Assembly (NCBI RefSeq): GCF_000585395.1 | Contig: NZ_KK073875.1 | Coordinates: forward strand, 571,186 to 635,185 | DNA: 64,000 nt | Direction of reading: 5' to 3' | DNA from: Saccharibacillus sacchari DSM 19268 | Lineage (GTDB): Bacteria > Bacillota > Bacilli > Paenibacillales > Paenibacillaceae | In this document: in pieces, positions 1 to 64,000 of the stretch | How positions within the stretch are numbered: the stretch's first letter is position 1 | Layout of the letters: each line of letters begins with the position of its first letter | Position numbers and translations under genes: made by a program | The notes under the pieces: generated by a model | Database searches by the model: none | The model's input: the letters and a program-made list of their open reading frames with translations, nothing else | What the model was told of the DNA's origin: nothing

Positions 1-684
1 TGGACCAAAGCCAACCCGAATTTCGCGGAACAGTTGAAAGACGTGGAACAAGTATCCGCGGACGACGTGGAAAAAATCATCGAACTTCAACCTGACCTGA
101 TCATCGCTTCGAGCGACGTGAAGAATGCGGATAAACTTAAGCAAATCGCTCCCCTCGTGACGTACACATACAATAAAGTCGACTATCTGACTCAAATCGA
201 AGAAGTGGCTAAAGCCGTTAACAAAGGCGAAGAAGGCGCGGCCTGGGTTGCCGACTTTAAAGCGCAAGCTCAAGCTGCCGGCGAAGAAATCAAAGCCAAA
301 ATCGGCGAAGACAAAACCGTTACGGTTATGGAAGGCGATGCCAAAGCCCTTTACATCTTCGGCGATGCCTGGGGTCGCGGTACCGAAATCCTGTATCAAG
401 CCATGGGTCTGAAAATGCCGGAGAAAGTCAAAGAAGTCACTTCGTCGCAAGGCTATTACGATCTGTCGCTCGAAGTACTGCCTGAATATATGGGCGACTA
501 TGTGATCTTCAGCAAAACGCTGGCCGGAGACAACTCCTTCCAAGAAACCGATACGTACAAAAATATTCCGGCAGTCAAAGAAGGCCATGTCTATGAAGTT
601 GACGCTACAGGATTCTACTTCAACGATGCGTTGTCCCTGGAATACCAACTCGATTTCTTCAAAAAATCGTTCCTGGGCGAGTAA
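1..684 (+). CDS. Siderophore ABC transporter substrate-binding protein (5' partial)
   Basis: The reading frame is open from the first base, so the start, signal peptide and lipobox lie outside the window; 227 residues remain. The segment around residues 20-45 (DVEKIIELQPDLIIASSDVK) is typical of class III periplasmic-binding proteins of the FhuD/FeuA group, where 'kPDLII' ends a beta strand at the ligand cleft. These proteins are membrane-tethered in Gram-positives and deliver Fe(III)-siderophores to a FecCD permease. Two FecCD permease genes follow directly (9 nt gap), which fixes the family as iron/siderophore uptake. The exact siderophore cannot be read from sequence. No ATPase gene follows, as in the Bacillus feuABC arrangement that borrows an ATPase from elsewhere. 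Confidence 0.88.
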   Translation, partial: WTKANPNFAEQLKDVEQVSADDVEKIIELQPDLIIASSDVKNADKLKQIAPLVTYTYNKVDYLTQIEEVAKAVNKGEEGAAWVADFKAQAQAAGEEIKAKIGEDKTVTVMEGDAKALYIFGDAWGRGTEILYQAMGLKMPEKVKEVTSSQGYYDLSLEVLPEYMGDYVIFSKTLAGDNSFQETDTYKNIPAVKEGHVYEVDATGFYFNDALSLEYQLDFFKKSFLGE

Positions 685-693
685 GTTTGCGGG

Positions 694-1713
694 ATGAAAA
701 AGTCCGCTTCGCCTAACGTGCTCCGTTCCTTTCCGGTTAAGCTTCTGGCGTCTGTGATCCTGCTTCTCGTCGTATTCGTGGGCGCGATTCTGGTAGGCGC
801 CAAAAGCGTTTCTCTCTCGGATATCTGGTTGGCTGTGACTAGCCCGAGCGTATCCAACGATGACATTTCGGTTATTCGGGAGCTTCGGCTTCCGCGGGAG
901 ATCGGCGCGTTGCTGGTCGGTGCCGCGTTAGCCGTTTCCGGCGCGATCATGCAGGGACTGACCCGCAACCCGCTCGCCGATCCCGGATTGCTCGGCATCA
1001 CCGCAGGCGCCAATGCGGCGCTGGCCGTAGTCTTCGCTTTTCTTCCGGCTGCCGGGTACTTCAGCGTCATGGTCGCCTGCTTTATCGGAGCGGCCGTCGG
1101 CGTAATGTTCGTTTTCGGCATACTGGCGCTGCGCGGCAAGACATTGTCTCCGCTGCGCATGGTGCTGGCCGGCGCGGCCGTATCCGCGCTGCTGACCGCG
1201 CTCGCGGAAGCGATCAGCCTGGAATTCAAAATTTCGAAAAGCGTGTCCATGTGGACCTCGGGCGGCCTGATCGGCACGACCTGGGGCCAGCTTATGATCA
1301 TCACGCCTATCATTCTGGTCGGTATCCTCGTGGCTGTTCTGCTTTCCCGCCAACTGACCATCATGAGCCTGAATGAATCGACAGCGGTCGGCCTGGGGCT
1401 GAATACGGGCTGGATCAAGCTGGTGCTCTGCATCGTCGTTACCCTGCTTGCAGGTGCCGCCGTATCGCTGGTCGGCAACCTGGCTTTTGTCGGACTGATG
1501 ATTCCGCACTTGGTGCGCGTCTTCGCGGGAACCGATTATCGGACGGTTCTTCCGCTCTCCGCAATCTTCGGCGCCATGTTCATGGTCGGTGCCGATACGT
1601 TGGGACGGATGCTTAACGCGCCGCTCGAAACGCCGGTTGCCGCAATCGTCGCGGTACTGGGTCTACCTTTCTTCCTGTTTATCGTGCGCAAAGGAGGAAA
1701 GTCGCTGTCATGA
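694..1713 (+). CDS. FecCD-family siderophore ABC permease, first subunit
   Basis: A 339-residue, very hydrophobic protein of normal length for FecCD permeases (about 330-340 residues, 9-10 membrane spans). Family motifs are visible: RLPREIGALLVGAALAVSGA near residues 66-85, TRNPLADPGLLGI shortly after, and the late segment GLMIPHLVR near residue 268, which belongs to the region contacting the ATPase. It should form a heterodimer with the next gene product to carry ferric siderophore across the membrane. It starts 9 nt after the binding-protein stop with GCGGG before the ATG, and its end overlaps the next start by 4 nt, so the three genes are an operon. Confidence 0.93.
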   Translation: MKKSASPNVLRSFPVKLLASVILLLVVFVGAILVGAKSVSLSDIWLAVTSPSVSNDDISVIRELRLPREIGALLVGAALAVSGAIMQGLTRNPLADPGLLGITAGANAALAVVFAFLPAAGYFSVMVACFIGAAVGVMFVFGILALRGKTLSPLRMVLAGAAVSALLTALAEAISLEFKISKSVSMWTSGGLIGTTWGQLMIITPIILVGILVAVLLSRQLTIMSLNESTAVGLGLNTGWIKLVLCIVVTLLAGAAVSLVGNLAFVGLMIPHLVRVFAGTDYRTVLPLSAIFGAMFMVGADTLGRMLNAPLETPVAAIVAVLGLPFFLFIVRKGGKSLS

Positions 1714-2735
1714 AACCCGTATCCGAAAAAATCTCCTTACTGCAAAAACCGCAGTGGGTCGCCATGCTGCTTATGCTGTTGATTCTGGCCACCTTGGTTG
1801 TCAGTTTGGGCCTCGGCTCGTCGACCGTCTCGTTTGATCGCATACTGCCGACGTTATTCGGACAAGGAACGTTCAAAGATGAATTCGTCCTGTTCTCGAT
1901 TCGGCTGCCGCGCATTTTGATTACCCTGCTGGCCGGGATGGCCTTGGCCCTATCAGGCTCGATTCTTCAAGGGATCACCCGCAATGAGCTGGCCGATCCG
2001 GGTATCGTCGGGATCAACTCCGGCGCGGGCGTGGGCGTAGCGATCTTTTTCCTGTTCGCTCCGCTTGAAGTCGGAACCTTCGTGTATCTGCTTCCCGTTG
2101 TCGCTTTTGCCAGCGCGCTGCTGACGGCAACCTTGATCTATCTGTTCGCTTACAAGCGCGGCGAAGGCGTCCAGCCGCTCAAAATGATTCTGACCGGCGT
2201 CGGCTTTTCCACGGCGCTGTCCGGCGTCATGATCGTGCTGATCTCCTCTGTCGACCGGGTCAAAGTAGACTTCATTTCGACCTGGTTGGCCGGGAATATC
2301 TGGGGAACCGACTGGCCGTTCGTTCTTGCTCTTCTTCCGTGGCTGGTCGTGCTGGTTCCGTACGCACTATTCAAGTCCAAAGCGTTGAACTTGCTGTCGT
2401 TAGGCGAATCGTCGGCGGTCGGCGCAGGCGTTACCGTGCAAAAAGACCGTATCCTGCTGCTGCTCGCCGCTGTCGCCCTCGCCGCTTCGGCAGTCTCCGT
2501 AACGGGCGGGATCGCGTTTATCGGCCTGATGGCTCCGCATATCGCCAGAGGCCTGGTCGGCCCGGCGCATCAGCGCTTCATGCCGATCTCCGTACTGGTG
2601 GGCGGCTGGCTCCTGCTGCTCGCCGATACCATCGGCCGGAACCTGGGAGACTCCGACGGAATCGCGGCAGGTATTATCGTCGCCTTTATCGGAGCGCCGT
2701 ACTTCTTGTATTTGCTGCTGAAAAAACCAAGCTAA
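1710..2735 (+). CDS. FecCD-family siderophore ABC permease, second subunit
   Basis: A 341-residue polytopic membrane protein, paralogous to the preceding gene. It carries the FecCD signatures RLPRILITLLAGMALALSGS, TRNELADPGIVGI and GLMAPHIARGLVG. The start ATG sits in an ATGA overlap with the upstream stop and is preceded by AAAGGAGG, so translation is coupled. Together with the previous gene it forms the membrane channel of a Fe(III)-siderophore importer. A rho-independent terminator follows within 40 nt, ending the operon without an ATPase gene; the ATPase is probably encoded elsewhere (inference from Bacillus systems with a shared ATPase). Confidence 0.93.
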   Translation: MKPVSEKISLLQKPQWVAMLLMLLILATLVVSLGLGSSTVSFDRILPTLFGQGTFKDEFVLFSIRLPRILITLLAGMALALSGSILQGITRNELADPGIVGINSGAGVGVAIFFLFAPLEVGTFVYLLPVVAFASALLTATLIYLFAYKRGEGVQPLKMILTGVGFSTALSGVMIVLISSVDRVKVDFISTWLAGNIWGTDWPFVLALLPWLVVLVPYALFKSKALNLLSLGESSAVGAGVTVQKDRILLLLAAVALAASAVSVTGGIAFIGLMAPHIARGLVGPAHQRFMPISVLVGGWLLLLADTIGRNLGDSDGIAAGIIVAFIGAPYFLYLLLKKPS

Positions 2736-2770
2736 CATGCAGACTGCACAGCTCAATGTGAATAAAAAGA

Positions 2771-2803
2771 AAAATCCCGATGCCGTTGGCACCGGGATTT
2801 TTT
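2771..2803 (+). terminator. Rho-independent terminator of the siderophore operon
   Basis: The stem pairs AAAATCCCG with CGGGATTTT and an inner TGCC with GGCA, followed by a T run. It lies 36 nt after the last permease stop. The reverse strand also has a T run, so it may end the convergent mqnC transcript as well. Confidence 0.85.
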
Positions 2804-2823
2804 GTATTTGAATCGCCGATCAA

Positions 2824-3960
2824 TTAGTTTTGCATAATGAAGTCGCGTTGTACTTTCACACTCTCGTCATCGAATACTTTAAGCAAATTATACTTGGTAT
2901 CGCGCTGTGCAGGAATTTTGCCTGCCGCACGGATGATTTCCAGCGTTTGCTCGATGTTGACTTTATGCGTCGTGCCCGCGGCGGAGACGACGTTTTCTTC
3001 CATCATCGTGCTGCCGAAATCGTCGCAACCGTATTGCAGCGACATCTTGCCGACTTCCGGCCCCATCGTCACCCACGAAGACTGGAAGTGCTTGATGTTA
3101 TCGATGAAAATGCGGCTGATTGCCACGTTTTTCAGGTATTGCTCAGGGGTTTGCTTTTCCACCTTCATGTTCGTGTTATCCGGTTGGAACGTCCAAGAGA
3201 TGAACGCCAGGAACCCTTCGGAATCATAGCCGTTCTGGATGCATTCGTCCTGGGCGTCGCGTACCCGAAGCATATGCAGCGCACGCTCTTCGTAGGTTTC
3301 GCCGAAGCCGATGACCATCGTTGCCGTCGTGTTCATGCCGATTTTGTGCGCCGTCTGCATGACGTCCATCCAATCGCGCCACGAGCCCTTCAGGCGGCTG
3401 ATTTTGCGTCGCGTGCGGTCGTCGAGGATCTCTCCCCCTCCGCCCGGCAGCGAATCGAGCCCGGCTTCGTGAATCGCGCGAATCGTGTCTTCCATCGACA
3501 TTCCTGACAGCTTCTGCATTTTCATGATCTCCGCCGGAGAGAAAGAGTGCATGGTAATGTCCGGGAAATGCTGCTTGATCTTGCGCAGAATATCCAAGTA
3601 ATATTGGAAAGGCAGATCCGGATTGACTCCGCCTTGCATCAGGATTTCCGTGCCTCCGACATCTTGGGTTTCCTGGATCTTTTGCAAAATCACTTCATCG
3701 GACAGCACGTAGCCTTCCGCCGAACCCGGACGACGGTAGAATGCGCAGAAACGGCAAAAAACGTCGCATACATTCGTATAGTTGACGTTGCGTCCGATAA
3801 CGAAAGTCGTGATCGGTTCGGGATTTTTGCGAATCATCAATTCGTTCGCGACCCGGCCCAGCTTCTCGACGTCATCCGATTCATACAGGGCGATCGCGTC
3901 CTCCACGCTCAAGCGTCCCCCGTTTAAAGCTTTCTCCAATATTGCATCAACCGCACTCAT
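2824..3960 (-). CDS. mqnC: Cyclic dehypoxanthinyl futalosine synthase (radical SAM)
   Basis: This is MqnC, the radical-SAM enzyme that cyclises dehypoxanthinyl futalosine in the futalosine route to menaquinone. From the chosen start the protein is 378 residues. The 4Fe-4S motif CDVFCRFC gives the CxxxCxxC cysteines at about 65, 69 and 72, preceded by GRNVNYTN, a family hallmark. GGVNPDLPF and the C-terminal GPEVGKMSLQYGCDDFGSTM region also fit. The frame is open further upstream, but the ATG at 3960 has AAAGGAGG nine bases before it, so the upstream 23 codons are rejected. It stands alone; no other menaquinone gene is in the window. MqnE is the nearest alternative, but the motif set fits MqnC better. 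Confidence 0.88.
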   Translation of the reverse strand: MSAVDAILEKALNGGRLSVEDAIALYESDDVEKLGRVANELMIRKNPEPITTFVIGRNVNYTNVCDVFCRFCAFYRRPGSAEGYVLSDEVILQKIQETQDVGGTEILMQGGVNPDLPFQYYLDILRKIKQHFPDITMHSFSPAEIMKMQKLSGMSMEDTIRAIHEAGLDSLPGGGGEILDDRTRRKISRLKGSWRDWMDVMQTAHKIGMNTTATMVIGFGETYEERALHMLRVRDAQDECIQNGYDSEGFLAFISWTFQPDNTNMKVEKQTPEQYLKNVAISRIFIDNIKHFQSSWVTMGPEVGKMSLQYGCDDFGSTMMEENVVSAAGTTHKVNIEQTLEIIRAAGKIPAQRDTKYNLLKVFDDESVKVQRDFIMQN

Positions 3961-4137
3961 TGCATGCAGCCTCCTTTGTGAAAATAAGTTCAAATAAAGT
4001 TGGTCGAATCCGTTCAGGCTGTACTGCAAAATCTCTATTTTAAAAAGTTAAAATTATAAAGGGTACTGCAATACAATTAATCCTATCACACTTCACATAA
4101 GATTTAAATATTTGTGAACGTTACGAGACTTGCAAAA

Positions 4138-4203
4138 AGAAAAATCGACTCGTCGACGCTTGCCTCAAATGGGATGAGACAAGCCTGAGCGAGCCGATTT
4201 TAC
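4138..4203 (-). terminator. Terminator downstream of the DUF1304 gene
   Basis: A two-part hairpin: outer AAAATCGGCTCG with CGAGTCGATTTT (one mismatch) and inner CTTG/CAAG and CTCA/TGAG pairs. On the minus strand it is followed by a T-rich run. It separates the DUF1304 gene from mqnC. Confidence 0.7.
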
Positions 4204-4241
4204 GCGGTGATGCCGTTTACCTTCTATTTAAGCCGATCATT

Positions 4242-4604
4242 CTAAGCAAGCAGTACCGCAATCAGTGCGATCAATGCCGGAACAGTCTGAATAAACAGAA
4301 TCTTGACCTTGGCCGTCGCTGCGCCGTAAATCCCCGCGACCATGACGCAAGCCAGGAAGAAGATTTGAATATGCGACGCCGCCTCCGCATTCGGATAGAC
4401 CAAACCAAAGATCAATCCGGCTGCGAGAAAACCGTTATACAAGCCTTGATTGCCCGCAAGCGATACGGTCATGTCCGCAAATTTCTGCTCCAATCCGAAG
4501 GCTTTCATGCCGCGCGGTTTATTCCACATGAACATCTCCAACACCAGGATATACACGTGCAGAAGCGCAATGACTGCGACAAGGACGTTAGCTACCCATT
4601 CCAT
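4242..4604 (-). CDS. DUF1304 family small membrane protein
   Basis: A 120-residue protein with four predicted membrane spans: residues 1-22, a middle span near 55-72, one near 80-97, and a C-terminal span ending in ALIALIAVLLA. The segment HVYILVLEMFMWNKPRGMKAFGL is characteristic of DUF1304, followed by GNQGLYNGFLAAGL. Function is unknown for the family. Length matches the family norm of about 120. It lies alone between two terminator-bounded units on the same strand. Confidence 0.8.
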   Translation of the reverse strand: MEWVANVLVAVIALLHVYILVLEMFMWNKPRGMKAFGLEQKFADMTVSLAGNQGLYNGFLAAGLIFGLVYPNAEAASHIQIFFLACVMVAGIYGAATAKVKILFIQTVPALIALIAVLLA

Positions 4605-4689
4605 CGATTTCCCTCTTTTCGTTCAAGGTATGTATCTGCGTTCTCTATTTTAGCAGAAAAAACAGCTTACTCCCTTTATCCGAACAAAG

Positions 4690-5967
4690 TTAATCCATTA
4701 AAGCTTGTTCCAGATCGGCAATCAGGTCATCAATGTTCTCCAAGCCGACCGAGAAGCGCAGCAAACCGTCTCCGATTCCCCGTTCCAAACGAACTTCGCG
4801 CGGCATTGCCGCGTGCGACATCATCGGCGGATAAGACAGAATGCTTTCTACAGCACCCAGGCTGACCGCGACCAACGGCAGCTTCACTTTGTTGAGCAGG
4901 CGCTTGGCGCGCTCTTCCGACCCTACGTCAAACGATACGACCGCTCCGTAACCCGTGGATTGCTTTTCATGGATTTCGCGCCCCGGATGATCCGATAAGC
5001 CCGGGTAGTAGACCGAAGCAATATCGCCTCTTTCCGACAACCATTTCGCCAGTTTGCGCGCGCTCACTTCGCTTCGTTCCATCCGTGCGCCGAGCGTCTT
5101 CATGCCCCGGATCAACAGCCAACTGTCCTGCGGTCCCAATACCGTTCCCAGACCGTTTTGCAGTTTTTTCAGTTGTACGGCCAATTCGGGAGTCCGCGCA
5201 ACCGCAAGTCCTGCCAATACGTCGCTATGTCCGCCAAGGAACTTCGTTGCGCTATGCAGAATGATATCGACGCCCTGTTCGATCGGACGCTGGTAATAAG
5301 GCGTCATAAACGTGTTGTCGACCAGCGTCAGCAGATCATGCTCTTTGGCCCAAGCCGTCACTGCGCCGAGATCGGTAATCTTTAGCGTCGGGTTGGACGG
5401 GGTTTCCATGAACACGCCTTTGGTATTCGGACGCAGCGCGGCTTTGACTTGCTCAAGATCGGTCATGTCCACGAACGTCGTCTCGATGTTCATCCGGCTC
5501 AAGATCGTCGTCAACAAGCGATACGTTCCGCCATAGACGTCCTCGGTTACGATCAAGTGGTCGCCTGCCGAGAAGATCATCAATGCCGCGGAGATCGCCG
5601 CCATGCCGGAAGCGAAAGCGTAACCGCCAGCGCCGCCTTCGAGCAGCGAGATGTAATCTTCGAGCGCTTGGCGCGTCGGGCTGCCCGAACGGCTGTAATC
5701 GTATTGCGGCGGATCATAAATATCGAAATGGTGGAACGTGGACGCCTGATAGATCGGAACGCTGGAAGCTCCCGTGGTCGGATCGATCTCCGCGCCGAAA
5801 TGAATCAGCTTGGTATCGAAATGCCGGCCTTTGAGCGCTTCTGCTGCTTCTTCGGGCGTTTGGAGCTGAGAAGGCGCATGCTCGGCCTGTTCCGGCGTGC
5901 GTCCTTGCGGTTGAGCTGTTTTTTCCGTTCCTGTTTTCAAACTTTCTTCGCGGTTTTCGTTACTCAT
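4690..5967 (-). CDS. metC: Cystathionine beta-lyase (trans-sulfuration PLP enzyme)
   Basis: PLP-dependent Cys/Met metabolism enzyme that most likely cleaves cystathionine to homocysteine. Family motifs: SRSGSPTRQALE (phosphate-binding Tyr region), ETPSNPTLKITD, and the Schiff-base lysine K242 in HSATKFLGGHSDVLAG. The protein is 425 residues, longer than the usual 380-395 because of a polar, low-complexity N-terminal stretch of about 45 residues. It starts one nucleotide after the stop of the paralogous gene, with a GGAGG site inside that gene's end; this copies the Bacillus metI-metC order. Beta-lyase versus gamma-synthase is assigned from gene order, not from residues, so substrate is inferred. 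Confidence 0.83.
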   Translation of the reverse strand: MSNENREESLKTGTEKTAQPQGRTPEQAEHAPSQLQTPEEAAEALKGRHFDTKLIHFGAEIDPTTGASSVPIYQASTFHHFDIYDPPQYDYSRSGSPTRQALEDYISLLEGGAGGYAFASGMAAISAALMIFSAGDHLIVTEDVYGGTYRLLTTILSRMNIETTFVDMTDLEQVKAALRPNTKGVFMETPSNPTLKITDLGAVTAWAKEHDLLTLVDNTFMTPYYQRPIEQGVDIILHSATKFLGGHSDVLAGLAVARTPELAVQLKKLQNGLGTVLGPQDSWLLIRGMKTLGARMERSEVSARKLAKWLSERGDIASVYYPGLSDHPGREIHEKQSTGYGAVVSFDVGSEERAKRLLNKVKLPLVAVSLGAVESILSYPPMMSHAAMPREVRLERGIGDGLLRFSVGLENIDDLIADLEQALMD

Positions 5968-5968
5968 G

Positions 5969-7153
5969 CTAAGCCTCCGCTCCTTCCGTCTCGCGCAATG
6001 CGGCTTTCAATGCACCGTCGATATCGGCGATTAGATCGTCGATATGCTCAATACCGACCGAGAATCGCAGCAATTTATCGTCCACGCCGATGGCGTCGCG
6101 GATTTCCTGCGGAATATCGGCATGCGTTTGGATCGACGGATAGGTCATCAGCGACTCGACGCCTCCCAGGCTTTCCGCGAAAGCGACCAGCTTGATATTG
6201 CTCAGGATATGTTCGATCCAGCGCGCGTCTTTGACTTTGAAGGAGAAAATGCCCGTGTTCCCGCTCGATTGGCTATTTTGAACCTCGTGTCCCGGATGCT
6301 CCGGCAGTCCCGGGTGATAAACCGTTTCGATCTGAGGATGGGTTTGCAGGAAACGGGCCATCGCAAGCGAGTTGCTCTCGTGACGTTCCATCCGCAGCGC
6401 CAGCGTTTTCATGCCGCGCATTAATTGGTAAGAATCGCTCGGACTGAGTACCGCGCCGATCGAGTTGTGCAGGAAGAACATTTCTTCGGACAATTCTTTT
6501 CCTTTAGTGACGATCAATCCCGCAAGAACGTCGTTATGACCGCCCAGATATTTGGTTGCGCTATGCACGATAATATCGGCGCCAAGTTCGATCGGACGCT
6601 GGAAGAACGGCGTAAGCAGCGTATTGTCGACAATCGTCAAAATGCCATGCGGCTTGGCCCAGTCGGCTACGGCTTTGATGTCGGTTACCATCATCAACGG
6701 ATTGGTCGGCGTCTCGATAAATACGGCTTTGGTGTTCGGCGTGCGCAGTTTTTCGATGCCTTCGAGGTCATTGGTATCGACGTAAGAAGCGGTGATGCCG
6801 AATCGGGACAGAATACGCTCAAGCAGACGGTACGTTCCGCCGTAAAGATCCAGCGACACGATCAGGTGATCGCCTTGGCTGAACAGGGCAAAGATCGTTT
6901 GCAAAGCAGCCATGCCGGAGCTGCATGCAAAGCCGGCGTCGCCGGATTCCAGCTTCGCCGATGCTTCTTCCAGTACGGCGCGGGTCGGGTTCTTGGTGCG
7001 CGTATAATCATAGCCTGTGCTGCGGCCGAGCCCAGGGTGACGATAAGCGGTGGAATGATAGATCGGGAAAGTTACTCCGCCTGTCTGCGGGTCTTCCAGG
7101 GAACCGATCTGAGCCAATGCGCTTTCGATTTTGAGCTGTCTGTCGTCCTTCAT
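5969..7153 (-). CDS. metI: Cystathionine gamma-synthase / O-acetylhomoserine thiolyase
   Basis: A PLP enzyme of the same family as the downstream gene, 394 residues from the chosen ATG. K203 in HSATKYLGGHNDVLAG is the PLP lysine; TKNPTRAVLEE and ETPTNPLMMVTD are family motifs. It should join cysteine (or sulfide) to O-acetylhomoserine, the product of MetA encoded just upstream. Two ATGs lie near the start; the one at 7153 is seven bases after GGAGG, while that at 7159 would be one base away, so 7153 is preferred. It forms an operon with metC (1 nt gap) and probably metA (about 150 nt gap), under the SAM riboswitch. Confidence 0.85.
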   Translation of the reverse strand: MKDDRQLKIESALAQIGSLEDPQTGGVTFPIYHSTAYRHPGLGRSTGYDYTRTKNPTRAVLEEASAKLESGDAGFACSSGMAALQTIFALFSQGDHLIVSLDLYGGTYRLLERILSRFGITASYVDTNDLEGIEKLRTPNTKAVFIETPTNPLMMVTDIKAVADWAKPHGILTIVDNTLLTPFFQRPIELGADIIVHSATKYLGGHNDVLAGLIVTKGKELSEEMFFLHNSIGAVLSPSDSYQLMRGMKTLALRMERHESNSLAMARFLQTHPQIETVYHPGLPEHPGHEVQNSQSSGNTGIFSFKVKDARWIEHILSNIKLVAFAESLGGVESLMTYPSIQTHADIPQEIRDAIGVDDKLLRFSVGIEHIDDLIADIDGALKAALRETEGAEA

Positions 7154-7309
7154 GTTCATTCCTCCTAAAGGGTGGGTGAGGCGCCTGGGTTGGGCTGCCT
7201 TAAAGTTCCTATTCGTATTGCTTCGCTGGGGGCTGCGCTTACGCTAGAAACTTTTCGACAGACGGACTTCGGCGGGATGGGATATAAATAAAAAGATTAA
7301 AAGATCTTT

Positions 7310-8263
7310 TTAGATGCCTGCGCCGTAGTCGCTGAATTCGGCTTCTTTGGATTGGTCGACCTGGTCGAAAGGCGTTTCTTGGTAGACGTAATAGTTCAGC
7401 CAGTTGGAGAACAAGAGATTGGCATGGGCTCTCCATGAAGACAACGGTTTTTGGGTCGGGTCATCACCCGGGAAATAATGTTTGGGAACGGCGACGTCAA
7501 GGCCTTTGGCGATGTCACGGTCATATTCCCATTTAAGCGAGAACGGGTCGTATTCGGAATGGCCGGTGGCGAAGATTTGTTTGCCGTCTTTGGTTGCGAC
7601 GAGGTACACGCCGGCTTCTTCGGATTCGGCCAGGATTTCCAGTTCTTCGCTGCGCAGGATGTCTTCGCGCTGCACGTCGGTATGACGGGAGTGCGGGACA
7701 TCGAAAGATTCGTCGAATCCGCGCAGGAGCTGTACATTGGTTTTGTTCATGGTATGCGAGAATACTCCAAAACATTTTTCAGCCAAAGGAATTTTGCTTA
7801 CGCCGAAATGATGGTACAACCCCGCTTGCGAGGCCCAACAGATGTGCATCGTCGACGTGACGTTCTTTTTCGTCCAATTGAAAATCTGTTGAATCTCTTC
7901 CCAGTAGCTGACTTCTTCGAATTCAAGCTGTTCGACCGGTGCGCCGGTAATGATCATTCCGTCGAAACGCAGATGCTTGATCTCATCGAATGTTTTGTAA
8001 AACGTGTTCAGGTATTCTTCCGACGTATTTTTGGATGTGTGCGAGCTCGGGTAGAGTAGTGCAACGTCGACTTGCAACGGGGTGTTGCCGATCAAACGCA
8101 GCAGCTGCGTCTCGGTTGTTTCTTTGGTCGGCATCAAGTTCAAAATCGCGATGCGCAGCGGACGGATATCCTGGCTATACGCTCGGCTCTCGTCCATGAC
8201 GAAGATATTCTCCTTCAATAGCACTTCCATAGCCGGCAAATTATCAGGCACTTTAATCGGCAT
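7310..8263 (-). CDS. metA: Homoserine O-acetyltransferase, MetA type
   Basis: A 317-residue member of the MetA (glutamine-amidotransferase-like fold) family, which activates homoserine for methionine synthesis. The nucleophile is C142 in [11 protein letters not shown], and H235 and E237 in GHSEYDPF complete the active site. Residue 111 in [10 protein letters not shown] is glutamate; in this family Glu111 marks acetyl-CoA use and Gly111 succinyl-CoA use, so I call it an acetyltransferase. It is preceded by AAAGGAGTG and by an exceptionally long SAM-riboswitch leader. A weak A/T-rich hairpin spans its stop codon (about 7290-7311), so transcription may continue into metI. Confidence 0.93.
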
Positions 8264-8371
8264 CTACCATTCACTCCTTTTTGTTTTTTGGACTTTATTG
8301 AACCTTGAATTTGGACGGCGATCTATCAGGCATTCGGCAGCCGAAGCACCTTTCGAAATGTACGAATGGGT

Positions 8372-8409
8372 ACAAAAAAGACCTTTTCCGGGCAAGCCGA
8401 GAAAGGTCT
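8372..8409 (-). terminator. Regulated terminator of the SAM-I riboswitch
   Basis: On the minus strand AGACCTTT pairs with AAAGGTCT around an inner CGG/CCG helix and is followed by six Ts. The alternative antiterminator is visible: GAGAGAGG (8431-8424), which includes the P1 3' strand, can pair with CCTTTCTC (8405-8398) of the terminator's 5' arm with one G-U. This is the usual S-box off switch, about 108 nt before the metA start. Confidence 0.85.
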
Positions 8410-8426
8410 ATAGAAAGCTAGCGCCT

Positions 8427-9132
8427 CTCTCATCTGTCAGTTACCATACGTTGCGAACAGAAAAGGCGTATTGCGCGAACGGAAGTAAGATTTCGTTCGG
8501 CTACGCGATTTCTCCAAAGATCGGTACGAGCGTCTAACGGCAAGTCGGGCATGGGCGCAACGTTTCTGTGACGGGAACTCCGATCGGCGCGTGATGACGC
8601 CGAACTCGGACTGCACAGGGATACACTTGTAAACGTTGACCTATACGACAGGCGTTGAACGGCTTGTGCCTCACCTTGGATCGCATGGTTGCTTCCGATG
8701 ACGAGAAGAATTGAGCTTTATTCGCAGAGTCGGACATGGGCGTTACGTTGTCGTGACGATAAATACTGTCGGCCCGCTGGTCGCTTGCCTCGGATCGCAC
8801 TCTGACAACCTTAATGACGCCCATGCGAATGACTCTTAACGGCTCGTGCCTCGTCTTGGATCGCATGGTTGCTTCCATAACGAGAAAGTTTGAGCGTTAT
8901 TCGTAGAGCCGGACATGGGCGGTACGTTGTCGTGACGATAAATGCTGTCGGCCCGCTGGTCGCTTGCCTCGGATCGCACTCTGACAACCTTAAATGACGC
9001 CCATGCGAATGACTCTTAACGACTCGTGCCTCGCCTTGGATCGCATGGTAACTGCAAGAATTAGCACCGTACGACGAAGTCGCCGGTTGCCGGGTTTCAT
9101 CGGGCTAGTCCCTCCACCTGCTCTTGATAAGA
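8427..9132 (-). promoter_or_regulatory. SAM-I (S-box) riboswitch with a giant P4 insertion
   Basis: The 5' half is a textbook S-box on the minus strand: TCTTATCAAGAG (9132-9121), GGTGGAGGGACTAGCCC, GATGAAACCCGGCAACC and CGGTGCTAATTCTTGCAG. P1 closes with GATGAGA (8434-8428). P4 is CAGTTACCATGCG (9054-9042) paired with CGTATGGTAACTG (8450-8438), 13 bp with one G-U. In ordinary S-boxes the P4 loop is short; here about 591 nt lie inside it, filled by 180-nt tandem repeats with their own hairpins. SAM binding uses P1, P3, the P1/P2 and P3/P4 joins and the kink-turn, all of which are present, so I expect function. It controls metA and probably metI-metC. Confidence 0.9.
8510..9049 (-). repeat. Three tandem 180-nt units inside the riboswitch P4 loop
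   Basis: On the minus strand each unit begins ACCATGCGATCCAAG; the starts are at 9049, 8869 and 8689, exactly 180 nt apart. Units 1 and 2 are nearly identical, with base changes and one compensating 1-nt indel pair; unit 3 keeps the head and parts of the tail (CGCCCATG.CCGACT) but is diverged between. Each of units 1 and 2 folds into a long hairpin: AGAGTC, CATGGGCG, GTTGTC and GTG-CGAT pair with ATCGTCAC, GACAAC, CGCCCATG and GGCTCT or GACTCT. Unit 3 has its own CAACGTTT/AAACGTTG pairing. The first unit's head is the P4 5' strand itself. Confidence 0.9.
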
Positions 9133-9215
9133 TTCCACTTTTCGACCGGCGCGCGAACGCCGGAGGAAGTATTCAATTGTTGGGTTCCAGCTTGCGCCGG
9201 AAGAACTTTAGATCA

Positions 9216-9243
9216 ATTATACACGAAAACAGTATTCAGGCAA
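9216..9243 (-). promoter_or_regulatory. Promoter for the metA leader
   Basis: Minus strand: TTGCCT (9243-9238), 16 nt, then TATAAT (9221-9216). The expected transcript start near 9209 is about 77 nt before the riboswitch P1 and gives a leader of roughly 945 nt. Only the -10 box is a perfect match. Confidence 0.6.
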
Positions 9244-9311
9244 GAAGCAGCTTATACAGGAATTAACCATTTTTTGCACACATTCGTGAATAAAAATACC
9301 GGAGTATGCAC

Positions 9312-9362
9312 AAAAAGCCCGTATGCTTGCACTTTCCAGCTTTTCCGTATAGCTGACGGGCT
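9312..9362 (-). terminator. Probable terminator after the 117-residue hypothetical gene
   Basis: Minus strand: AGCCCGT pairs with ACGGGCT around a 33-nt interior with weak internal pairing (AGCT), followed by five Ts. It sits about 120 nt after the stop of the gene at 9486-9839. Confidence 0.5.
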
Positions 9363-9485
9363 CTGTTATTTTTTCGACAAGCCATACGGAGTTCGCTTCA
9401 AGAAGTTTCAACGCTGTATCGTAATTGCCTATGCTCAGTTGGACGGTCTTAGAACTGTTTTCGAATTGATGTAGCTGTAAAAGAC

Positions 9486-9839
9486 TTACTGCTGACCTTC
9501 CCGCATCCTTTTCATCCAAGGCAAAACTTCGCTCTCCATCCTGGACATGCAGCTGTGCAGCTCTGCCCGCAATGTCTCTTCGCGATCATACTCGAACCAT
9601 TCTTCATAAGGTCGATTCATCCAAAGATCCACTTCTGAAGAAGGACGGCGCAGGGCAAAATTGACATTCATTCGCCGCATGCGATGCCCGTCTTTTCGAG
9701 TCGCCTCCGTGAACAATTCAACCTTTTCCACAAAGCCGTCGACCTGACGCTGCAAGCACCATCTGGGCCACTTCCCGCTTAACTCGAAACCTTGTAATTC
9801 CAAGGTTTCACGGATGATCTTCGCTGCTTGGATTGCCAT
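9486..9839 (-). CDS. Hypothetical protein, 117 residues
   Basis: A soluble, charged protein that I do not recognise with confidence. It has no signal peptide or membrane span and is rich in Arg, Glu, Trp and Met. The layout (helix, LELQGFELSGKWPRW, then a strand pattern VEKVELFTEATRKDGHRMRRMNVNFALRRP) recalls DUF4304-type domains, in which 'GF..kg..w' is followed by beta strands, but this is only a weak resemblance. It starts at an ATG preceded by a purine-rich GGGAAGGAAG site. It is monocistronic, between the divergent corA region and the met leader promoter. Confidence 0.6.
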   Translation of the reverse strand: MAIQAAKIIRETLELQGFELSGKWPRWCLQRQVDGFVEKVELFTEATRKDGHRMRRMNVNFALRRPSSEVDLWMNRPYEEWFEYDREETLRAELHSCMSRMESEVLPWMKRMREGQQ

Positions 9840-10008
9840 GTTTGCCGCTTCCTTCCCGCTCTTGATCTTTTTCTACATTTTAACGTTCTTGAAGCCGATA
9901 GTGTAAGCATAAACCTTCACAAACAAAGCCTTGAAAGCCCTCAGGGGGCAAGGTATACTTAACGAGGGTTTTATGAAAACAATTTTGAAAGCAAGAGGTG
10001 AATTTCAG

Positions 10009-10113
10009 ATGGACGGCGACCCGAGGCCCAAGCGTAAGAGAACGCAGACTCTAGTTCAACAGCAGAAAAAACGGCCAACCGGCGCAGTGCCTCCAATTCT
10101 GGACATTCGCTGA
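10009..10113 (+). CDS. Possible 34-residue leader peptide upstream of corA
   Basis: A short frame beginning MDGDPRPKRKRT and ending in PPILDIR, with AGAGGTG eight bases before the ATG. It stops 144 nt before the corA start. Its acidic-proline beginning resembles the known enterobacterial MgtL peptide (MEPDPTP...), whose Asp/Glu-Pro stretch destabilises ribosomes at low magnesium. A GC-rich pairing ending in six Ts follows. The resemblance may be chance: the peptide is short and the middle part is simply basic. A longer reading from 9931 lacks a better ribosome site. Confidence 0.35.
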   Translation: MDGDPRPKRKRTQTLVQQQKKRPTGAVPPILDIR

Positions 10114-10188
10114 CAGGGGCCTTCCTGGCGACTGATTGCTTCAGCCGTGTCGGGACGACGCACGCTTCTTCGCGCCGGCCTGTTTTTT
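10113..10188 (+). terminator. Possible attenuator hairpin in the corA leader
   Basis: ACAGGGGCC (10113-10121) can pair, with a GG bulge, with GGCCTGT (10177-10183), closing a branched interior (GGCG/CGCC), and six Ts follow. It lies between the small frame and corA, so it would be an attenuator rather than an end-of-operon terminator. The long loop makes it uncertain. Confidence 0.35.
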
Positions 10189-10257
10189 CCTGCGTTCTCC
10201 CGCAAATTCGAGACTATTCATGGACGACCGATGTCCCATTTCGAAGGAGTGAACGGC

Positions 10258-11199
10258 ATGAAAATCCGGCACGTAAGAAACGGCGTATTCACGCTTATTG
10301 AAAATGAAAATCTGACTGATACCTTAACTGCACCCGAGGAAGGCTTTTACTGGATCGATGCCGACCTTGACGATATTACTTTACTGCAAGTTACGTTCGG
10401 CATGCATGATCTGGCCGTCGAGGATATGCTCGGCGAGGAAGAACAACGGCCGAAGATCGAGATTTACGAAAATCACTATTTTACCGTCGTGAACAGCATC
10501 CGCTTCGACAACGAAGAGATCTTTATGCGCGCCCTCAATATTTTCCTGGGTCGGCATTTCGTTATTACGGTTACGCGGCAGAAGATTCACGAGTTGCGCA
10601 CGGTCAAACCGATCATGTGGGAAGAGGAAGTCAATACGCCCGACCGCTTCATGTATCTGCTGATCGACCGCGTGGTCGACAACTTCTTCGCGGTCGGCGA
10701 CCGGATCGAAGACCAGATCGAACAGCTCGAAGAAGATATTTTGATGAATACCAAACGTACGCATCTGAACGATATCATCGGTCTGCGGGCAGAAATTCTC
10801 TGGCTCAAAAAGGTACTGGTTCCGCAGCGCGAGGTAATTAACATCTTGAACAAGAAAGACCTGCGCTTGATCGACGACGAATTGCAAAAATACTTCAGCG
10901 ACATTTACGAAAATACCGTTAAAGTCTCAGAAGCTTTCGATACGTACCGCGATCTGATGGGCAACTTGAGAGAAGCTTATCAATCCAGTATCTCGAACCG
11001 CGCGAACGAGATCATGAAGGTCTTTACCGTGATTACGACGATCTTCATGCCGCTTACCGTGGTGACGGGCATTTACGGGATGAACTTCGACCATATGCCG
11101 GAACTGCACTGGACCTACGGCTATCCGATGGTCATCGGCCTGATGATCGTGCTGGGCTTGACGATGTATCTGTTGTTCCGCAAAAAAGGCTGGCTGTGA
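10258..11199 (+). CDS. corA: CorA-family magnesium/divalent cation channel
   Basis: A 313-residue CorA/2-TM-GxN transporter, which forms homopentameric Mg2+ channels in the membrane. The long cytoplasmic N-terminal domain is followed by a helical stalk (about 150-245) and two membrane spans at the C-terminus. The diagnostic selectivity motif YGMN sits between them in TGIYGMNFDHMPE, and the basic tail RKKGW follows TM2. The open frame extends upstream to about 10147, but the ATG at 10258 with AAGGAGTG seven bases before it gives the normal family length. A strong bidirectional terminator follows. Confidence 0.93.
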   Translation: MKIRHVRNGVFTLIENENLTDTLTAPEEGFYWIDADLDDITLLQVTFGMHDLAVEDMLGEEEQRPKIEIYENHYFTVVNSIRFDNEEIFMRALNIFLGRHFVITVTRQKIHELRTVKPIMWEEEVNTPDRFMYLLIDRVVDNFFAVGDRIEDQIEQLEEDILMNTKRTHLNDIIGLRAEILWLKKVLVPQREVINILNKKDLRLIDDELQKYFSDIYENTVKVSEAFDTYRDLMGNLREAYQSSISNRANEIMKVFTVITTIFMPLTVVTGIYGMNFDHMPELHWTYGYPMVIGLMIVLGLTMYLLFRKKGWL

Positions 11200-11221
11200 A
11201 GATTTTCCTTTCACGGACGGC

Positions 11222-11268
11222 AAAAGACCGTTTCGAACTTCCTTTGCCGAAGTCCGAAACGGTCTTTT
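11222..11268. terminator. Bidirectional terminator between corA and the HRDC gene
   Basis: A perfect 14-bp stem, AAAAGACCGTTTCG with CGAAACGGTCTTTT, has T runs on both strands and lies between two convergent genes. Confidence 0.88.
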
Positions 11269-11308
11269 CTTTGGCTGACGTTGAGGTTGATTCGTACCGT
11301 TTGCGCGT

Positions 11309-12421
11309 TCAGTCCGATCCGGTCGCGCGTTGGGATTTGGAGCGGTTGACCGCAACGGGCGCGATAACAACCTGCGACGACGTACCGGCCTTGCTACCGT
11401 TTTCCGCAGCGTGAGCGGAATCAGCTTCCGTTGTTCGATCGGCTTCCCGACGGTATCGGATACGCAGCAGCCGCAGTTGTTCATATAAAATGTCCTGTCC
11501 CGGCTCGCTCGGCGGTTCTTCTCCGTACACCTTTTTCAAAACAGGTTTGAGGAACGAGTCTCCCAATTCCGCGTAGGCCTCTTTGACCGCCAATTGCTGC
11601 TCTTGCGGAACCAACTGGATCTCGTGTTCGATGACCGCTTCGAGCGAATAGCCGTTCTTTTCCAGCGACTCCATCATTTCGACCAATTCGCGCCGCTCCA
11701 ACCCGCTTTCCTGGCTGATCTGGGCCAACGAAACGCAGGTGCTGCCGGAACGCGTCGATTCAAGCAAAAGACGGGTTGCCCGCACTCGCTCCGCTTCGCG
11801 CTTGAATTTGCGTTCTTTGCTTTTGTACGTCCATGCTTCGAATTCTTCTTCGTCGAGACGATGCTCTACCCAATCCAACGGGAACGAATGCTTGCGCTCG
11901 ATCGTCCGCGTATGCTCAAGGATGTTTTCGCCGTAACGGTTCACCGTGCTTTCGCCGATTCCCGGCAGTTCCCGAAGTTCTTCGAGCGTCTGCGGCAAAA
12001 AGGTACCGATCAAGCGCAGCGCGCGGTTGGTCGCGATCAGATAAGGCGCGCGATGTTCTTCCGTCGCTTTTACCCGGCGCCAAGCCGTTAGTTGCTTATA
12101 CAACTCCTCGTCGGCATGCAGTTCGCTGTAGCAAATCAGCTTCTGCGTATAGCGGCCGCGCTGACCGGATTCGAGGAATTCCTGAAACGTGTCGCGGATG
12201 ATCGGGCGATAACCTTCGGACAACTTGGCCGCAAGCTTGTGCCGGTATACGGCAAGCATCTCGTTCCACATGTCGCCTTCGTACCAAATGTCGCGCTCCG
12301 ACTGTTCCCGATCGCCGCCGGCTTCCTCATGCCAACCGCATGTCCACAATCCGCCTTCTTCTTCGATCCACACCTGCGCGCCGCCGACTTCGTGTTCCCG
12401 TTCGATTTCCATTCGGTTCAA
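11309..12421 (-). CDS. HRDC domain protein (RecQ-C-terminus-like)
   Basis: About 370 residues. The middle holds an HRDC domain (ELYKQLTAWRRVKA... through LRELPGIGESTVNRYGENIL, roughly residues 120-195), a nucleic-acid-binding fold of RecQ helicases and RNase D. A later segment looks like the winged helix-turn-helix seen after HRDC in some Bacillota proteins (TCVSLAQISQESGLERRELVEMMESLEKNG). No helicase motifs are present, so it is not RecQ itself. The N-terminal 100 residues are unassigned, and the C-terminus is basic and disordered. The frame runs upstream to 12550; TTG at 12421, ten bases after AGGTGGG, is the best-supported start, though ATG at 12412 is possible. Confidence 0.72.
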   Translation of the reverse strand: MNRMEIEREHEVGGAQVWIEEEGGLWTCGWHEEAGGDREQSERDIWYEGDMWNEMLAVYRHKLAAKLSEGYRPIIRDTFQEFLESGQRGRYTQKLICYSELHADEELYKQLTAWRRVKATEEHRAPYLIATNRALRLIGTFLPQTLEELRELPGIGESTVNRYGENILEHTRTIERKHSFPLDWVEHRLDEEEFEAWTYKSKERKFKREAERVRATRLLLESTRSGSTCVSLAQISQESGLERRELVEMMESLEKNGYSLEAVIEHEIQLVPQEQQLAVKEAYAELGDSFLKPVLKKVYGEEPPSEPGQDILYEQLRLLRIRYRREADRTTEADSAHAAENGSKAGTSSQVVIAPVAVNRSKSQRATGSD

Positions 12422-12604
12422 AAAAACGATTCCCACCTTAATCCCCCGCCTTTTCGCGAATTTTTCAGCCGAAACGCAAAAAACACCCCTCCTACATGGA
12501 TATGTAAGAGAGGTGCTTCCTCCGCGCTTGTATGCTGTTAGGCTTATCATAACCTTTATATGGAAGGATCGTCAAGCTAAGTTGCTTCACGCATGCATCT
12601 TATC

Positions 12605-13264
12605 TCAGAGTTCAGCTTCCAAAGCGGCCAATCTTTTGACCAAAGAGCCTCGCCAGCCGTCGGCCAATTCGTCGATTGCCAACAGACTGCGAATGGCTTC
12701 CGCATCATTCTTCAGCTTGTATTTGATTTCGTTGGCGCGCATGACGGTCATCCCTGCCGGGTGACGCTCCAATAGCTCAACTTGATCTCCCGCCTGAACC
12801 GCACCTTCTTTTAACACCCGGAAGTAAAAGCCGCTGTACCCTGTGTCTTGCACCTGGGCAGGCAGCTCGGGTACGCCGTAGCGCACCGAAAGCTTAAAGC
12901 ACGGCTGGCGCGGCTGGCTCAACTGCACCACGGCTTCGCCGATCGCAAACGTATCGCCGATGCAGAAATCTTCTTCGGCTCCGCCTTCGATCGATAAATT
13001 CTCTCCAAACGCACCGGGGCCGAGCTTCGGCAGCACGCCATTCTCCCAGAAAGGAAAGCGGTCCGTCGAATAAACGCATGCCGCCTTATCCACGCCGCCG
13101 TGATTTTTCAAGTCCGCTTGTCCGTCCCCTTCAAAGCCCAGCTTGCTCAAATATACGGCTCCGTCTACCGGATGCTTAAAAATACCGGTCTCGACTTCCT
13201 TCTTCCCGTTCGGTACTGCTTTGGGCAATCCGACATTCACTGCGGCAATCCGCACGTCTTTCAT
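12605..13264 (-). CDS. MOSC domain protein, YiiM-like
   Basis: A 219-residue protein with a MOSC domain (about 1-165), the sulfur-carrier module shared with molybdenum-cofactor sulfurases; YiiM-type proteins act in N-hydroxylated base detoxification. Visible motifs are GDGQADLKNHGGVDKAACVY, GPGAFGENLS and QPRQPCFKL, where the cysteine is the conserved sulfur carrier. The C-terminal helical tail (AGMTVMRANEIKYKLKNDAE onward) matches the 3-alpha domain that follows MOSC in YiiM. The ATG at 13264 has AAAGGAGG eight bases before it and is preferred over an upstream in-frame ATG at 13294. Confidence 0.85.
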   Translation of the reverse strand: MKDVRIAAVNVGLPKAVPNGKKEVETGIFKHPVDGAVYLSKLGFEGDGQADLKNHGGVDKAACVYSTDRFPFWENGVLPKLGPGAFGENLSIEGGAEEDFCIGDTFAIGEAVVQLSQPRQPCFKLSVRYGVPELPAQVQDTGYSGFYFRVLKEGAVQAGDQVELLERHPAGMTVMRANEIKYKLKNDAEAIRSLLAIDELADGWRGSLVKRLAALEAEL

Positions 13265-13307
13265 TCCGTCCGCCTCCTTTATTCTGAGATTCATTATGGC
13301 ACGGATC

Positions 13308-14417
13308 TTATTGCATGGCTACCCACTGTCCGAATACCAAGGTGTTGCTCAATTGGCGCCCTGCGCTGGTTAACGTACGTCCATTGGCATAAAGAGCCGA
13401 CGACGCGCCCCCGTCCAGATTCATTGCCTGCTTCGCGCCGAGCTTCTGCATGACCTGCGCCCATTGGCCCATGGTTGCGCCGCTTACCGTAGCCAGCATC
13501 ACCGAACCGTCCGGCATGATCGCGATTCCGCTGCGCGCGCCGGAAGCGGTCAGGATCTTCGGATCGTTGAACCCTTCTCCCTTGGCGTCGAGCGATACTT
13601 TGCTGTCTTTGACCAAACGCGGACCTGCTCCGACAGCCGTTACGACATCGTCCCAGGCAATCGTTTTGCCTGCGGCATCGGTGTACGTAATCTCCATCTC
13701 GACCGTTGACCCGACTTCAAAACGTCCAACATTATCTTTCTCCGATCCGTGATAAACCAGCACATAGCCGTCGGACGGAATGGTTGTATTGGTATTTGCG
13801 CCTTTTTTGACGACTTTGCCTTTGCGTACCGTAACCGCGATCCCGCCGCTGAATCCGACATTGCTGCCGCGTGCGGTATTGTACATCAAGACGACGTTTT
13901 GCCCGGCTTCCGGCGTCCGGTTCACGAAAGTCGCATACCAGCCGAGCGTTTTGCTTTTGCCGGCTTTATCCGGTTTGCTGCTTACCGTGCCGCGGATATT
14001 CGCGCGAAGCGAATCCATAAGCGCCGTACCGTCTTTTTTGAAGCCGATGCTCGTGCCGTAATAACCGGTATGCACGATTTGTCCTTTCGAGATCAATGTC
14101 CCGTAAGGATCGGCCGGACCTCCGTACGAGTTGAAAAAAGCTCCGTTGATCGCCGCCGTCGCATTGCTGTTTTTGATGATCGAAGCAAAGCTTTGCGTTT
14201 GGCCGACTTGTCCTTGGGCCAAGCCCAGCGCTGCTTTCGTACCTTTCGGAATCGTGACCGTCTGTACGCTGTACGTACGCCCCGACACGGACACTTTGCG
14301 TACCGCCGTCGTAATCGACGCGGCCGCTTCGGCCTTCTGATCCCCCATCAGACCGAACACTCCCGTTACCGCCAGCACCCCTGCCAGCAGCATCGTTCCC
14401 CATTTCTTGCTTTTCAT
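13308..14417 (-). CDS. Secreted phosphodiester glycosidase (NAGPA/DUF2233 domain)
   Basis: A 369-residue exported protein: KSKKW, a hydrophobic core and a cleavage site after AEA near residue 32. The remainder is a phosphodiester glycosidase domain of the mammalian uncovering-enzyme family, which removes GlcNAc from phosphodiesters; in Bacillota it is thought to act on wall or exopolysaccharide material. Motifs: AINGAFFNSYGGPADPYG, GAGPRLVKDS, ARSGIAIMPDGSV and NLDGGASSALYANG, all typical of the family. GTG at 14420 precedes the ATG directly; ATG with GGGGAG ten bases upstream is preferred. It is monocistronic; a 740-nt intergenic region with two palindromic elements lies upstream. Confidence 0.82.
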   Translation of the reverse strand: MKSKKWGTMLLAGVLAVTGVFGLMGDQKAEAAASITTAVRKVSVSGRTYSVQTVTIPKGTKAALGLAQGQVGQTQSFASIIKNSNATAAINGAFFNSYGGPADPYGTLISKGQIVHTGYYGTSIGFKKDGTALMDSLRANIRGTVSSKPDKAGKSKTLGWYATFVNRTPEAGQNVVLMYNTARGSNVGFSGGIAVTVRKGKVVKKGANTNTTIPSDGYVLVYHGSEKDNVGRFEVGSTVEMEITYTDAAGKTIAWDDVVTAVGAGPRLVKDSKVSLDAKGEGFNDPKILTASGARSGIAIMPDGSVMLATVSGATMGQWAQVMQKLGAKQAMNLDGGASSALYANGRTLTSAGRQLSNTLVFGQWVAMQ

Positions 14418-14530
14418 CACGAATCTTCTCCCCTTAACTCTTTATTGATTTTCGCTTGCCTACTCTCTTTAATTGGCGATGGAGGGGGCGATTTCCTGCT
14501 TCTCGGCGGCAGGAAATTTGCGCCGGGGTG

Positions 14531-14668
14531 ACGCTGCGGGGGAAAGGGCCTGCGGATCGCTGTTAAAATCCGGTTTCTTTTCGATTGGACTTAAACATAG
14601 CTGGTGGTAAGAAACCGGATTTTAAAGGCGAGCGCTGACGCTTCCTCCGGCTCCTTTCCCCCTCCGCT
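14531..14668. repeat. Palindromic intergenic element, copy C
   Basis: One end reads GCTGCGGGGGAAAGG and the other CCTTTCCCCCTCCGCT, its imperfect inverse complement. The core is a perfect 15-bp inverted repeat, TTAAAATCCGGTTTC / GAAACCGGATTTTAA. The flank AGCGCTCGCCTTTAAAATCCG (read on the minus strand) matches copy D. A second inverted repeat, GATTTCCTGC / GCAGGAAATT, abuts it at 14490-14519. No gene is visible here. Confidence 0.75.
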
Positions 14669-14756
14669 CCCGCGCACATTTCCGCAACCTAAAGCGGAAA
14701 TGCTTTTCCCCTAATACGCAAAAAAAGCGAGTATTTTTTTGCTGTTAGGGTAGATA

Positions 14757-14812
14757 AAAGGCGAAAGAGGATGACAAGAAATACTTTGTCATCCTCTTTC
14801 GCCCGGTTTTTG
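14757..14812. terminator. Strong bidirectional hairpin between copies C and D
   Basis: A perfect 18-bp stem (14760-14777 with 14786-14803; arms GGCGAAAGAGGATGACAA and its complement) with an 8-nt loop. TTTTT follows on the plus strand and TTTT on the minus strand. The likely transcript is the exonuclease gene (minus strand) that ends at 15159. Confidence 0.75.
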
Positions 14813-14958
14813 GCTTAGACTGCTGCGCTTTTTAAGGCTCTGTGGGTAAATCTTGTGGAGCGATGCCCATTGATCTATGAGCATTCGCTTTGCCCTTTCC
14901 CTCTTCCCCAATAAGGAAGAGGTTGGACGCTTGTTCGGTTGATCGCGTGCGTGCGCAG

Positions 14959-15130
14959 GAGCGGAGGGTGGGAGGGAGACGAAGAAGCCGAAACTTTCCA
15001 AAGGAAAGTCTCTTCGTAAGCATGTGCTAGCGCTCGCATCTAAAATCCGATTCCCTCCCCCCAGCCATGTCTTACTCCAATCAGGGGGAATCGAATTTTA
15101 GCGGCGATCGAGTCCCCTCCCACCCGCAGC
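14959..15130. repeat. Palindromic intergenic element, copy D
   Basis: Ends AGCGGAGGGTGGGAGGG and CCCTCCCACCCGCAGC are imperfect inverse complements. The core pairs CTAAAATCCGATTCCC with GGGAATCGAATTTTAG (one mismatch). The segments AGCGCTCGC and GCGATC at matching places tie it to copy C, 290 bp away. No gene is visible here. Confidence 0.75.
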
Positions 15131-15158
15131 GTCTCCCAAGCACAAGCACCCAAAGCGG

Positions 15159-16091
15159 TCAGCCGAACACGTCAGCGCCCAGCATCTTCGTTAGGCTGCT
15201 CATCTCGAGTTCCTCGAACTTCGCGGCCACCTTCGCGTCGTCCAGCTTGAACTCGCACGGATCGATCGGGCACTCCACCGGAACCTCGCAGTGAATTTCG
15301 GCGAGTTTGCGAGACATATGCAGCATATCCAGGTCGTTTTCGATCTTGGTGCGAACGGAGTTAGTCAATTTATCGAGATTGGCGAGAATACCGTCGATAT
15401 CGTCGAACTCCTGCACCAGCTTGATCGCCGTCTTTTCCCCGATGCCTTTGACGCCCGGATAGTTGTCGCTGGCATCGCCCATCAGGCCTTTCATATCGAT
15501 GATCTGCGAAGGCTTCAAGCCTTTTTCCTCCATCAGAAACTCCGGCGTATAGACTTGGTAATTGCCGTAGCCTTTTTTCATGATGATGACCTTGATCCGT
15601 TCGTCGGCCAATTGAAGGAGATCGTTGTCGCCGGACAAGATCTGCACATCCATGTTTTGCTCGCGGGCGCATCGTTTGGCGATGGTGCCGATACAGTCGT
15701 CCGCTTCGTAGCCGGGCACGCCGATGTTCGGAATATCCATCGCTTCGACGACTTCTTTGACCAGATCGAACTGCGGAATCAGGTCGTCGGGAGCGGCGGA
15801 GCGGTTGCCTTTATACGATTCGAACTGCTCGGTACGGAACGTGCGGCCGCCCATGTCCCAGCAGCACGCGATATGCGTCGGGTCGAATTGCTGAACGGCG
15901 TCCCACATATACCGCACGAAGCCGTAAATGCCGTTGGTCGGTACGCCTGTTGTCGTGCGACGGATATAGCCTTTGAGCGCTGTCGCATAATAGGCGCGGA
16001 ACAGCAGCGCCATGCCGTCGACCAGCATCAACGTAGGTTTGCGTGCCAGTACGTTTTCCGGAAGCCCTTCAATCCCGTTATGTTCGCTCAT
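15159..16091 (-). CDS. ypcP: 5'-3' exonuclease (DNA polymerase I N-terminal-like)
   Basis: A 310-residue stand-alone 5'-3' exonuclease/flap nuclease, homologous to the N-terminal domain of PolI and to Bacillus YpcP (ExoR). The N-terminal PIN-like part has LMLVDGMALLFRAYYA, CCWDMGGRTFRTEQFESYKGNR and GYEADDCIGTIA, whose acidic residues bind metal. DNDLLQLAD and GLMGDASDNYPGVKGIGEKTA form the metal site and the helix-hairpin-helix. It should act in RNA primer removal or repair. Its start overlaps the stop of the ArsC-like gene by 4 nt, giving coupled translation on the minus strand. Confidence 0.9.
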   Translation of the reverse strand: MSEHNGIEGLPENVLARKPTLMLVDGMALLFRAYYATALKGYIRRTTTGVPTNGIYGFVRYMWDAVQQFDPTHIACCWDMGGRTFRTEQFESYKGNRSAAPDDLIPQFDLVKEVVEAMDIPNIGVPGYEADDCIGTIAKRCAREQNMDVQILSGDNDLLQLADERIKVIIMKKGYGNYQVYTPEFLMEEKGLKPSQIIDMKGLMGDASDNYPGVKGIGEKTAIKLVQEFDDIDGILANLDKLTNSVRTKIENDLDMLHMSRKLAEIHCEVPVECPIDPCEFKLDDAKVAAKFEELEMSSLTKMLGADVFG

Positions 16092-16465
16092 TGATCGGTC
16101 TCCCCTTTGCTCCAGCTTTGTTCATACTGTTCAGGTTTGAATCCGATCGTTACATTCGTGCCGTCCGTCACGACCGGTCGCTTGATCAGCATGCCGTTCG
16201 AAGCCAGCAGTTCCGCGCGTTCCTCTTCGTTCAGGTCGGCCAACTTATCCTTGAGTCCGAGCGTCTTGTAGACTTCTCCGCTGACGTTGAAAAACTTTTT
16301 GGATTCCTGACCGCTTTTCGCAAACAGGTCCAGCACTTCATCCTTGGCGGGAGGCTGCTCGTTGATCGGAATCAGCTCCAGCTCATGTCCTTCGTTTTTC
16401 AGCCATTTGATCGCGTTGCGACAAGTGCTGCATTTGGCGTAGTGGTACACTTTTAGTTGGGTCAT
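16088..16465 (-). CDS. ArsC/Spx-family thioredoxin-fold protein (YusI-like)
   Basis: A 125-residue ArsC-family protein. The N-terminus has KVYHYAKCSTCRNAIKWL, a CxxC motif at about residues 12-15, followed by ELELIPINEQPP and the C-terminal MLIKRPVVTDG strand and loop, both standard in this fold. Spx, MgsR, YusI and arsenate reductases all share this pattern. Spx itself contacts RNA polymerase and is about 131 residues; nothing here proves that role, and no ars genes lie nearby, so arsenate reduction is not assumed. It overlaps the exonuclease gene by 4 nt and follows the RluA gene by 9 nt. Confidence 0.83.
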   Translation of the reverse strand: MTQLKVYHYAKCSTCRNAIKWLKNEGHELELIPINEQPPAKDEVLDLFAKSGQESKKFFNVSGEVYKTLGLKDKLADLNEEERAELLASNGMLIKRPVVTDGTNVTIGFKPEQYEQSWSKGETDQ

Positions 16466-16474
16466 CGGTGTCGA

Positions 16475-17431
16475 TCACATCTCTTTCTTTGATTCATCGT
16501 TTTGCAATCGCTGCTTTAACTCTTCCAGGTCAGGCGGAAAAGGGGCTTCGAACGTCATTCGCTCATGCGTGCCGGGGTGAACGAAAGCTAGACGGAATGC
16601 ATGCAAAGCCTGACGACCGAGAAGACCGTCCAGCCGCTCCGAAGCCTGTCGTTCGTCTGCCGTAATCGGAGCGCCAGGCGCATATTTATACATATCGTCG
16701 CCGATCAGCGGACAGCCGATATGCGTCATGTGTACCCGGATTTGATGCGTGCGTCCGCTCTCCAATACAAGCTGCACGAGAGACGCGCGAACTGCCTCAT
16801 ACTGCTCCAATGTGCGGTAACGGGTCGCGGCGGGATAGCCGGACTCGGTGACGATCCGCACATGCGGATTGTCGGGATCGCGGTCGATCGCGCCTTCGAT
16901 TCGGCCGCTTTCCGGCTGCGGGCAGCCATGCACGAACGCGCGGTACATTTTATCCACGGTTCCTGCAATCATCTGCTCGGAAATATGCTGGTGCACGTAC
17001 GGATTCTTGGCAATGGCCAGCACGCCCGACGTTTCGCGGTCCAAGCGATGCACGGGGCGAAAACGCACCTGCTCGCCGCGTTCGCGCCAATGCTGCACGA
17101 CGCCGTTCGCAAGCGTACCCGTATAATGCCCATGCGTCGGATGCACGATTACGCCTGCCGCTTTGTTGATAATCAGCAGATCTCGATCTTCGTACAGAAT
17201 ATCCAGCGACATCTTTTCCGGCAAAATATCATCCGATTCTTCCCGCTCCATCCGAAGTTCGACCACGTCGCCTTCCTGCACGTGCGCGCTGATATAGACC
17301 CGCTCGCCGTTCAGCGTAATGCCTCGTTCGGTCATTTTCAGTCTTGAGGTCAGCTTGCGCGATACGCCGAGACGGGTGCTCATCAACGTCTTGAGCGTCC
17401 AGCCCTGTTCGCGCGCCGTTACGGCATACAC
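16475..17431 (-). CDS. RluA-family pseudouridine synthase
   Basis: A 318-residue pseudouridine synthase with an N-terminal S4-like RNA-binding region (about 20-65: SRKLTSRLKMTERGITLNGE) and the RluA catalytic core. The catalytic aspartate is in HRLDRETSGVLAIAK; VLESGRTHQIRVHM and GDDMYKY are family motifs. It modifies uridines in 23S rRNA or tRNA; the exact site cannot be read. The GTG at 17431 has no clear ribosome site, and the frame stays open upstream to 17503 but has no ATG, GTG or TTG there, so the true N-terminus is uncertain and may use a rare start. Confidence 0.87.
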   Translation of the reverse strand: MYAVTAREQGWTLKTLMSTRLGVSRKLTSRLKMTERGITLNGERVYISAHVQEGDVVELRMEREESDDILPEKMSLDILYEDRDLLIINKAAGVIVHPTHGHYTGTLANGVVQHWRERGEQVRFRPVHRLDRETSGVLAIAKNPYVHQHISEQMIAGTVDKMYRAFVHGCPQPESGRIEGAIDRDPDNPHVRIVTESGYPAATRYRTLEQYEAVRASLVQLVLESGRTHQIRVHMTHIGCPLIGDDMYKYAPGAPITADERQASERLDGLLGRQALHAFRLAFVHPGTHERMTFEAPFPPDLEELKQRLQNDESKKEM

Positions 17432-17499
17432 AATGGGATCGTAATAACCATGCTGCGGCTCGATCCCTTTTTCTCTCGGAAAATCATACGGTTCGATCT

Positions 17500-18090
17500 C
17501 TATTCACCCTGCTCTTGTTCATTTTTATCGTTGGAAAATACGCGGGCACTGCGCACGTATTCCACGTCGTCCACTCTAAGCTTGAGATTGGCGGCGCGTG
17601 CCGCGCTAAAAAAGTAATCCGACAACCGATTCAGATACTTCAGCACTTCCGGATTCACCTCGGACGTATCGGTCAACGCCACTACTCGACGTTCCGCGCG
17701 CCTGCATACCGTTCGGCAAACGTGTAACGCAGCCGCAGGCGGGCTTCCTCCCGGTAAAATGAAGCGTTCCAGCGGCGGATTGTTTGCCTCCAACCGGTCG
17801 ATCCACAGTTCCAATCGCTCGGTCATCGCCGCATGGGTCTTGTACGCTTGCTGCGTTGCCGGCGTATAGGCCAGATCCGATCCGCAATCGAACAATTCCT
17901 GACCGACGACGGCCAGTTGTTCGCGCAGATCCTTGAACCGGTCATCCTGAAGAAGCGACGCGGCCTGGCCGACAAAGCTGTTCAATTCGTCAATCGTGCC
18001 GTACGCTTCCACCTGAGCATCGTCTTTTCGTACTCGCCCTCCGATTACAGACGTTTGGCCGCGATCTCCCGTTTTCGTATAAATGCGCAT
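17500..18090 (-). CDS. PduO-type cob(I)alamin adenosyltransferase
   Basis: A 196-residue ATP:cob(I)alamin adenosyltransferase of the PduO/MMAB type, which makes adenosylcobalamin. Family motifs: RIYTKTGDRGQTSVIGGRV at the N-terminus (ATP loop), YGTIDELNSFVG, LPGGSPPAAALHVCRTVCRRAER (ATP and cobalamin contacts) and LNRLSDYFF. The five-helix bundle length is normal. It is the first clear gene of a minus-strand run with the RluA, ArsC-like and exonuclease genes. No B12 enzyme or transport gene is in the window. Confidence 0.92.
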   Translation of the reverse strand: MRIYTKTGDRGQTSVIGGRVRKDDAQVEAYGTIDELNSFVGQAASLLQDDRFKDLREQLAVVGQELFDCGSDLAYTPATQQAYKTHAAMTERLELWIDRLEANNPPLERFILPGGSPPAAALHVCRTVCRRAERRVVALTDTSEVNPEVLKYLNRLSDYFFSAARAANLKLRVDDVEYVRSARVFSNDKNEQEQGE

Positions 18091-18127
18091 GTCCGCGTCC
18101 TCCCTTCTAGTAGCTTGGTAAAAGCGA

Positions 18128-18670
18128 TTAACCTTCCGTCAGCTTCTGCAATACTTTGACCGCCGCGTCCTTATCCGGTGCATTGACCAGAACGCAAGCC
18201 AGCATATCTTCAGGCACATAGCCCGCATCCTGGAACATCTTCATATCCTTGACCGGAATCCCGAAAAGGTGCTTTTCTTGAACCGCGTCTTTTTCCCCGT
18301 CTTTCAAAACGCCGCTTTCGAAAACGCCGTCCGGATAATCCGCTTGGTCGAAATAGTCGTCGAGCACGATGTGCGCCCCGTCTTTTCCGTAAAGTTCAAC
18401 CGTTTCCCTCGGAAGGATCACGATCGAATTACCCCCTGCCGCGTACTCAACCAGCACTTTTTGCAGATCGAACAACGGCGAATAGTTGAATTCCGCTTTC
18501 AAATCCGGCGCTTCGGCTGTCAGCTTTTCCTGAATGACGTCAATGCCTTCCCGGCTCGACGATCCTTTGTCCGACATAAAGATCAAAACGCCGTCTTCTT
18601 TACCACACCCGGCCAGCAGCATGATCGTCGCGATCAGCAGCAGCCAGATCCCCGCCTTTTTCCGCTTCAC
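18128..18670 (-). CDS. Hypothetical lipoprotein, 180 residues
   Basis: The N-terminus MKRKKAGIWLLLIATIMLLAGC is a lipoprotein signal with lipobox LAGC, cysteine at residue 22. The mature part of about 158 residues is acidic and shows a pattern like one half of a periplasmic-binding fold (VLIFMSDKGSSSREGIDVIQEKL, then SIVILPRETVELYG). I do not recognise the family. It should be anchored to the outer face of the membrane. It lies 37 nt upstream of the adenosyltransferase gene on the same strand and may be cotranscribed with it. Confidence 0.75.
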   Translation of the reverse strand: MKRKKAGIWLLLIATIMLLAGCGKEDGVLIFMSDKGSSSREGIDVIQEKLTAEAPDLKAEFNYSPLFDLQKVLVEYAAGGNSIVILPRETVELYGKDGAHIVLDDYFDQADYPDGVFESGVLKDGEKDAVQEKHLFGIPVKDMKMFQDAGYVPEDMLACVLVNAPDKDAAVKVLQKLTEG

Positions 18671-18800
18671 TCATATTCCTCCTTGGACAATTCCTTTCGT
18701 CACTCATGCGCATGCACGCCATAAAAAGTGTGTCTTAACCAATATATCATACCTGACCGCCTGCAAGCATTTCTGGCACTTTAGCAGCTTGGGCTTAACA

Positions 18801-18838
18801 AAAAAAGGAAGAGCTTCGATGCGAAGTCTCTTCCTTTC
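18801..18838 (-). terminator. Terminator of the Spo0E-like gene
   Basis: AAAGGAAGAG pairs with CTCTTCCTTT around a loop with an inner CTTCG/CGAAG helix; seven Ts follow on the minus strand. It lies between the Spo0E-like gene and the lipoprotein gene. Confidence 0.82.
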
Positions 18839-18903
18839 TGGCCGGTATGTACATGGATTTGGAATGCGTGTGTTGGAGTGAAATCGTACGCTAACCTCTT
18901 CAG

Positions 18904-19152
18904 TCAACGTACGAGTAGCATATATTCGTTGATCTTCAGATCCAGCCGGCTGCTGATTTCGACAACGGTCGCAGCGGTGAACGATTGTTCACGTCCGAAC
19001 GTTTCTTCCATCTGGGCGCGCAAAACCCGAATCTCCTCCTGCAGGAAAAGTTCGCGTTCCGCCATTGCGCCGAAAACCTGAGCATTGCGTTGTACACGTG
19101 ACGGTGCATCGCCTTGTTCATACCTCGGCTTTTGGAACGAAGCGGCAGACAA
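18904..19152 (-). CDS. Spo0E-like aspartyl-phosphate phosphatase
   Basis: An 82-residue protein; Spo0E-type phosphatases dephosphorylate Spo0A~P and hold back sporulation. The family pattern is visible in the C-terminal half: LQEEIRVLRAQMEETFG, then EISSRLDLKINEY, where the S-x-x-LD-x-x-I-N-x-Y signature carries the catalytic-region residues. The N-terminal 30 residues are extra compared with short family members. TTG at 19152 with AAGGGGG seven bases upstream is chosen; an internal ATG at 19065 (MAERELFLQEE) lacks a comparable site. It is monocistronic, with its own promoter and terminator. Which response regulator it acts on is inferred from the family. Confidence 0.78.
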   Translation of the reverse strand: MSAASFQKPRYEQGDAPSRVQRNAQVFGAMAERELFLQEEIRVLRAQMEETFGREQSFTAATVVEISSRLDLKINEYMLLVR

Positions 19153-19191
19153 AAAAATTCCCCCTTGAAAAAGTTACCTGTTCGAGTCCCC

Positions 19192-19220
19192 ATTATATAG
19201 AAGGATTCCAACAAAAGCAA
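19192..19220 (-). promoter_or_regulatory. Promoter of the Spo0E-like gene
   Basis: Minus strand: TTGCTT (19220-19215), 17 nt, TATAAT (19197-19192). The spacing and -10 box are ideal and the -35 box is weak. The start codon lies about 40 nt downstream of the -10 box. Confidence 0.6.
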
Positions 19221-19276
19221 CTTCTTCAAGAAGGAGGTTTTACTCACCTTTTCGGTTTTTTACCCAAATAATACCT

Positions 19277-20518
19277 TTATGCGCCTTCGCGCTTTACTTT
19301 ATAAACAAATTGTCCGATTCGGTCCAGCGCTTCGTTCAATTGGGCTACCGACGTTGCATAAGAGCAGCGCAAGAAGCCTTCGCCGCCGAGTCCGAACACG
19401 CTGCCCGGAACAGCCGCAACCTTATTTTCGACCAACAGCCGCTGCGCAAAGTTTTCCGAGGACAAGCCCGTGGACTGGATACTCGGGAACGCGTAGAACG
19501 CGCCTTCCGGTTCGTGGCACTCCAGACCCGCGTCGCGCAGTCCTTGTACAACGAGGCGACGGCGGCGGTTATACGACTCGACCATCTTGTTCTTTTCGCC
19601 CAGACCGTTAGTCAAAGCTTCCAATGCGGCAACCTGACCCATGACCGGCGCGCACATTACAGTGTATTGGTGGATTTTCAACATGGCGGAGATCAGCTCA
19701 GGGTGTCCGCAAGCATAGCCCATCCGCCAGCCGGTCATCGCGAATGCTTTGGAGAAACCGCTGACGAGAATCGTTCGATCTTTCATCCCGGGTGCAGCAG
19801 CAAAGCTCGCATGCTTGACTGCTCCGTAGCTCAATTCGGCATAAATTTCGTCGGAGATGACAATGAGATCATGCTTTTCCACGACCTTCGCGATCGGCAG
19901 CCAATCTTCGGCCGTCATGGTCGCTCCTGTCGGATTGCTCGGATAACACAGAATCAACACTTTGGACTTCGGCGTGATGCTGGCTTCCAGCGCTTCGGCC
20001 GTCAGCTTGAATCCGTCTTTCGCAAATGTCTCGATCCCCACCGGAATCCCGCCTCCGATCGACGTGATCGGCGAATACGAGATATAGCAAGGCTCAGGCA
20101 CGAGCACTTCGTCGCCCGGACGAATCAAGGCCCGCAGCGCGAGGTCGATCGCTTCGCTGCCGCCTACCGTGACCAGCACCTCTTTTTCCGGATCATAAGA
20201 CGTTCCGAACGAGCTGTCCAGATAAGACGAGATCGCTTCGCGGAGTTCCGGCATGCCGGCGTTCGACGTATACCGGGTGTAACCGCGCTCCAATGAATAG
20301 ACGCAAGCTTCGCGCACATGCCAAGGCGTGACGAAGTCCGGTTCGCCTACGCCGAGCGTGATGATATCCTTGCTCGCGCTCACCAGATCGAAAAACTTGC
20401 GGATGCCCGAAGGCTTGATATCGCGTACCAGCGGCGACAAATAGCGTTCCATCGAGCCATGTTCGGAGTCCGAAGGCTGCTGAGTTCCGTTTACGTTCAA
20501 TTCCCGGTTAGTAATCAT
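19277..20518 (-). CDS. alaT: Class I aminotransferase, alanine transaminase type
   Basis: A 413-residue fold-type I PLP aminotransferase. K257 in SGFSKAFAMTGWRMGY is the PLP lysine; CYPSNPTGA holds the cofactor-contacting Asn, and ISDEIYAEL the Asp that pairs with the pyridine nitrogen. The name rests on context: in Bacillus the pair yugG-yugH (alaR-alaT) has the same order, and here an Lrp-type regulator gene lies 13 nt upstream. By sequence alone it could also be an aspartate or aromatic aminotransferase. An N-terminal extension of about 20 residues is unusual, but AAAGGA nine bases before the first ATG supports it. Confidence 0.82.
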   Translation of the reverse strand: MITNRELNVNGTQQPSDSEHGSMERYLSPLVRDIKPSGIRKFFDLVSASKDIITLGVGEPDFVTPWHVREACVYSLERGYTRYTSNAGMPELREAISSYLDSSFGTSYDPEKEVLVTVGGSEAIDLALRALIRPGDEVLVPEPCYISYSPITSIGGGIPVGIETFAKDGFKLTAEALEASITPKSKVLILCYPSNPTGATMTAEDWLPIAKVVEKHDLIVISDEIYAELSYGAVKHASFAAAPGMKDRTILVSGFSKAFAMTGWRMGYACGHPELISAMLKIHQYTVMCAPVMGQVAALEALTNGLGEKNKMVESYNRRRRLVVQGLRDAGLECHEPEGAFYAFPSIQSTGLSSENFAQRLLVENKVAAVPGSVFGLGGEGFLRCSYATSVAQLNEALDRIGQFVYKVKREGA

Positions 20519-20531
20519 CGTTTCGCATCCT

Positions 20532-21032
20532 TTACGGCGAGATCAGCAGACGGCGATCTTCTTCGTGCTCTTCGAAAATGATCCCGTTTTGCTTGTATTT
20601 TTTGAGTATGAAATGCGTTTTGGTCGACAGGACGGATTCGATCGGCGACAGTTTGTCCGAAACGAAACTTGCGACTTCTTTCAAGCTGAGGCCTTCCACT
20701 TCGACGAGCAGATCGTAAGCGCCCGACATCAGGAATACGGCCTTCACTTGCGGGTACAGGTAAATGCGCTCCGCAATCCCTTCAAAGCCGCGTCCGCGTT
20801 CCGGCGTAATCTGCACTTCGATCAGCGCGGTCACTTTCTCGTCGTTGACCTTGCTTTCGTTCACGACCGTCGCGTATTTCACGATGACGTGATCCTGCTC
20901 CAGCTCCGCGACCGCTTCGCGAACTTCTTCTTCCGACACGTTCAGCATCGTCGCCAGCAGCCCGTGCGTCCGCCGCGCGTCTTCTTCCAACAATTCGAGA
21001 ATATCCAGCTTCAGCTTGTTCGTTTCCTTCAC
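20532..21032 (-). CDS. alaR: Lrp/AsnC-family transcriptional regulator (AlaR-like)
   Basis: A 166-residue Lrp/AsnC regulator. The N-terminal helix-turn-helix covers about residues 8-55 (LDILELLEEDARRTHGLLATMLNVSEEEVREAVAELEQDHVI), followed by the ligand-binding RAM domain with VTALIEVQITPERG, YPQVKAVFLMSGAYDLLVEVEG and the late VLSTKTHFIL strand. Such proteins sense an amino acid. It is the first gene of a two-gene unit with the aminotransferase, matching Bacillus alaR-alaT, in which AlaR activates alaT. That functional link is carried over from the homologous pair. Confidence 0.85.
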   Translation of the reverse strand: MKETNKLKLDILELLEEDARRTHGLLATMLNVSEEEVREAVAELEQDHVIVKYATVVNESKVNDEKVTALIEVQITPERGRGFEGIAERIYLYPQVKAVFLMSGAYDLLVEVEGLSLKEVASFVSDKLSPIESVLSTKTHFILKKYKQNGIIFEEHEEDRRLLISP

Positions 21033-21212
21033 TACGCATGCCTCCAGATGATTTCGCTTGATAAGTGACTCTTACAGTCAGCTTCGACTTGCTTTGTTGT
21101 ACCCCATCTTACCCCAAAAAATGCCCCTCCGCCACCGTCCCCGCCCAATTCAAGCATACCGCCCCTGCCCCAAAAAGCGCTTCGAGCGGATTTTTCGCTT
21201 CTTTCCCCTACC

Positions 21213-21246
21213 CAAAAACCCCCGCTTCCGACGGAAGCAGGGGTTG
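21213..21246 (-). terminator. Terminator downstream of yshE
   Basis: AACCCCTGCTTCC pairs with GGAAGCGGGGGTT (one mismatch) around a 3-nt loop; five Ts follow on the minus strand. Palindromic element copy A lies between it and yshE, so yshE transcripts would read through the element. Confidence 0.75.
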
Positions 21247-21282
21247 AGCTTTTGAAGAAGATTCGATGCGTCGCGCCGACCC

Positions 21283-21442
21283 AGCGGAGGGGGAAGGTTC
21301 AGTGCAGGAGCTAAAGCATTTCGAAGAAATGCACTTCGGAAGCCTATGCTATATTTCGCCTTTGCAGTCGGGAAGCCCCTACTTTAAATATAATCGAGCT
21401 TCCCGACTGCAACACGCGACCGAAACGAACCTTCCCCCGCAG
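21283..21442. repeat. Palindromic intergenic element, copy A
   Basis: Ends AGCGGAGGGGGAAGGTTC and GAACCTTCCCCCGCAG are inverse complements with one unpaired base. The core is a perfect 13-bp inverted repeat, GCAGTCGGGAAGC / GCTTCCCGACTGC. Its tail AACACGCGACCGAAACGA is shared exactly with copy E, and GCATTTCGAAGAAATGCAC with copy B. A 9-bp direct repeat, CGTCGCGCC, flanks it at 21269-21277 and 21449-21457, a possible target duplication. No gene is seen in 21247-21475. Confidence 0.8.
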
Positions 21443-21475
21443 TGCCTCCGTCGCGCCTACTCACCGAATCTTCGC

Positions 21476-21895
21476 TTACAAAACCGAAACTCCGATGACG
21501 TAGGACAGCGACACCGACAAGATCATCGAAATCAACCCCACCGCCCGATTATCGTTCCCGATCTCCTCATCCACCTTGAAAAACGGCGTCACGAACTCGA
21601 ACAGGAAATAAGCCAGAAGCAGCAGCACGAAGCCGACCAACGACCATAACATGCTTTCGTAAATCGTCGAACCCGACTCGATGCAAAAGCGCAAAATATT
21701 GCAGATCCCGAACACCTTGCCGCCGGTCGCCATCGCGACTGCCAGATTCCCTTTGCAGATCTCGTCCCAGCATTTATAACGGGTAACCCATTCGAAAATA
21801 GACAGAAAAACGACCAGCTCCAGAACGGCTACGGAAAAATAAGCGACGGCTGCTCCGATCGGAGTCGCCAACAACGGATCGATAAACGTGTTCAT
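21476..21895 (-). CDS. yshE: DUF350 membrane protein (YshE-like)
   Basis: A 139-residue protein with four hydrophobic segments: about 15-35, 50-68, 80-100 and 115-138. KCWDEICKGNLAVAMATGGKVFGICNILR is the DUF350 signature, with the conserved GN-A-A-GG pattern. Function is unknown. In Bacillus yshE follows mutS2 (mutSB) in the same order and orientation, which supports the name; here the gap to mutS2 is 25 nt, so they are probably cotranscribed. Confidence 0.85.
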   Translation of the reverse strand: MNTFIDPLLATPIGAAVAYFSVAVLELVVFLSIFEWVTRYKCWDEICKGNLAVAMATGGKVFGICNILRFCIESGSTIYESMLWSLVGFVLLLLAYFLFEFVTPFFKVDEEIGNDNRAVGLISMILSVSLSYVIGVSVL

Positions 21896-21920
21896 TGAGT
21901 TCGAGACCTCGTTCCTTCCG

Positions 21921-24284
21921 TTAGTTGAGCTCAGCCACGGTTACCCCGTTGCCGCCCTCGCCATAGTTACCCAACCGGTATGACTTGACGAGCTTATGAC
22001 GACGCAAATGCTCTTGGATACCCGTACGCAAAATGCCCGTTCCTTTGCCGTGAATCAGATACACTTGACCCATATTCGATAAGAACGCTTCATCGAGGAA
22101 GCGATCCGTCTCGATCAAAGCCTCTTCCAGATTCGTGCCCCGCAGATCCAATTCGGAGCGCGTGCTGTCATCCTTGGTGCGTTTGACCGCCGTGACCGGC
22201 TTTTGCTTCGGCGCGGCAACCGGAGCCGTTTGCACGCGTTCGAGCGAGTCGAGCGACACCTTCATTTTCATGATGCCGACCTGTACCAGCGCATCTTTGC
22301 CGTCCAGCTCGATGACATGACCGCGTTGGCCCAGATTCGACAAAATGACTTCGTCGCCTGCGCCGATTTTTTGCGAAGCCTTCGCTCCGGTCGGCTTTTT
22401 GACTTTTTTCACACGTGCTTCAGGTTCGGCTTCATCCAACTGTCTGCGAGCCGCGATCAGCTTATGCTCCTTGACCGAAGCCCCTTCCTCCATCGCCAGA
22501 CGGCGCAGCTCGGATACCACCTCGTCGGCTTCCTTGCGCGCTTTGGCGATGATGTCTCGCGCTTCGTTCTCGGCTTTTTCGAGTCTGGCTTCGCGCTGGG
22601 ATTCCTGCTTCTCCAGTTCGCGTTCGTGCCGGGTACGCAGCTCTTCCATCTCGCGGCGCAGACGCTCGGCTTCTTCGCGCTCCGCTTCCGCCCCGAGCCG
22701 GTTTTCTTCCAGCGCGCTGATCATGTTCTCGACGCGCAGGTCTTCTTCTTTGACCTCGCCGCGAGCAAAGCTCAAGATTTTGCCCGGCAGTCCCAGACGC
22801 TCCGCGATCGCGAACGCGTTGCTTCGTCCCGGCACGCCGACCAGCAGTCGGTATGTCGGACTGAGCGTTGCCACGTCGAATTCCATGCTTGCGTTGATGA
22901 CGCCGTCACGCTCGTACGCATAGGCTTTTAGCTCGCTATAGTGGGTCGTGGCGACCATGCGGCAGTTGAACTGGTGAATGTATTCCAGAATCGCGATCGC
23001 CAGCGCCGAACCTTCGGCCGGGTCCGTGCCTGCGCCGACTTCGTCGAGCAGGACCAGGCTTTTCGGCGTCATGTCTTTCAGAATGCGGATAATGTTCGTC
23101 ATATGGCTGGAGAAGGTACTGAGACTTTGCTCGATGCTCTGTTCATCGCCGATATCGGCGTAAATCGCGTCGAACACGCAAAGTTCGCAACCCTCATCGG
23201 CAGGCACGAACAATCCGGACATCGCCATCATGCTGAGCAAACCGATTGTTTTTAACGTAACGGTTTTGCCGCCCGTATTCGGTCCCGTCACGATGATGCT
23301 GGAAAAGTCTCCGCCCAGCTCGACGTCAAGCGGAACGACGGCTTTCGAGTCGATCAGCGGGTGACGGCCTTTGCGAATGCGCAAATAGCCGCGATCGTTC
23401 ATGGTCGGCTCGGTAGCTTTCATCCGGTGAGCCAGACGTCCCTTTGCAAAAATAAAGTCCAACTGCGCCAACACGTCTACGTCGTACGCCAGCAGATCTG
23501 ATTGTTCGCCGACGGCTGCCGTCAGCTTTTGCAGAATGATCTCGACTTCTTGAATCTCGCGCAGCTTGGTCTCGCGCAGCTTGTTGTTCATCGCGACAAT
23601 CGCTTCCGGCTCGATGAACATCGTCGCGCCCGAGCTGGATTGGTCGTGCACGATGCCGCCGAAGTGCGAGCGGTACTCGGACTTCACCGGAATAACGAAG
23701 CGGTCGCCGCGGATCGTGATCAACTGATCCTGAAGCATTTTCGCTACGCTGGACGAACGGATCATCGACTCCAGCTTTTCGCGGATACGGGATTCCCCGC
23801 CTCGCAGCTCGCGCCGGATATTGGCAAGCGTCGGGCTGGCGGAATCCATCACTTCGGCGGATTCGCCGATGCACGAATTGATAAGACGCTCCAGCTCTTT
23901 TTGCTCCGAGATCAGCTCGGCAAGCCCGTCAAGAAGCTCAACCGGATGCTCCTCGTGCACGGTCTGGATAAATCGGCGCAAACGACGCGAACCGTACAGC
24001 GTCGTTGCGATGCCGAGCAGCTCGTGCGGGTTCAGCATGCCGCCGATTCGCGCGCGCTGCACGGCCGGACGGATATCGACGATGCCGCCGAACGGCGGAG
24101 ATCCTTTCAAACGGTCGACGTGAAACGCTTCGTGCGTCGCTTGAAGCAGCTTCTGTACCGACGACAGGTCGGTATCCGGCTTCAATGCGCGCGCGGCTTC
24201 TTTGCCGAGCGACGTCTGCGCCTGATCGGCCAGCGCGCTCGAGATGCGTTCATATTGCAATATTTCGAATATTTTATCGTTCAA
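21921..24284 (-). CDS. mutS2: Endonuclease MutS2
   Basis: A 787-residue MutS2 protein. It has the MutS core and clamp (1-300), the ABC-type ATPase with Walker A TGPNTGGKTVTLKT and Walker B SLVLLDEVGAGTDPAEG, a charged coiled coil (about 510-620), and a C-terminal Smr nuclease domain with LDLRGTNLEEAL and IHGKGTGILR. MutS2 does not take part in mismatch repair; it limits recombination and, in Bacillus, rescues collided ribosomes. The start is a TTG 11 bases after AAGGAG. It is normally next to zapA, cvpA and polX; here a diguanylate cyclase gene is the upstream neighbour. Confidence 0.95.
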   Translation of the reverse strand: MNDKIFEILQYERISSALADQAQTSLGKEAARALKPDTDLSSVQKLLQATHEAFHVDRLKGSPPFGGIVDIRPAVQRARIGGMLNPHELLGIATTLYGSRRLRRFIQTVHEEHPVELLDGLAELISEQKELERLINSCIGESAEVMDSASPTLANIRRELRGGESRIREKLESMIRSSSVAKMLQDQLITIRGDRFVIPVKSEYRSHFGGIVHDQSSSGATMFIEPEAIVAMNNKLRETKLREIQEVEIILQKLTAAVGEQSDLLAYDVDVLAQLDFIFAKGRLAHRMKATEPTMNDRGYLRIRKGRHPLIDSKAVVPLDVELGGDFSSIIVTGPNTGGKTVTLKTIGLLSMMAMSGLFVPADEGCELCVFDAIYADIGDEQSIEQSLSTFSSHMTNIIRILKDMTPKSLVLLDEVGAGTDPAEGSALAIAILEYIHQFNCRMVATTHYSELKAYAYERDGVINASMEFDVATLSPTYRLLVGVPGRSNAFAIAERLGLPGKILSFARGEVKEEDLRVENMISALEENRLGAEAEREEAERLRREMEELRTRHERELEKQESQREARLEKAENEARDIIAKARKEADEVVSELRRLAMEEGASVKEHKLIAARRQLDEAEPEARVKKVKKPTGAKASQKIGAGDEVILSNLGQRGHVIELDGKDALVQVGIMKMKVSLDSLERVQTAPVAAPKQKPVTAVKRTKDDSTRSELDLRGTNLEEALIETDRFLDEAFLSNMGQVYLIHGKGTGILRTGIQEHLRRHKLVKSYRLGNYGEGGNGVTVAELN

Positions 24285-24472
24285 GAACGTGACAACTCCT
24301 TATCGGTTCTGGAGCCTGGACTTGCGCTCCGTCCCTTGATTATAGCGGATTCCTATCGGCGAAACCATGATCGCGTGCCGATGCTTCTCGGCAGACGAAA
24401 GCCCTCCCGCGTTCGGCGTCGCCGGGTTTTGGGGAGGGACTGCCGATTCTGAACTTTTCTTCTATGGATGTT

Positions 24473-25573
24473 CTATCGCCTTTGCTGAGCAATATCCCGG
24501 CCCGCTTCATACTGCTCCACTCGATTTTTGCCCGAGCGCTTGGCGCGATACAATGCAGCGTCGGCTTTGCTGAACATCTTTTCCGCCGTATCCTCCGGTT
24601 CGTATGTGCATAACCCCACGCTGACCGTAACCGGATGATTTCCCATGTACGAATAGTTGGCACTTTCTACAGCAGCACGGATTCGCTCTGCATACTCCGC
24701 CGACTCCTCGATACTTTTCTCCGTAAAAATAACCGCGAACTCTTCGCCTCCGTACCTGGCGGCAAAATCATTCGGCGAGATATTCATGCCGAGCCGGATC
24801 GAGACCTCTTTAAGCACCAAATCGCCGATCAGATGACCGTACGTATCATTAATCTTTTTGAAATTGTCGATATCGAACACGGCTACCTGAATTTGCAATC
24901 CGTTTCGCCGGCTCTGATCGACCAAATCTTCGAGATACTCGTAAAACGTGACATGATTGTACAACTGAGTTAAAGCGTCCGTCTTGAGCATCCGCTGGGA
25001 AACGGCTTTGTCGACGAGCATATCCTGTTGGGACTGCGTTAACTGTTCAACTTGTCTGCCGATCTCGATTGCGCGAACAAGCACCGTGCGTCCCAGAATC
25101 AACGAGGCGACCAGCATGAACGCCGTAAGCAAAAACTCCTCGATGCTTCGTTGATAAAACAATCGCTCTACGGCGAAATAAAATACCGTATAGATGGCGA
25201 TATTCAGCGCGCCGAACACATCCATCAGCTTGCGGTCAAAGTAAATCAGCGGGACAAACATGGGAAGAATGAGCAAAATGCCGGGCGCATTCTCCATGTA
25301 TACGCCCAAGTTCAAGTAATTGACGTAAGCCAGCGTCAAACTGACGCCGACCACAACCTGCCTTCCGTAACGGCGCAGCCGCACATACAACACTTCGCCC
25401 AGGCCGGCAATCAGCAAAACCATTAGGCTCCTGCCTATAAGCAACCCGACGTCGCGCTGCGTTTCAGTGCCTCCGCCCGAGAAGAAGTAGCTTACTTCCA
25501 CAGCCAATACCATGGCCGCCACGATCCAATAGGCGTTAAGAATCTGCCGGTTCAGATTATCGACATTACCCAT
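24473..25573 (-). CDS. Membrane-bound diguanylate cyclase (GGDEF)
   Basis: A 366-residue protein: about six membrane spans in residues 12-175, a short coiled linker, then a GGDEF domain (about 200-360). The signature is RYGGEEF, an active GG(D/E)EF form, preceded by FDIDNFKKINDTYGHLIGD for metal and substrate; the late KADAALYRAKRSGKNRV is also typical. It should make c-di-GMP at the membrane. I see no RxxD inhibitory site at the usual place. The start lies 8 nt after the stop of the ZapA-fusion gene, with GGTGA in the overlap zone, so the two are translationally linked. The gap to mutS2 is 188 nt. Confidence 0.9.
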   Translation of the reverse strand: MGNVDNLNRQILNAYWIVAAMVLAVEVSYFFSGGGTETQRDVGLLIGRSLMVLLIAGLGEVLYVRLRRYGRQVVVGVSLTLAYVNYLNLGVYMENAPGILLILPMFVPLIYFDRKLMDVFGALNIAIYTVFYFAVERLFYQRSIEEFLLTAFMLVASLILGRTVLVRAIEIGRQVEQLTQSQQDMLVDKAVSQRMLKTDALTQLYNHVTFYEYLEDLVDQSRRNGLQIQVAVFDIDNFKKINDTYGHLIGDLVLKEVSIRLGMNISPNDFAARYGGEEFAVIFTEKSIEESAEYAERIRAAVESANYSYMGNHPVTVSVGLCTYEPEDTAEKMFSKADAALYRAKRSGKNRVEQYEAGRDIAQQRR

Positions 25574-25581
25574 GATTCACC

Positions 25582-28500
25582 CTAATGCTGCTCCTGCTCC
25601 AGCAATTCCATCCATTCGTTATATTCCTTGCGCAGGGCCGCATGCTCCTCCTGAAGTCGGGCATATTCCCGTTCGGCCGCTTCGCGCTTATCTTTATCCA
25701 ATTCCCGTTCGACATGAAGAACGCGAAGCTGGTGGGAAAGAACTTCATATTGCTCCGTCACCTGCCCTAGTTCGTTTTGCAGTCGTTCACGCTGCGCATC
25801 TTCGCTTAATACGCCGCTCTCGGAAGCCAAGAGCCGTTGTTCAAGCTTCGACTTTTCCTCGTCCCATGCAAGCCGGCGTTCCTTAAGCTCTTCCAACTCG
25901 GATTGCAAACGACGGGCCTGTCCGTTAAGCTCCTGAACGGACTTTTCTGCCATAAGAAGTTCGCTTCGCAGATTGCTGTTCTCATTTCCTTTTTGCGCTT
26001 CGCGCACCGCAGCCTCTTCCAGCTTGCGTTCTGCCGCATTCTTTTGCTTGGTCAACAACCGCTCACGCTCGTTCAACTCTTCCAGCTCGCGACGCTGACG
26101 CGCGGTCTCGATCCGCCACGATGCTTCGCGGCCGCCAAACTCTGCGACGCGAGAAGAAAATCGTTCGCGTTCTTCTTGCCATTTCTTCTCGGCCTCCAGA
26201 AGATCATTCGTCTCCTGCTCGGCTGCTTCCAAAGCTTCCGTAGTACGCAATCGCGCTTCGCGCTCTCCTTGCAATTCGCCCTCAAGCCCTGCCACTTGCG
26301 TTTCCAGACCTGCAACGCGTTCGCTCGATGCAGCTGCGGCCCGGCGAATATCCGCCAATTGCGCAATCAGATCTTGTTCCCTGCGTTCCGCAACGTCGCT
26401 GCGATCGCGGGAAGCCGACAATTCCTGTTTCAGCACGGCATATTCCCGCGCGCGCTCTTCCTCGCCCGACGCCAGAGCTTCAAGAGCACGTTCCAACTCT
26501 TCCTTTTGTCGGCGCAGGCCATGCGCCTGCTGCTCCAAGTCGCCAACAAGCCGCTCTTGGCGATCTCTTTCTTCGTTCCATGCGGATTCGCGACCTGCAT
26601 ACTGCTCCAATTCGCCGGACAAGTCGGACAATTGTTCTTCCAGTTCAGCCAGGCGGCCTTGCAGTCCATTCACTTCGGCTGACAGTTCGCCATTTCTCCA
26701 AGCAATGGAATCGCGATCGCTGCGGATCTGATCCAACTCTTCCTGCACGCGGTCCCGAAGAACCGCTACCTCGCGCTCGCGTTCTTCAGCTTCGCCCAAC
26801 CGACCGATCAACGCATCTCGTTCATGCAAAGCGGATTCGATGCGTTCGTGCAGCGTCGCAATCTCGGATGCCGCTGCACGTCCGGCTTCTTCAAGCAAAT
26901 CAAGCCGTGCGGCTGCCGCAGACAATTCGGTCTCCAGTCGTGACTTAGTCTCTTCCAAACGAGCGGATTTATCATTCAGACGCGCCTCGCTATCGTTCAG
27001 TTCGCGAATGCGTTCTTCCAATCGCGACCGTGTTTCATCAAACTCTTCGCTGCGCGCGGACAATTCCGCTTCAAGAGATTGCTTTTCGTTTCGCAGCCTT
27101 TCAATCAGGCCTAATGATTCCTCCAGACGCTGTTCGACTTCCGCTTTGCCTTCAGCCAAAGTCAGAGCCTCAGTGCGAACAGTCTCCAATTCAGCTTCCA
27201 GCGCACGTTTCTCGGCTTCAAGAGCATCGGCGCTTTCTCCCATAGCCGCCAAGCGAAGCTCCAGCGAATCTTGCATGTCCGCAAGACGTCTGGATGTTTC
27301 CCGTTCGCTTTGAAGCTCGATATCGCGCGCATCGCGCTCTTCTTCGACCTGAGCAATGCGCGTCCGAAGTTCTTCGGCTTCCTGGCCCTGCTTACGCAGG
27401 TCGCCTTCCAACGCACGCTCGCGTCCGATCAGTTCATTCAGCTCTTCTTCGAGTCGAACCGCTTCACCTGTCAGATATTCTTCGCTGCCGCTCAGTTCAG
27501 CCACACGCGATTCCAGACGCAAACGCTCTTCTTCAAGCTTGGCTGCGCGCTCTTGCGTTTCAAGAAGCTTCGCTTCCAATTCCGCAATTTGCGCGCCGCG
27601 TTCCAGAGCTTCCTGCTCTTGGTTCGAGCGCAGAACTTGCCAAGCCTGCTCGGCTTGAACGTATTCGTCCAGTTGAGCACGCAACGCCGAACCTTCCGCT
27701 TCCGCTCCGGTCAAGCTGCCGCGCAAATCGGACAATTCGTTTTCGAGTTCCGATTTTTGCGCTGCCAGTGATTCCAATTCGCTTTCGAGACGGCTGCGCT
27801 CACTGCTAACCGTATCCAGTTCGGCAGTCAGTCGTTCTTTCGATTCGCCTAAGCTCATCCATTCATTTTCTAACTCTTCTTTTTCGGCAGATAAAGATTC
27901 CAATCGACCTTCGAGAGCCAACTTATCACGGTTGAGCGCTTCGGCTTGTTCTTCGAGCAGACTCTTTTCCTCTTGGATATTTCTCAATTCGTCTTCCAGG
28001 CGACGCGCGGTTTCGTTTGCCGCTTGCAGGTCCGCTTCCAGGCGATTTTTCTCCGTCGATACGGAGGCAAGGTCAGCTTCAAGACGTTGCTTGTCGGCTC
28101 CTTCCGCTTCCAGATCCTGTTGAATGCGAAGTTTATCGGCAGCAGCCGCACCCAATTCGCTTTCAAGACGCACTTGTTCGCCTGTTGCTGCTTCAAGCTC
28201 GCCCGCAAGACGCGTATTGGACATTCCAAGCGCTTCCAATTCGCTTTGAAGCCGCTTGGATTCTTCTTCGCGGCTCGCAAGCTCTTCTTTCAAATGCCCG
28301 CGGGAAGCTTCAGCTTCCTCAAGCAGTGATTCAAAAGCTGTTTTCTCATCCATCCAAACGCGTTCTTGCTCTTGCCAGAATTCCAACTTCGCTGAAAGTT
28401 CGGCATTCTCGGCTGCCATTACAACTTCGGCTTCCGCAAGTTCAGTCGTACGACGTTCAAGCTTTTCATGCTCGCTCTGGCGCTCGCCAATTTCCAGACG

Positions 28501-29688
28501 CAGACGTTCCTGCTCTTCGCGCAGATCCCGTTCCGTTTCCTTCAACTCGGCAAGCCCTGCTTCCAGCTCGGTACGGCGGGCTTCTTCTGCTGCTTCGCGA
28601 TCATGCAGTTCTTCCAAACGAGCCCGCGCCTCTTCATAACGCTCGGACAATTCATGTTCGCGGCTTCTCGTTTCATTCAGCTCCGACTCCAGACGCGCAT
28701 GTTCCTCGCTCCAGATGCCTTCGCCTTCTTCCAGCTCGCTTACGCGCGCTTCCAACTTCGAACGGGTTTCGCTCGCGGCGAGCATGGCTTCATCCAATTC
28801 GGAGACGCGAAGCCGGGCCTGCTCGCTTTCAGCTTGAAGCTCCTGCTCGCGCGAACGCGAACTTGCCAGTGCTTCGTTCAGTTTTTGATTTTGGGCTTCG
28901 GCGCGAACAAGAGATTGTTCCAACTCTACAACTCGTGATTCAAGTTGCGTTCGCAGTCCCTGAAGACGCGCTTCTTCTTCGCGCAGCAAGCCTAATTCCA
29001 GTTCCAGCTCTTCGAGGCGCGAATCGCCGGTCGATAACCGTTCGCGCAGTTCTTCGCCTTTGCGCTCCAGATCGGACGCCAGCTCGCGGCTTTCGACTAA
29101 GGCAGCCTGATCGCGATCGAGCTCCAGGCGAACCGCTTTCAGTTCGCCGGACAGACTCTCGTTCGTTTTACGTTCCGCAAGCAGCTTCTCGTTCGCCGTC
29201 TTGAGCGCCTGGCCGGATTCGGCGCCGGACTTCTCCGCCTCGCTCAGTTTAGTCTCCAACTGCTTCTTCAATCCGTTCAACCGTTCCAACTCGTCGTTCG
29301 CGCGCTGGATTTCCTGCTTGCGAGTCTCCAGTTCCTTTTCCGCTTCAGTCAATCTGGCATTCTCCGCACGAAGCTCGTCAGCGGCCAGCATATCCGCTTC
29401 GCGCTGCTCGCGAAGTTCTTCCAATTCCGCCTCAATCACTTCCGACTTCGCCGAAGCTTCGTCCAGGCGTCCTTGCAGATCCTGATTCATCACATTCGTC
29501 TCCGCCATATTGACCGCAGCCAACACCGCAATCCGAACCGTGTCCAAGCGCGGATGCCCGGTCGCGATCGCGATCATGCGCTCGTCGACCAAACGGGCTA
29601 CGCGTTTGACATACTCTTGGCTGCTTCCGAAAATTTTGTAGGACGTTCCGTAAATTTCCACGCTGACTGTTTTCCGTTCTTCAGCCAT
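25582..29688 (-). CDS. ZapA domain fused to a giant coiled coil (1368 residues)
   Basis: Residues 1 to about 85 are a complete ZapA cell-division domain: VSVEIYGTSYKIFGSSQEYVKRVARLVDERM, then TVRIAVLAAVNMAETN. Ordinary ZapA is about 85-110 residues and stabilises FtsZ filaments. Here the coiled coil that normally ends ZapA continues for about 1280 more residues of Glu/Leu/Arg/Ala heptad-type sequence with no second globular domain, ending in MELLEQEQH. There are no in-frame stops, and the gene has an SD (GGAGAGG) and a TATAAT at 29797-29802 upstream. Its place before mutS2 and after pheT matches zapA (yshA) of Bacillus, so it is the zapA orthologue by synteny. If fully helical it would span roughly 190 nm. 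Role: presumably division-linked scaffolding (inference). Confidence 0.85.
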   Translation of the reverse strand: MAEERKTVSVEIYGTSYKIFGSSQEYVKRVARLVDERMIAIATGHPRLDTVRIAVLAAVNMAETNVMNQDLQGRLDEASAKSEVIEAELEELREQREADMLAADELRAENARLTEAEKELETRKQEIQRANDELERLNGLKKQLETKLSEAEKSGAESGQALKTANEKLLAERKTNESLSGELKAVRLELDRDQAALVESRELASDLERKGEELRERLSTGDSRLEELELELGLLREEEARLQGLRTQLESRVVELEQSLVRAEAQNQKLNEALASSRSREQELQAESEQARLRVSELDEAMLAASETRSKLEARVSELEEGEGIWSEEHARLESELNETRSREHELSERYEEARARLEELHDREAAEEARRTELEAGLAELKETERDLREEQERLRLEIGERQSEHEKLERRTTELAEAEVVMAAENAELSAKLEFWQEQERVWMDEKTAFESLLEEAEASRGHLKEELASREEESKRLQSELEALGMSNTRLAGELEAATGEQVRLESELGAAAADKLRIQQDLEAEGADKQRLEADLASVSTEKNRLEADLQAANETARRLEDELRNIQEEKSLLEEQAEALNRDKLALEGRLESLSAEKEELENEWMSLGESKERLTAELDTVSSERSRLESELESLAAQKSELENELSDLRGSLTGAEAEGSALRAQLDEYVQAEQAWQVLRSNQEQEALERGAQIAELEAKLLETQERAAKLEEERLRLESRVAELSGSEEYLTGEAVRLEEELNELIGRERALEGDLRKQGQEAEELRTRIAQVEEERDARDIELQSERETSRRLADMQDSLELRLAAMGESADALEAEKRALEAELETVRTEALTLAEGKAEVEQRLEESLGLIERLRNEKQSLEAELSARSEEFDETRSRLEERIRELNDSEARLNDKSARLEETKSRLETELSAAAARLDLLEEAGRAAASEIATLHERIESALHERDALIGRLGEAEEREREVAVLRDRVQEELDQIRSDRDSIAWRNGELSAEVNGLQGRLAELEEQLSDLSGELEQYAGRESAWNEERDRQERLVGDLEQQAHGLRRQKEELERALEALASGEEERAREYAVLKQELSASRDRSDVAERREQDLIAQLADIRRAAAASSERVAGLETQVAGLEGELQGEREARLRTTEALEAAEQETNDLLEAEKKWQEERERFSSRVAEFGGREASWRIETARQRRELEELNERERLLTKQKNAAERKLEEAAVREAQKGNENSNLRSELLMAEKSVQELNGQARRLQSELEELKERRLAWDEEKSKLEQRLLASESGVLSEDAQRERLQNELGQVTEQYEVLSHQLRVLHVERELDKDKREAAEREYARLQEEHAALRKEYNEWMELLEQEQH

Positions 29689-29883
29689 CTTCGCCCGCTC
29701 CTCTCCATAAGTTCAATAATCTATTGCAAGGCAGGCGTGACCCGACTTGCCGGCGTTCAGTCGCCTTTTCATTTCATTGCCTCGTTCAATCGCTTCATTA
29801 TAAAAAATTAGCTCTATCAGGTTAAAACGCCCCGGCCAAGCAAAAGTTGCTCAAGTCGTCGGAGTCGATACGAGCCTACGGCC

Positions 29884-29953
29884 AAAAACCGCACCCTTCT
29901 TTAGAGCCCGGACCGCGAAACGGACCGGATTTCTAAAGAATTCGATGCGGTTT
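29884..29953 (-). terminator. Terminator of the pheS-pheT operon
   Basis: Minus strand: AAACCGCA pairs with TGCGGTTT, TTTAGA with TCTAAA and CCGG with CCGG, ending in five Ts. It separates pheT from the ZapA-fusion gene, which therefore needs its own promoter. Confidence 0.85.
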
Positions 29954-29977
29954 GACTCTTCTCCTGCCGGAACCTGC

Positions 29978-32407
29978 TTACTTTCTCAATTCCGCGGCGA
30001 AAGTTTGTTCCAACTGAGTCACGACGTTTTGCTGGGCTGCCGCGACTTCTTCGTCTGTCAACGTACGCTCCGCATGGCGGTACGTAAGAGCAAGCGCAAC
30101 GCTTTTCTTGTCCGAAGCGACGCGATCGCCCGTGTAGACGTCGAATACGCTGACGTCTTCCAGCAGTTCGCCCGCGGATTGACGCACGGCTTCGATCAGT
30201 TTCCCTGCTTCAAGCGTCAGGTCCACCACAACCGCGATATCGCGCTGCGCGGACGGATAACGCGGCAGATCGCGGTATTCGATCTCCGGCGTCGCGCTTG
30301 CGTACAGTTCGTCCAGGCAAATCTCGGCCGCATACGTATCGTCGAGATCGTAATCCCGTTGCAACTGAGGATGAAGTTGTCCCAGCACGCCGATACGTTT
30401 GCTTGGCGCGCTTGTCAGATAGAGCGATGCGGAACGTCCCGGATGGAAGCCGTCCGGCGCGTCGGCGCGGAATTCCGCTTGAAGTCCCAGCTCGTCCAAT
30501 ACGGCTTCGACCGCGCCCTTCAAGTCGAAGAAGTCGACTTTGCGCGATGCCGCTCCGACCGTACCGTCTGCGCGATTGCCCGTAAGCAGCAGCCCCAGCA
30601 TGGTCAGTTCAACGGGTTGCACCGTCACTTTTTGCTCGCTGGCGTGGAAGACTTTGCCGATCTCGAAGAAGGACAGATTCGCGTTTTTGCGGTTGCGGTT
30701 GTACTGCGCCGATTCCAAAAGCAGCGGCACGAGGCTCGTGCGCAGCACGCTGCGATCTTCGCTCATCGGCATCGCCAGCGGAACCGCATGAGTACCTGCC
30801 GAGAAGGCGGTGAAACGCTGCGTGTTCTCCGGGCGGGTGAACGAGTACGTGATCGCTTCGTGGAATCCGCCGTGCGTCAGCGTACGGCGCGCCGAATAAC
30901 GAACCGCCTGCGATTTCGTGTACGCGCCCGGCGTCGTCGGTCCTTCGATCACGGTCGTCGGAATGTTATCGTAGCCGTGGATACGGGCCGCTTCTTCGAT
31001 CAGGTCGACGTCGCGCGTAATGTCGCCGCGGCGCGTCGGCACCTGCACGTCGATGATGTCCTGCGCGCTGTCCGCGCATTTGAAGTTCAATCTCGCGAAG
31101 ATCGCTTTGACTTCCAGCATCGAAATGTCCGTACCCAGGTAGGCGTTCAGCTTCGATAGGGACAGCGAAATTCTTTTCTCCTGAATTTGGCCGCTGCGCT
31201 GCTCGACAATACCATGCGCGACCGAACCGCTCGCATGGCGTGCCAGCAGCAGCGCCGCGCGATCCAGTGCCGCGATAACCGCAGACGGATCAACTTCTTT
31301 TTCAAAACGCAGGCTGGCTTCCGAACGAAGACCCAGCTTTCTCGATGTCTTGCGTACCGAAGAACCGGAGAATTTCGCCGATTCCAAAGCGATGTTTACG
31401 GTCGTTTCCGTTACTTCCGTCTCCAATCCGCCCATTACGCCTGCCAACGCGGCCGGACGGTCATTGCCCGTAATCAGCAGCATCGACGGGTCAAGCTTGC
31501 GTTCTTGACCGTCAAGCGTGGTCAGCACTTCGCCTTCGCGAGCCGAACGCACGCCGATGTCTTTGCCCAGTTTGTCGGCATCGAACGCGTGCAGCGGCTG
31601 TCCGCATTCCAGCATCACGTAGTTCGTAATATCGACCACGTTGTTCGTCGGACGAACGCCTGCCGCCATCAGGCGATTTTGCATCCATTGCGGCGAAGGA
31701 CCGATCTTCACGCCGGAGATGTAGCGGATCGCGTAATGCGAGCACAGATCGCCGTTTTCGATCGTAACGGTAGCTTTCTCGGAAGCGGAACCGCCGCCTT
31801 CGATCAGATCGATCGCAGGCAGCTTCACGTCGCGGCCCAGAATCGCCGCCGTCTCGTAAGCCGCGCCGATCATGCTCAGGCAGTCGGAACGGTTAGGCGT
31901 CAGATCGAATTCCAGCACGGAATCGTCCAGGCCCAGCACTTGCGTGATCGGCAGGCCGAGTTCGGTGTTTTCCGGCAGAACCAGAATGCCTTCTTGCTGG
32001 TCTTTCGGCAGCAGCTTGTCGTTCATGCCCAACTCGCTGGCCGAACAGATCATGCCTTGCGAAGCGACGCCGCGCAATTTGGCATTTTTGATCTTGAAGT
32101 TGCCCGGAAGCACCGCGCCTACGACGGCTACCGGTACTTTTTGTCCGGCGTCCACGTTTTTCGCTCCGCATACGATTTGCAGGTCTTCGCCGGAACCGAC
32201 GTCGACCGTGCACACGTTCAATTTGTCCGCGTCAGGGTGCTTTTCTTTATGCTTCACGTAACCGACAACCACGCCGGTCACGCCTTGGTTGCGCTGCTCG
32301 ATCTCGTCGATCTCGATCCCGGACCGCGTAATTTTTTCTGCTAATTCTTCAGGCGTCACGCCGTCGATATTCACGTACTCGGATAACCATTGCGTCGATA
32401 CTTTCAC
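29978..32407 (-). CDS. pheT: Phenylalanyl-tRNA synthetase beta subunit
   Basis: An 809-residue PheT of normal length. The domains are visible in order: N-terminal tRNA-binding OB fold (about 40-150: VVVGYVKHKEKHPDADKLNVCTVDVG, SQGMICSASELG), B3/B4 editing core (DLTPNRSDCLSMIGAAYE), B5 (ISLSLSKLNAYLGTDI... DVQVPTRRGDITRDVDLIEEAARIHGYDNIP), the catalytic-like core and a C-terminal anticodon-binding FDX-ACB domain (YRDLPRYPSAQRDIAVVV). It forms the alpha2-beta2 enzyme with PheS, whose gene lies 55 nt upstream, and is controlled by the same T-box. Confidence 0.97.
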   Translation of the reverse strand: MKVSTQWLSEYVNIDGVTPEELAEKITRSGIEIDEIEQRNQGVTGVVVGYVKHKEKHPDADKLNVCTVDVGSGEDLQIVCGAKNVDAGQKVPVAVVGAVLPGNFKIKNAKLRGVASQGMICSASELGMNDKLLPKDQQEGILVLPENTELGLPITQVLGLDDSVLEFDLTPNRSDCLSMIGAAYETAAILGRDVKLPAIDLIEGGGSASEKATVTIENGDLCSHYAIRYISGVKIGPSPQWMQNRLMAAGVRPTNNVVDITNYVMLECGQPLHAFDADKLGKDIGVRSAREGEVLTTLDGQERKLDPSMLLITGNDRPAALAGVMGGLETEVTETTVNIALESAKFSGSSVRKTSRKLGLRSEASLRFEKEVDPSAVIAALDRAALLLARHASGSVAHGIVEQRSGQIQEKRISLSLSKLNAYLGTDISMLEVKAIFARLNFKCADSAQDIIDVQVPTRRGDITRDVDLIEEAARIHGYDNIPTTVIEGPTTPGAYTKSQAVRYSARRTLTHGGFHEAITYSFTRPENTQRFTAFSAGTHAVPLAMPMSEDRSVLRTSLVPLLLESAQYNRNRKNANLSFFEIGKVFHASEQKVTVQPVELTMLGLLLTGNRADGTVGAASRKVDFFDLKGAVEAVLDELGLQAEFRADAPDGFHPGRSASLYLTSAPSKRIGVLGQLHPQLQRDYDLDDTYAAEICLDELYASATPEIEYRDLPRYPSAQRDIAVVVDLTLEAGKLIEAVRQSAGELLEDVSVFDVYTGDRVASDKKSVALALTYRHAERTLTDEEVAAAQQNVVTQLEQTFAAELRK

Positions 32408-32462
32408 TGTCCGCTCACTTCCTTATCTGATTTTGATCTTCTTTTATTTTGCAAAACGAACT

Positions 32463-33479
32463 CTATTGACGCGCGAACTGCTCCAAGAAGCGTTCGTCGT
32501 TGTTGTAGAAATGACGGATGTCGTCGACGCCGTATTTCAGCATCGCAATGCGCTCCACGCCGATACCGAACGCGAATCCGCTGTATTGCTCGGGATCGTA
32601 GCCGCTCATCTCCAGCACGCGAGGATGAACCATGCCGCAGCCGAGCACTTCCAGCCAGCCCGGTTCGGTCGCGCCTTTTTTCTTGTACGTCACGTCGACT
32701 TCGGCACTTGGCTCCGTGAACGGGAAGAAGCTCGGACGCATGCGAATTTGGGTGTCGCTGCCGAACAGTTCCTGCATGAAATGCAGCAGCGTGCCTTTCA
32801 GATCGCTCATACGGATGTTTTTGCCGATGACGAGTCCTTCGATCTGGTTGAACTGGAAAGAGTGCGTCGCGTCGTCATCGTCGCGGCGGTATACTTTACC
32901 CGGGCAGATGACTTTAACCGGAACTTCGCCGCTCATCGCTTCCATCGTGCGCACTTGAACCGGGGACGTCTGGGTACGCATCAGCAGGTCCTCCGTAATA
33001 TAGAAGGAATCCTGCATATCGCGCGCCGGGTGATCCTTAGGCAAATTCAGCGCTTCGAAGTTATGGTAGTCGGTCTCGACTTCAGGGCCTTCCGCGATGC
33101 GGTAACCCATGCCGATGAAGATCTGTTCGATCTCTTCGATTACTCGCGTGAGCGGATGTACGGCGCCGCGCGGCAATTTGCGTCCCGGCAGCGTCACGTC
33201 GATCGTCTCCGAAGCCAGGCGGCGCTCCGTTTCTTCGCGTTCGAAACGCTCGTTATGCGCGCCGATCGCCGAATCGATCGCGTCGCGCACGTCGTTTGCC
33301 AATTGGCCGATGACCGGACGCTCCTCCGCCGACAATCCGCCCATACCGCGCAGGATTTCGGTCAGCTTGCCCTTTTTACCTTGGTATTTGACGCGCAGCT
33401 CGTCGAGCTGTTTCGCGTCCGCCACGCTTTTCAAATGCTCAAGCGCTTCGGCTTTCAGTTGTTCCAAACGTTCTCTCAT
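32463..33479 (-). CDS. pheS: Phenylalanyl-tRNA synthetase alpha subunit
   Basis: A 338-residue PheS with an N-terminal coiled coil (1-80) for tRNA-Phe and a class II catalytic core: [19 protein letters not shown], the motif 2 region [17 protein letters not shown] and motif 3 [12 protein letters not shown]. The frame extends upstream to 33593 into the T-box terminator, which is not plausible; ATG at 33479 with GGAAAGGAG upstream matches the family N-terminus (MRERLEQLK). It is regulated by the T-box leader and cotranscribed with pheT. Confidence 0.96.
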
Positions 33480-33546
33480 CGTCCGCAGACTCCTTTCCCG
33501 CATGGGGAGTAGTAATGGTTGCTTTTTTATGAAAAAGACCCGAAAA

Positions 33547-33872
33547 ACAAAAAGATCTTCCCGCCCCAAGGGACGAAAAGATCGCGTTACCACCCTAATT
33601 CAGAAGCTTTCCCGCCGATTGTCGGCATAGGGGAAACGTTGCGGCCGCAGCGGCCGGACTTCTCTCAGAGACGAAAATAACGGATCGTCAACCCGGCTTT
33701 CCTACTGGCGTACGCACAGCGTCCCGTTCAGAAAGCGGCTCCGGAGCGAACTTCGGCATCGTCGTTGTCGTAAAAATGCTCTCAATCCATGGCATTTTTT
33801 CCCTGTACGGCGGCGTTGCTTACTCTTCTCCATCATCGCGGCGATTCATATGATGAAACTATTGCAAGTTGC
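33547..33872 (-). promoter_or_regulatory. T-box riboswitch of pheS-pheT
   Basis: Minus strand: the T-box core AGGGTGGTAACGCG (33596-33583) is followed at once by the competing terminator, GATCTTTTCGTCCC pairing with GGGCGGGAAGATC and then TTTTT (to about 33547). Upstream lies stem I with an AGTA-like GAAGAGTA (about 33828-33821) and the arm AAAAATGC / GCATTTTT. A TTC triplet at 33750-33748 is a candidate phenylalanine specifier, on the right side of stem I; the assignment is from position only. Uncharged tRNA-Phe would bind here and allow readthrough into pheS. Confidence 0.9.
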
Positions 33873-33878
33873 CCATCT

Positions 33879-33908
33879 ATTCTACTAAAAAGCCGCAGGC
33901 ATCGTCAA
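33879..33908 (-). promoter_or_regulatory. Promoter of the pheS T-box leader
   Basis: Minus strand: TTGACG (33908-33903), 18 nt, TAGAAT (33884-33879), each a 5/6 match. The predicted start near 33872 begins the T-box leader. Confidence 0.7.
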
Positions 33909-33909
33909 T

Positions 33910-34174
33910 CGGAATTTGATGGGCCTACGACTTACAACATTGGACGTCTCTATTTATCTTTTTCGTTCAGTTCTACTAATTCCTTTTTCACCTCGCAGAT
34001 CTCGGCTATGGAACAATACCCAAAATCGCCATAGTGCTGAAAGCAAGCCTAATACAGCACCAACTCAAAACTACTAGATAAAGATGCTTTAATCGAGTCC
34101 GTTCCGACTTCGAGGCTTGCAAAAAGTGAGCCTGGAGGTCGTTTCATAACCTGCTCAAGCAGGTAACGAGAAGA
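33910..34174. other. Gene-free stretch between the phe promoter and the AT-rich cassette
   Basis: I see no credible gene here. Apart from a small CCTGC/GCAGG palindrome near 34150-34163, no structure or repeat is evident. Base composition begins to fall towards the AT-rich cassette on its right. Confidence 0.5.
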
Positions 34175-34226
34175 AAGAAAAACGAAACAGGGTGACGCTG
34201 AAAAGACCCTGGCGTCACCCTGTTTG
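34175..34226 (-). terminator. Terminator of the AT-rich cassette
   Basis: Minus strand: AAACAGGGTGACG pairs perfectly with CGTCACCCTGTTT around a 15-nt loop, then C and TTTTT. It follows the lipoprotein gene by about 90 nt. Confidence 0.8.
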
Positions 34227-34313
34227 CACGTACAAGCATGAATCTCTTTAGTTTTCATTCGTAAAAAAACTTTTGGGACAAACGTTTAATGACTATGTCT
34301 ATTCATATCGATA

Positions 34314-34670
34314 TTAGTTGGATTCTTTTGCATCATACTTCCCGGTATTCTTGGTGACGACATAATCTCCATTTTCATCTTTTACCGCGATTACTTCATC
34401 CAAATCTTTGTTTTTAATTGTATAAAGTTTACTTCCGGCTTTGAATTTATTTGAGAACACACCATCGTAACTTCCTTCGTGCTCTACATACTTATCTATT
34501 TCGCCAATTTCTTTATCTACTGCATCTGATTTTTCTTGAGTGACTTCATACAGATTATTATTATATACAACAAAGTTAGAATTCCAGTCAGTCTGTTTTT
34601 CAGCATTACATCCAGTAAGTGCAAACAAGACTAAAATGCAACTCAAAATGTAGAAACTAACCTTGTTCAT
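34314..34670 (-). CDS. Small lipoprotein of the AT-rich cassette
   Basis: A 118-residue protein with a lipoprotein signal: hydrophobic ILSCILVLFALTGC, cysteine at about residue 21. The mature part is polar and acidic with repeated V-x-x-(N/T)-N-L-Y and (K/S)-L-Y-T-I-K patterns, suggesting a small beta-rich domain. No family is recognised. It is the last gene of a three-gene minus-strand unit with an anchored protein and a secreted metalloprotease, so it may be an immunity, adaptor or substrate component; that is inference. Codon use is far more AT-rich than the flanking genes. Confidence 0.75.
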   Translation of the reverse strand: MNKVSFYILSCILVLFALTGCNAEKQTDWNSNFVVYNNNLYEVTQEKSDAVDKEIGEIDKYVEHEGSYDGVFSNKFKAGSKLYTIKNKDLDEVIAVKDENGDYVVTKNTGKYDAKESN

Positions 34671-34689
34671 GATGTCACCTTCATTTCCA

Positions 34690-35325
34690 TTATTTTTTTG
34701 TATCTTTTGCGTTAACTAGTTCTTCAATTTGGGTTAAATCTTGAATTCCTCCATTAGATGGGGGTTGGATTGTATATTCTGAGGTTGTATTCATTTGGGA
34801 TTGAAGGGACCTATTTGGGTTGATTAAAAATTTTCCTTGATAGGCTCCTTTAATGACATAAGCATCTTCAGCAACTGGACCTTCATATTTGTCTAAAAAT
34901 ACGATGGCTTTTTGTCCGATCTGGAATACAGGATTGTCTTCAAAAACAATATTGATGTTCTGTATCTGTCCGTCCTGATCTACCTGCGTCAATCCTCCAG
35001 TTTCCAATATTTTGATGGAGTTTTGATTATATTCACCTTGATGAATTTTTGATACTGAGCTGTTCGTTAATGTAAAAATGACATCAGAATAATTCACTGT
35101 TTCTTGTTGTTCCGCTTCGATTTCTACGATGAGATCAGAACTTTGGATTAATTCAGGAACTGTTTCATAATATTCTGCCACATCTCCAGACATTTCTAAA
35201 ACGGAAATATCTTTTTCAATTTTTTGAGCATTTATATTATTGAAAATATTTGAACCTAAGGCAACTCCTCCAAAAACAATCAGAGATACTGATGCATATT
35301 TTATCCAAGTACTCATTTTATTCAT
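34690..35325 (-). CDS. Membrane-anchored extracytoplasmic protein of the AT-rich cassette
   Basis: A 211-residue protein with one N-terminal membrane segment (about residues 9-30, YASVSLIVFGGVALGSNIF) and a hydrophilic outer domain. That domain has beta-strand-like runs (LIVEIEAEQQETVNYSDVIFTLTN, INIVFEDNPVFQIGQKAIVFLDKY), reminiscent of small secreted beta proteins, but I recognise no family. It lies 19 nt upstream of the lipoprotein gene and 35 nt downstream of the metalloprotease gene. AT-rich codon use marks it as part of the same acquired unit. Confidence 0.75.
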   Translation of the reverse strand: MNKMSTWIKYASVSLIVFGGVALGSNIFNNINAQKIEKDISVLEMSGDVAEYYETVPELIQSSDLIVEIEAEQQETVNYSDVIFTLTNSSVSKIHQGEYNQNSIKILETGGLTQVDQDGQIQNINIVFEDNPVFQIGQKAIVFLDKYEGPVAEDAYVIKGAYQGKFLINPNRSLQSQMNTTSEYTIQPPSNGGIQDLTQIEELVNAKDTKK

Positions 35326-35360
35326 TTGTTAACCTCCTAAGTATATAGATACAATAAAAC

Positions 35361-35903
35361 TTATTTGTATAAATGATTAATTCCCGCAATATCGTCAGAT
35401 CCAGGTTTAAAAACGGCTCTACCATCTGCACTAGTACACATGATTTGTTTTGTATCTGTAACATGTGCTAGGCCCATTCCGTGACCCATTTCGTGACTGA
35501 AAACTCCTTTCTTATAAGTTGACGACATACTGTCCATATAGTAAAAATTAGCTTCAATTACTGAACTATTGATGTTACCAAAAGTTATAAAGTCTCTGTA
35601 ATTGGTGCACTTGGCGTTCCATCCTGTATTTCCATAGTTGTCAGCGCGAATGGTAAAGTCCCTCTTTTGATCCGGAGTATTTGGAGTAAATACAATCTTC
35701 GTGTTTGTAGCATTCCAATCCGCTGCCGCATTTATGAAAGAAGTTTGATAATTTGAGGGCACGGAAGACAGAAAAGTATAAGTCATCTTATTGTCTCCGT
35801 AACTTCCTCCTAACAAGTTATAAGCTTCTGCAGAAGTTGTGCCAAAAATAGAAGTAGCAGCAATAGTTGAAATAAATGCACAAGCTAAAAATCCTTTTTT
35901 CAT
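35361..35903 (-). CDS. Secreted matrixin-type zinc metalloprotease
   Basis: A 180-residue exported protease: signal peptide MKKGFLACAFISTIAATSIF... cleaved near AEA (residue 27). The metzincin zinc motif HEMGHGMGLAH (HExxHxxGxxH) is intact with its catalytic Glu. Downstream, IMCTSADGR supplies the Met-turn and SDDIAGINHLYK matches the C-terminal helix of matrixins (M10). The N-terminal strand MTYTFLSSVPSNYQTSFINAAADWNA also fits. No pro-domain or cysteine switch is visible, so it may be secreted active. SD AGGAGGG lies seven bases before the ATG. First gene of the AT-rich cassette. Confidence 0.88.
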   Translation of the reverse strand: MKKGFLACAFISTIAATSIFGTTSAEAYNLLGGSYGDNKMTYTFLSSVPSNYQTSFINAAADWNATNTKIVFTPNTPDQKRDFTIRADNYGNTGWNAKCTNYRDFITFGNINSSVIEANFYYMDSMSSTYKKGVFSHEMGHGMGLAHVTDTKQIMCTSADGRAVFKPGSDDIAGINHLYK

Positions 35904-36095
35904 AAATAAACCCTCCTGAATTCAATGTATATTGCAATTTAAAAACTTTGTTTTCTTCTTTCTTTTTTATTGAACGATTTCCAATTGTAATTAGTTTTCT
36001 TTTTTCTTTAAAATTATTTGTATTTTTCCAAATAAATAAAATGGCTCTTCTCTATAAGTTGTCCTTGACAGCAGTAGGGCCCGTTCAAGTTGAGC

Positions 36096-36218
36096 TCAAC
36101 ATATGAAATGAGCCATGTTTCGGTAGCCATAAGCTAGTGAAGTACACCCGCTTTTTTCTCCACAGTAGGGACAGGCTTTTTCGGGTTCAAAGCCGATGGG
36201 GAATGCCCCGGCCTTCAT
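36096..36218 (-). pseudogene. Possible 40-residue zinc-ribbon fragment
   Basis: In the roughly 390-nt gap between the cassette and the ABC-F gene, a short minus-strand frame reads FEPEKACPYCGEKSGCTSLAY, with CPYCG and further cysteines spaced like half a zinc ribbon. It has no ribosome site and no clear continuation. It may be the remnant of a transposase or other mobile gene at the edge of the AT-rich block, or a chance frame. Nothing else is seen in 35940-36326. Confidence 0.22.
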
Positions 36219-36326
36219 TTCGTTGTTTGATTTACTACACCCTCTACAAGGAAAATCCAACCATGAGCTTCTTCAACCTTATACTAATCAAGCGCAGTAA
36301 AATAGAGTCGCTTCTCCGTCATTACG

Positions 36327-38225
36327 TTAGTGTCCTAAATGAAACTTAGTCAATTCTTTTTTTATCTCATTAATCTCGCTCATCGTATCGGCTGAAAAGA
36401 TTTCCGGCAATCCATTAAGCACCGATTTGCGCTCGCTCTCACTTGTCCGATTTTCCGCTTCTCCCCGCAGCAGTTCCGCCAGCCTCAGCTCCAGCATCAA
36501 CCGCCGTTCGTTTTCCTCGCGTCCGCCCGGATTTTTCACCCGCAGCTTCTCGTTCTCTTCCTGTTCCTCAAGAGTCCCTTCGAACAGCGCAAAGCCGCCT
36601 TTCCCGTCCAGATCGATCATCCGGTTGGCTGCTTTGCGCACCAGCATCCGGTCGTGCGACACAAGCAGCAGCGCGCCTTCGTACCGCATGAGCGCCGATT
36701 CCATCACTTCGCGCGTGTCGATATCGAGGTAATTGTTCGGCTCGTCGAGGATCAGCAGATTGGCGCCGCCGAAGTATAATCGAATAAACGCCGCCCGGCA
36801 CTTTTCGCCCATGCTGAGATCGCCGATCTTTTTAAAGACGTCTTCTTTCGGAAAAAGAAAACACCCCAACAGCGTGCGCGCTTCCGTCTGCGTCATGTTC
36901 GGCAGTTCCAATAGGCTGTCCAGCAGCGTTTGATCAACAGGCAAGCCTTCCAGCTCCTGCGAAAAATAGCCGATCTTCACATTGGGATGAAGCACGACCT
37001 CGCCGCTTGCGGGAGACAGCTTGCCGTTCGCGAGCCTGAGCAGCGTCGTTTTGCCGCTTCCGTTCGGTCCGCGCACCGCAAGCCGATCCCCGCGATCCAA
37101 CTGGAAGTAAACGTTGCTCAAAACATGCTGTTGTCCGTACGCAAAATTCACATGTTCGAACCGCAGCAGCGTCCGTGCTTCGAATCCTTCGTCTTCCAGG
37201 TTCATCTTCAACTGCGGCGCTTTGCGCACGCTGCCTACGCTCTCCGCGTCCAGACGTTCCAATTGCTTTTGCTTGGCGTGATAGCGGGACACGTTCTTTT
37301 TCGCTTTGGCTTTGTAGTAGCTTTGCGTGATCTTGACTTCATTCTGATGCGTCGCCGAGTTGTGAGCCTGCAAAAACCACTGTTGGTAATTGCGGATCGA
37401 TTCTTCGAGCGCTTTGCGTTGCTGCTCCTGCTTTTTGTGCAGAGCTTCGTGTTCTCGCAGTTCTCGCTCTTTATGGCCTTTGTAATCGGTGTAGCCGCCT
37501 CGGTATTTCGTGATGCCGTCGGGATTCAGTTCGCAGACGGCGGTCGCCACCTCGTCGATAAACTGCCGATCGTGCGAGACGAAAAGCAGCGTTCCCGCGT
37601 AGCTTTTGAGTTGTTCCTCCAACCAATGCAGACTTTCCTCGTCCAAATGGTTGGTCGGCTCGTCAAGAATCAGCAGCTTGGGCGACTTGGCGAGCAGGGC
37701 GGCGAGACGCACCCTTGTTTTTTGCCCGCCGCTCAGCGACGCATACGGCAGCTCCCAAGTCGACTTCGGAATGCCGATCCGCTGGAGCTGCTTCTCGACT
37801 TCGTTTTCCCAATTGAAGCCGTCTTCCGCCTCGTATTGTTCCAACGTCGGCCCATAGGCCGCAAGCGCAGCTTCCGCAGTCTCGCCGGAGCCGCTCATTT
37901 CGTGCATCAGGCGCTCCAACCGGACTTTCAGTTCGTACAACTTTCCGTTTTCCCGATACGCCCGCTCCAATGCCGTCGTCTCCGCAGGAACCTCTTCGTG
38001 CTGCTTCATCATGCCCCACTCTTCGATCGGCAAGATCCGCTCCACATTCCCGCCCGTCGCTTCGTCCATCCCGGCCAGAATGCGCAGCAGCGTCGTTTTG
38101 CCGCATCCGTTACGTCCGAACAACGCGAGGCGCTCGCCTTCCGTCACTTCTACATTTATCTTTTCAAACAGTAAACGTCCGTCCCATTCTTTCTCCAAAT
38201 CTCTTGCGATCATCCATGTACGCAT
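36327..38225 (-). CDS. ABC-F family ATPase, probably antibiotic-resistance type
   Basis: A 632-residue soluble protein with two ABC domains and no membrane part. Domain 1: Walker A GRNGCGKTT, signature LSGGQKTR, Walker B LLILDEPTNHLD. Then a charged linker (about 250-335, RELREHEALHKKQEQQRKALEES) that in ABC-F proteins reaches the ribosomal P/E site. Domain 2: GPNGSGKTT, the degenerate signature LSMGEKCRAAF, LLILDEPNNYLDI, followed by a C-terminal extension of about 60 residues. ABC-F proteins act on ribosomes, and resistance members clear bound drugs. The attenuated leader upstream resembles that of drug-induced ABC-F genes such as vmlR. The drug class cannot be told. Confidence 0.88.
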   Translation of the reverse strand: MRTWMIARDLEKEWDGRLLFEKINVEVTEGERLALFGRNGCGKTTLLRILAGMDEATGGNVERILPIEEWGMMKQHEEVPAETTALERAYRENGKLYELKVRLERLMHEMSGSGETAEAALAAYGPTLEQYEAEDGFNWENEVEKQLQRIGIPKSTWELPYASLSGGQKTRVRLAALLAKSPKLLILDEPTNHLDEESLHWLEEQLKSYAGTLLFVSHDRQFIDEVATAVCELNPDGITKYRGGYTDYKGHKERELREHEALHKKQEQQRKALEESIRNYQQWFLQAHNSATHQNEVKITQSYYKAKAKKNVSRYHAKQKQLERLDAESVGSVRKAPQLKMNLEDEGFEARTLLRFEHVNFAYGQQHVLSNVYFQLDRGDRLAVRGPNGSGKTTLLRLANGKLSPASGEVVLHPNVKIGYFSQELEGLPVDQTLLDSLLELPNMTQTEARTLLGCFLFPKEDVFKKIGDLSMGEKCRAAFIRLYFGGANLLILDEPNNYLDIDTREVMESALMRYEGALLLVSHDRMLVRKAANRMIDLDGKGGFALFEGTLEEQEENEKLRVKNPGGREENERRLMLELRLAELLRGEAENRTSESERKSVLNGLPEIFSADTMSEINEIKKELTKFHLGH

Positions 38226-38249
38226 CAATTCTTCATCCTCTCCGGGTTC

Positions 38250-38287
38250 AAAAAAAGTCCGCAGGGCGGCAAACGCCGCTGCGGACT
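38250..38287 (-). terminator. Attenuator terminator before the ABC-F gene
   Basis: Minus strand: AGTCCGCAG pairs with CTGCGGACT and inner GGCG with CGCC, followed by seven Ts, ending only about 25 nt before the ABC-F start codon. Its position between promoter and gene means it must be bypassed for expression, as in antibiotic-inducible ABC-F leaders. Confidence 0.75.
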
Positions 38288-38343
38288 TCGAGAGTGAATG
38301 ATTGGAAAAGAAACGTACGTTTCGATCGGAGCTTAAGCGTAGT

Positions 38344-38443
38344 ACCTTGTCAACACTAGAAGTAAGGTTGCCTCGGTCTGAACCGCACCTAAAGCGTGTG
38401 CGGTTCAGACCGAGGTAAACCTCCGATTAAGAATTGACAAGGT
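38344..38443 (-). promoter_or_regulatory. Long palindromic leader hairpin upstream of the ABC-F gene
   Basis: A nested perfect palindrome: ACCTTGTCAA (38344-38353) with TTGACAAGGT (38434-38443), and inside it CCTCGGTCTGAACCGCA (38371-38387) with TGCGGTTCAGACCGAGG (38399-38415). On the minus strand a TATAAT lies just upstream (38449-38444), so the whole hairpin would be transcribed at the very 5' end of the ABC-F leader. It has no T run, so it is not a terminator itself. Confidence 0.6.
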
Positions 38444-38723
38444 ATTATATACGCAAAAAAGGCAGCCAGCTCCCGATGGAAGACAGACGTATCCCTCTCG
38501 CACTCATGCCGCAGCCGAACAAATTGCCGTCCGCCTGTGTCGTATCGCTTTTTCGGACCAGCCGAAAAACGCGAAATTGCTGAGTTAGATGAGGACATTC
38601 GTCGTAAACTTCATCGTATAGTGGTTACCTCTCAAATTCTACAGAATGGATGAATCCGTGAAATCGATTGAACAACGCCATTATAACCAAGCTTTCGCGC
38701 TGCCGCAACCTTTTTTCTCCAAA

Positions 38724-38876
38724 TCAGCCGAACATGTAGCCCCAAACAGCGTGCAGCCCGGTCCCCGCCAGGAACAGCACGCCGCCCAGAAATGCCAGAT
38801 ACGTCAACAAACCGACTCCTGCGATCAAAGCCAAACCGATTCCGTTTCCCCGTTTTCCGTGCATGCGGTCTTCCAT
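38724..38876 (-). CDS. Small single-span membrane protein, 50 residues
   Basis: From the chosen start the protein begins MEDRMHGKRGNG and has one or two hydrophobic stretches (IGLALIAGVGLLTYLAFLGGVLFL, then AVWGYMFG). GGGGAGTGG lies upstream of the ATG at 38876; an in-frame ATG at 38915 is less well placed. No family is recognised. It lies divergently from the LacI-type repressor gene, about 170 nt away. The 250 nt between its end and the ABC-F leader hold no other gene. Confidence 0.55.
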   Translation of the reverse strand: MEDRMHGKRGNGIGLALIAGVGLLTYLAFLGGVLFLAGTGLHAVWGYMFG

Positions 38877-39049
38877 ATCCGTCCACTCCCCGTTATTCCG
38901 ATGGGGCTTATTCACCTATGCTTCTCCCCCGGTAAAAAGCCCTTCTTTTATGTTATCGGCATCAAGCGAACTTCCCGATACCCCTTATCTGCAAAAGTTC
39001 TGTGAACATGGTAAAATCGGCATAGCGAAAGCGAAAGGAATGAGCGGAC

Positions 39050-40048
39050 ATGAATACGACCATATCGGATATCGCGCAGATGGCGGGCGTCGCCAAAAGT
39101 ACGGTATCGCGTTATTTGAACGGCGGCTCGGTCAGCGTCAAAACGAAGCAAAAACTGGAGCGCATCACCCGGGAAGCCGGATATGTGCCCAATACGTTCG
39201 CCCAGAGCCTGAAAGCCAAGCGCACCAATCTGATCGGCACGATCGTCCCCCGGCTCGACTCGTTCGCCGCCGCGCAAACGATGACCGGGATCGACGAGGA
39301 GCTGCGCGCAGCCGGAGGTCAAATGCTCGTGTATAACGCCGGACAGGAACGCGAGCGGGAGATCGAAGCCATGCATGATCTGGCAAGGCAAAAGGTTGCG
39401 GGAATCATCCTGATGCCGGCCCAAGTGACGGACGAGCATCTGCTCGCTGCCGAAGCGGCGGGGATTCCTGTTCTGTTGGTCGGCCAAGGAAACGAAGCGC
39501 TGCACAGCCTGGTGTATGACGATTACCAAGCAGGGCTGCTCATGGGTCGTTATGTTTTGGAAAAAGGACATCGCCGCATCGCTTACCTCGGTGTTACAGA
39601 AGAAGACGAAGCGGTTGGACGTCGACGGAAAGAGGGATTTAAACAAGCAGTGCTGGAATGCACGGATTGCGACGTTTTTTATTATGAGAGCAGCTTCAAG
39701 ATCGCAGACGCCAAGCTTGCGGCAGAACGGATTTTGGATGAATGCGGACCGACGCTGATCGTATGTGCTACCGATAATATCGCGCTCGGCGTGGTGAAAA
39801 CGGCGCATGTGCGCGGGTTATCGATTCCTTCGGAGCTGTCGATTACGGGCTTCGGCGGATATGAGGTGACGTCGATCATTCACCCGGAGCTGACAACGGT
39901 TCGTTTCCCGTACTTCGAAGCTGGCAAGCTCGCGGCGCGTCATATGCTCAAGCTGACGGCTGGCGAAGATGTCGAGCGTTTGACGGTGATGGACGTGGAA
40001 ATGTTGGTTCGAGAAAGCGTTGACAATTTGAACAATTCTTCTGTATAA
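39050..40048 (+). CDS. LacI-family repressor of the sucrose operon
   Basis: A 332-residue LacI/GalR regulator. The N-terminal helix-turn-helix is clear: TTISDIAQMAGVAKSTVSRYLNG, followed by the hinge helix region NTFAQSLKAKRTNLIG and a periplasmic-binding-like sensor domain (TVRFPYFEAGKLAARHMLKL is typical of its C-terminal part). It precedes the GH32, kinase and PTS genes, and three identical GGAACCGGTTCC palindromes, a classic LacI-family operator form, lie just after it, so it most likely represses that operon; the inducer may be sucrose-6-phosphate or a fructose phosphate (inference). AAAGGA lies ten bases before the ATG. Its last codons contain the operon promoter. Confidence 0.92.
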   Translation: MNTTISDIAQMAGVAKSTVSRYLNGGSVSVKTKQKLERITREAGYVPNTFAQSLKAKRTNLIGTIVPRLDSFAAAQTMTGIDEELRAAGGQMLVYNAGQEREREIEAMHDLARQKVAGIILMPAQVTDEHLLAAEAAGIPVLLVGQGNEALHSLVYDDYQAGLLMGRYVLEKGHRRIAYLGVTEEDEAVGRRRKEGFKQAVLECTDCDVFYYESSFKIADAKLAAERILDECGPTLIVCATDNIALGVVKTAHVRGLSIPSELSITGFGGYEVTSIIHPELTTVRFPYFEAGKLAARHMLKLTAGEDVERLTVMDVEMLVRESVDNLNNSSV

Positions 40049-40049
40049 T
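40020..40049 (+). promoter_or_regulatory. Promoter of the sucrose operon
   Basis: TTGACA (40020-40025), 18 nt, TATAAT (40044-40049): two perfect boxes. The -10 box overlaps the TAA stop codon of the repressor gene, so the promoter is inside the repressor coding sequence. The expected start, near 40056, falls on operator 1. Confidence 0.88.
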
Positions 40050-40055
40050 GCAAAC

Positions 40056-40067
40056 GGAACCGGTTCC
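40056..40067. promoter_or_regulatory. Operator 1, GGAACCGGTTCC
   Basis: A perfect 12-bp palindrome, flanked AAAC...GAAT, at the predicted transcription start of the sucrose operon. Repressor bound here would block initiation. Confidence 0.85.
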
Positions 40068-40143
40068 GAATCGAGCGAAAAACGCTGAACTTTCGGAACC
40101 CGGAAGTCTGCCCCACACAGAAGGATTATTTTTAATTATTTTT

Positions 40144-40155
40144 GGAACCGGTTCC
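40144..40155. promoter_or_regulatory. Operator 2, GGAACCGGTTCC
   Basis: Same 12-bp palindrome, 88 bp downstream of operator 1. It could serve looping or roadblock repression. Confidence 0.8.
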
Positions 40156-40188
40156 TTTAAAGTCCTGTTCGTTTAGGAAGCTTGAGGG

Positions 40189-40311
40189 CTGCGGGAGAAA
40201 ATCGTTTCGGTCGCGTGTTGAACTGGGGAAGCTGGAATTGGATTTGATGATGGGGCTTCCCCAGTTCAAAGGCGAACGCTATCGCTCCTGCACTGATTTT
40301 CCTCCTCCGCT
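40189..40311. repeat. Palindromic intergenic element, copy E, within the sucrose leader
   Basis: Ends CTGCGGGAGAAAATC and GATTTTCCTCCTCCGCT are imperfect inverse complements; the core pairs TTGAACTGGGGAAGC (40218-40232) perfectly with GCTTCCCCAGTTCAA (40255-40269). Read on the minus strand, its head AGCGGAGG.GGAA..TCAGTGCAGGAG and its tail AACACGCGACCGAAACGA match copy A. CTTGA occurs at both edges (40181-40185, 40310-40314). It lies between operators 2 and 3. Confidence 0.8.
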
Positions 40312-40354
40312 TGATGGCTTCGGAAAAGAAAAGGGCTTTATTTTAGTTAAAAAC

Positions 40355-40366
40355 GGAACCGGTTCC
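40355..40366. promoter_or_regulatory. Operator 3, GGAACCGGTTCC
   Basis: Same 12-bp palindrome with flanks AAAC...GTTAAAG, 12 nt before the SD of the GH32 gene and 211 bp after operator 2, from which copy E separates it. Confidence 0.82.
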
Positions 40367-40395
40367 GTTAAAGATATGGAGGAATGTCTGCACCT

Positions 40396-41952
40396 ATGAA
40401 AATGACAAAAGAACAAAAGTATCGGCTGTTGGAGCAAGCGGAGCCAGGGGAACTGGAAGAGCTGGCTGCAAGGGCCGAAAATTGCGAATGGCGGCAAGGT
40501 TATCATATTCAGCCGCATGCGGGACTGCTGAATGATCCGAACGGGTTCGCTTTTTACGACGGGAAGTATCATTTGTTTTATCAATGGTTCCCGCTGGGGA
40601 CGGATCACGGGATGAAGTATTGGTATCACGTGACGTCTTCGGATCTGGCACATTGGACGGATGCGGGCATCGGATTGGAACCGGGCGGCCGTTACGACTC
40701 GCACGGCGCGTATTCGGGCAGCGGGATCGTCAAGGACGGCAAACTGCATCTGATGTATACCGGCAATGTGCGGGACGAGAACTGGGTTCGGCATCCGTAT
40801 CAGTGTCTGGCGATCACGGACGGAAGCGGGTTGGCGACGAAGCTGGAGCAGCCGGTAATCGGAAGCGTGCCGCCGGGGTACACGGAGCATTTCCGCGATC
40901 CCAAAGTATGGCGGGACGGCGAGGGTTATCGATGCGTGATCGGTGCGCAGCGAGATGACCTGACCGGGACGGCGGTGATGTATCGTTCGAAGGATTTACT
41001 GGATTGGACGTTCGAAGGCGAGCTGCATACCTCCCTCTCTTCGTTCGGCTATATGTGGGAGTGCCCGGATTATTTCGAACTCGGCGATCGGGGCGTGCTG
41101 CTGTTTTGTCCGCAAGGGATACGGCCGGACGGCGAACGATTCCGCAATATTTATCAGTCGGGCTATATGCTGGGCAAGCCGCTGGAGTCGAACGGACGAA
41201 ATTTTGAACACGGCGAATTCGTCGAGCTGGATCGCGGTTTCGACTTCTATGCCCCGCAGACGACGGAAGGTCCGGACGGGCAGCGCATATTGGTCGGCTG
41301 GATGGGACTGCCCGATCTGGAGTATCCGACGGACGACAAAGGCTGGGCGCATTGCCTGACGCTGCCAAGAGAGTTGTCGCTGCGAAACGGCAAGCTGATC
41401 CAGCGTCCGGCGGCGGGATTAATCAGTTTGCGCGACAAGGAGATCGAGTTCTCCGCCGAGTTGAACGAGGAAAGTCGCAGCTTTGCAGGAGTCGAAGGTA
41501 CGGCTTACGAACTTCGAGTGGCGATCTCTCCTTCCGCGTCCGATTCGGAGCACGGCACGTTCGGCATTCAATTCCGCACCGGGGAAAACGAACGGACCAT
41601 GTTGAGCTACGACGTTTCAAGCGGTGAAGTCACGCTGGATCGTTCGCAGTCCGGCGCCTCGCTGAGTCCAGACTACGGCACGACTCGAAGCTGTAAGCTG
41701 AGCGACCAACATGGAAGCCGAACGGTCGAATTCCGCTTGTTCGTCGATACGTCGTCCGTGGAAGTGTTCGTGAACGACGGCGAAGAGACGTTTACCGCCC
41801 GCTTGTTCCCCGACTCCGCGAGCACCGGGATTTCGTTTTTCGCGAACGGCGGCACAGCGGCATTCGAAGGTTCGTACTGGTCACTTCGCGAGGGATCGAT
41901 TCCGCGCGGATTGCCGACCGATATTTTAGAACACGGGAAGGTGAAGCCATGA
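40396..41952 (+). CDS. scrB: Sucrose-6-phosphate hydrolase (GH32)
   Basis: A 518-residue GH32 enzyme that splits sucrose-6-phosphate into glucose-6-phosphate and fructose. The three GH32 carboxylates are present: nucleophile D47 in LLNDPNG, transition-state D168 in FRDPKV and acid/base E222 in MWECPD. A five-bladed propeller (to about 350) is followed by the usual C-terminal beta sandwich (EFRLFVDTSSVEVFVNDGEETFTARLFP). No signal peptide, so it is cytosolic, as expected with a PTS. An ATG at 40384 is only one base after GGAGG; the ATG at 40396 is 13 bases away and preferred, with some doubt. First gene of the sucrose operon. Confidence 0.92.
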   Translation: MKMTKEQKYRLLEQAEPGELEELAARAENCEWRQGYHIQPHAGLLNDPNGFAFYDGKYHLFYQWFPLGTDHGMKYWYHVTSSDLAHWTDAGIGLEPGGRYDSHGAYSGSGIVKDGKLHLMYTGNVRDENWVRHPYQCLAITDGSGLATKLEQPVIGSVPPGYTEHFRDPKVWRDGEGYRCVIGAQRDDLTGTAVMYRSKDLLDWTFEGELHTSLSSFGYMWECPDYFELGDRGVLLFCPQGIRPDGERFRNIYQSGYMLGKPLESNGRNFEHGEFVELDRGFDFYAPQTTEGPDGQRILVGWMGLPDLEYPTDDKGWAHCLTLPRELSLRNGKLIQRPAAGLISLRDKEIEFSAELNEESRSFAGVEGTAYELRVAISPSASDSEHGTFGIQFRTGENERTMLSYDVSSGEVTLDRSQSGASLSPDYGTTRSCKLSDQHGSRTVEFRLFVDTSSVEVFVNDGEETFTARLFPDSASTGISFFANGGTAAFEGSYWSLREGSIPRGLPTDILEHGKVKP

Positions 41953-42926
41953 ATCGACTGTATGCGATCGGCGAAGTATTGATCGACTTTATCCCTTTGC
42001 AAAAAGGCTGTGCGCTCAAAGACGTGAGTTCGTTCGAACGCGCGCCCGGCGGCGCACCGGCTAATGTCGCGGCTGCCGCAGCCAAGTACGGCGCGCGCGC
42101 ATCCATTTTGACAAAACTGGGACGCGATGCTTTCGGCGATTTTCTGCTTGAAGAGTTACAAAATGCGGGTGTGGATACGACGCATGTGAAGCGCACCGAC
42201 GAAGCCAATACGGGACTAGCATTCGTTTCGCTCAAAGACAACGGCGAACGCGATTTTTCTTTTTACCGTAAACCCTCCGCCGACCTGCTGTTATCGGAAA
42301 ACGAGATTGATGCAGCGTTATTCCAGGCCGGAGACATTCTGCATTTCGGTTCGGTCGATCTGGTCGACAGCCCGATGAAGCAAGCGCATCGCAAAGCCAT
42401 TCGTGCTGTCAAGGAAACAGGCGGCCTGGTCAGTTTCGATCCCAACGTGAGGCTGCCGCTTTGGAACGACGCCGAAGATTGCCGACGCGCCATTTTGGAG
42501 TTTTTGCCGAAAGCGCATCTGGTCAAAATATCGGACGAGGAGCTGGCGTTCATTACCGGCATTCAAGACGAGGAAACGGCGATCCTTTCGTTGTTCCGAG
42601 GCGATGTGCAGGCCGTTGTCTATACTCGCGGCGCACATGGAGCCGAGCTGTATACAACCAACGTCAGCTACGCGGCTCCGGGCTTCCGAGTCGATGCTCA
42701 GGATACGACCGGCGCGGGCGATGCCTTTGTAGGCGGGTTACTGTTCCATCTGCTTCAAAAAGAAGCCGTGCCGTCGAATCTGACTTCCCTGCTCGACGAG
42801 CACCATGCGGAGATTCTCCGTTTCGCCAATGCCAGCGGCGCGCTGACGACAACGAACAAAGGCGCGATCTCCGCACTGCCGGAAAAATCCGCCGTCGAAG
42901 CACTTATGCAGTCTCAATACGTATAA
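41949..42926 (+). CDS. scrK: Fructokinase (PfkB family)
   Basis: A 325-residue PfkB-type sugar kinase that phosphorylates fructose released from sucrose-6-phosphate. N-terminal GEVLIDFIP and the GGAPANVAAAAAKYGA di-glycine signature bind sugar; the C-terminal DTTGAGDAFVGG holds the anion hole and catalytic Asp. It overlaps the GH32 gene by 4 nt (ATGA), so the two are translationally coupled. Fructose as substrate is taken from the operon. Confidence 0.93.
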   Translation: MNRLYAIGEVLIDFIPLQKGCALKDVSSFERAPGGAPANVAAAAAKYGARASILTKLGRDAFGDFLLEELQNAGVDTTHVKRTDEANTGLAFVSLKDNGERDFSFYRKPSADLLLSENEIDAALFQAGDILHFGSVDLVDSPMKQAHRKAIRAVKETGGLVSFDPNVRLPLWNDAEDCRRAILEFLPKAHLVKISDEELAFITGIQDEETAILSLFRGDVQAVVYTRGAHGAELYTTNVSYAAPGFRVDAQDTTGAGDAFVGGLLFHLLQKEAVPSNLTSLLDEHHAEILRFANASGALTTTNKGAISALPEKSAVEALMQSQYV

Positions 42927-42953
42927 CCCCCTATTCGGAAAGGAATGACAATC

Positions 42954-45062
42954 ATGTCTGAAAATCGCGATATCGCCCTCGAAGTCGTCGAAGCGATCGG
43001 CGGCAAAGAAAACATCGCTTCATTCGCGCACTGCGCGACACGTTTGCGTATCATGGTGCGGGATCAAGATAAAGTCGATCAAGCCCGTATCGAAAATACC
43101 GACAAGGTCAAAGGCGCCTTTTTCAACTCCGGCCAATATCAAATCATCTTCGGGACAGGCACGGTAAACCGGATCTTCGAAGAAGTCGAAAAGCTCGGCA
43201 TCGAAAGCACGTCCAAAGAAGAAATCAAAAGCGAAGGCAAAAAGCAGGGCAACGCGTTCCAGCGCGCGATTCGTACATTCGGCGACGTATTCGTTCCGAT
43301 CATTCCCGTGCTGGTCGCCACCGGTTTGTTCATGGGGCTGCGCGGCCTGCTAACCCAGGAGCTCGTGCTTTCTTGGTTCGGCGCGACGCCGGAAAGCATC
43401 CCGCCCAACTTCCTGTTGTTCACTCAGGTTCTGACGGATACAGCCTTTGCGTTCCTGCCGGCGCTCGTCGCTTGGTCGGCATTCCGCGTATTCGGCGGCA
43501 GTCCCGTACTCGGGATCGTGCTGGGCTTGATGCTGGTCAACCCGGCTCTCCCGAATGCTTATGCGGTCGCTGACGGCAGCGCGGAAGCTTTGACGATGTT
43601 CGGCTTTATCCCCGTCGTCGGCTACCAGGGATCGGTACTCCCCGCCTTCTTCGTCGGCCTGTTGGGCGCGAAGTTCGAGAAGTTTTTGCGTAAACGGGTG
43701 CCGGAAGCGCTGGATCTGATTCTGACGCCGTTCATTACCCTGCTCGTGATGATCACATTGGGTCTGTTCGCAATCGGTCCGGTGTTCCATTCGCTGGAAA
43801 ACGTCGTGCTGCACGGGACTACGTTCCTGCTTGATCTGCCATTCGGCATCGCGGGTCTGTTGATCGGTTTCTTCCACCAGATCGTCGTCGTGACCGGCGT
43901 GCATCACATTTTCAACTTCCTGGAGATTCAACTGCTTGAACAAACCGGCTCCAACCCGTTCAATGCGATCATTACTTGCGCGATGGCAGCTCAAGGCGCT
44001 GCCTGCCTCGCTGTCGGTCTCAAAACGAAAAACGCCAAGCTCAAAGCGCTGGCGCTGCCTTCTTCCTTCTCGGCGTTCCTCGGCATTACGGAACCTGCGA
44101 TCTTCGGCGTCAACCTGCGTTATATGAAGCCTTTCGTAATGGGTCTGATCGGCGGCGCCGCAGGCGGCTTCCTGGCTTCGTTCCTGCATTTGGCGGGTAC
44201 GGGCATGGCGGTCACGGTTATCCCGGGCTCGCTGCTGTACCTGAACAACCAATTGCCGCTGTATATTCTGTGCAACCTGGTCGGCGCGGCCGTTGCCTTC
44301 GCACTGACTTGGCTGTTCGGTTATAAAGACGAGCAAGTTCTGGCGGTAGACGGAAACGAAAGCTCTGCGTCGAAAAAAGAACCCGTTGTCTCTTTCGCTT
44401 CTGCCGCAAAAACGCCAAACAGCGCTGCGGTATCGCCCGCATTCTTTTCTGCCGTCGCAAACGGAGAACAGAACGGGCAAAAGGTCTCTGCCGCCACTTC
44501 TTCCGCGTCTGATTCCGGCGCTGCAATGCATACGGCAGAATCGAACACCGAAGAAGAAAAAGCTAGGGATGCTCAATCCATGACTTTGAATGTCAAAGCT
44601 CCGATTACGGGACGCGTACTGCCTCTCTCCGAAGTTCCCGATCCCGCCTTTTCCGGCGGCCATATGGGAAGCGGAATCGCCATCGAACCGTCCGAAGGCC
44701 GAGTCTTCGCTCCTTTCGATTGTACCGTCGCCCACGTCATGGACAAAAGTAAACACGCCGTCATCCTCGAACACGATAACGGCGCCCAACTTCTGATCCA
44801 CGTCGGCATCAACACCGTTTCGCTGAAAGGCGAAGGCTTTACGACCCATGTCAAAAGCGGCGATCGCGTAAGCGAAGGCCAACTGCTGCTGGAGTTCGAC
44901 CTGAACGTCATTCAAGCAGCAGGACTGTCTTCCATCACGCCGATCCTCGTACCCGACGGTATCGACGCCGTGTTGGACGTACAGCCGCAAGCTGAAGGTA
45001 CGGTAACGGCTGGCGAGCAAGACGTGCTTGGTGTGCAAGTCTCCGCTTCGCAATCTGCTTAA
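42954..45062 (+). CDS. scrA: Sucrose-specific PTS EIIBCA
   Basis: A 702-residue PTS permease of the glucose-sucrose family with all three domains in one chain. EIIB (1-85): phosphorylated Cys27 in ASFAHCATRLRI. EIIC (about 100-470): ten or so membrane spans with TGVHHIFNFLEIQLLEQ and GITEPAIFGVNLRYMKP. A polar, Ser/Ala-rich linker (about 470-545) leads to a glucose-type EIIA with the active His in LLIHVGINTVSLKGEGF. Bacillus SacP lacks EIIA, so this is the self-sufficient form. The ATG at 42954 is nine bases after AAAGGA; an ATG at 42945 abuts it and is rejected. Substrate is assigned from the neighbouring genes. Confidence 0.93.
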   Translation: MSENRDIALEVVEAIGGKENIASFAHCATRLRIMVRDQDKVDQARIENTDKVKGAFFNSGQYQIIFGTGTVNRIFEEVEKLGIESTSKEEIKSEGKKQGNAFQRAIRTFGDVFVPIIPVLVATGLFMGLRGLLTQELVLSWFGATPESIPPNFLLFTQVLTDTAFAFLPALVAWSAFRVFGGSPVLGIVLGLMLVNPALPNAYAVADGSAEALTMFGFIPVVGYQGSVLPAFFVGLLGAKFEKFLRKRVPEALDLILTPFITLLVMITLGLFAIGPVFHSLENVVLHGTTFLLDLPFGIAGLLIGFFHQIVVVTGVHHIFNFLEIQLLEQTGSNPFNAIITCAMAAQGAACLAVGLKTKNAKLKALALPSSFSAFLGITEPAIFGVNLRYMKPFVMGLIGGAAGGFLASFLHLAGTGMAVTVIPGSLLYLNNQLPLYILCNLVGAAVAFALTWLFGYKDEQVLAVDGNESSASKKEPVVSFASAAKTPNSAAVSPAFFSAVANGEQNGQKVSAATSSASDSGAAMHTAESNTEEEKARDAQSMTLNVKAPITGRVLPLSEVPDPAFSGGHMGSGIAIEPSEGRVFAPFDCTVAHVMDKSKHAVILEHDNGAQLLIHVGINTVSLKGEGFTTHVKSGDRVSEGQLLLEFDLNVIQAAGLSSITPILVPDGIDAVLDVQPQAEGTVTAGEQDVLGVQVSASQSA

Positions 45063-45077
45063 TCCGGAAACGAAAAA

Positions 45078-45118
45078 AACCTTCATTCCGCCAAAATGGT
45101 CGGAATGAAGGTTCTTTT
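45078..45118 (+). terminator. Terminator of the sucrose operon
   Basis: AACCTTCATTCCG pairs perfectly with CGGAATGAAGGTT around a 10-nt loop, then CTTTT. It begins 15 nt after the PTS stop codon. Confidence 0.88.
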
Positions 45119-45198
45119 GCGTGCATGCATAAGCTTTTGAACAAGTCTATATCGATGAACCGAACAATTCTACATACCTAACAAACAAATCAGAAACA

Positions 45199-45230
45199 AA
45201 AAAAGAAGCCCTCTACGGACTTCTTTTCGT
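45199..45230 (-). terminator. Terminator of the tRNA-Pro/tRNA-Gly unit
   Basis: Minus strand: AAGAAGTCC pairs with GGCTTCTT (one bulge) and seven Ts follow, a few bases after the tRNA-Gly 3' end. Confidence 0.75.
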
Positions 45231-45232
45231 GA

Positions 45233-45303
45233 AGCGGGTGATGGGAATCGAACCCACGCTACCAGCTTGGAAGGCTGGAGTTCTACCATTGAACTACACC
45301 CGC
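45233..45303 (-). tRNA. tRNA-Gly (anticodon TCC)
   Basis: A 71-nt cloverleaf: acceptor GCGGGTG with CACCCGC and U at position 73, D arm with GTTCAATGGTAGAAC, anticodon stem CCAGC/GCTGG with loop CTTCCAA, and T arm GTGGGTTCGATTCCCAT. The anticodon TCC reads GGA and other Gly codons. CCA is not encoded. Confidence 0.95.
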
Positions 45304-45322
45304 ATATGTAACTAAAAGGAAA

Positions 45323-45399
45323 TGGTCGGGACGACACGATTTGAACATGCGACCCCCTGCTCCCAAAGCAGGTGCTCTACCAAGCTGAGCTACGTCCCG
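45323..45399 (-). tRNA. tRNA-Pro (anticodon TGG)
   Basis: A 77-nt cloverleaf including encoded CCA: acceptor CGGGACG with CGTCCCG, D arm TAGCTCAGCTTGGTAGAGCA, anticodon stem CCTGC/GCAGG with loop TTTGGGA, and T arm with GTTCAAATC. The anticodon TGG reads proline. It lies 19 nt upstream of tRNA-Gly in the same transcript. Confidence 0.95.
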
Positions 45400-45577
45400 A
45401 CATAATGTGTACCTTTTTTCTTGCACTGTCCTCTTGGGGACAAGAAATAATATACCATGTACCAAGACGCATTGCAAGCATTATTTTAAAAAAGTGATTC
45501 GCCAACAGAAGCGAAACACTTTTATCTCTTACCTATCCCCACTCTTTTTGAAGAAGTGTTTCTAAAGCAGCCACCCT

Positions 45578-45726
45578 AGCGGAGGGGGAAATTCAGTGAA
45601 AGACGCCTTTGAACCCGGAAAATTCCTCTAAAAATTTCAATCATCTTTTCCGGGTGAGACAGCGTCTTGTGAAGCATTTCGAAGAAATGCACTTCGGAAG
45701 CATATGCTGGAATTTCCCCCGCAGCG
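45578..45726. repeat. Palindromic intergenic element, copy B
   Basis: Ends AGCGGAGGGGGAAATTC and GAATTTCCCCCGCAGC are inverse complements with one unpaired base. The inner hairpin pairs AAGACGC with GCGTCTT and CCCGGAAAA with TTTTCCGGG. The block GAAGCATTTCGAAGAAATGC followed by ACTTCGGAAGC is shared with copy A, but it lies on the other side of the hairpin relative to copy A. The rest of 45400-45739 shows no gene. Confidence 0.78.
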
Positions 45727-45739
45727 CCTCGTAAGCTCC

Positions 45740-47830
45740 CTACCCCAACTTCTGCAAAAACATCCTCTCGAATCGGCCCGCCGGAACCGGACGGCTAAAC
45801 AAAAACCCCTGCGCCTCATGACAATGCTGACTCCGCAAGAACTCCAGCTGCTCCTCGTTCTCCACGCCTTCAGCCGTCACTTTCAGCTTAAGGTGATGCG
45901 CCATCGACGTAATCGTCGATACGATCGCCGCATCGCTTTGCCCGCTCATCACTTCGCTGACGAAGGAGCGGTCAATCTTCAGCCGATCGATCGGCATGTT
46001 TTTCAAATAATGCAGCGAACTGTAGCCCGTCCCGAAGTCGTCAATGCTGATATGCAGTCCAAGCTGCTTGAAGCGTTTGAGCTGCTCGAAAGCCGCGTCT
46101 TTATCGACCGTCATGCTTTCCGTAATCTCCAGCTCTACGTATTGCGGGTCCAGACCGATCTCCTCCAACATTCGGCCGATCTGTTCCGCAAGCCTCGGCT
46201 GACGGAATTGTCGGATCGAGAGATTGACCGACATGCAAAGCGGATCATATCCTTTATCCTGCCATTCTTTGTTTTGACGGAAAGCTTCATAGAGAACCCA
46301 CTCGCCGAGCGGCACGATCAGGCCGCTCTCTTCCGCCAAAGGAATAAACTCGCCGGGAGAAACAGGGCCTCGCACCGGATGATTCCAACGCACAAGCGCC
46401 TCCATCCCCAAAATGTTCCCATGCTCGACAGACATTTTAGGCTGATATTCCAGAAAGAACTCTCCGCGCTCCAAGCCTTTGCGCAGATCGCTTTCCAAAA
46501 TCAACTTTTCCCGGGCAATGGTCGTCATGCCTTTGGAGAAACGTTTGACTTCGGACCCTTGTTCCTTGGCTAGATGCACGGCCGCATCCGCGCTTTGAAG
46601 CAAACCGTCCGCAGCATGGCCGTCTTCCGGATAAACGGCAATCCCTGCGGATAACGCTACATAATGCTCCATTCCTCCAACATTAACGGGCCTCTCGAAT
46701 TCGATCAAAAGCGCGTGCGCTCGCTTCATCGCCTCATCGCCGCCGCTTTCAGGCAAAACGACCGCAAACTCGTCGCCGCCCGTGCGGAAAACCTCTTCGG
46801 GCCCTTCCACATGATTTTGCAGCATTTCCGATACGATTCCGAGCAAACGGTCGCCCGCTTCGTAACCGAGCGAATCATTGATTGTTTTAAAACGATTAAT
46901 GTTGAGCACCATGAGAGCCGTCTTGCCGGAATACGCTTCATCAAAACGCAGATTCAACCTTGCGTGAAGGCTGCGACGGTTCGGAAGTCCGGTCAGATCG
47001 TCATTGTAGGCCAAAAACTCGATCCGTTCCTCCGCTTCGCGGCGCTCGCGCAGCGGCTCGGCAATCGCCAAACGCAAGCCCTGGCTCACCAGGATCGCAT
47101 AAGCCAGAGCATGCAGCCCCGAAGCCATTAATAAAGGAAGCCCCGACGAATTCCCTGCCTGAAGCAGCAGAATCTGGGCGACAACGACGATTCCGAGGGA
47201 CTGCACCGCAATCCAGGGGGCTTTGCTCCGTGTTTGACGATAGCGCACGAACAATACGATCGCCGCGAGCACGGCAACGCCTAATCCCAGAATCATCAGC
47301 GTCAGTTCCAGACCCGCAACGCCGGCAGGCTGAAGCTCTGCGCGCACGAAGAACAATAATCCAGCCAACGCCGCGGTCGACAACGGCAGACCGAAATACA
47401 AAGCTCGGCTCGGCACACGGCCCGGACGCTCAGGCAAAGCAAAAAGCAGCAGAAGCCCGAACGCGTAAACGAGGGCCGACAACGACAGCAACCATTCACT
47501 GCCAACGCGGCCCGGTATCGACTCCGTTGCAAAATGATATAAATTCGTCAGCAGATACAAAAGCTCGATTGAGCCTGCCGCTCCCATCAACTTAACCATT
47601 CGCTTGCTGTAGCTGCCAATGCGACGGTCGAATAACGGCGTTGCGTGGAAGTACACCGTCAAACATGCCGTCACCGAAAAGCAAGCCGTTAACAGCAATA
47701 AAGCAGAAGCCCAGCGGCTCTCTGCTCCAGTGGCGTAGAAGAAGTATTCGACTGCTTCACACGCAAGAATAAGAACAAAGACGGAAAGGGTGTAAAAGGT
47801 CAGTTGGCGCGATGCCGAAGTTGTATTCAT
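45740..47830 (-). CDS. GGDEF-EAL protein with an N-terminal membrane sensor
   Basis: A 696-residue protein: about eight membrane spans (residues 10-250), then GGDEF (about 275-430) and EAL (about 445-690) domains. GGDEF is intact (RTGGDEFAVV) although the upstream substrate motif reads NINRFKTINDSLGYEAGD. The EAL domain has MEALVRWNHP, ELEITES, IDDFGTGYSSLHYL and AEGVENEEQ, so its metal-binding residues are present and phosphodiesterase activity is expected. Net direction, synthesis or breakdown of c-di-GMP, cannot be told. The start at 47830 has GGAAGTGA close upstream; ATG at 47860 is an alternative. Monocistronic, divergent from the feo operon. Confidence 0.9.
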   Translation of the reverse strand: MNTTSASRQLTFYTLSVFVLILACEAVEYFFYATGAESRWASALLLLTACFSVTACLTVYFHATPLFDRRIGSYSKRMVKLMGAAGSIELLYLLTNLYHFATESIPGRVGSEWLLSLSALVYAFGLLLLFALPERPGRVPSRALYFGLPLSTAALAGLLFFVRAELQPAGVAGLELTLMILGLGVAVLAAIVLFVRYRQTRSKAPWIAVQSLGIVVVAQILLLQAGNSSGLPLLMASGLHALAYAILVSQGLRLAIAEPLRERREAEERIEFLAYNDDLTGLPNRRSLHARLNLRFDEAYSGKTALMVLNINRFKTINDSLGYEAGDRLLGIVSEMLQNHVEGPEEVFRTGGDEFAVVLPESGGDEAMKRAHALLIEFERPVNVGGMEHYVALSAGIAVYPEDGHAADGLLQSADAAVHLAKEQGSEVKRFSKGMTTIAREKLILESDLRKGLERGEFFLEYQPKMSVEHGNILGMEALVRWNHPVRGPVSPGEFIPLAEESGLIVPLGEWVLYEAFRQNKEWQDKGYDPLCMSVNLSIRQFRQPRLAEQIGRMLEEIGLDPQYVELEITESMTVDKDAAFEQLKRFKQLGLHISIDDFGTGYSSLHYLKNMPIDRLKIDRSFVSEVMSGQSDAAIVSTITSMAHHLKLKVTAEGVENEEQLEFLRSQHCHEAQGFLFSRPVPAGRFERMFLQKLG

Positions 47831-48162
47831 AAATTCACTTCCGTCCTGCAGGGATGTCATAGTATACGATCAGTCTCACCTTCGCTGTTTAAATTCTACG
47901 CCGTCTTGCTAACTCCTGCTAAGCTTCGTCAAAATCAGACAAATTTCTTTGAGCAAGCAAGAAAAAAGGTTCCTGCTTCGGAACCCGTATTCCCCGTACG
48001 CTTTTGAACCGGTATATTCATGAAAAAAATAATGAACGGCCATTTTTTTGCTTTTTCATCATACTTAAGCCACCGCATAAAGTAAAGCGGAAATCCTGCG
48101 TTTTTATGACAATTATCACAGCTGTTATTAAAGGCCGGTGATACATTACGAAAAAAGATAGT

Positions 48163-48177
48163 TGATATTCATTCTCA
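48163..48177. promoter_or_regulatory. Fur box upstream of feoA
   Basis: TGATATTCATTCTCA matches the 7-1-7 Fur consensus TGATAATNATTATCA with two mismatches. It lies 31 nt before the feoA start, where bound Fur would block transcription when iron is plentiful. The same intergenic region (47861-48207) also must hold the promoter of the GGDEF-EAL gene; I see no other element there. Confidence 0.75.
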
Positions 48178-48207
48178 CCGGAACTTGACCGGTATTGGAG
48201 GATTTTT

Positions 48208-48465
48208 ATGTTGCTTAAACACGGATCGGATCTCCCGCTCGCACTGGGTCATATGAAGCCGGGCGATACGGTCGAACTTCATGCGCTGCATTGCGCAAGT
48301 CCATTGTTGCGCCGTCGATTACGGGACCTCGGCGTAACGGAAGGCAGCGCGTTGAAAGTATTGCGGCTCGGCCTCTTCGGCGGCCCTCTTACCTTCGAAT
48401 GCGACGGCCAGCATATCGGTATCCGCCGGGACGAAGCCAACCGCATGGAGGTTGCTCCCTTATGA
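48208..48465 (+). CDS. feoA: Ferrous iron transport protein A
   Basis: An 85-residue FeoA: a small SH3-like cytoplasmic partner of FeoB. LGHMKPGDTVELHAL, LLRRRLRDLGVTEGSALKVLRLGLFGGPLTFECDGQHIGIRRDEANRMEV matches the family throughout. TTGGAGG lies eight bases before the ATG. The stop overlaps the feoB start by 4 nt. Confidence 0.93.
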   Translation: MLLKHGSDLPLALGHMKPGDTVELHALHCASPLLRRRLRDLGVTEGSALKVLRLGLFGGPLTFECDGQHIGIRRDEANRMEVAPL

Positions 48466-50480
48466 GCGAAGTCGCGTTGCTCGGCAATCCGAATACCGGA
48501 AAAACTTCTCTATTCAATATGTTGACCCGTTCTTACGAAACGGTAGGCAACTGGTCGGGAGTCACGGTCGAGAAAAAAGTCGGCGTATTACGCGGACGCG
48601 GCGGACGGATTGTGGACTTGCCGGGATTATATTCGCTGCTGCCTTTGACCGAAGACGAAAGTGTTGCCGCGCGCTTTTTAATGGAAGAATCTCCTGCCTC
48701 TCTTCTCAACATCGTGGATGCCTCGCAGCTGGAACGCAATCTGTATCTCACCATCCAACTGCTGGAATGCGGGCGTCCCATGCTGATCGGCTTGAATATG
48801 GTCGATGTGGCGCGCAGCCGAAACATTACGGTGGACGCAGCTTTATTGCAACAAGAGCTGGGCGTCCCCGTCGTCTCCATCGTCGCCCGCAAAGGAACCG
48901 GATGCGCCGATGTTCTTCAAGCTCTTGGCAGTCTCGCGCAATCCGAAAAAAGCAGCTTCCGGATTGATTACGGTCCTGTGATCGAATCAAGCGTAACGCG
49001 AATGTCCGAACGATTAAATCAAGCTGCCGAAACCTCCTCCTCCAATCTTCGTTGGACGGCTCTTCAATTACTGGAAGGCAACGAAGCCGTACGCTCCTTT
49101 CTATCAGGAAGCGACGTCCTCAGCGATCTGGATGACTTGATTGAAGAAACAAGCCAACAATTAGGTCTGACCGGCGAAAAGAGCGATATGCCGACATATC
49201 TGCGTAAAATTCGTACAGAGCGAATCACGCAGATTTGCGCAGTCGTCTTGGATCGTTCTGCCCAACGCATTCACACGGCAACGGAACGGATCGACACCAT
49301 TTTAACGCATCGGATCATCGGCATTCCGCTTTTCCTGGCCTTGATGTTCCTCATCTTCAAGTTAACCTTCGATTGGCTCGGCAGCCTGCTGTCCGATCAA
49401 CTGGACGGATTGATCTCCGGTACATTGAGCGGCTGGATTTCTTCGGCACTGGATGGGCTTGGAGCTTCGGCATTTACGCATGCGCTTGTCGTGGACGGTA
49501 TTGTCGGCGGCGTCGGCGGCGTGCTGGTCTTCTTGCCTCAGATTTGTATTTTGTTCATGCTCATCTCCTTCATCGAAGATTCCGGCTATATGGCACGGAT
49601 CACGTTGCTCATGGATCGGACTATGGAAGCTGTCGGACTTAGCGGAAAAGCCTTTATTCCTTTTATCATCGGCTTCGGCTGCAATGTCCCGGCTATTATG
49701 GCTGCACGAACGATGGAGCAGCGCAAAGATCGCCTGCTGACCACGCTGCTCGTGCCGCTGATGTCCTGTTCGGCACGTCTTCCCGTGTACGCGCTGTTTG
49801 CCGGTGTCTTTTTTGCTTCCGATCAGGCTCTTGTGGTCATGGGATTGTATCTGATGGGCATGGTGCTCGCTTTGGCGCTTGCCAAGCTGTTCTCTCGTAC
49901 GCTGATGAAAAGTGAACCTTCGCTCTTTGTCGTGGAACTCCCGCCGTATCGCATGCCGCAACTACTGTCTTTGCTGCGCATGACGTGGGAAAAGGTTAAA
50001 GGTTTTTTGCGGAAAGCGGGAACGATCATCCTCGCAGGTTCAGTAATGATCTGGTTCTTGTCCAACACGGGCCCAAGCGGCTTCGGCGTGAATATGAACG
50101 ACAGTTTCCTGGCCTCAATCGGCGGTGCATTGTCCGGAATTCTGACTCCGCTCGGCTTCGGTACCTGGCAGGCGGGCGCAGCACTCATTACCGGATTCAT
50201 GGCTAAAGAAGTCGTCGTCTCTACCATGAACATCATCTACCAGGTTCCGGACATGGCAGGACTGGAGCACCAGGTTGCTATGGCATTCACGCCGCTCCAA
50301 GCCTTCAGTTTTATTGCGTTCATTCTGCTCTACATCCCTTGTCTGGCTACAGTCGGCGTCATTCGCAAAGAAACGTCTTCGTGGCGCTGGACTTTCTTTT
50401 CCATGGGATACTCGCTTGTGCTCGCCTATATCGTCGCTATCCTCATTTATCAAGGCGGCCGACTGATTGGACTGACTTGA
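48462..50480 (+). CDS. feoB: Ferrous iron transporter FeoB
   Basis: A 672-residue Fe2+ transporter. The N-terminal G domain has G1 GNPNTGKTS, G2-like NWSGVTVEKK, G3 DLPGLYSL and G4 NMVD, followed by a helical GDI region and about ten membrane spans. In the membrane part, IGFGCNVPAIMAARTME and SCSARLPVYALF carry the conserved cysteines of the iron path. The frame extends upstream through feoA, but the ATG at 48462, overlapping the feoA stop, gives the standard start. Expected to be Fur-controlled. Confidence 0.96.
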   Translation: MSEVALLGNPNTGKTSLFNMLTRSYETVGNWSGVTVEKKVGVLRGRGGRIVDLPGLYSLLPLTEDESVAARFLMEESPASLLNIVDASQLERNLYLTIQLLECGRPMLIGLNMVDVARSRNITVDAALLQQELGVPVVSIVARKGTGCADVLQALGSLAQSEKSSFRIDYGPVIESSVTRMSERLNQAAETSSSNLRWTALQLLEGNEAVRSFLSGSDVLSDLDDLIEETSQQLGLTGEKSDMPTYLRKIRTERITQICAVVLDRSAQRIHTATERIDTILTHRIIGIPLFLALMFLIFKLTFDWLGSLLSDQLDGLISGTLSGWISSALDGLGASAFTHALVVDGIVGGVGGVLVFLPQICILFMLISFIEDSGYMARITLLMDRTMEAVGLSGKAFIPFIIGFGCNVPAIMAARTMEQRKDRLLTTLLVPLMSCSARLPVYALFAGVFFASDQALVVMGLYLMGMVLALALAKLFSRTLMKSEPSLFVVELPPYRMPQLLSLLRMTWEKVKGFLRKAGTIILAGSVMIWFLSNTGPSGFGVNMNDSFLASIGGALSGILTPLGFGTWQAGAALITGFMAKEVVVSTMNIIYQVPDMAGLEHQVAMAFTPLQAFSFIAFILLYIPCLATVGVIRKETSSWRWTFFSMGYSLVLAYIVAILIYQGGRLIGLT

Positions 50481-50504
50481 TTCGAAAAGAAAGGAAGATT
50501 GCTC

Positions 50505-50705
50505 ATGGTCGATTGGATCATTGCCATTTTGGTCATTGCTTATTCCGGTTACGTACTGATTCGATTCTGGAAAAAAAGCAAAAAAGGCGCCTGCGCCGGA
50601 TGCTCCGTTCAATCCGACGGCCGGACGCCGAGCGGATGCCCGGGATGCTCCTCCTTGCTTAGCGAAGAGGCTCGCCAAGCCGCGCATAACCGTCACTCCG
50701 AGTAA
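50505..50705 (+). CDS. FeoB-associated Cys-rich membrane protein
   Basis: A 66-residue protein: one N-terminal membrane span (VDWIIAILVIAYSGYVLIRF), a basic patch KKSKKG, then a cysteine cluster CAGCSVQ...GCPGC. This is the usual small partner encoded after feoB in Bacillota; its exact role in iron uptake is unsettled. AAAGGAAG lies upstream of the ATG; a TTG six bases before it is ignored. The gap after feoB is 24 nt. Confidence 0.85.
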   Translation: MVDWIIAILVIAYSGYVLIRFWKKSKKGACAGCSVQSDGRTPSGCPGCSSLLSEEARQAAHNRHSE

Positions 50706-50719
50706 GGTTGCCGGCAATC

Positions 50720-50766
50720 AAAAAGCCCCGAACTTCCGTTGTGCATATACGGATGCTCGGGGTTTA
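50720..50766. terminator. Bidirectional terminator after the feo operon
   Basis: AAAAAGCCCCGA pairs with TCGGGGTTT, with an inner CCG/CGG pair; T runs exist on both strands. It serves the convergent feo and DUF4129-like genes. Confidence 0.8.
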
Positions 50767-50825
50767 AGTCTTGAATCGACATGCGCGGACGCACGTCTTT
50801 CGAATAATTACGATCGATTGTTCTC

Positions 50826-52046
50826 TTACTTGTACCGACTGTGATTATATCGTTCAACCACATCCTCCACGCGCGCGGGGTTCTCTTGATCGGCAGCGAG
50901 AAAAGCTTCGATCTCGCGTCCCGTTTCGGTCGGCGTTTTCCACGGTCGGAACACGTAACCGCGGCGAATAGCCGCTTGCACCAACTTGAAGTACTCGCGT
51001 CTCGGTCCGTCCGGCGGCTCGTCAACCTTTGCGAATGATCGTTTTCTAGACCGTTTGCGCGGCTCCAGCTTCTCCGTCGTATCCGCATACGCAACCTGCT
51101 CCGGTTCTTGAATCGCCCGTACCGTGATGCGCAGATTTTCCAACAGCCGCTTCAACCAGTCCGGCAGCCATTCCGCCAGAATCGTGTACAACCATCTGAG
51201 CAGGAAAAAGAGGATAGTGCCGATCGATGCCAAAACGATCGCCGCGACTCCCCAGGCTATCCAGTGCATCCAACCGACTTCTTGATCCTCAAGCTCGTCT
51301 TGCGGAGGCACTGTTTCTTCCGGCTCCGCGAATTCGTCCCCCGTCGGCATCGGAGGCTCGATCGCCTGACCGTCCAAGGTGCCGCTCCATAAAAGACGCC
51401 AAAGATGAACGATCCAATCCAGCACCACAGCCAGCTGCGTCGCCCCTCCGATCAGCAAAACCAGCAGCATGAAGCCGATCATGAACACCGCATTGAATCG
51501 CTTCAAACGATTCATCGGCACCTCTTCATCCCCGTAGACGCCCATCGCTTCGCGAACTCTCAGCTCGTTCCAGCGCAGGAATAAACCGAGCATCACGACT
51601 GTCAACGCGATATAGACCGACAAGCTGTACGGCGACAAAAGAGCGCGTTGCAGCGTCCAAGCGTAAACAAAAACACCGGCAACCAACCAACAGCAAACAA
51701 TCAACGTTTCTTTTCGATCCCTGGAAGCCCGTCCGGCTCGCTGAACGCCTCTTGCTCCGCCCAACCCCAGCACGATCAATAACAAAATGCCCCGTCCGTC
51801 TATGAGGCCCGCCGCGATCAATAAAGCCGAGGACAGTACCGGAAAAGCCGTCGCTGCCAGGTACGCCGCTTCGGTACGAAGCCGATAGCCCGCAGCGCCC
51901 CCGGCGAACACGCTGATTCCGATCAGGACAGCCAATAGATACGGCGACAAGTCGAATACGTATACAGCCAGCAGCAAAAGCAGCGAATAAACGAGCGCGG
52001 TATCGCGAATCGCGGCAAACAGCGCTTTTTTCAACAGTAATTTCAT
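50826..52046 (-). CDS. DUF4129-like membrane protein, second copy
   Basis: A 406-residue protein with about five N-terminal spans (10-165), further spans near 190-220 and 255-285, and a cytoplasmic tail ending REYFKLVQAAIRRGYVFRPWKTPTETGREI...VVERYNHSRYK, the DUF4129 pattern. In the usual MoxR-DUF58 clusters this place is taken by a TgpA-like protein of about 700 residues with an extracellular transglutaminase domain between the spans and DUF4129; here that domain is missing. The start overlaps the upstream DUF58 stop by 4 nt. It is a paralogue of the gene at 53392-54678 (both end in a VERYNHxRY motif). Function unknown. Confidence 0.75.
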   Translation of the reverse strand: MKLLLKKALFAAIRDTALVYSLLLLLAVYVFDLSPYLLAVLIGISVFAGGAAGYRLRTEAAYLAATAFPVLSSALLIAAGLIDGRGILLLIVLGLGGARGVQRAGRASRDRKETLIVCCWLVAGVFVYAWTLQRALLSPYSLSVYIALTVVMLGLFLRWNELRVREAMGVYGDEEVPMNRLKRFNAVFMIGFMLLVLLIGGATQLAVVLDWIVHLWRLLWSGTLDGQAIEPPMPTGDEFAEPEETVPPQDELEDQEVGWMHWIAWGVAAIVLASIGTILFFLLRWLYTILAEWLPDWLKRLLENLRITVRAIQEPEQVAYADTTEKLEPRKRSRKRSFAKVDEPPDGPRREYFKLVQAAIRRGYVFRPWKTPTETGREIEAFLAADQENPARVEDVVERYNHSRYK

Positions 52047-53182
52047 GCTCCGACCTCCTTGCGATCGGCGGCTCTATCAACTTTCGCGCTTTTGGCAAGA
52101 GTAATAGCAGAAGGTTCGCCGGGATCAATGACGCTGACCCGATGGCCAAGATGCTCGAGCTGCTTGCATGCCTGTCCGATGCTTGCGGGATCAGTGCTCG
52201 TAATCACGAGATAATCTTTGGCAAGTCCTTGCTTCGGCTGTTTGGCCTCTTCGATCAGACAATCCGACAGTGTATTTTTTTGCTGAAGTCGAATGCCCGC
52301 CATCGCCTCCATGATCAGCTGCCTTTGCACCGCTCCGCTGCCTGAAGGAATACGTCGTTCGTTCAAACTGTGCGCGTTATGTACGAATCCTACCGGAACT
52401 CCGCTTGCGCTCAGAGAGGTTGCGCAGGTCGCGGCAAGACTAATCGCATGCTCCGCTTCAGCCTCGCCGCCTCCTTGTTGAAGTCCGGGCACGACTTTGC
52501 CGATATCCAGCACGATCATCACATTCGGATCGGCCGAGTATCCTTGTTTATAAACTTGAAGACCGCCCGTGCGCGCGCTGGCTTTCCAATCGATCCGATT
52601 CATGGGGTCGCCCGCCGTATACTCGCGCGAGCCTTCGATCAGGAACGGATCTTCCATAATCCAGCGACGGACGGACAAATCCCCCTGCCAGTTGTGCCAG
52701 GACAGCGGCAGTCGAGCATGGTCCAGCAGAGCCGGATACACGATAAGCGGAGTTTTGATATTTTCGGAGCGCGCCTGCTCGATAAAACCGAACAAATCGC
52801 CCGAAGTCATAAACACCGTGGAAAGTTGAAAAATGCCTCGCCCTTCGCAAGTCAAAAAGTGCCGACGAACGACCCGACGACGAGGCATCAATGCGAATCC
52901 GCTTGTATGAGTCTGATACACGCTCCCAAGCTCCATCTTTTGGGAAGGCTGTCCGCGAAACCGGAACGCTGCGGGAAACTCCGACTCCAAACGCAACCAG
53001 GCAACCGGAAGACGCTTATCGTTTTCAATGACTTCAATCATTTCCAAGTCGTCGCCTGCGTGGCAGCGATCGTGATTAAAGCTCCGATGATACCGAATTC
53101 CCCGCATCGAAAAACGTCCCAGTAGTTGTGCTTGCAGCGTAACCAACAAAGCAGCCGTCAACATCATCCAGATTAAAGCCAA
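52043..53182 (-). CDS. DUF58 domain protein, second copy
   Basis: A 379-residue protein with an N-terminal membrane segment, a beta domain and a DUF58/vWA-like C-terminal half. The DUF58 signature GDPMNRIDWKASARTGGLQVYKQ is intact, preceded by WHNWQGDLSVRRWIMEDPFLIEGSREY. DUF58 proteins work with MoxR ATPases, possibly as chaperone-substrate adaptors at the membrane. The start is a TTG after GGAGGAGGG. It has its own promoter and no adjacent moxR, unlike its paralogue at 54675-55829. Confidence 0.85.
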   Translation of the reverse strand: MALIWMMLTAALLVTLQAQLLGRFSMRGIRYHRSFNHDRCHAGDDLEMIEVIENDKRLPVAWLRLESEFPAAFRFRGQPSQKMELGSVYQTHTSGFALMPRRRVVRRHFLTCEGRGIFQLSTVFMTSGDLFGFIEQARSENIKTPLIVYPALLDHARLPLSWHNWQGDLSVRRWIMEDPFLIEGSREYTAGDPMNRIDWKASARTGGLQVYKQGYSADPNVMIVLDIGKVVPGLQQGGGEAEAEHAISLAATCATSLSASGVPVGFVHNAHSLNERRIPSGSGAVQRQLIMEAMAGIRLQQKNTLSDCLIEEAKQPKQGLAKDYLVITSTDPASIGQACKQLEHLGHRVSVIDPGEPSAITLAKSAKVDRAADRKEVGA

Positions 53183-53235
53183 ACAATCCCTCCTCCATTG
53201 CTATAATAAGCTCTGATTCTTTTCCTTATTCCCCC

Positions 53236-53265
53236 ATTATAACCTTAAAGATCGTAAGCAGGCAA
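53236..53265 (-). promoter_or_regulatory. Promoter of the second DUF58 pair
   Basis: Minus strand: TTGCCT (53265-53260), 18 nt, TATAAT (53241-53236). It lies about 50 nt before the TTG start of the DUF58 gene, after the terminator of the first cluster. Confidence 0.6.
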
Positions 53266-53285
53266 AAGCGTGTCAGTTCTCAAAG

Positions 53286-53315
53286 CAAAAAGCGGCTTCT
53301 TCTCGAAGACGCTTT
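53286..53315 (-). terminator. Terminator of the moxR cluster
   Basis: Minus strand: AAAGCG with CGCTTT and CTTC with GAAG (one internal mismatch), then five Ts. It follows the first DUF4129-like gene by about 77 nt and separates the two duplicated pairs. Confidence 0.65.
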
Positions 53316-53391
53316 AGCACGAACATTATGTTTGAATAAAAAGGTAGACTTTCTGCTTTTGATGTCGGAAACTACGTTGAAGCGAACACAT

Positions 53392-54678
53392 TCAATCTTG
53401 CTCTTGCTTGCTGCCGTAACGCGCGTGGTTATAGCGCTCGACCAGTTTTTCTAGCTCGATCGGAGACATTTCGGTGTAGCTGCTCGACGACAACTCTTTT
53501 CCGTTTTCCAAAGGCGTTCGACTGGATCGAAGGGGATACCCTTTGCGAGAGGCACCTAGCAGCACGCTGCGATAGCGCAATCTCGGATCGTTGCCCGTGT
53601 ACTCCGCTTCGTGCCGCTTGCGGCGGAAAAGGCGCATCAGTCCCCCGCTTTTCTCGGTTGCGATCTTTTCCGCTTTATCGGTATAATTCGAATCGCTCTG
53701 AGCGGAACGCAATTCGCGCATGAGGCCGAATTTGGAAGCGAGATTTCGGATCAGGTTGCGTATCCCGTTCGGTAACCAGCGACCGAACAAACGGTACAGC
53801 AGCCAACCGACCGCAAGCGCCGCCGCGATCCAGAATAAAGCGAGCAGCGCGTAACCGATGACTTTCAACCACAGCGGCGGTTCGCTCGCGCCTCCCAATC
53901 CATCCAGCTGGGAATAATCCACGGTCGGCATCTGAGCCTCGGGTTGAACGCCCGGCGGATTCCCTGGCAAAGACCCGCCGAATATCGAAAGCCACCATTC
54001 GCGAATCGCGTTCAATACTCCTGTAGGCCCGCCGATAATTCCGGCTAACACAATAAGGAAGGCCACGATCCACGTTAACTTTCGATTGGCCGCCAATACA
54101 TTCGCGAGCGCGGACGTTTGTTCGCCGGCCGCATTACGAACGCGATCGCCGTTTAAGAGCAATAAAGTCAGAGCCAGAATCAACGTCGCGACCAAATATA
54201 AAAACGGTCGATAGCCCATCAAGCCGACGCCCCGTCCGGCAATGATATAGACGATCAATATCGCGGCCACTCCGGTTAACGGAATACGCAACCACATATT
54301 GTCCCACAGCTGTCGACGACCGACGATCAGCCCCCGCAAAGCGATAAGAAGCAGTACCGCCGCGCCGGCTCCTTTTTCCAACCATCCGCCCGGGAACGCA
54401 AGCAGCGATACCAATGCGACTCCGAACGGCAAAAATGAAAATGCAGCAGATACGCGCTTCTCGGCTTGTCGCAGCCCGATCCAGCTCGCAAAAGCATGAA
54501 TCGCAAAAATCGGCAGGACCAGCAAGATATCCGGTATTTTCAATACATAATGCGCCAGCAAAACGACAACGGCATACACCGACAGCGTCTCGAGCAGCGA
54601 GTAGGCAGCAGGGCGGCCGAAGTCTTTCAACAAGGGAAGACGAGTAGAAACAGGCGGCGTTTCGGCTCGTTTGCTCAT
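53392..54678 (-). CDS. DUF4129-like membrane protein, first copy
   Basis: A 428-residue protein with about six N-terminal spans (25-185), another near 205-225, one near 275-300, and a cytoplasmic tail with LRYRSVLLGASRKGYPLRSSRTPLENGKEL...LEKLVERYNHARYG, matching DUF4129. The stretch between the later spans (GGSLPGNPPGVQPEAQMPTVDYSQL) is only about 50 residues, so the transglutaminase core seen in TgpA-like proteins is absent. It overlaps the DUF58 gene by 4 nt and is part of the moxR operon. Confidence 0.75.
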   Translation of the reverse strand: MSKRAETPPVSTRLPLLKDFGRPAAYSLLETLSVYAVVVLLAHYVLKIPDILLVLPIFAIHAFASWIGLRQAEKRVSAAFSFLPFGVALVSLLAFPGGWLEKGAGAAVLLLIALRGLIVGRRQLWDNMWLRIPLTGVAAILIVYIIAGRGVGLMGYRPFLYLVATLILALTLLLLNGDRVRNAAGEQTSALANVLAANRKLTWIVAFLIVLAGIIGGPTGVLNAIREWWLSIFGGSLPGNPPGVQPEAQMPTVDYSQLDGLGGASEPPLWLKVIGYALLALFWIAAALAVGWLLYRLFGRWLPNGIRNLIRNLASKFGLMRELRSAQSDSNYTDKAEKIATEKSGGLMRLFRRKRHEAEYTGNDPRLRYRSVLLGASRKGYPLRSSRTPLENGKELSSSSYTEMSPIELEKLVERYNHARYGSKQEQD

Positions 54679-55829
54679 AAGACCGCCTCCTCGTTACGCG
54701 CCGATACGCGGTTTTGGGAAGAACGGATTTTCGGCGAAGTCCGACCCGAATCGCTTGTCCCGAAGCCTGTAATGCCTACCCGATGGCCCCGTTTTTCCAG
54801 CGATTCGACGGCTTGTTCCAATTTCTCCGAACGGTGGGCCGTGATGACCAAATAATCGATCGGCTCACGAAACTCGCGCTGTTCTTCAAGCTGAAGCAGT
54901 TCCTGAAAAGGCATTCTCGATTTTAATTCAAATCCAGACATCGCTTCCATCATTTGATTCAAATGAACAGGACCGTAATCCATCTCGATTCTCATTCCCG
55001 GATCGCCCAACTGCGAACCGCCGTTATGCGCAAATCCGGCTGCCATTCCCTGACCGATCAACGCAGAGGCGCAGGTCGCGGCCAACGATAGCTGACGTTC
55101 GATCAGTTCGGTACGGGTCACGACGCTCCACATGGATTCGGAATCTTCGACGTTCAAAAGGATCATGACGCGCGGATCGGCCGAATGCCCGCTTTTGTGC
55201 ACTTGAAGCCGGCCCGTTCGCGCGCTCGCTTTCCAGTGAATCCGATTCATCGGATCACCCTGCGCATACTCCCGTACTCCGGTGATCAAAAACGGATCTT
55301 CCACGATCCAGCGGCGCACCGCAAGTTCCCCCTGCCACGTTTTCCATGAGATCGGCAGTTCGCCGTCTCCGAGCAAACTCGGGTAAATGACCATGCGCAT
55401 ATTCAGGTCGATTTTTTTTGAAGGCGCATACAAACCGAATAAATCGCCGCCCGTCATCGTTGCCGAGTCGATCTTGTAAATACCTCGGGTCTGGCAATCG
55501 ATACGATGGGTCCGCGTCAATTTGGTGCGCGGAGGCAGAGTAAACAGACTGGTATGGTTCTGATAAATGTTGCCTTCGCTCACGCTCGTATCGTCGCTGC
55601 GCGCGAAAAGCAAGGCCGACGGCAGCATCGCTTCCAGCCTTAACCACGGAACGGGCAGCAACTTGCGGTTGGAGAGCGTCTCCACCATCTCGATTCGTTC
55701 TCCTGCGCGGCAGGTATATTTGCTGAAATCGCGCTGATAGTCGAGTCGTGCCAACGCCGGTTTCCCGAGCAACCAGCCTTGCACGACAACGATCAGCCCG
55801 ACAAGGATCAGAAATCCGAGCAGCGCCAT
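54675..55829 (-). CDS. DUF58 domain protein, first copy
   Basis: A 384-residue paralogue of the protein at 52043-53182. N-terminal hydrophobic segment, then WKTWQGELAVRRWIVEDPFLITGVREY and the signature GDPMNRIHWKASARTGRLQVHKSG, followed by the vWA-like half with VMILLNVED. Its ATG follows the moxR stop codon with no gap, and its end overlaps the DUF4129-like gene by 4 nt, so moxR, DUF58 and DUF4129-like form one tight operon. Confidence 0.88.
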   Translation of the reverse strand: MALLGFLILVGLIVVVQGWLLGKPALARLDYQRDFSKYTCRAGERIEMVETLSNRKLLPVPWLRLEAMLPSALLFARSDDTSVSEGNIYQNHTSLFTLPPRTKLTRTHRIDCQTRGIYKIDSATMTGGDLFGLYAPSKKIDLNMRMVIYPSLLGDGELPISWKTWQGELAVRRWIVEDPFLITGVREYAQGDPMNRIHWKASARTGRLQVHKSGHSADPRVMILLNVEDSESMWSVVTRTELIERQLSLAATCASALIGQGMAAGFAHNGGSQLGDPGMRIEMDYGPVHLNQMMEAMSGFELKSRMPFQELLQLEEQREFREPIDYLVITAHRSEKLEQAVESLEKRGHRVGITGFGTSDSGRTSPKIRSSQNRVSARNEEAVL

Positions 55830-56798
55830 TTATCTCACTTCGCTTTCCAATCCCGCTTCGCTCGGCACGGGAATCCGGTCCGTCAATTCGGCCAAAATGC
55901 GTTCCGCCGGATTATCTTGCAGATCGTAGCGATTGTTCAACACAAGGCGATGCGCGCATACCGGAGAGAGCAATGTTTTAATATCGTCCGGCAACACATA
56001 ATTACGCCCTTTGAGCGCCGCATAAGCCTGGCAAGCACGCAGTAATGACTGGGTCCCCCGCGGACTGATGCCTAAAGCCAGCTCCGGATGATTTCTCGAA
56101 GCGTCGGCCAGCGCGACGATATAATCCAAAAGATCATCGGCAATCGTGACGCGGCGGCATTCCTGCTGGGCGGCGATCACTTCTTCCGCCGTAGCGGTTC
56201 TCGCTGTCGTTTCTGCCGATAATCCTTCCGCCTGCACGGTACGACGCAGGATTTCGCGACCTTCCGGCGCCGACGGATAACCGAGCTTCATCCGAATCAT
56301 GAACCGGTCCATCTGCGCTTCCGGCAGCGGAAATGTTCCTTGGTTATCGACCGGGTTTTGCGTGGCAAGCACCATGAACGGCTGTTCGAGCTTCATCGTC
56401 TGACCGTCTACGCTGATCTGGCGCTCTTCCATGCATTCCAGCAAACTGGATTGAGTGCGCGGCGTCGCCCGGTTGATTTCGTCGGCCAGCACGATGCGCG
56501 CGAACAATGGACCCGGACGAAAGTGGAATTCACCATCTTTTTGATTGTAAAAATGAATACCCGTAAGATCCGACGGCAAAAGATCGGGAGTGAACTGGAT
56601 CCGCTGGAAAGTCAGGCTGAGCGAAGAAGCCAGACTTTTGGCCAGCATCGTTTTCCCCGTTCCCGGTACATCCTCAAGCAGCACGTGCCCGGAAGCGAGC
56701 AATGCGGTTAAAAGCAAATCGATTTCCTCGTCTTTGCCGACGATAATTTTTCCGATGTTCTGTTTGAGTCTCGAAGCGAGTTCCTGTACGTTTTGCAT
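55830..56798 (-). CDS. MoxR-type AAA+ ATPase
   Basis: A 322-residue MoxR ATPase. Walker A is EDVPGTGKTMLAKSLA, Walker B IVLADEINRATPRTQSSLLECMEE, sensor 1 VLATQNPVDNQG, arginine finger region LPEAQMDRFMIR and the C-terminal lid LGISPRGTQSLLRACQA. MoxR proteins act as chaperone-like motors with DUF58/vWA partners in envelope or stress functions. Two ATGs follow GGAGG; the one at 56798 has seven bases of spacing and is preferred over 56804. First gene of the operon and the only moxR for both DUF58 copies in this window. Confidence 0.92.
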   Translation of the reverse strand: MQNVQELASRLKQNIGKIIVGKDEEIDLLLTALLASGHVLLEDVPGTGKTMLAKSLASSLSLTFQRIQFTPDLLPSDLTGIHFYNQKDGEFHFRPGPLFARIVLADEINRATPRTQSSLLECMEERQISVDGQTMKLEQPFMVLATQNPVDNQGTFPLPEAQMDRFMIRMKLGYPSAPEGREILRRTVQAEGLSAETTARTATAEEVIAAQQECRRVTIADDLLDYIVALADASRNHPELALGISPRGTQSLLRACQAYAALKGRNYVLPDDIKTLLSPVCAHRLVLNNRYDLQDNPAERILAELTDRIPVPSEAGLESEVR

Positions 56799-56943
56799 GA
56801 ACATTCCTCCGTCTTTCCCAATGCCGGGATATGTATTTATATTCGATTAGACTTTCCTAATTATTCCTACCTTACTATTTTAACAAAGACGATAGCGTTT
56901 TCCAAACCTCCGATTAGCGAGCTGCCGTTTTCGAGCTCTAACT

Positions 56944-56984
56944 GAAACAAAACCGGAAGGATCAAAAGATCGCTTCCGGTTTAT
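56944..56984 (-). terminator. Terminator of the zinc-ribbon gene
   Basis: AAACCGGAAG pairs perfectly with CTTCCGGTTT; on the minus strand TTTTGTTT follows. Confidence 0.75.
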
Positions 56985-57032
56985 TCCGTTTGCCCGTATC
57001 GGCCGGGCCGAATCAGCCTATCGCCGTTCGGA

Positions 57033-57440
57033 TTATTTCTGGTGTTGGAGTTTCTCAAGCTTTTGGCTCATGACCGCCAGGCGGCGCTTCAAATCAAGCT
57101 GCCAGCGTTTATCGCCCATTTGTTTGGCAACGCCGAGCAGGTCAAGCGATAAATCGATCTGGTTGCGGACCGATTCCATCTTATTTTCGCTATCGAGACT
57201 GACGCAGTTGGCAAAAATCTCTTCGTCGTCTTCCAAAATGTAATCCTGGAAATCGATCTCCGACTCGCCGTCGCCATGCGCGTACTCGGCCAGAACTTCA
57301 TACTCGCTCTCGACTTTATAATGAACTTCGATTCGTTGGCATACCGGACAATAGAGCAAGGGAACGTTATGAACTTGGGTTCGATAGTGGGTCAGCGTTC
57401 CTTTTGTTCCGATCATGCTAGCTCCGCAGCAGAAACTCAT
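57033..57440 (-). CDS. YgiT-type zinc-ribbon protein, 135 residues
   Basis: Residues 1-45 resemble a YgiT-type zinc ribbon: MSFCCGASMIGTKGTLTHYRTQVHNVPLLYCPVCQRIEV, with two cysteines near the start and a CxxC at about 31-34, and the typical 'v-x-NVP-x-x-x-C' link. The rest is acidic and helical (EIDFQDYILEDDEEIF... DLKRRLAVMSQKLEKL). No toxin gene is adjacent, so an antitoxin role is not supported. GGAGGG lies upstream of the ATG. Function unknown. Confidence 0.7.
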   Translation of the reverse strand: MSFCCGASMIGTKGTLTHYRTQVHNVPLLYCPVCQRIEVHYKVESEYEVLAEYAHGDGESEIDFQDYILEDDEEIFANCVSLDSENKMESVRNQIDLSLDLLGVAKQMGDKRWQLDLKRRLAVMSQKLEKLQHQK

Positions 57441-57558
57441 GGCCGTTCACCCTCCTTGTTGGCTTACTTCTATTATACTTAACCATTTTTGGGACATTTA
57501 CATAGGCTTGGCCTTCATATTAGCATGTAATTTCCGTGCATGCCAGAGGGCAAGGGAC

Positions 57559-57599
57559 AAAAAAGCCCCCTTCCCGACAAATGCCGGAAAGAAGGCTTA
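57559..57599 (-). terminator. Terminator of the peroxiredoxin gene
   Basis: Minus strand: AAGCCTTCTTTCCGGC pairs imperfectly with the following GTCGGGAAGGGGGCTT, then six Ts. Confidence 0.78.
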
Positions 57600-57646
57600 A
57601 GCTATCCAATGTTCAAGCAGCAACGTCGCTGCTTAGCGAACGCGTC

Positions 57647-58186
57647 TTACAGGGTTTTGTCGCCTGGCTTCCAGTTCATCGGGCACAGACCGCCGGATTG
57701 CAGAGCTTGAAGCACGCGAAGCGTTTCTTCAACGCTGCGACCCACATCGTTATGGTTAACGACTTGGTATTTCAGTTCGCCTTCCGGATCGATGATGAAC
57801 AGGCCGCGCAGTGCAACGCCTTCTTCTTCGATCAGAACGCCGTAGTCGCTTGCCACTTTTTTCGTGATGTCCGAAGCCAGCGGGAAGTTGATTTTGCCAA
57901 GACCGCCGATTTCCGTAGGCGCCGCGATCCAAGCCTTGTGGCTGTGTACGGAGTCGATGCTCACGCCCAGGACTTCAGTGTCCAGCGTTTGGAAATCGCC
58001 GTAAGCGTCGCTGATTGCCGTAATTTCAGTTGGGCAAACAAACGTGAAATCCAGTGGATAGAAGAAGAATACGAGCCATTTGCCGCGGTAATCTTCGAGA
58101 GATACTTTGCCGAAATCCTGTCCGTCTCCGGATACAGTTTCCATTGTAAAGGCCGGAGCCGGTTTACCTACCAAACGTTCTGCCAT
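57647..58186 (-). CDS. 2-Cys peroxiredoxin (YkuU-like)
   Basis: A 179-residue typical 2-Cys peroxiredoxin of the AhpC/Prx1 group. Peroxidatic C51 lies in FFFYPLDFTFVCPTEI, and resolving C168 in GGLCPMNWKPG near the C-terminus; the conserved Arg is in ALRGLFIIDPEG. It reduces H2O2 and organic peroxides in the cytosol with a thioredoxin-like partner. Length and sequence pattern recall Bacillus YkuU. No ahpF lies nearby. GGAGGAT precedes the ATG. Monocistronic. Confidence 0.92.
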   Translation of the reverse strand: MAERLVGKPAPAFTMETVSGDGQDFGKVSLEDYRGKWLVFFFYPLDFTFVCPTEITAISDAYGDFQTLDTEVLGVSIDSVHSHKAWIAAPTEIGGLGKINFPLASDITKKVASDYGVLIEEEGVALRGLFIIDPEGELKYQVVNHNDVGRSVEETLRVLQALQSGGLCPMNWKPGDKTL

Positions 58187-58317
58187 TGTCGAAAATCCTC
58201 CTTCAAAATGACACCCGGTGAAGAGTGTTTTCTGAATATTCTGAAACTCATGACACTATGTTATCACCGGGATTTTTCGAAGTCAAGATTATAACGCTTA
58301 TTTGTTTATAATAATTA

Positions 58318-59397
58318 TCATTTGCGAATCGCGTTGAGAATTTGCTCGCCCATTTGCGTCGTGGACAGCGCGTCTCCGCGTCCAGCCGCGATATCACTTG
58401 TACGATGTCCGGCGTCGAGAACCTCGGCAACCGCACGTTCGATCGCGTCCGCCGCTTCTCCGTATCCGAACGTCAGGCGCAGCATCAATGCCGTAGACAG
58501 GATCGTCGCGATCGGATTCGCCAGTCCTTGTCCGGCGATGTCCGGCGCGGAACCGTGGACGGGCTCGTACAGGCCGTAGCTGCCTTCGCCCATCGAAGCC
58601 GACGCGAGCATGCCGATTGAACCGGTCAGCATCGCGGCTTCGTCGCTCAGGATATCGCCGAACATATTCTCGGTTACGATAACGTCGAAGCTCGACGGAC
58701 GACGCAGCAGCTGCATCGCGCAGTTATCGACGAGTACATGCTCCAGCTCGACTTCCGGATAGTCGGCCGAGATGCGAATGACCGTTTCTCTCCACAGGCG
58801 CGACGTTTCCAGTACGTTCGCCTTATCGACCGAAGCCAGCTTTTTACGGCGCTTCATCGCGATATCGAAAGCTTGGCGGGCGATCCGCTCAACCTCGGTT
58901 ACGTTGTATGCGCAGGTATCGACCGCTTCTTCGCCGTGTTCCGTTTGACGACGGAATTTTTCGCCGAAGTAGATGCCGCCCGTCAACTCGCGCACCACCA
59001 TCAGATCCGTGCCTTCCAGCACTTCGGGCTTCAAGGTGGATGCGTCTTTCAGACAGTCGAATACGACAGCCGGACGAAGATTCGAGAAAAGGCCAAGCTC
59101 TTTGCGAATGCCGAGCAGCCCGGTTTCCGGACGCAGCTCTTTGGGATTGTTGTCCCATTTCGGACCGCCGACCGCGCCGAGCAGTACCGCGTCCGCGCGC
59201 TTGCACACTTCGAGCGTTTCCGCCGGAAGCGGCGTGCCCTTCTCGTCAATCGCGATGCCGCCGAACAGCGCATGCTCCGTTTCGAACGAATATCCGAATA
59301 CTTCGCCGACCTTTTGCAATACTTTTTCCGCTTCCGCCACCACTTCCGGTCCGATGCCGTCTCCTGCGATTACCGCGATCTTTTTCGTCTCAGCCAT
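58318..59397 (-). CDS. leuB: 3-isopropylmalate dehydrogenase
   Basis: A 359-residue NAD-dependent beta-decarboxylating dehydrogenase of leucine synthesis. Motifs: [16 protein letters not shown], the substrate region [74 protein letters not shown] and the NAD loop [25 protein letters not shown] at 59397 with GGGAG eight bases upstream is chosen; an ATG at 59406 precedes it. It is cut off from leuA by a gene on the opposite strand, so it has its own promoter somewhere in 59398-59679; leuC and leuD are not in the window. Confidence 0.96.
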
Positions 59398-59679
59398 CTG
59401 TCGCACTCCCTATTCTCCATGGAATTCCGGCCGGTCAAAGCTTAGATTTCCGTTACCGTCCCGGTTGTAAACCTCTATTCAAAAACAGTAACATACTCCG
59501 TCAGAGATTGACCAAGATATAGAAACTATCAGCTTGATAGGAGTTGCCTATAAAGGATCCAAAATGTCGATACTTACATAATGAAATTTGCTTCTGTTTG
59601 TACACATTGGTAAAGTAAACGGGTAAAGATAAACGAATACGTTTTCTTCAAACTATGGCCAAGGAGCTGAGCGACGAAC

Positions 59680-60660
59680 ATGGAATACGCATACCTGGGA
59701 AAATCGGGGCTGAAAGTAAGCCGTATTTGTTTGGGAACGATGAATTTCGGAGGACAGACCGACGAAAAGGATTCGTTCCGCATCATGGATGCCGCGCTTG
59801 AAGCGGGAGTCAATTTCTTCGATACTGCAAACGTTTACGGAGGTAAAGACAACGCGGGCTTGACGGAAGAAATCATCGGACGTTGGTTCAAGCAGGGCGG
59901 CGGACGCCGGGAAAAAGTCGTGCTGGCGACGAAAGTATACGGCGGCATGAGCGATCCGCACGACGGACCGAACGGCGACCGCGGTTTGTCCGCTTACAAA
60001 ATCCGCCGTCATCTGGAAGGTTCGCTGAAGCGTCTGCAAACCGACCACGTCGAGCTGTATCAGATGCACCATATCGATCGCAACGTCGGCTGGGACGAGC
60101 TGTGGGGCGCGTTCGAGGTTGCCGTGCAGCAAGGCAAGATCGGCTACGTGGGTTCCAGCAACTTTGCCGGTTGGGATATTGCCGTCGCGCAGAAGGAAGC
60201 GGAAAAACGCGGCTTCCTCGGCTTGATCTCCGAACAGCATAAATACAGCCTGCTTACCCGCCAGCCGGAGCTTGAAGTACTGCCGGCTTCGCAATCGCTG
60301 GGTCTCGGCGTCATTCCTTGGAGCCCGCTCGACGGCGGACTGCTCGGACGCAACGCGCTGAAAAAGATCGAAGGCTCGCGCAGCGGCGGCAATGCCGAGC
60401 GCGTCGAGAAGCATAAAGAGCAGTTGGAACAGTTCGCCGAATTCAGCGCCGAGCTGGGTCATCCGCAAGATACGGTAGCTTTGGCTTGGGTATTGGCGAA
60501 TCCGGCGGTCACGGCTCCGATCATCGGACCGCGTACGCTGGAGCAGTTCGAAGACGCGCTGCGCATTCTCGACGTGAAATTCGACGAAGACGCGTTGAAG
60601 CGTCTGGACGAAATCTTCCCGGGACCGGGCGGTTCGGCGCCGAACGCTTACGCTTGGTAA
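59680..60660 (+). CDS. Aldo/keto reductase
   Basis: A 326-residue NADPH-dependent aldo/keto reductase. The catalytic tetrad is visible: D48 and Y53 in FFDTANVYGG, K85 in VLATKVYGG and H130 in LYQMHHID. NADP-binding SSNFAGWD and PIIGPRTLEQFEDAL near the C-terminus are standard. The substrate is unknown. It lies on the opposite strand between leuB and leuA. AAGGAG precedes the ATG at a distance of 16 bases, so the ribosome site is unclear. Confidence 0.9.
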   Translation: MEYAYLGKSGLKVSRICLGTMNFGGQTDEKDSFRIMDAALEAGVNFFDTANVYGGKDNAGLTEEIIGRWFKQGGGRREKVVLATKVYGGMSDPHDGPNGDRGLSAYKIRRHLEGSLKRLQTDHVELYQMHHIDRNVGWDELWGAFEVAVQQGKIGYVGSSNFAGWDIAVAQKEAEKRGFLGLISEQHKYSLLTRQPELEVLPASQSLGLGVIPWSPLDGGLLGRNALKKIEGSRSGGNAERVEKHKEQLEQFAEFSAELGHPQDTVALAWVLANPAVTAPIIGPRTLEQFEDALRILDVKFDEDALKRLDEIFPGPGGSAPNAYAW

Positions 60661-60830
60661 ACGTTCGGGCTACCGCTTCGCTTAAGATCAGGCGAAGCTT
60701 GGGCATCAAGCAAGTATGCTGACAGCGGACCGCGCTACCTGTGCGGTGCGAGAATGACGAAGAGCATGACCAATGCGGTGGATAGACTTTCGAGGATTTG
60801 TTTGATAAAAAGCGAAAAAACAAACGAGAG

Positions 60831-60859
60831 GTGCTCCGATTTTCGGGGCATCTTTTTTT
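60831..60859 (+). terminator. Terminator downstream of the aldo/keto reductase gene
   Basis: AGGTGCTCCG pairs (two G-U) with CGGGGCATCT around ATTTT, followed by seven Ts. It lies about 170 nt after the stop codon. Confidence 0.72.
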
Positions 60860-60889
60860 GGCTGGGCTGGGCTGGGCTGGGCTGGGCTG
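60860..60889. repeat. GGCTG pentanucleotide repeat, six copies
   Basis: Six perfect tandem copies of GGCTG follow directly after the terminator T run. Such a tract is prone to slippage, but it lies outside any gene. Confidence 0.9.
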
Positions 60890-60930
60890 ACGGATTGTAT
60901 GTCCTTTAGAAGCCCAGATCAACCCCCGCC

Positions 60931-61090
60931 GCGATTTTAACGGATCGCATGTCCGTCAAACGCTTTTTTCTTTGTCTTTTCCGCCGAAATTCAGCAAATT
61001 TTCACGCTAAGCGTCATCTCGATCCGTTAAAATTCCGCAGCCGCTCCAAATGCCCTCTAAGCGTCATTTCAATCCGTTAGAAATTTTTCT
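60931..61090. repeat. Three dispersed TAACGGAT-type repeats
   Basis: The motif ATTTTAACGGATCG...ATG.C occurs once on the plus strand (about 60932-60960) and twice on the minus strand (about 61007-61036 and 61051-61083, with ATGACGCTTA tails). The opposed copies can form hairpins. No gene is seen in 60890-61178. Confidence 0.55.
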
Positions 61091-61178
61091 ATTACCTTTT
61101 CAACTCTTAATCAGAGGATTACGTTTGGCGTTGACAAGGTTCTAGCTGCGAATCGCTTATCAAGCCAGCTTTTCAACG

Positions 61179-61219
61179 AAAAACCCGACTTCCATTTGCT
61201 TGAAGGAAGTCGGGTTTTT
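61179..61219. terminator. Terminator of the ilv-leuA unit
   Basis: AAAACCCGACTTCC pairs perfectly with GGAAGTCGGGTTTT around an 11-nt loop; T runs lie on both strands. It follows leuA by about 115 nt. Confidence 0.85.
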
Positions 61220-61334
61220 GAAAAGACGCCTTATATAGATATAGCGAATCTTCTCGTCGAGCGTCAAAACGTTCCGCCGCGATCGATTCCGCAATTGCCT
61301 GTCTAAATCCCGCACGTTTGGTTCGGCTAAAACT

Positions 61335-62882
61335 TTACCAGACTTTCTCCGCGCCTTTGCGGCCGCCCGGCAAACGGCGCTCCGCCGCCAAACGGTTGAG
61401 CGCATCGATATACGCACGAGCGCTGGCTTCCAGTACGTCGGTACTTACGCCGCGACCGCGAACCTCGGTCTCGCCTTGGCGCATCGTAACATGCACTTCG
61501 CCGAGCGCGTCTTTTCCGAGCGTAACGGCTTGGATCGAATAATCGACCAGCGTCACTTCTTCGCCTACGGCCTGATCGATCGCGTTATAGATCGAATCAA
61601 CCGTGCCGTTCCCGCCTGCTTCGGCGCTGCGATTGCCTTCGCCTGCCACAGAAACGGTTACGCTAGCCTTCGGCGCAGCTTCGGTCGCGAACGAGAAGCT
61701 AAGCGATTCCAGCCCGTATTGCTCAGGTGCATCCGGCAGACGCTCTTCGAGCAAGGCCAGCAGATCTTCGTCGGTAATTTCTTTCTTTTTGTCCGCCAGG
61801 TCTTTGAACTTGGCGAAAGCTTCGTTCAACTGCTCTTCTTCCAGCTTATAGCCCAATTCAAGCAATTGCTCGCGGAAAGCATGACGACCGGAGTGCTTAC
61901 CGAGTACCAGCTTACTTTCTTTGAAGCCGACCGTTTCCGGGGACATGATCTCGTACGTCGTCTTTTCCTTGAGCATGCCGTCCTGGTGAATGCCCGATTC
62001 GTGCGCGAACGCGTTGGCGCCGACGATTGCTTTGTTGCCTGGCACGTTCATGCCGGTCAGCTTGCTGACCAGGCGGCTGGTACGAGCAATCTCGCTCAGC
62101 ACCAGTCCGGTTTTCGCGCCGAAGTAATCGCTGCGCGTTTCCAGTGCCATCGCAATTTCTTCGATCGCCGTATTGCCGGCGCGCTCGCCGATTCCGTTGA
62201 TCGTGCCTTCGATCTGATCCGCGCCGTTCAAAATGGCTGCCAGCGTATTGGCGGTCGCCATGCCGAGGTCGTCGTGGCAGTGCGCGCTCAGTTGAACCTT
62301 TTCGATGCCCGGCACGGTTTCTTTCAAATGACGGAAAATGGCGCCATACTCTTCGGGGTTCAAATAACCGACCGTATCCGGAATATTGACGACATAAGCC
62401 CCTTCCCGAATCGCCATCGCTACCATCTCGGCACGGAAGTCCGCTTCGGTACGACCTGCATCCTCCAGCGAGAACTCGATCTTCGAGAAGTATTTTTTGG
62501 CGTAACGAATCGCGGATTGAGCCGCTTCCAACACCTGATGCTTCTCCATCTTCAGCTTGTATTTTCGGTGGATCGGCGAAGTTGCCAGGAAAACGTGTAG
62601 ACAAGGGTCTGCCGCGCCTTTCAGCGCTTCGCGCACCGCGTCGATATCGGCTTCGCGCGAGCGTGACAAGCCGACGACGCTGGCATTTTTCACAGCGCGC
62701 GCAACCGCGTTGACTGCCGCCAAGTCGCCCGGAGAAGCGGCCGGGAATCCGGCTTCCATCCGATCCACGCCGAGTTTTTCCAATTGATGAGCAATCTCGA
62801 CTTTTTCTCGCGTGTTCAGGTTGACGCCGGGCGACTGTTCGCCGTCGCGCAGCGTCGTGTCGAAGATATGAATTTTCCGCAC
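61335..62882 (-). CDS. leuA: 2-isopropylmalate synthase
   Basis: A 515-residue LeuA, which condenses acetyl-CoA and 2-oxoisovalerate as the first step of leucine synthesis. The N-terminal TIM barrel starts [20 protein letters not shown], with the metal-binding HxH in [12 protein letters not shown] and GAGxR-like NGIGERAGN. The C-terminal part (about 390-505) is the regulatory domain for leucine feedback. The frame is open upstream to 62984; the GTG at 62882 is seven bases after AAGGAGG and gives the standard N-terminus. Cotranscribed with ilvC; leuB does not follow it here. Confidence 0.95.
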
Positions 62883-62921
62883 GGTTTGGCCTCCTTCATG
62901 AAGTTCGAATGAATGCGCAAA

Positions 62922-62966
62922 GGGGCCACCCCGGACGCCGCATTTTTGCGGCGCGGGATAGGCCCC
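62922..62966 (-). other. Intergenic hairpin between ilvC and leuA
   Basis: Minus strand: GGGGCC pairs with GGCCCC, and CGCCGCA with TGCGGCG inside. Only three Ts follow, so it is a poor terminator; it may instead protect the ilvC message from 3' decay and reduce leuA expression. It lies 40 nt before the leuA start. Confidence 0.55.
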
Positions 62967-63038
62967 GTCCCGATACGCTGTCATCGCCTTGCGCCGTACT
63001 CACGACCTGGCGACAACAGGCATCAAGCTTCAGGTATC

Positions 63039-64000
<962 letters not shown>

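Follow-up and report, generated by a model that had tools for sequence, protein, structure and literature searches.

A probable expansion segment of hairpin modules in the P4 arm of the metA SAM-I riboswitch of Saccharibacillus

In S-box (SAM-I) riboswitches, SAM stabilises helix P1, P1 sequesters the antiterminator strand, the terminator forms, and the gene is switched off. Long stem-loop "variable insertions" are described as a general feature of riboswitches by Barrick and Breaker (2007; PMC2258182). For bacterial and archaeal 5S rRNA, PMC7812874 describes expansion segments of 13-109 residues, whose extra helices seemingly do not interfere with folding of the core. Here we describe a metA leader from Saccharibacillus sacchari DSM 19268, located in a stretch of 64,000 nucleotides that was analysed as a whole and is called the window, to which all coordinates refer. 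The leader shares with the SAM-I family (RF00162) the core sequence, helices P1 to P4, the methionine-gene context, and the antiterminator/terminator platform, but differs by a P4 loop of 591 nt and an aptamer of about 706 nt. By every feature tested, the leader is a SAM-I riboswitch, and its sequence points to an extreme, modular form of variable insertion. The insert differs from the insertions described in PMC2258182 in that part of it is conserved and in being built of modules amplified in tandem, and it belongs to a length series within one genus. The nearest named analogue that we met is the expansion segments of 5S rRNA (PMC7812874), which likewise add helical segments to a conserved RNA, but do so in another RNA and within the size range given above. 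The preliminary description knew of no S-box of this kind. No such S-box was found in the literature searched; long variable insertions as such are, however, in print (PMC2258182). The literature matches listed contained neither a SAM-I arm of such size nor a Saccharibacillus riboswitch; few subscription papers were covered, which makes this weak evidence of absence. To our knowledge, what is new is the size of the arm, its construction from tandem modules, and the occurrence of a graded series within a single genus, the variable insertion as a kind being already known.

The riboswitch occupies positions 9132-8427 of the minus strand, on which all leader features given below are located, and precedes metA. 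A search with the RF00162 model, which had been recommended as a check of the SAM-I identity, returned a match at 9133-9028 with 54.6 bits, above the gathering score of 44.4, and thus confirmed that identity. The end of the match at 9028 is spurious, as the model uses insert sequence to close P1. The P1 5' strand (9132-9126) forms all seven base pairs with the P1 3' strand (8434-8428) in the unconstrained minimum free energy (MFE) structure of the aptamer. It is followed by the aptamer 5' half with J1/2, P2, P3, and J3/4 (9125-9055), as delimited by the RF00162 alignment. Helix P4 was found exactly as proposed: CAGTTACCATGCG (9054-9042) pairs with CGTATGGTAACTG (8450-8438) in 13 bp, including one G-U, and encloses the 591-nt insert (9041-8451), which comprises the modules and a 3' tail. 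A repeat finder reported the same helix as 18-nt arms, 83% complementary, with 591 nt between them. In the platform fold before the terminator 3' half, GAGAGAGG (8431-8424) and CCTTTCTC (8406-8399) form the antiterminator (8431-8399), and the predicted intrinsic terminator (8409-8374) consists of a hairpin at 8409-8379 and a U tract. Both antiterminator strands are invariant in all 16 metA leaders of the genus, as are the terminator 5' strand from GACC onward, the AGGT of its 3' strand, and four Ts. Sequence and folds therefore agree with the earlier statement that P1, antiterminator, and terminator are present. The terminator was absent from the consensus-scan list, probably because its stem carries an internal mismatch. 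A consensus scan of positions 8250-9450 yielded a single promoter-like site, TTGCCT-16-TATAAT (9243-9216), 5' of the aptamer, with 1.0 expected by chance, and no second promoter within the insert. The metA gene (8263-7310) encodes a homoserine O-acetyltransferase (PF04204, E 1.7e-142; NF047918, 500.9 bits with a cut-off of 460.5). Further downstream on the same strand are two genes for PLP enzymes of Cys/Met metabolism, at 7159-5969 (PF01053, E 1.5e-149) and 5967-4690 (PF01053, E 1.1e-143), whose best NCBIfam equivalogs, NF006095 and NF005976, respectively, remained below cut-off. The genome comprises 6.08 Mb in one contig and contains two further SAM-I matches.

The repetitive nature of the insert, also noted beforehand, is reflected in tandem repeats with a period of 179, 2.2 copies, and 92% matches. 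Using a pattern search, we detected 18 copies of a hairpin of about 50 nt, hairpin A, in nine of ten species with expanded arms (none in genome G005), and six copies of a related hairpin B in five species. A covariance model of hairpin A, termed R1, was built from the 18 pattern copies, with the B copies left out. In the window, R1 scored modules A1 (9050-8998), A2 (8870-8818), and A3 (8690-8638) with 69.0, 67.6, and 63.8 bits, respectively, all three being copies that had entered the model; the 5' part of A1 overlaps the P4 5' strand. Modules B1 (8983-8929; 17.0 bits, E 0.038) and B2 (8804-8750; 16.5 bits, E 0.051) were delimited by R1 and by the structure of the B alignment. A degenerate B-like hairpin, B3 (8620-8562, CUGUG...CACAG), was recognised by eye; it folds alone at -24.0 kcal/mol and is unmatched by R1 up to E 1. 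With B3 included, the order in the window arm is A-B-A-B-A-B-tail. Pattern-based orders are A-A-B-A plus the same tail region in G006, A-A-A-B in G012, A-A-A-A in G003, and A-B in both G008 and G014; the B copy of G008 is picked up by R1 at E 9.4e-6. Nine of 16 genus genomes gave R1 matches, all but one located in metA leaders, and a search of 148 family genomes with stricter filters gave matches in eight, which represent one of 19 genera. At 60860-60889, the window also holds six perfect copies of GGCTG.

A comparison of related metA leaders, likewise suggested in the preliminary description, revealed that the arm is not a one-off. Genomes were assigned to the genus by similarity, that is, by the nearest named MetA, and the nearest named MetA was that of S. 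deserti with 92% identity. In all 16 genus genomes, including that of the window, metA is preceded by a SAM-I leader. We took arm length as the P3-to-P1 spacer, from GGTGCTAATTC of J3/4 to GATGAG of P1. Six leaders have arms of 50-52 nt, and the other ten have arms of 75, 125, 127, 128, 239, 247, 260, 315, 499, and 623 nt, the last being that of the window. A metA tree with midpoint root separated the ten expanded from the six unexpanded species with a support of 100/100. Supported splits among the ten joined the window genome with G006 (97/96), G005 with G011 (100/100), and the latter two with G003 (100/99); the remaining splits lack resolution. The metA genes of G005 and G011 (loci L026 and L027) are 98.3% identical, yet the arms measure 75 and 128 nt; this difference is a recent gain or loss of one hairpin. 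Thus, copy number can change fast. Unexpanded arms in the genus exceed the "few nucleotides" that had been taken as the normal P4 loop. RF00162 gave 45 matches in the genus, from which 30 loci outside the ten were taken; 27 of them, three being metA leaders of unexpanded species, were measured by pattern at 25-53 nt, and the other three gave no pattern match.

Outside this set, a pattern search recognised the two aptamer halves in the 400 nt upstream of the gene in 25 of 80 metA loci from public genomes. Among the 25, S. deserti has the same arm as G005, with 75 nt, and the arms of the other 24 measure 20-51 nt. Most of the remaining 55 loci are without the core motif near metA; four carry it over 1.5 kb upstream, where the spacers measure 21-26 nt. 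L118 and L123 contain the 5' half, and the P1 3' motif was not found in these two. In 35 genomes of 35 genera, RF00162 gave 102 matches with spans of 81-189 nt, where 189 nt is to be read with the ability of the model to shorten long arms. Four matches under 60 bits and two of long span were inspected in sequence, and the other 96 were judged by reported span. A wider RF00162 search of 91 genomes covered the best 150 matches, together with weaker ones from those genomes that were re-searched in the 35-genome survey. One of the four low-scoring matches, locus L155 (G150:C119, 112-292), from another genus of the same phylum, has a 92-nt spacer by eye that RF00162 missed, which indicates that moderately long P4 arms exist elsewhere. 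The length of the two long-span matches, L158 and L159, is due mainly to P3 insertions, with 72 and 88 nt in the P3 loop, making P3 another site of expansion. In L154 (G204:C1), tandem RF00162 matches at 181-269 and 344-448, about 75 nt apart, scored 53.7 and 94.4 bits. In the ten expanded leaders, the RF00162 match is 106-109 nt long and wrongly takes arm sequence for the P1 3' strand; the expansion is thereby hidden in database coordinates.

Covariation was evaluated across the ten expanded species. In P4, 94.1% of the alignment cells are paired, compared with 20.5-47.7% for slid structures. Three of 14 pairs changed on both sides, a number reached by 15 of 500 shuffles; the six cells changed on both sides and the covariation score were each reached by none of the 500. 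Further pair types, reached by 500 of 500 shuffles, are not in excess. The compensatory changes comprise C-G to U-A in one species, G-C to A-U in two, and A-U to G-C in three. In the outer helix, one A-U pair is a mismatched A-C in G005 and G011, and another in G001 and G012. The structure of module A pairs 94.7% of the cells, versus 25.6-66.9% for slid structures, with seven cells changed on both sides (0/500 shuffles) and a covariation score that none of the 500 shuffles reached; covarying pairs are not in excess by number (267/500 as high). A change from A-U to G-C was found in five copies from two species (G003 and G011), and a second such pair lies in the inner stem. A rival fold of A (CCA/UGG, GACGA/UCGUC, GGC/GCC) pairs 85.1% of the cells, with a score reached by 1/500 shuffles; as, in addition, the alignment tested is the one from which the A structure had been obtained, the exact fold of A is uncertain. 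Module B, with five distinct rows, stayed within the shuffles for both cells paired (54/500) and score (60/500). The mean identity over the 45 species pairs was 98% for the aptamer 5' half, taken as the stretch from P1 to J3/4, and 91% for the platform, in agreement with the conserved switch that had been postulated.

The 781-nt leader folds with an MFE z-score of -5.5, and none of 20 shuffles was as low. The arms gave z-scores of -2.9 to -6.1 in all ten species, with at most one of 60 or 150 shuffles as low. When 16 nt were left out at either end, the values were -2.0 to -4.4, G003 being the weakest (6/150). The opposite strand of the arms folds about as well; this structure excess therefore cannot separate selection on the RNA from inverted repeats in the DNA. 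In unconstrained MFE structures of the aptamer through the P1 3' strand, P1 was complete (7/7) in nine of ten species, P2 (6/6) in eight, and P4 (6/6) in seven, with 5/6 in an eighth. The failures were G001, without P1, P2, and P4, and G011, without P2 and P4. When the terminator was included and no ligand considered, P1 was absent from the MFE structure in seven of ten species, among them that of the window, whose leader also lost P2. Ligand-free loss of P1 is expected of a switch, and of a weak one as well.

The native P4 probability was 0.95-1.0 in seven of ten species, and the means with shuffled inserts were 0.19-0.74. At most four of 20 or 40 shuffles were as good as the native insert in seven species, the exceptions being G003 (20/40), G011 (16/40), and G001 (8/40); this comparison favours the native arm because shuffling disrupted the inner extension of P4 as well. 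P1 was not clearly better than with shuffled inserts (7/40 to 33/40 as good). On the proposal in the preliminary description that the insert alters co-transcriptional folding, equilibrium folding of the half-made transcript gave a mixed picture. P2 probabilities were 0.00-0.41 in all ten species, in many cases no higher than with shuffled inserts, and the 5' half may well misfold while it waits for the P4 3' strand. Pairing between the insert and the 5' half of the aptamer was below most shuffles in G006 (0/20 as low), G000 (2/20), and G008 (4/40), and not low in G003 (31/40) and G001 (30/40). The predictions indicate that the arms tend to permit P4; a general insulation of the arm from the core was not borne out by them.

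We consider it probable that the metA leader is a transcription-terminating SAM-I riboswitch whose peripheral P4 arm is an expansion segment grown by duplication of hairpin modules. This reading builds on the anatomy of the leader, the covariation of P4, the conservation of core and platform, the graded arm lengths, and a module that is confined to this locus as far as searched. It would entail a response to SAM, an origin of the arm by duplication, and near-neutral changes in its length, with the main constraint on the insert presumably being that it folds while leaving P4 and the core intact. A hairpin module of about 50 nt would have been added to the P4 hairpin in one group of Saccharibacillus species. 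Local tandem duplication, divergence into the A and B types, and loss would then have altered the copy number and produced arm lengths from 75 to 623 nt. During transcription, the arm would fold as a separate domain, after which the P4 3' strand would close P4. Upon SAM binding, P1 would form, the antiterminator would be blocked, and the terminator would halt transcription before metA.

A function of the modules themselves, with each A or B hairpin binding a protein, an RNA, or a ligand and the arm acting as a second input or a stability element, appears unlikely to us. It would account for the 16 invariant columns among the 57 of the hairpin A alignment (18 copies, nine species), seven of these letters being demanded by the selecting pattern. 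It would also account for the first 33 nt of the first module, whose mean identity over the 45 pairs is 0.76, compared with 0.56 at 4-fold sites of metA and 0.49, gaps counted against, in the terminator-to-SD spacer; these classes are not on one scale, and the comparison is not a formal test. The value of 0.76, being higher than that of the 4-fold sites, is contrary to the expectation of near-neutral drift; it holds within the genus and is compatible with non-conservation at larger distance. The conserved stretch, however, overlaps the P4 5' strand, so that part of the conservation may be that of P4 itself. Moreover, G005 is without A by pattern although its metA is nearly identical to that of G011, six congeners have ordinary arms, and R1 matches are restricted to a single genus among the 19 family genera searched. 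The insert also lacks a credible Rfam match, as besides SAM only eukaryotic families appeared, with E values of 1.7-5.8 in a search up to E 10. Slightly less probable again is that the A and B hairpins are a new conserved factor-binding RNA module and the leader a composite regulator, in which a SAM-I riboswitch carries an amplified array of sites on P4.

A use of the insert as a kinetic timer, in which the added transcription time tunes the sensitivity to SAM, seems improbable. Bacterial RNA polymerase transcribes some tens of nucleotides per second. At such rates, the 591 nt would keep the 5' half waiting for roughly 10-30 s longer, and the topology does require that closure of P1 awaits synthesis of the insert. 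In any SAM-I riboswitch, however, the P1 3' strand is made after P4 and the terminator after P1; the order of events would thus be unchanged and only a delay added. The arm length, moreover, varies 8-fold among the ten species and differs between close relatives (75 and 128 nt; 499 and 623 nt), which is not expected of a tuned delay.

We give very little weight to the view of a decaying riboswitch in which the insert represents debris. The RF00162 scores of the ten expanded leaders (51.0-60.9 bits) are indeed lower than those of the other 35 genus matches (66.1-84.1 bits), and two of the ten species failed to fold the full core by MFE. The low scores arise, at least in part, because the model closes P1 on arm sequence, and both the cross-species identity of core and platform and the compensatory changes in P4 argue against decay.

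That a mobile or foreign element has inserted into the P4 loop, as the large size and the repeats might suggest, has next to no probability, since the insert has no other copy in its own genome better than E 0.5 and no match in phage and plasmid collections, its 114-aa frame belongs to no protein family, and graded arms share the module in nine of ten species. An R1 match at G000:C1:5603108 (E 9.4e-4) was dismissed, as it lies within an open frame in a stretch of 85% GC. We also rejected a coding insert, since neither Pfam nor NCBIfam gave a match to the 114-aa frame (8534-8878), and, by eye, no sense frame is common to the ten arms among the top three of each; G013 and G005 have no sense frame of at least 40 aa, and G000, G006, and G012 share pieces of frames because they share repeats. 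An assembly artefact is unlikely, given the one-contig genome and the presence of the same modules in different number in G006. As no convincing copy of hairpin A was found outside metA leaders, local tandem duplication, and not a mobile element, is the likely and, judged from the sequences, the simplest origin of the arm.

If the expanded metA riboswitch works, a SAM-I aptamer tolerates an interruption of about 600 nt while staying under selection. With a near-identical core and platform and arms from 50 to 623 nt, the Saccharibacillus leaders would provide a natural series for the effects of delay on co-transcriptional ligand sensing.
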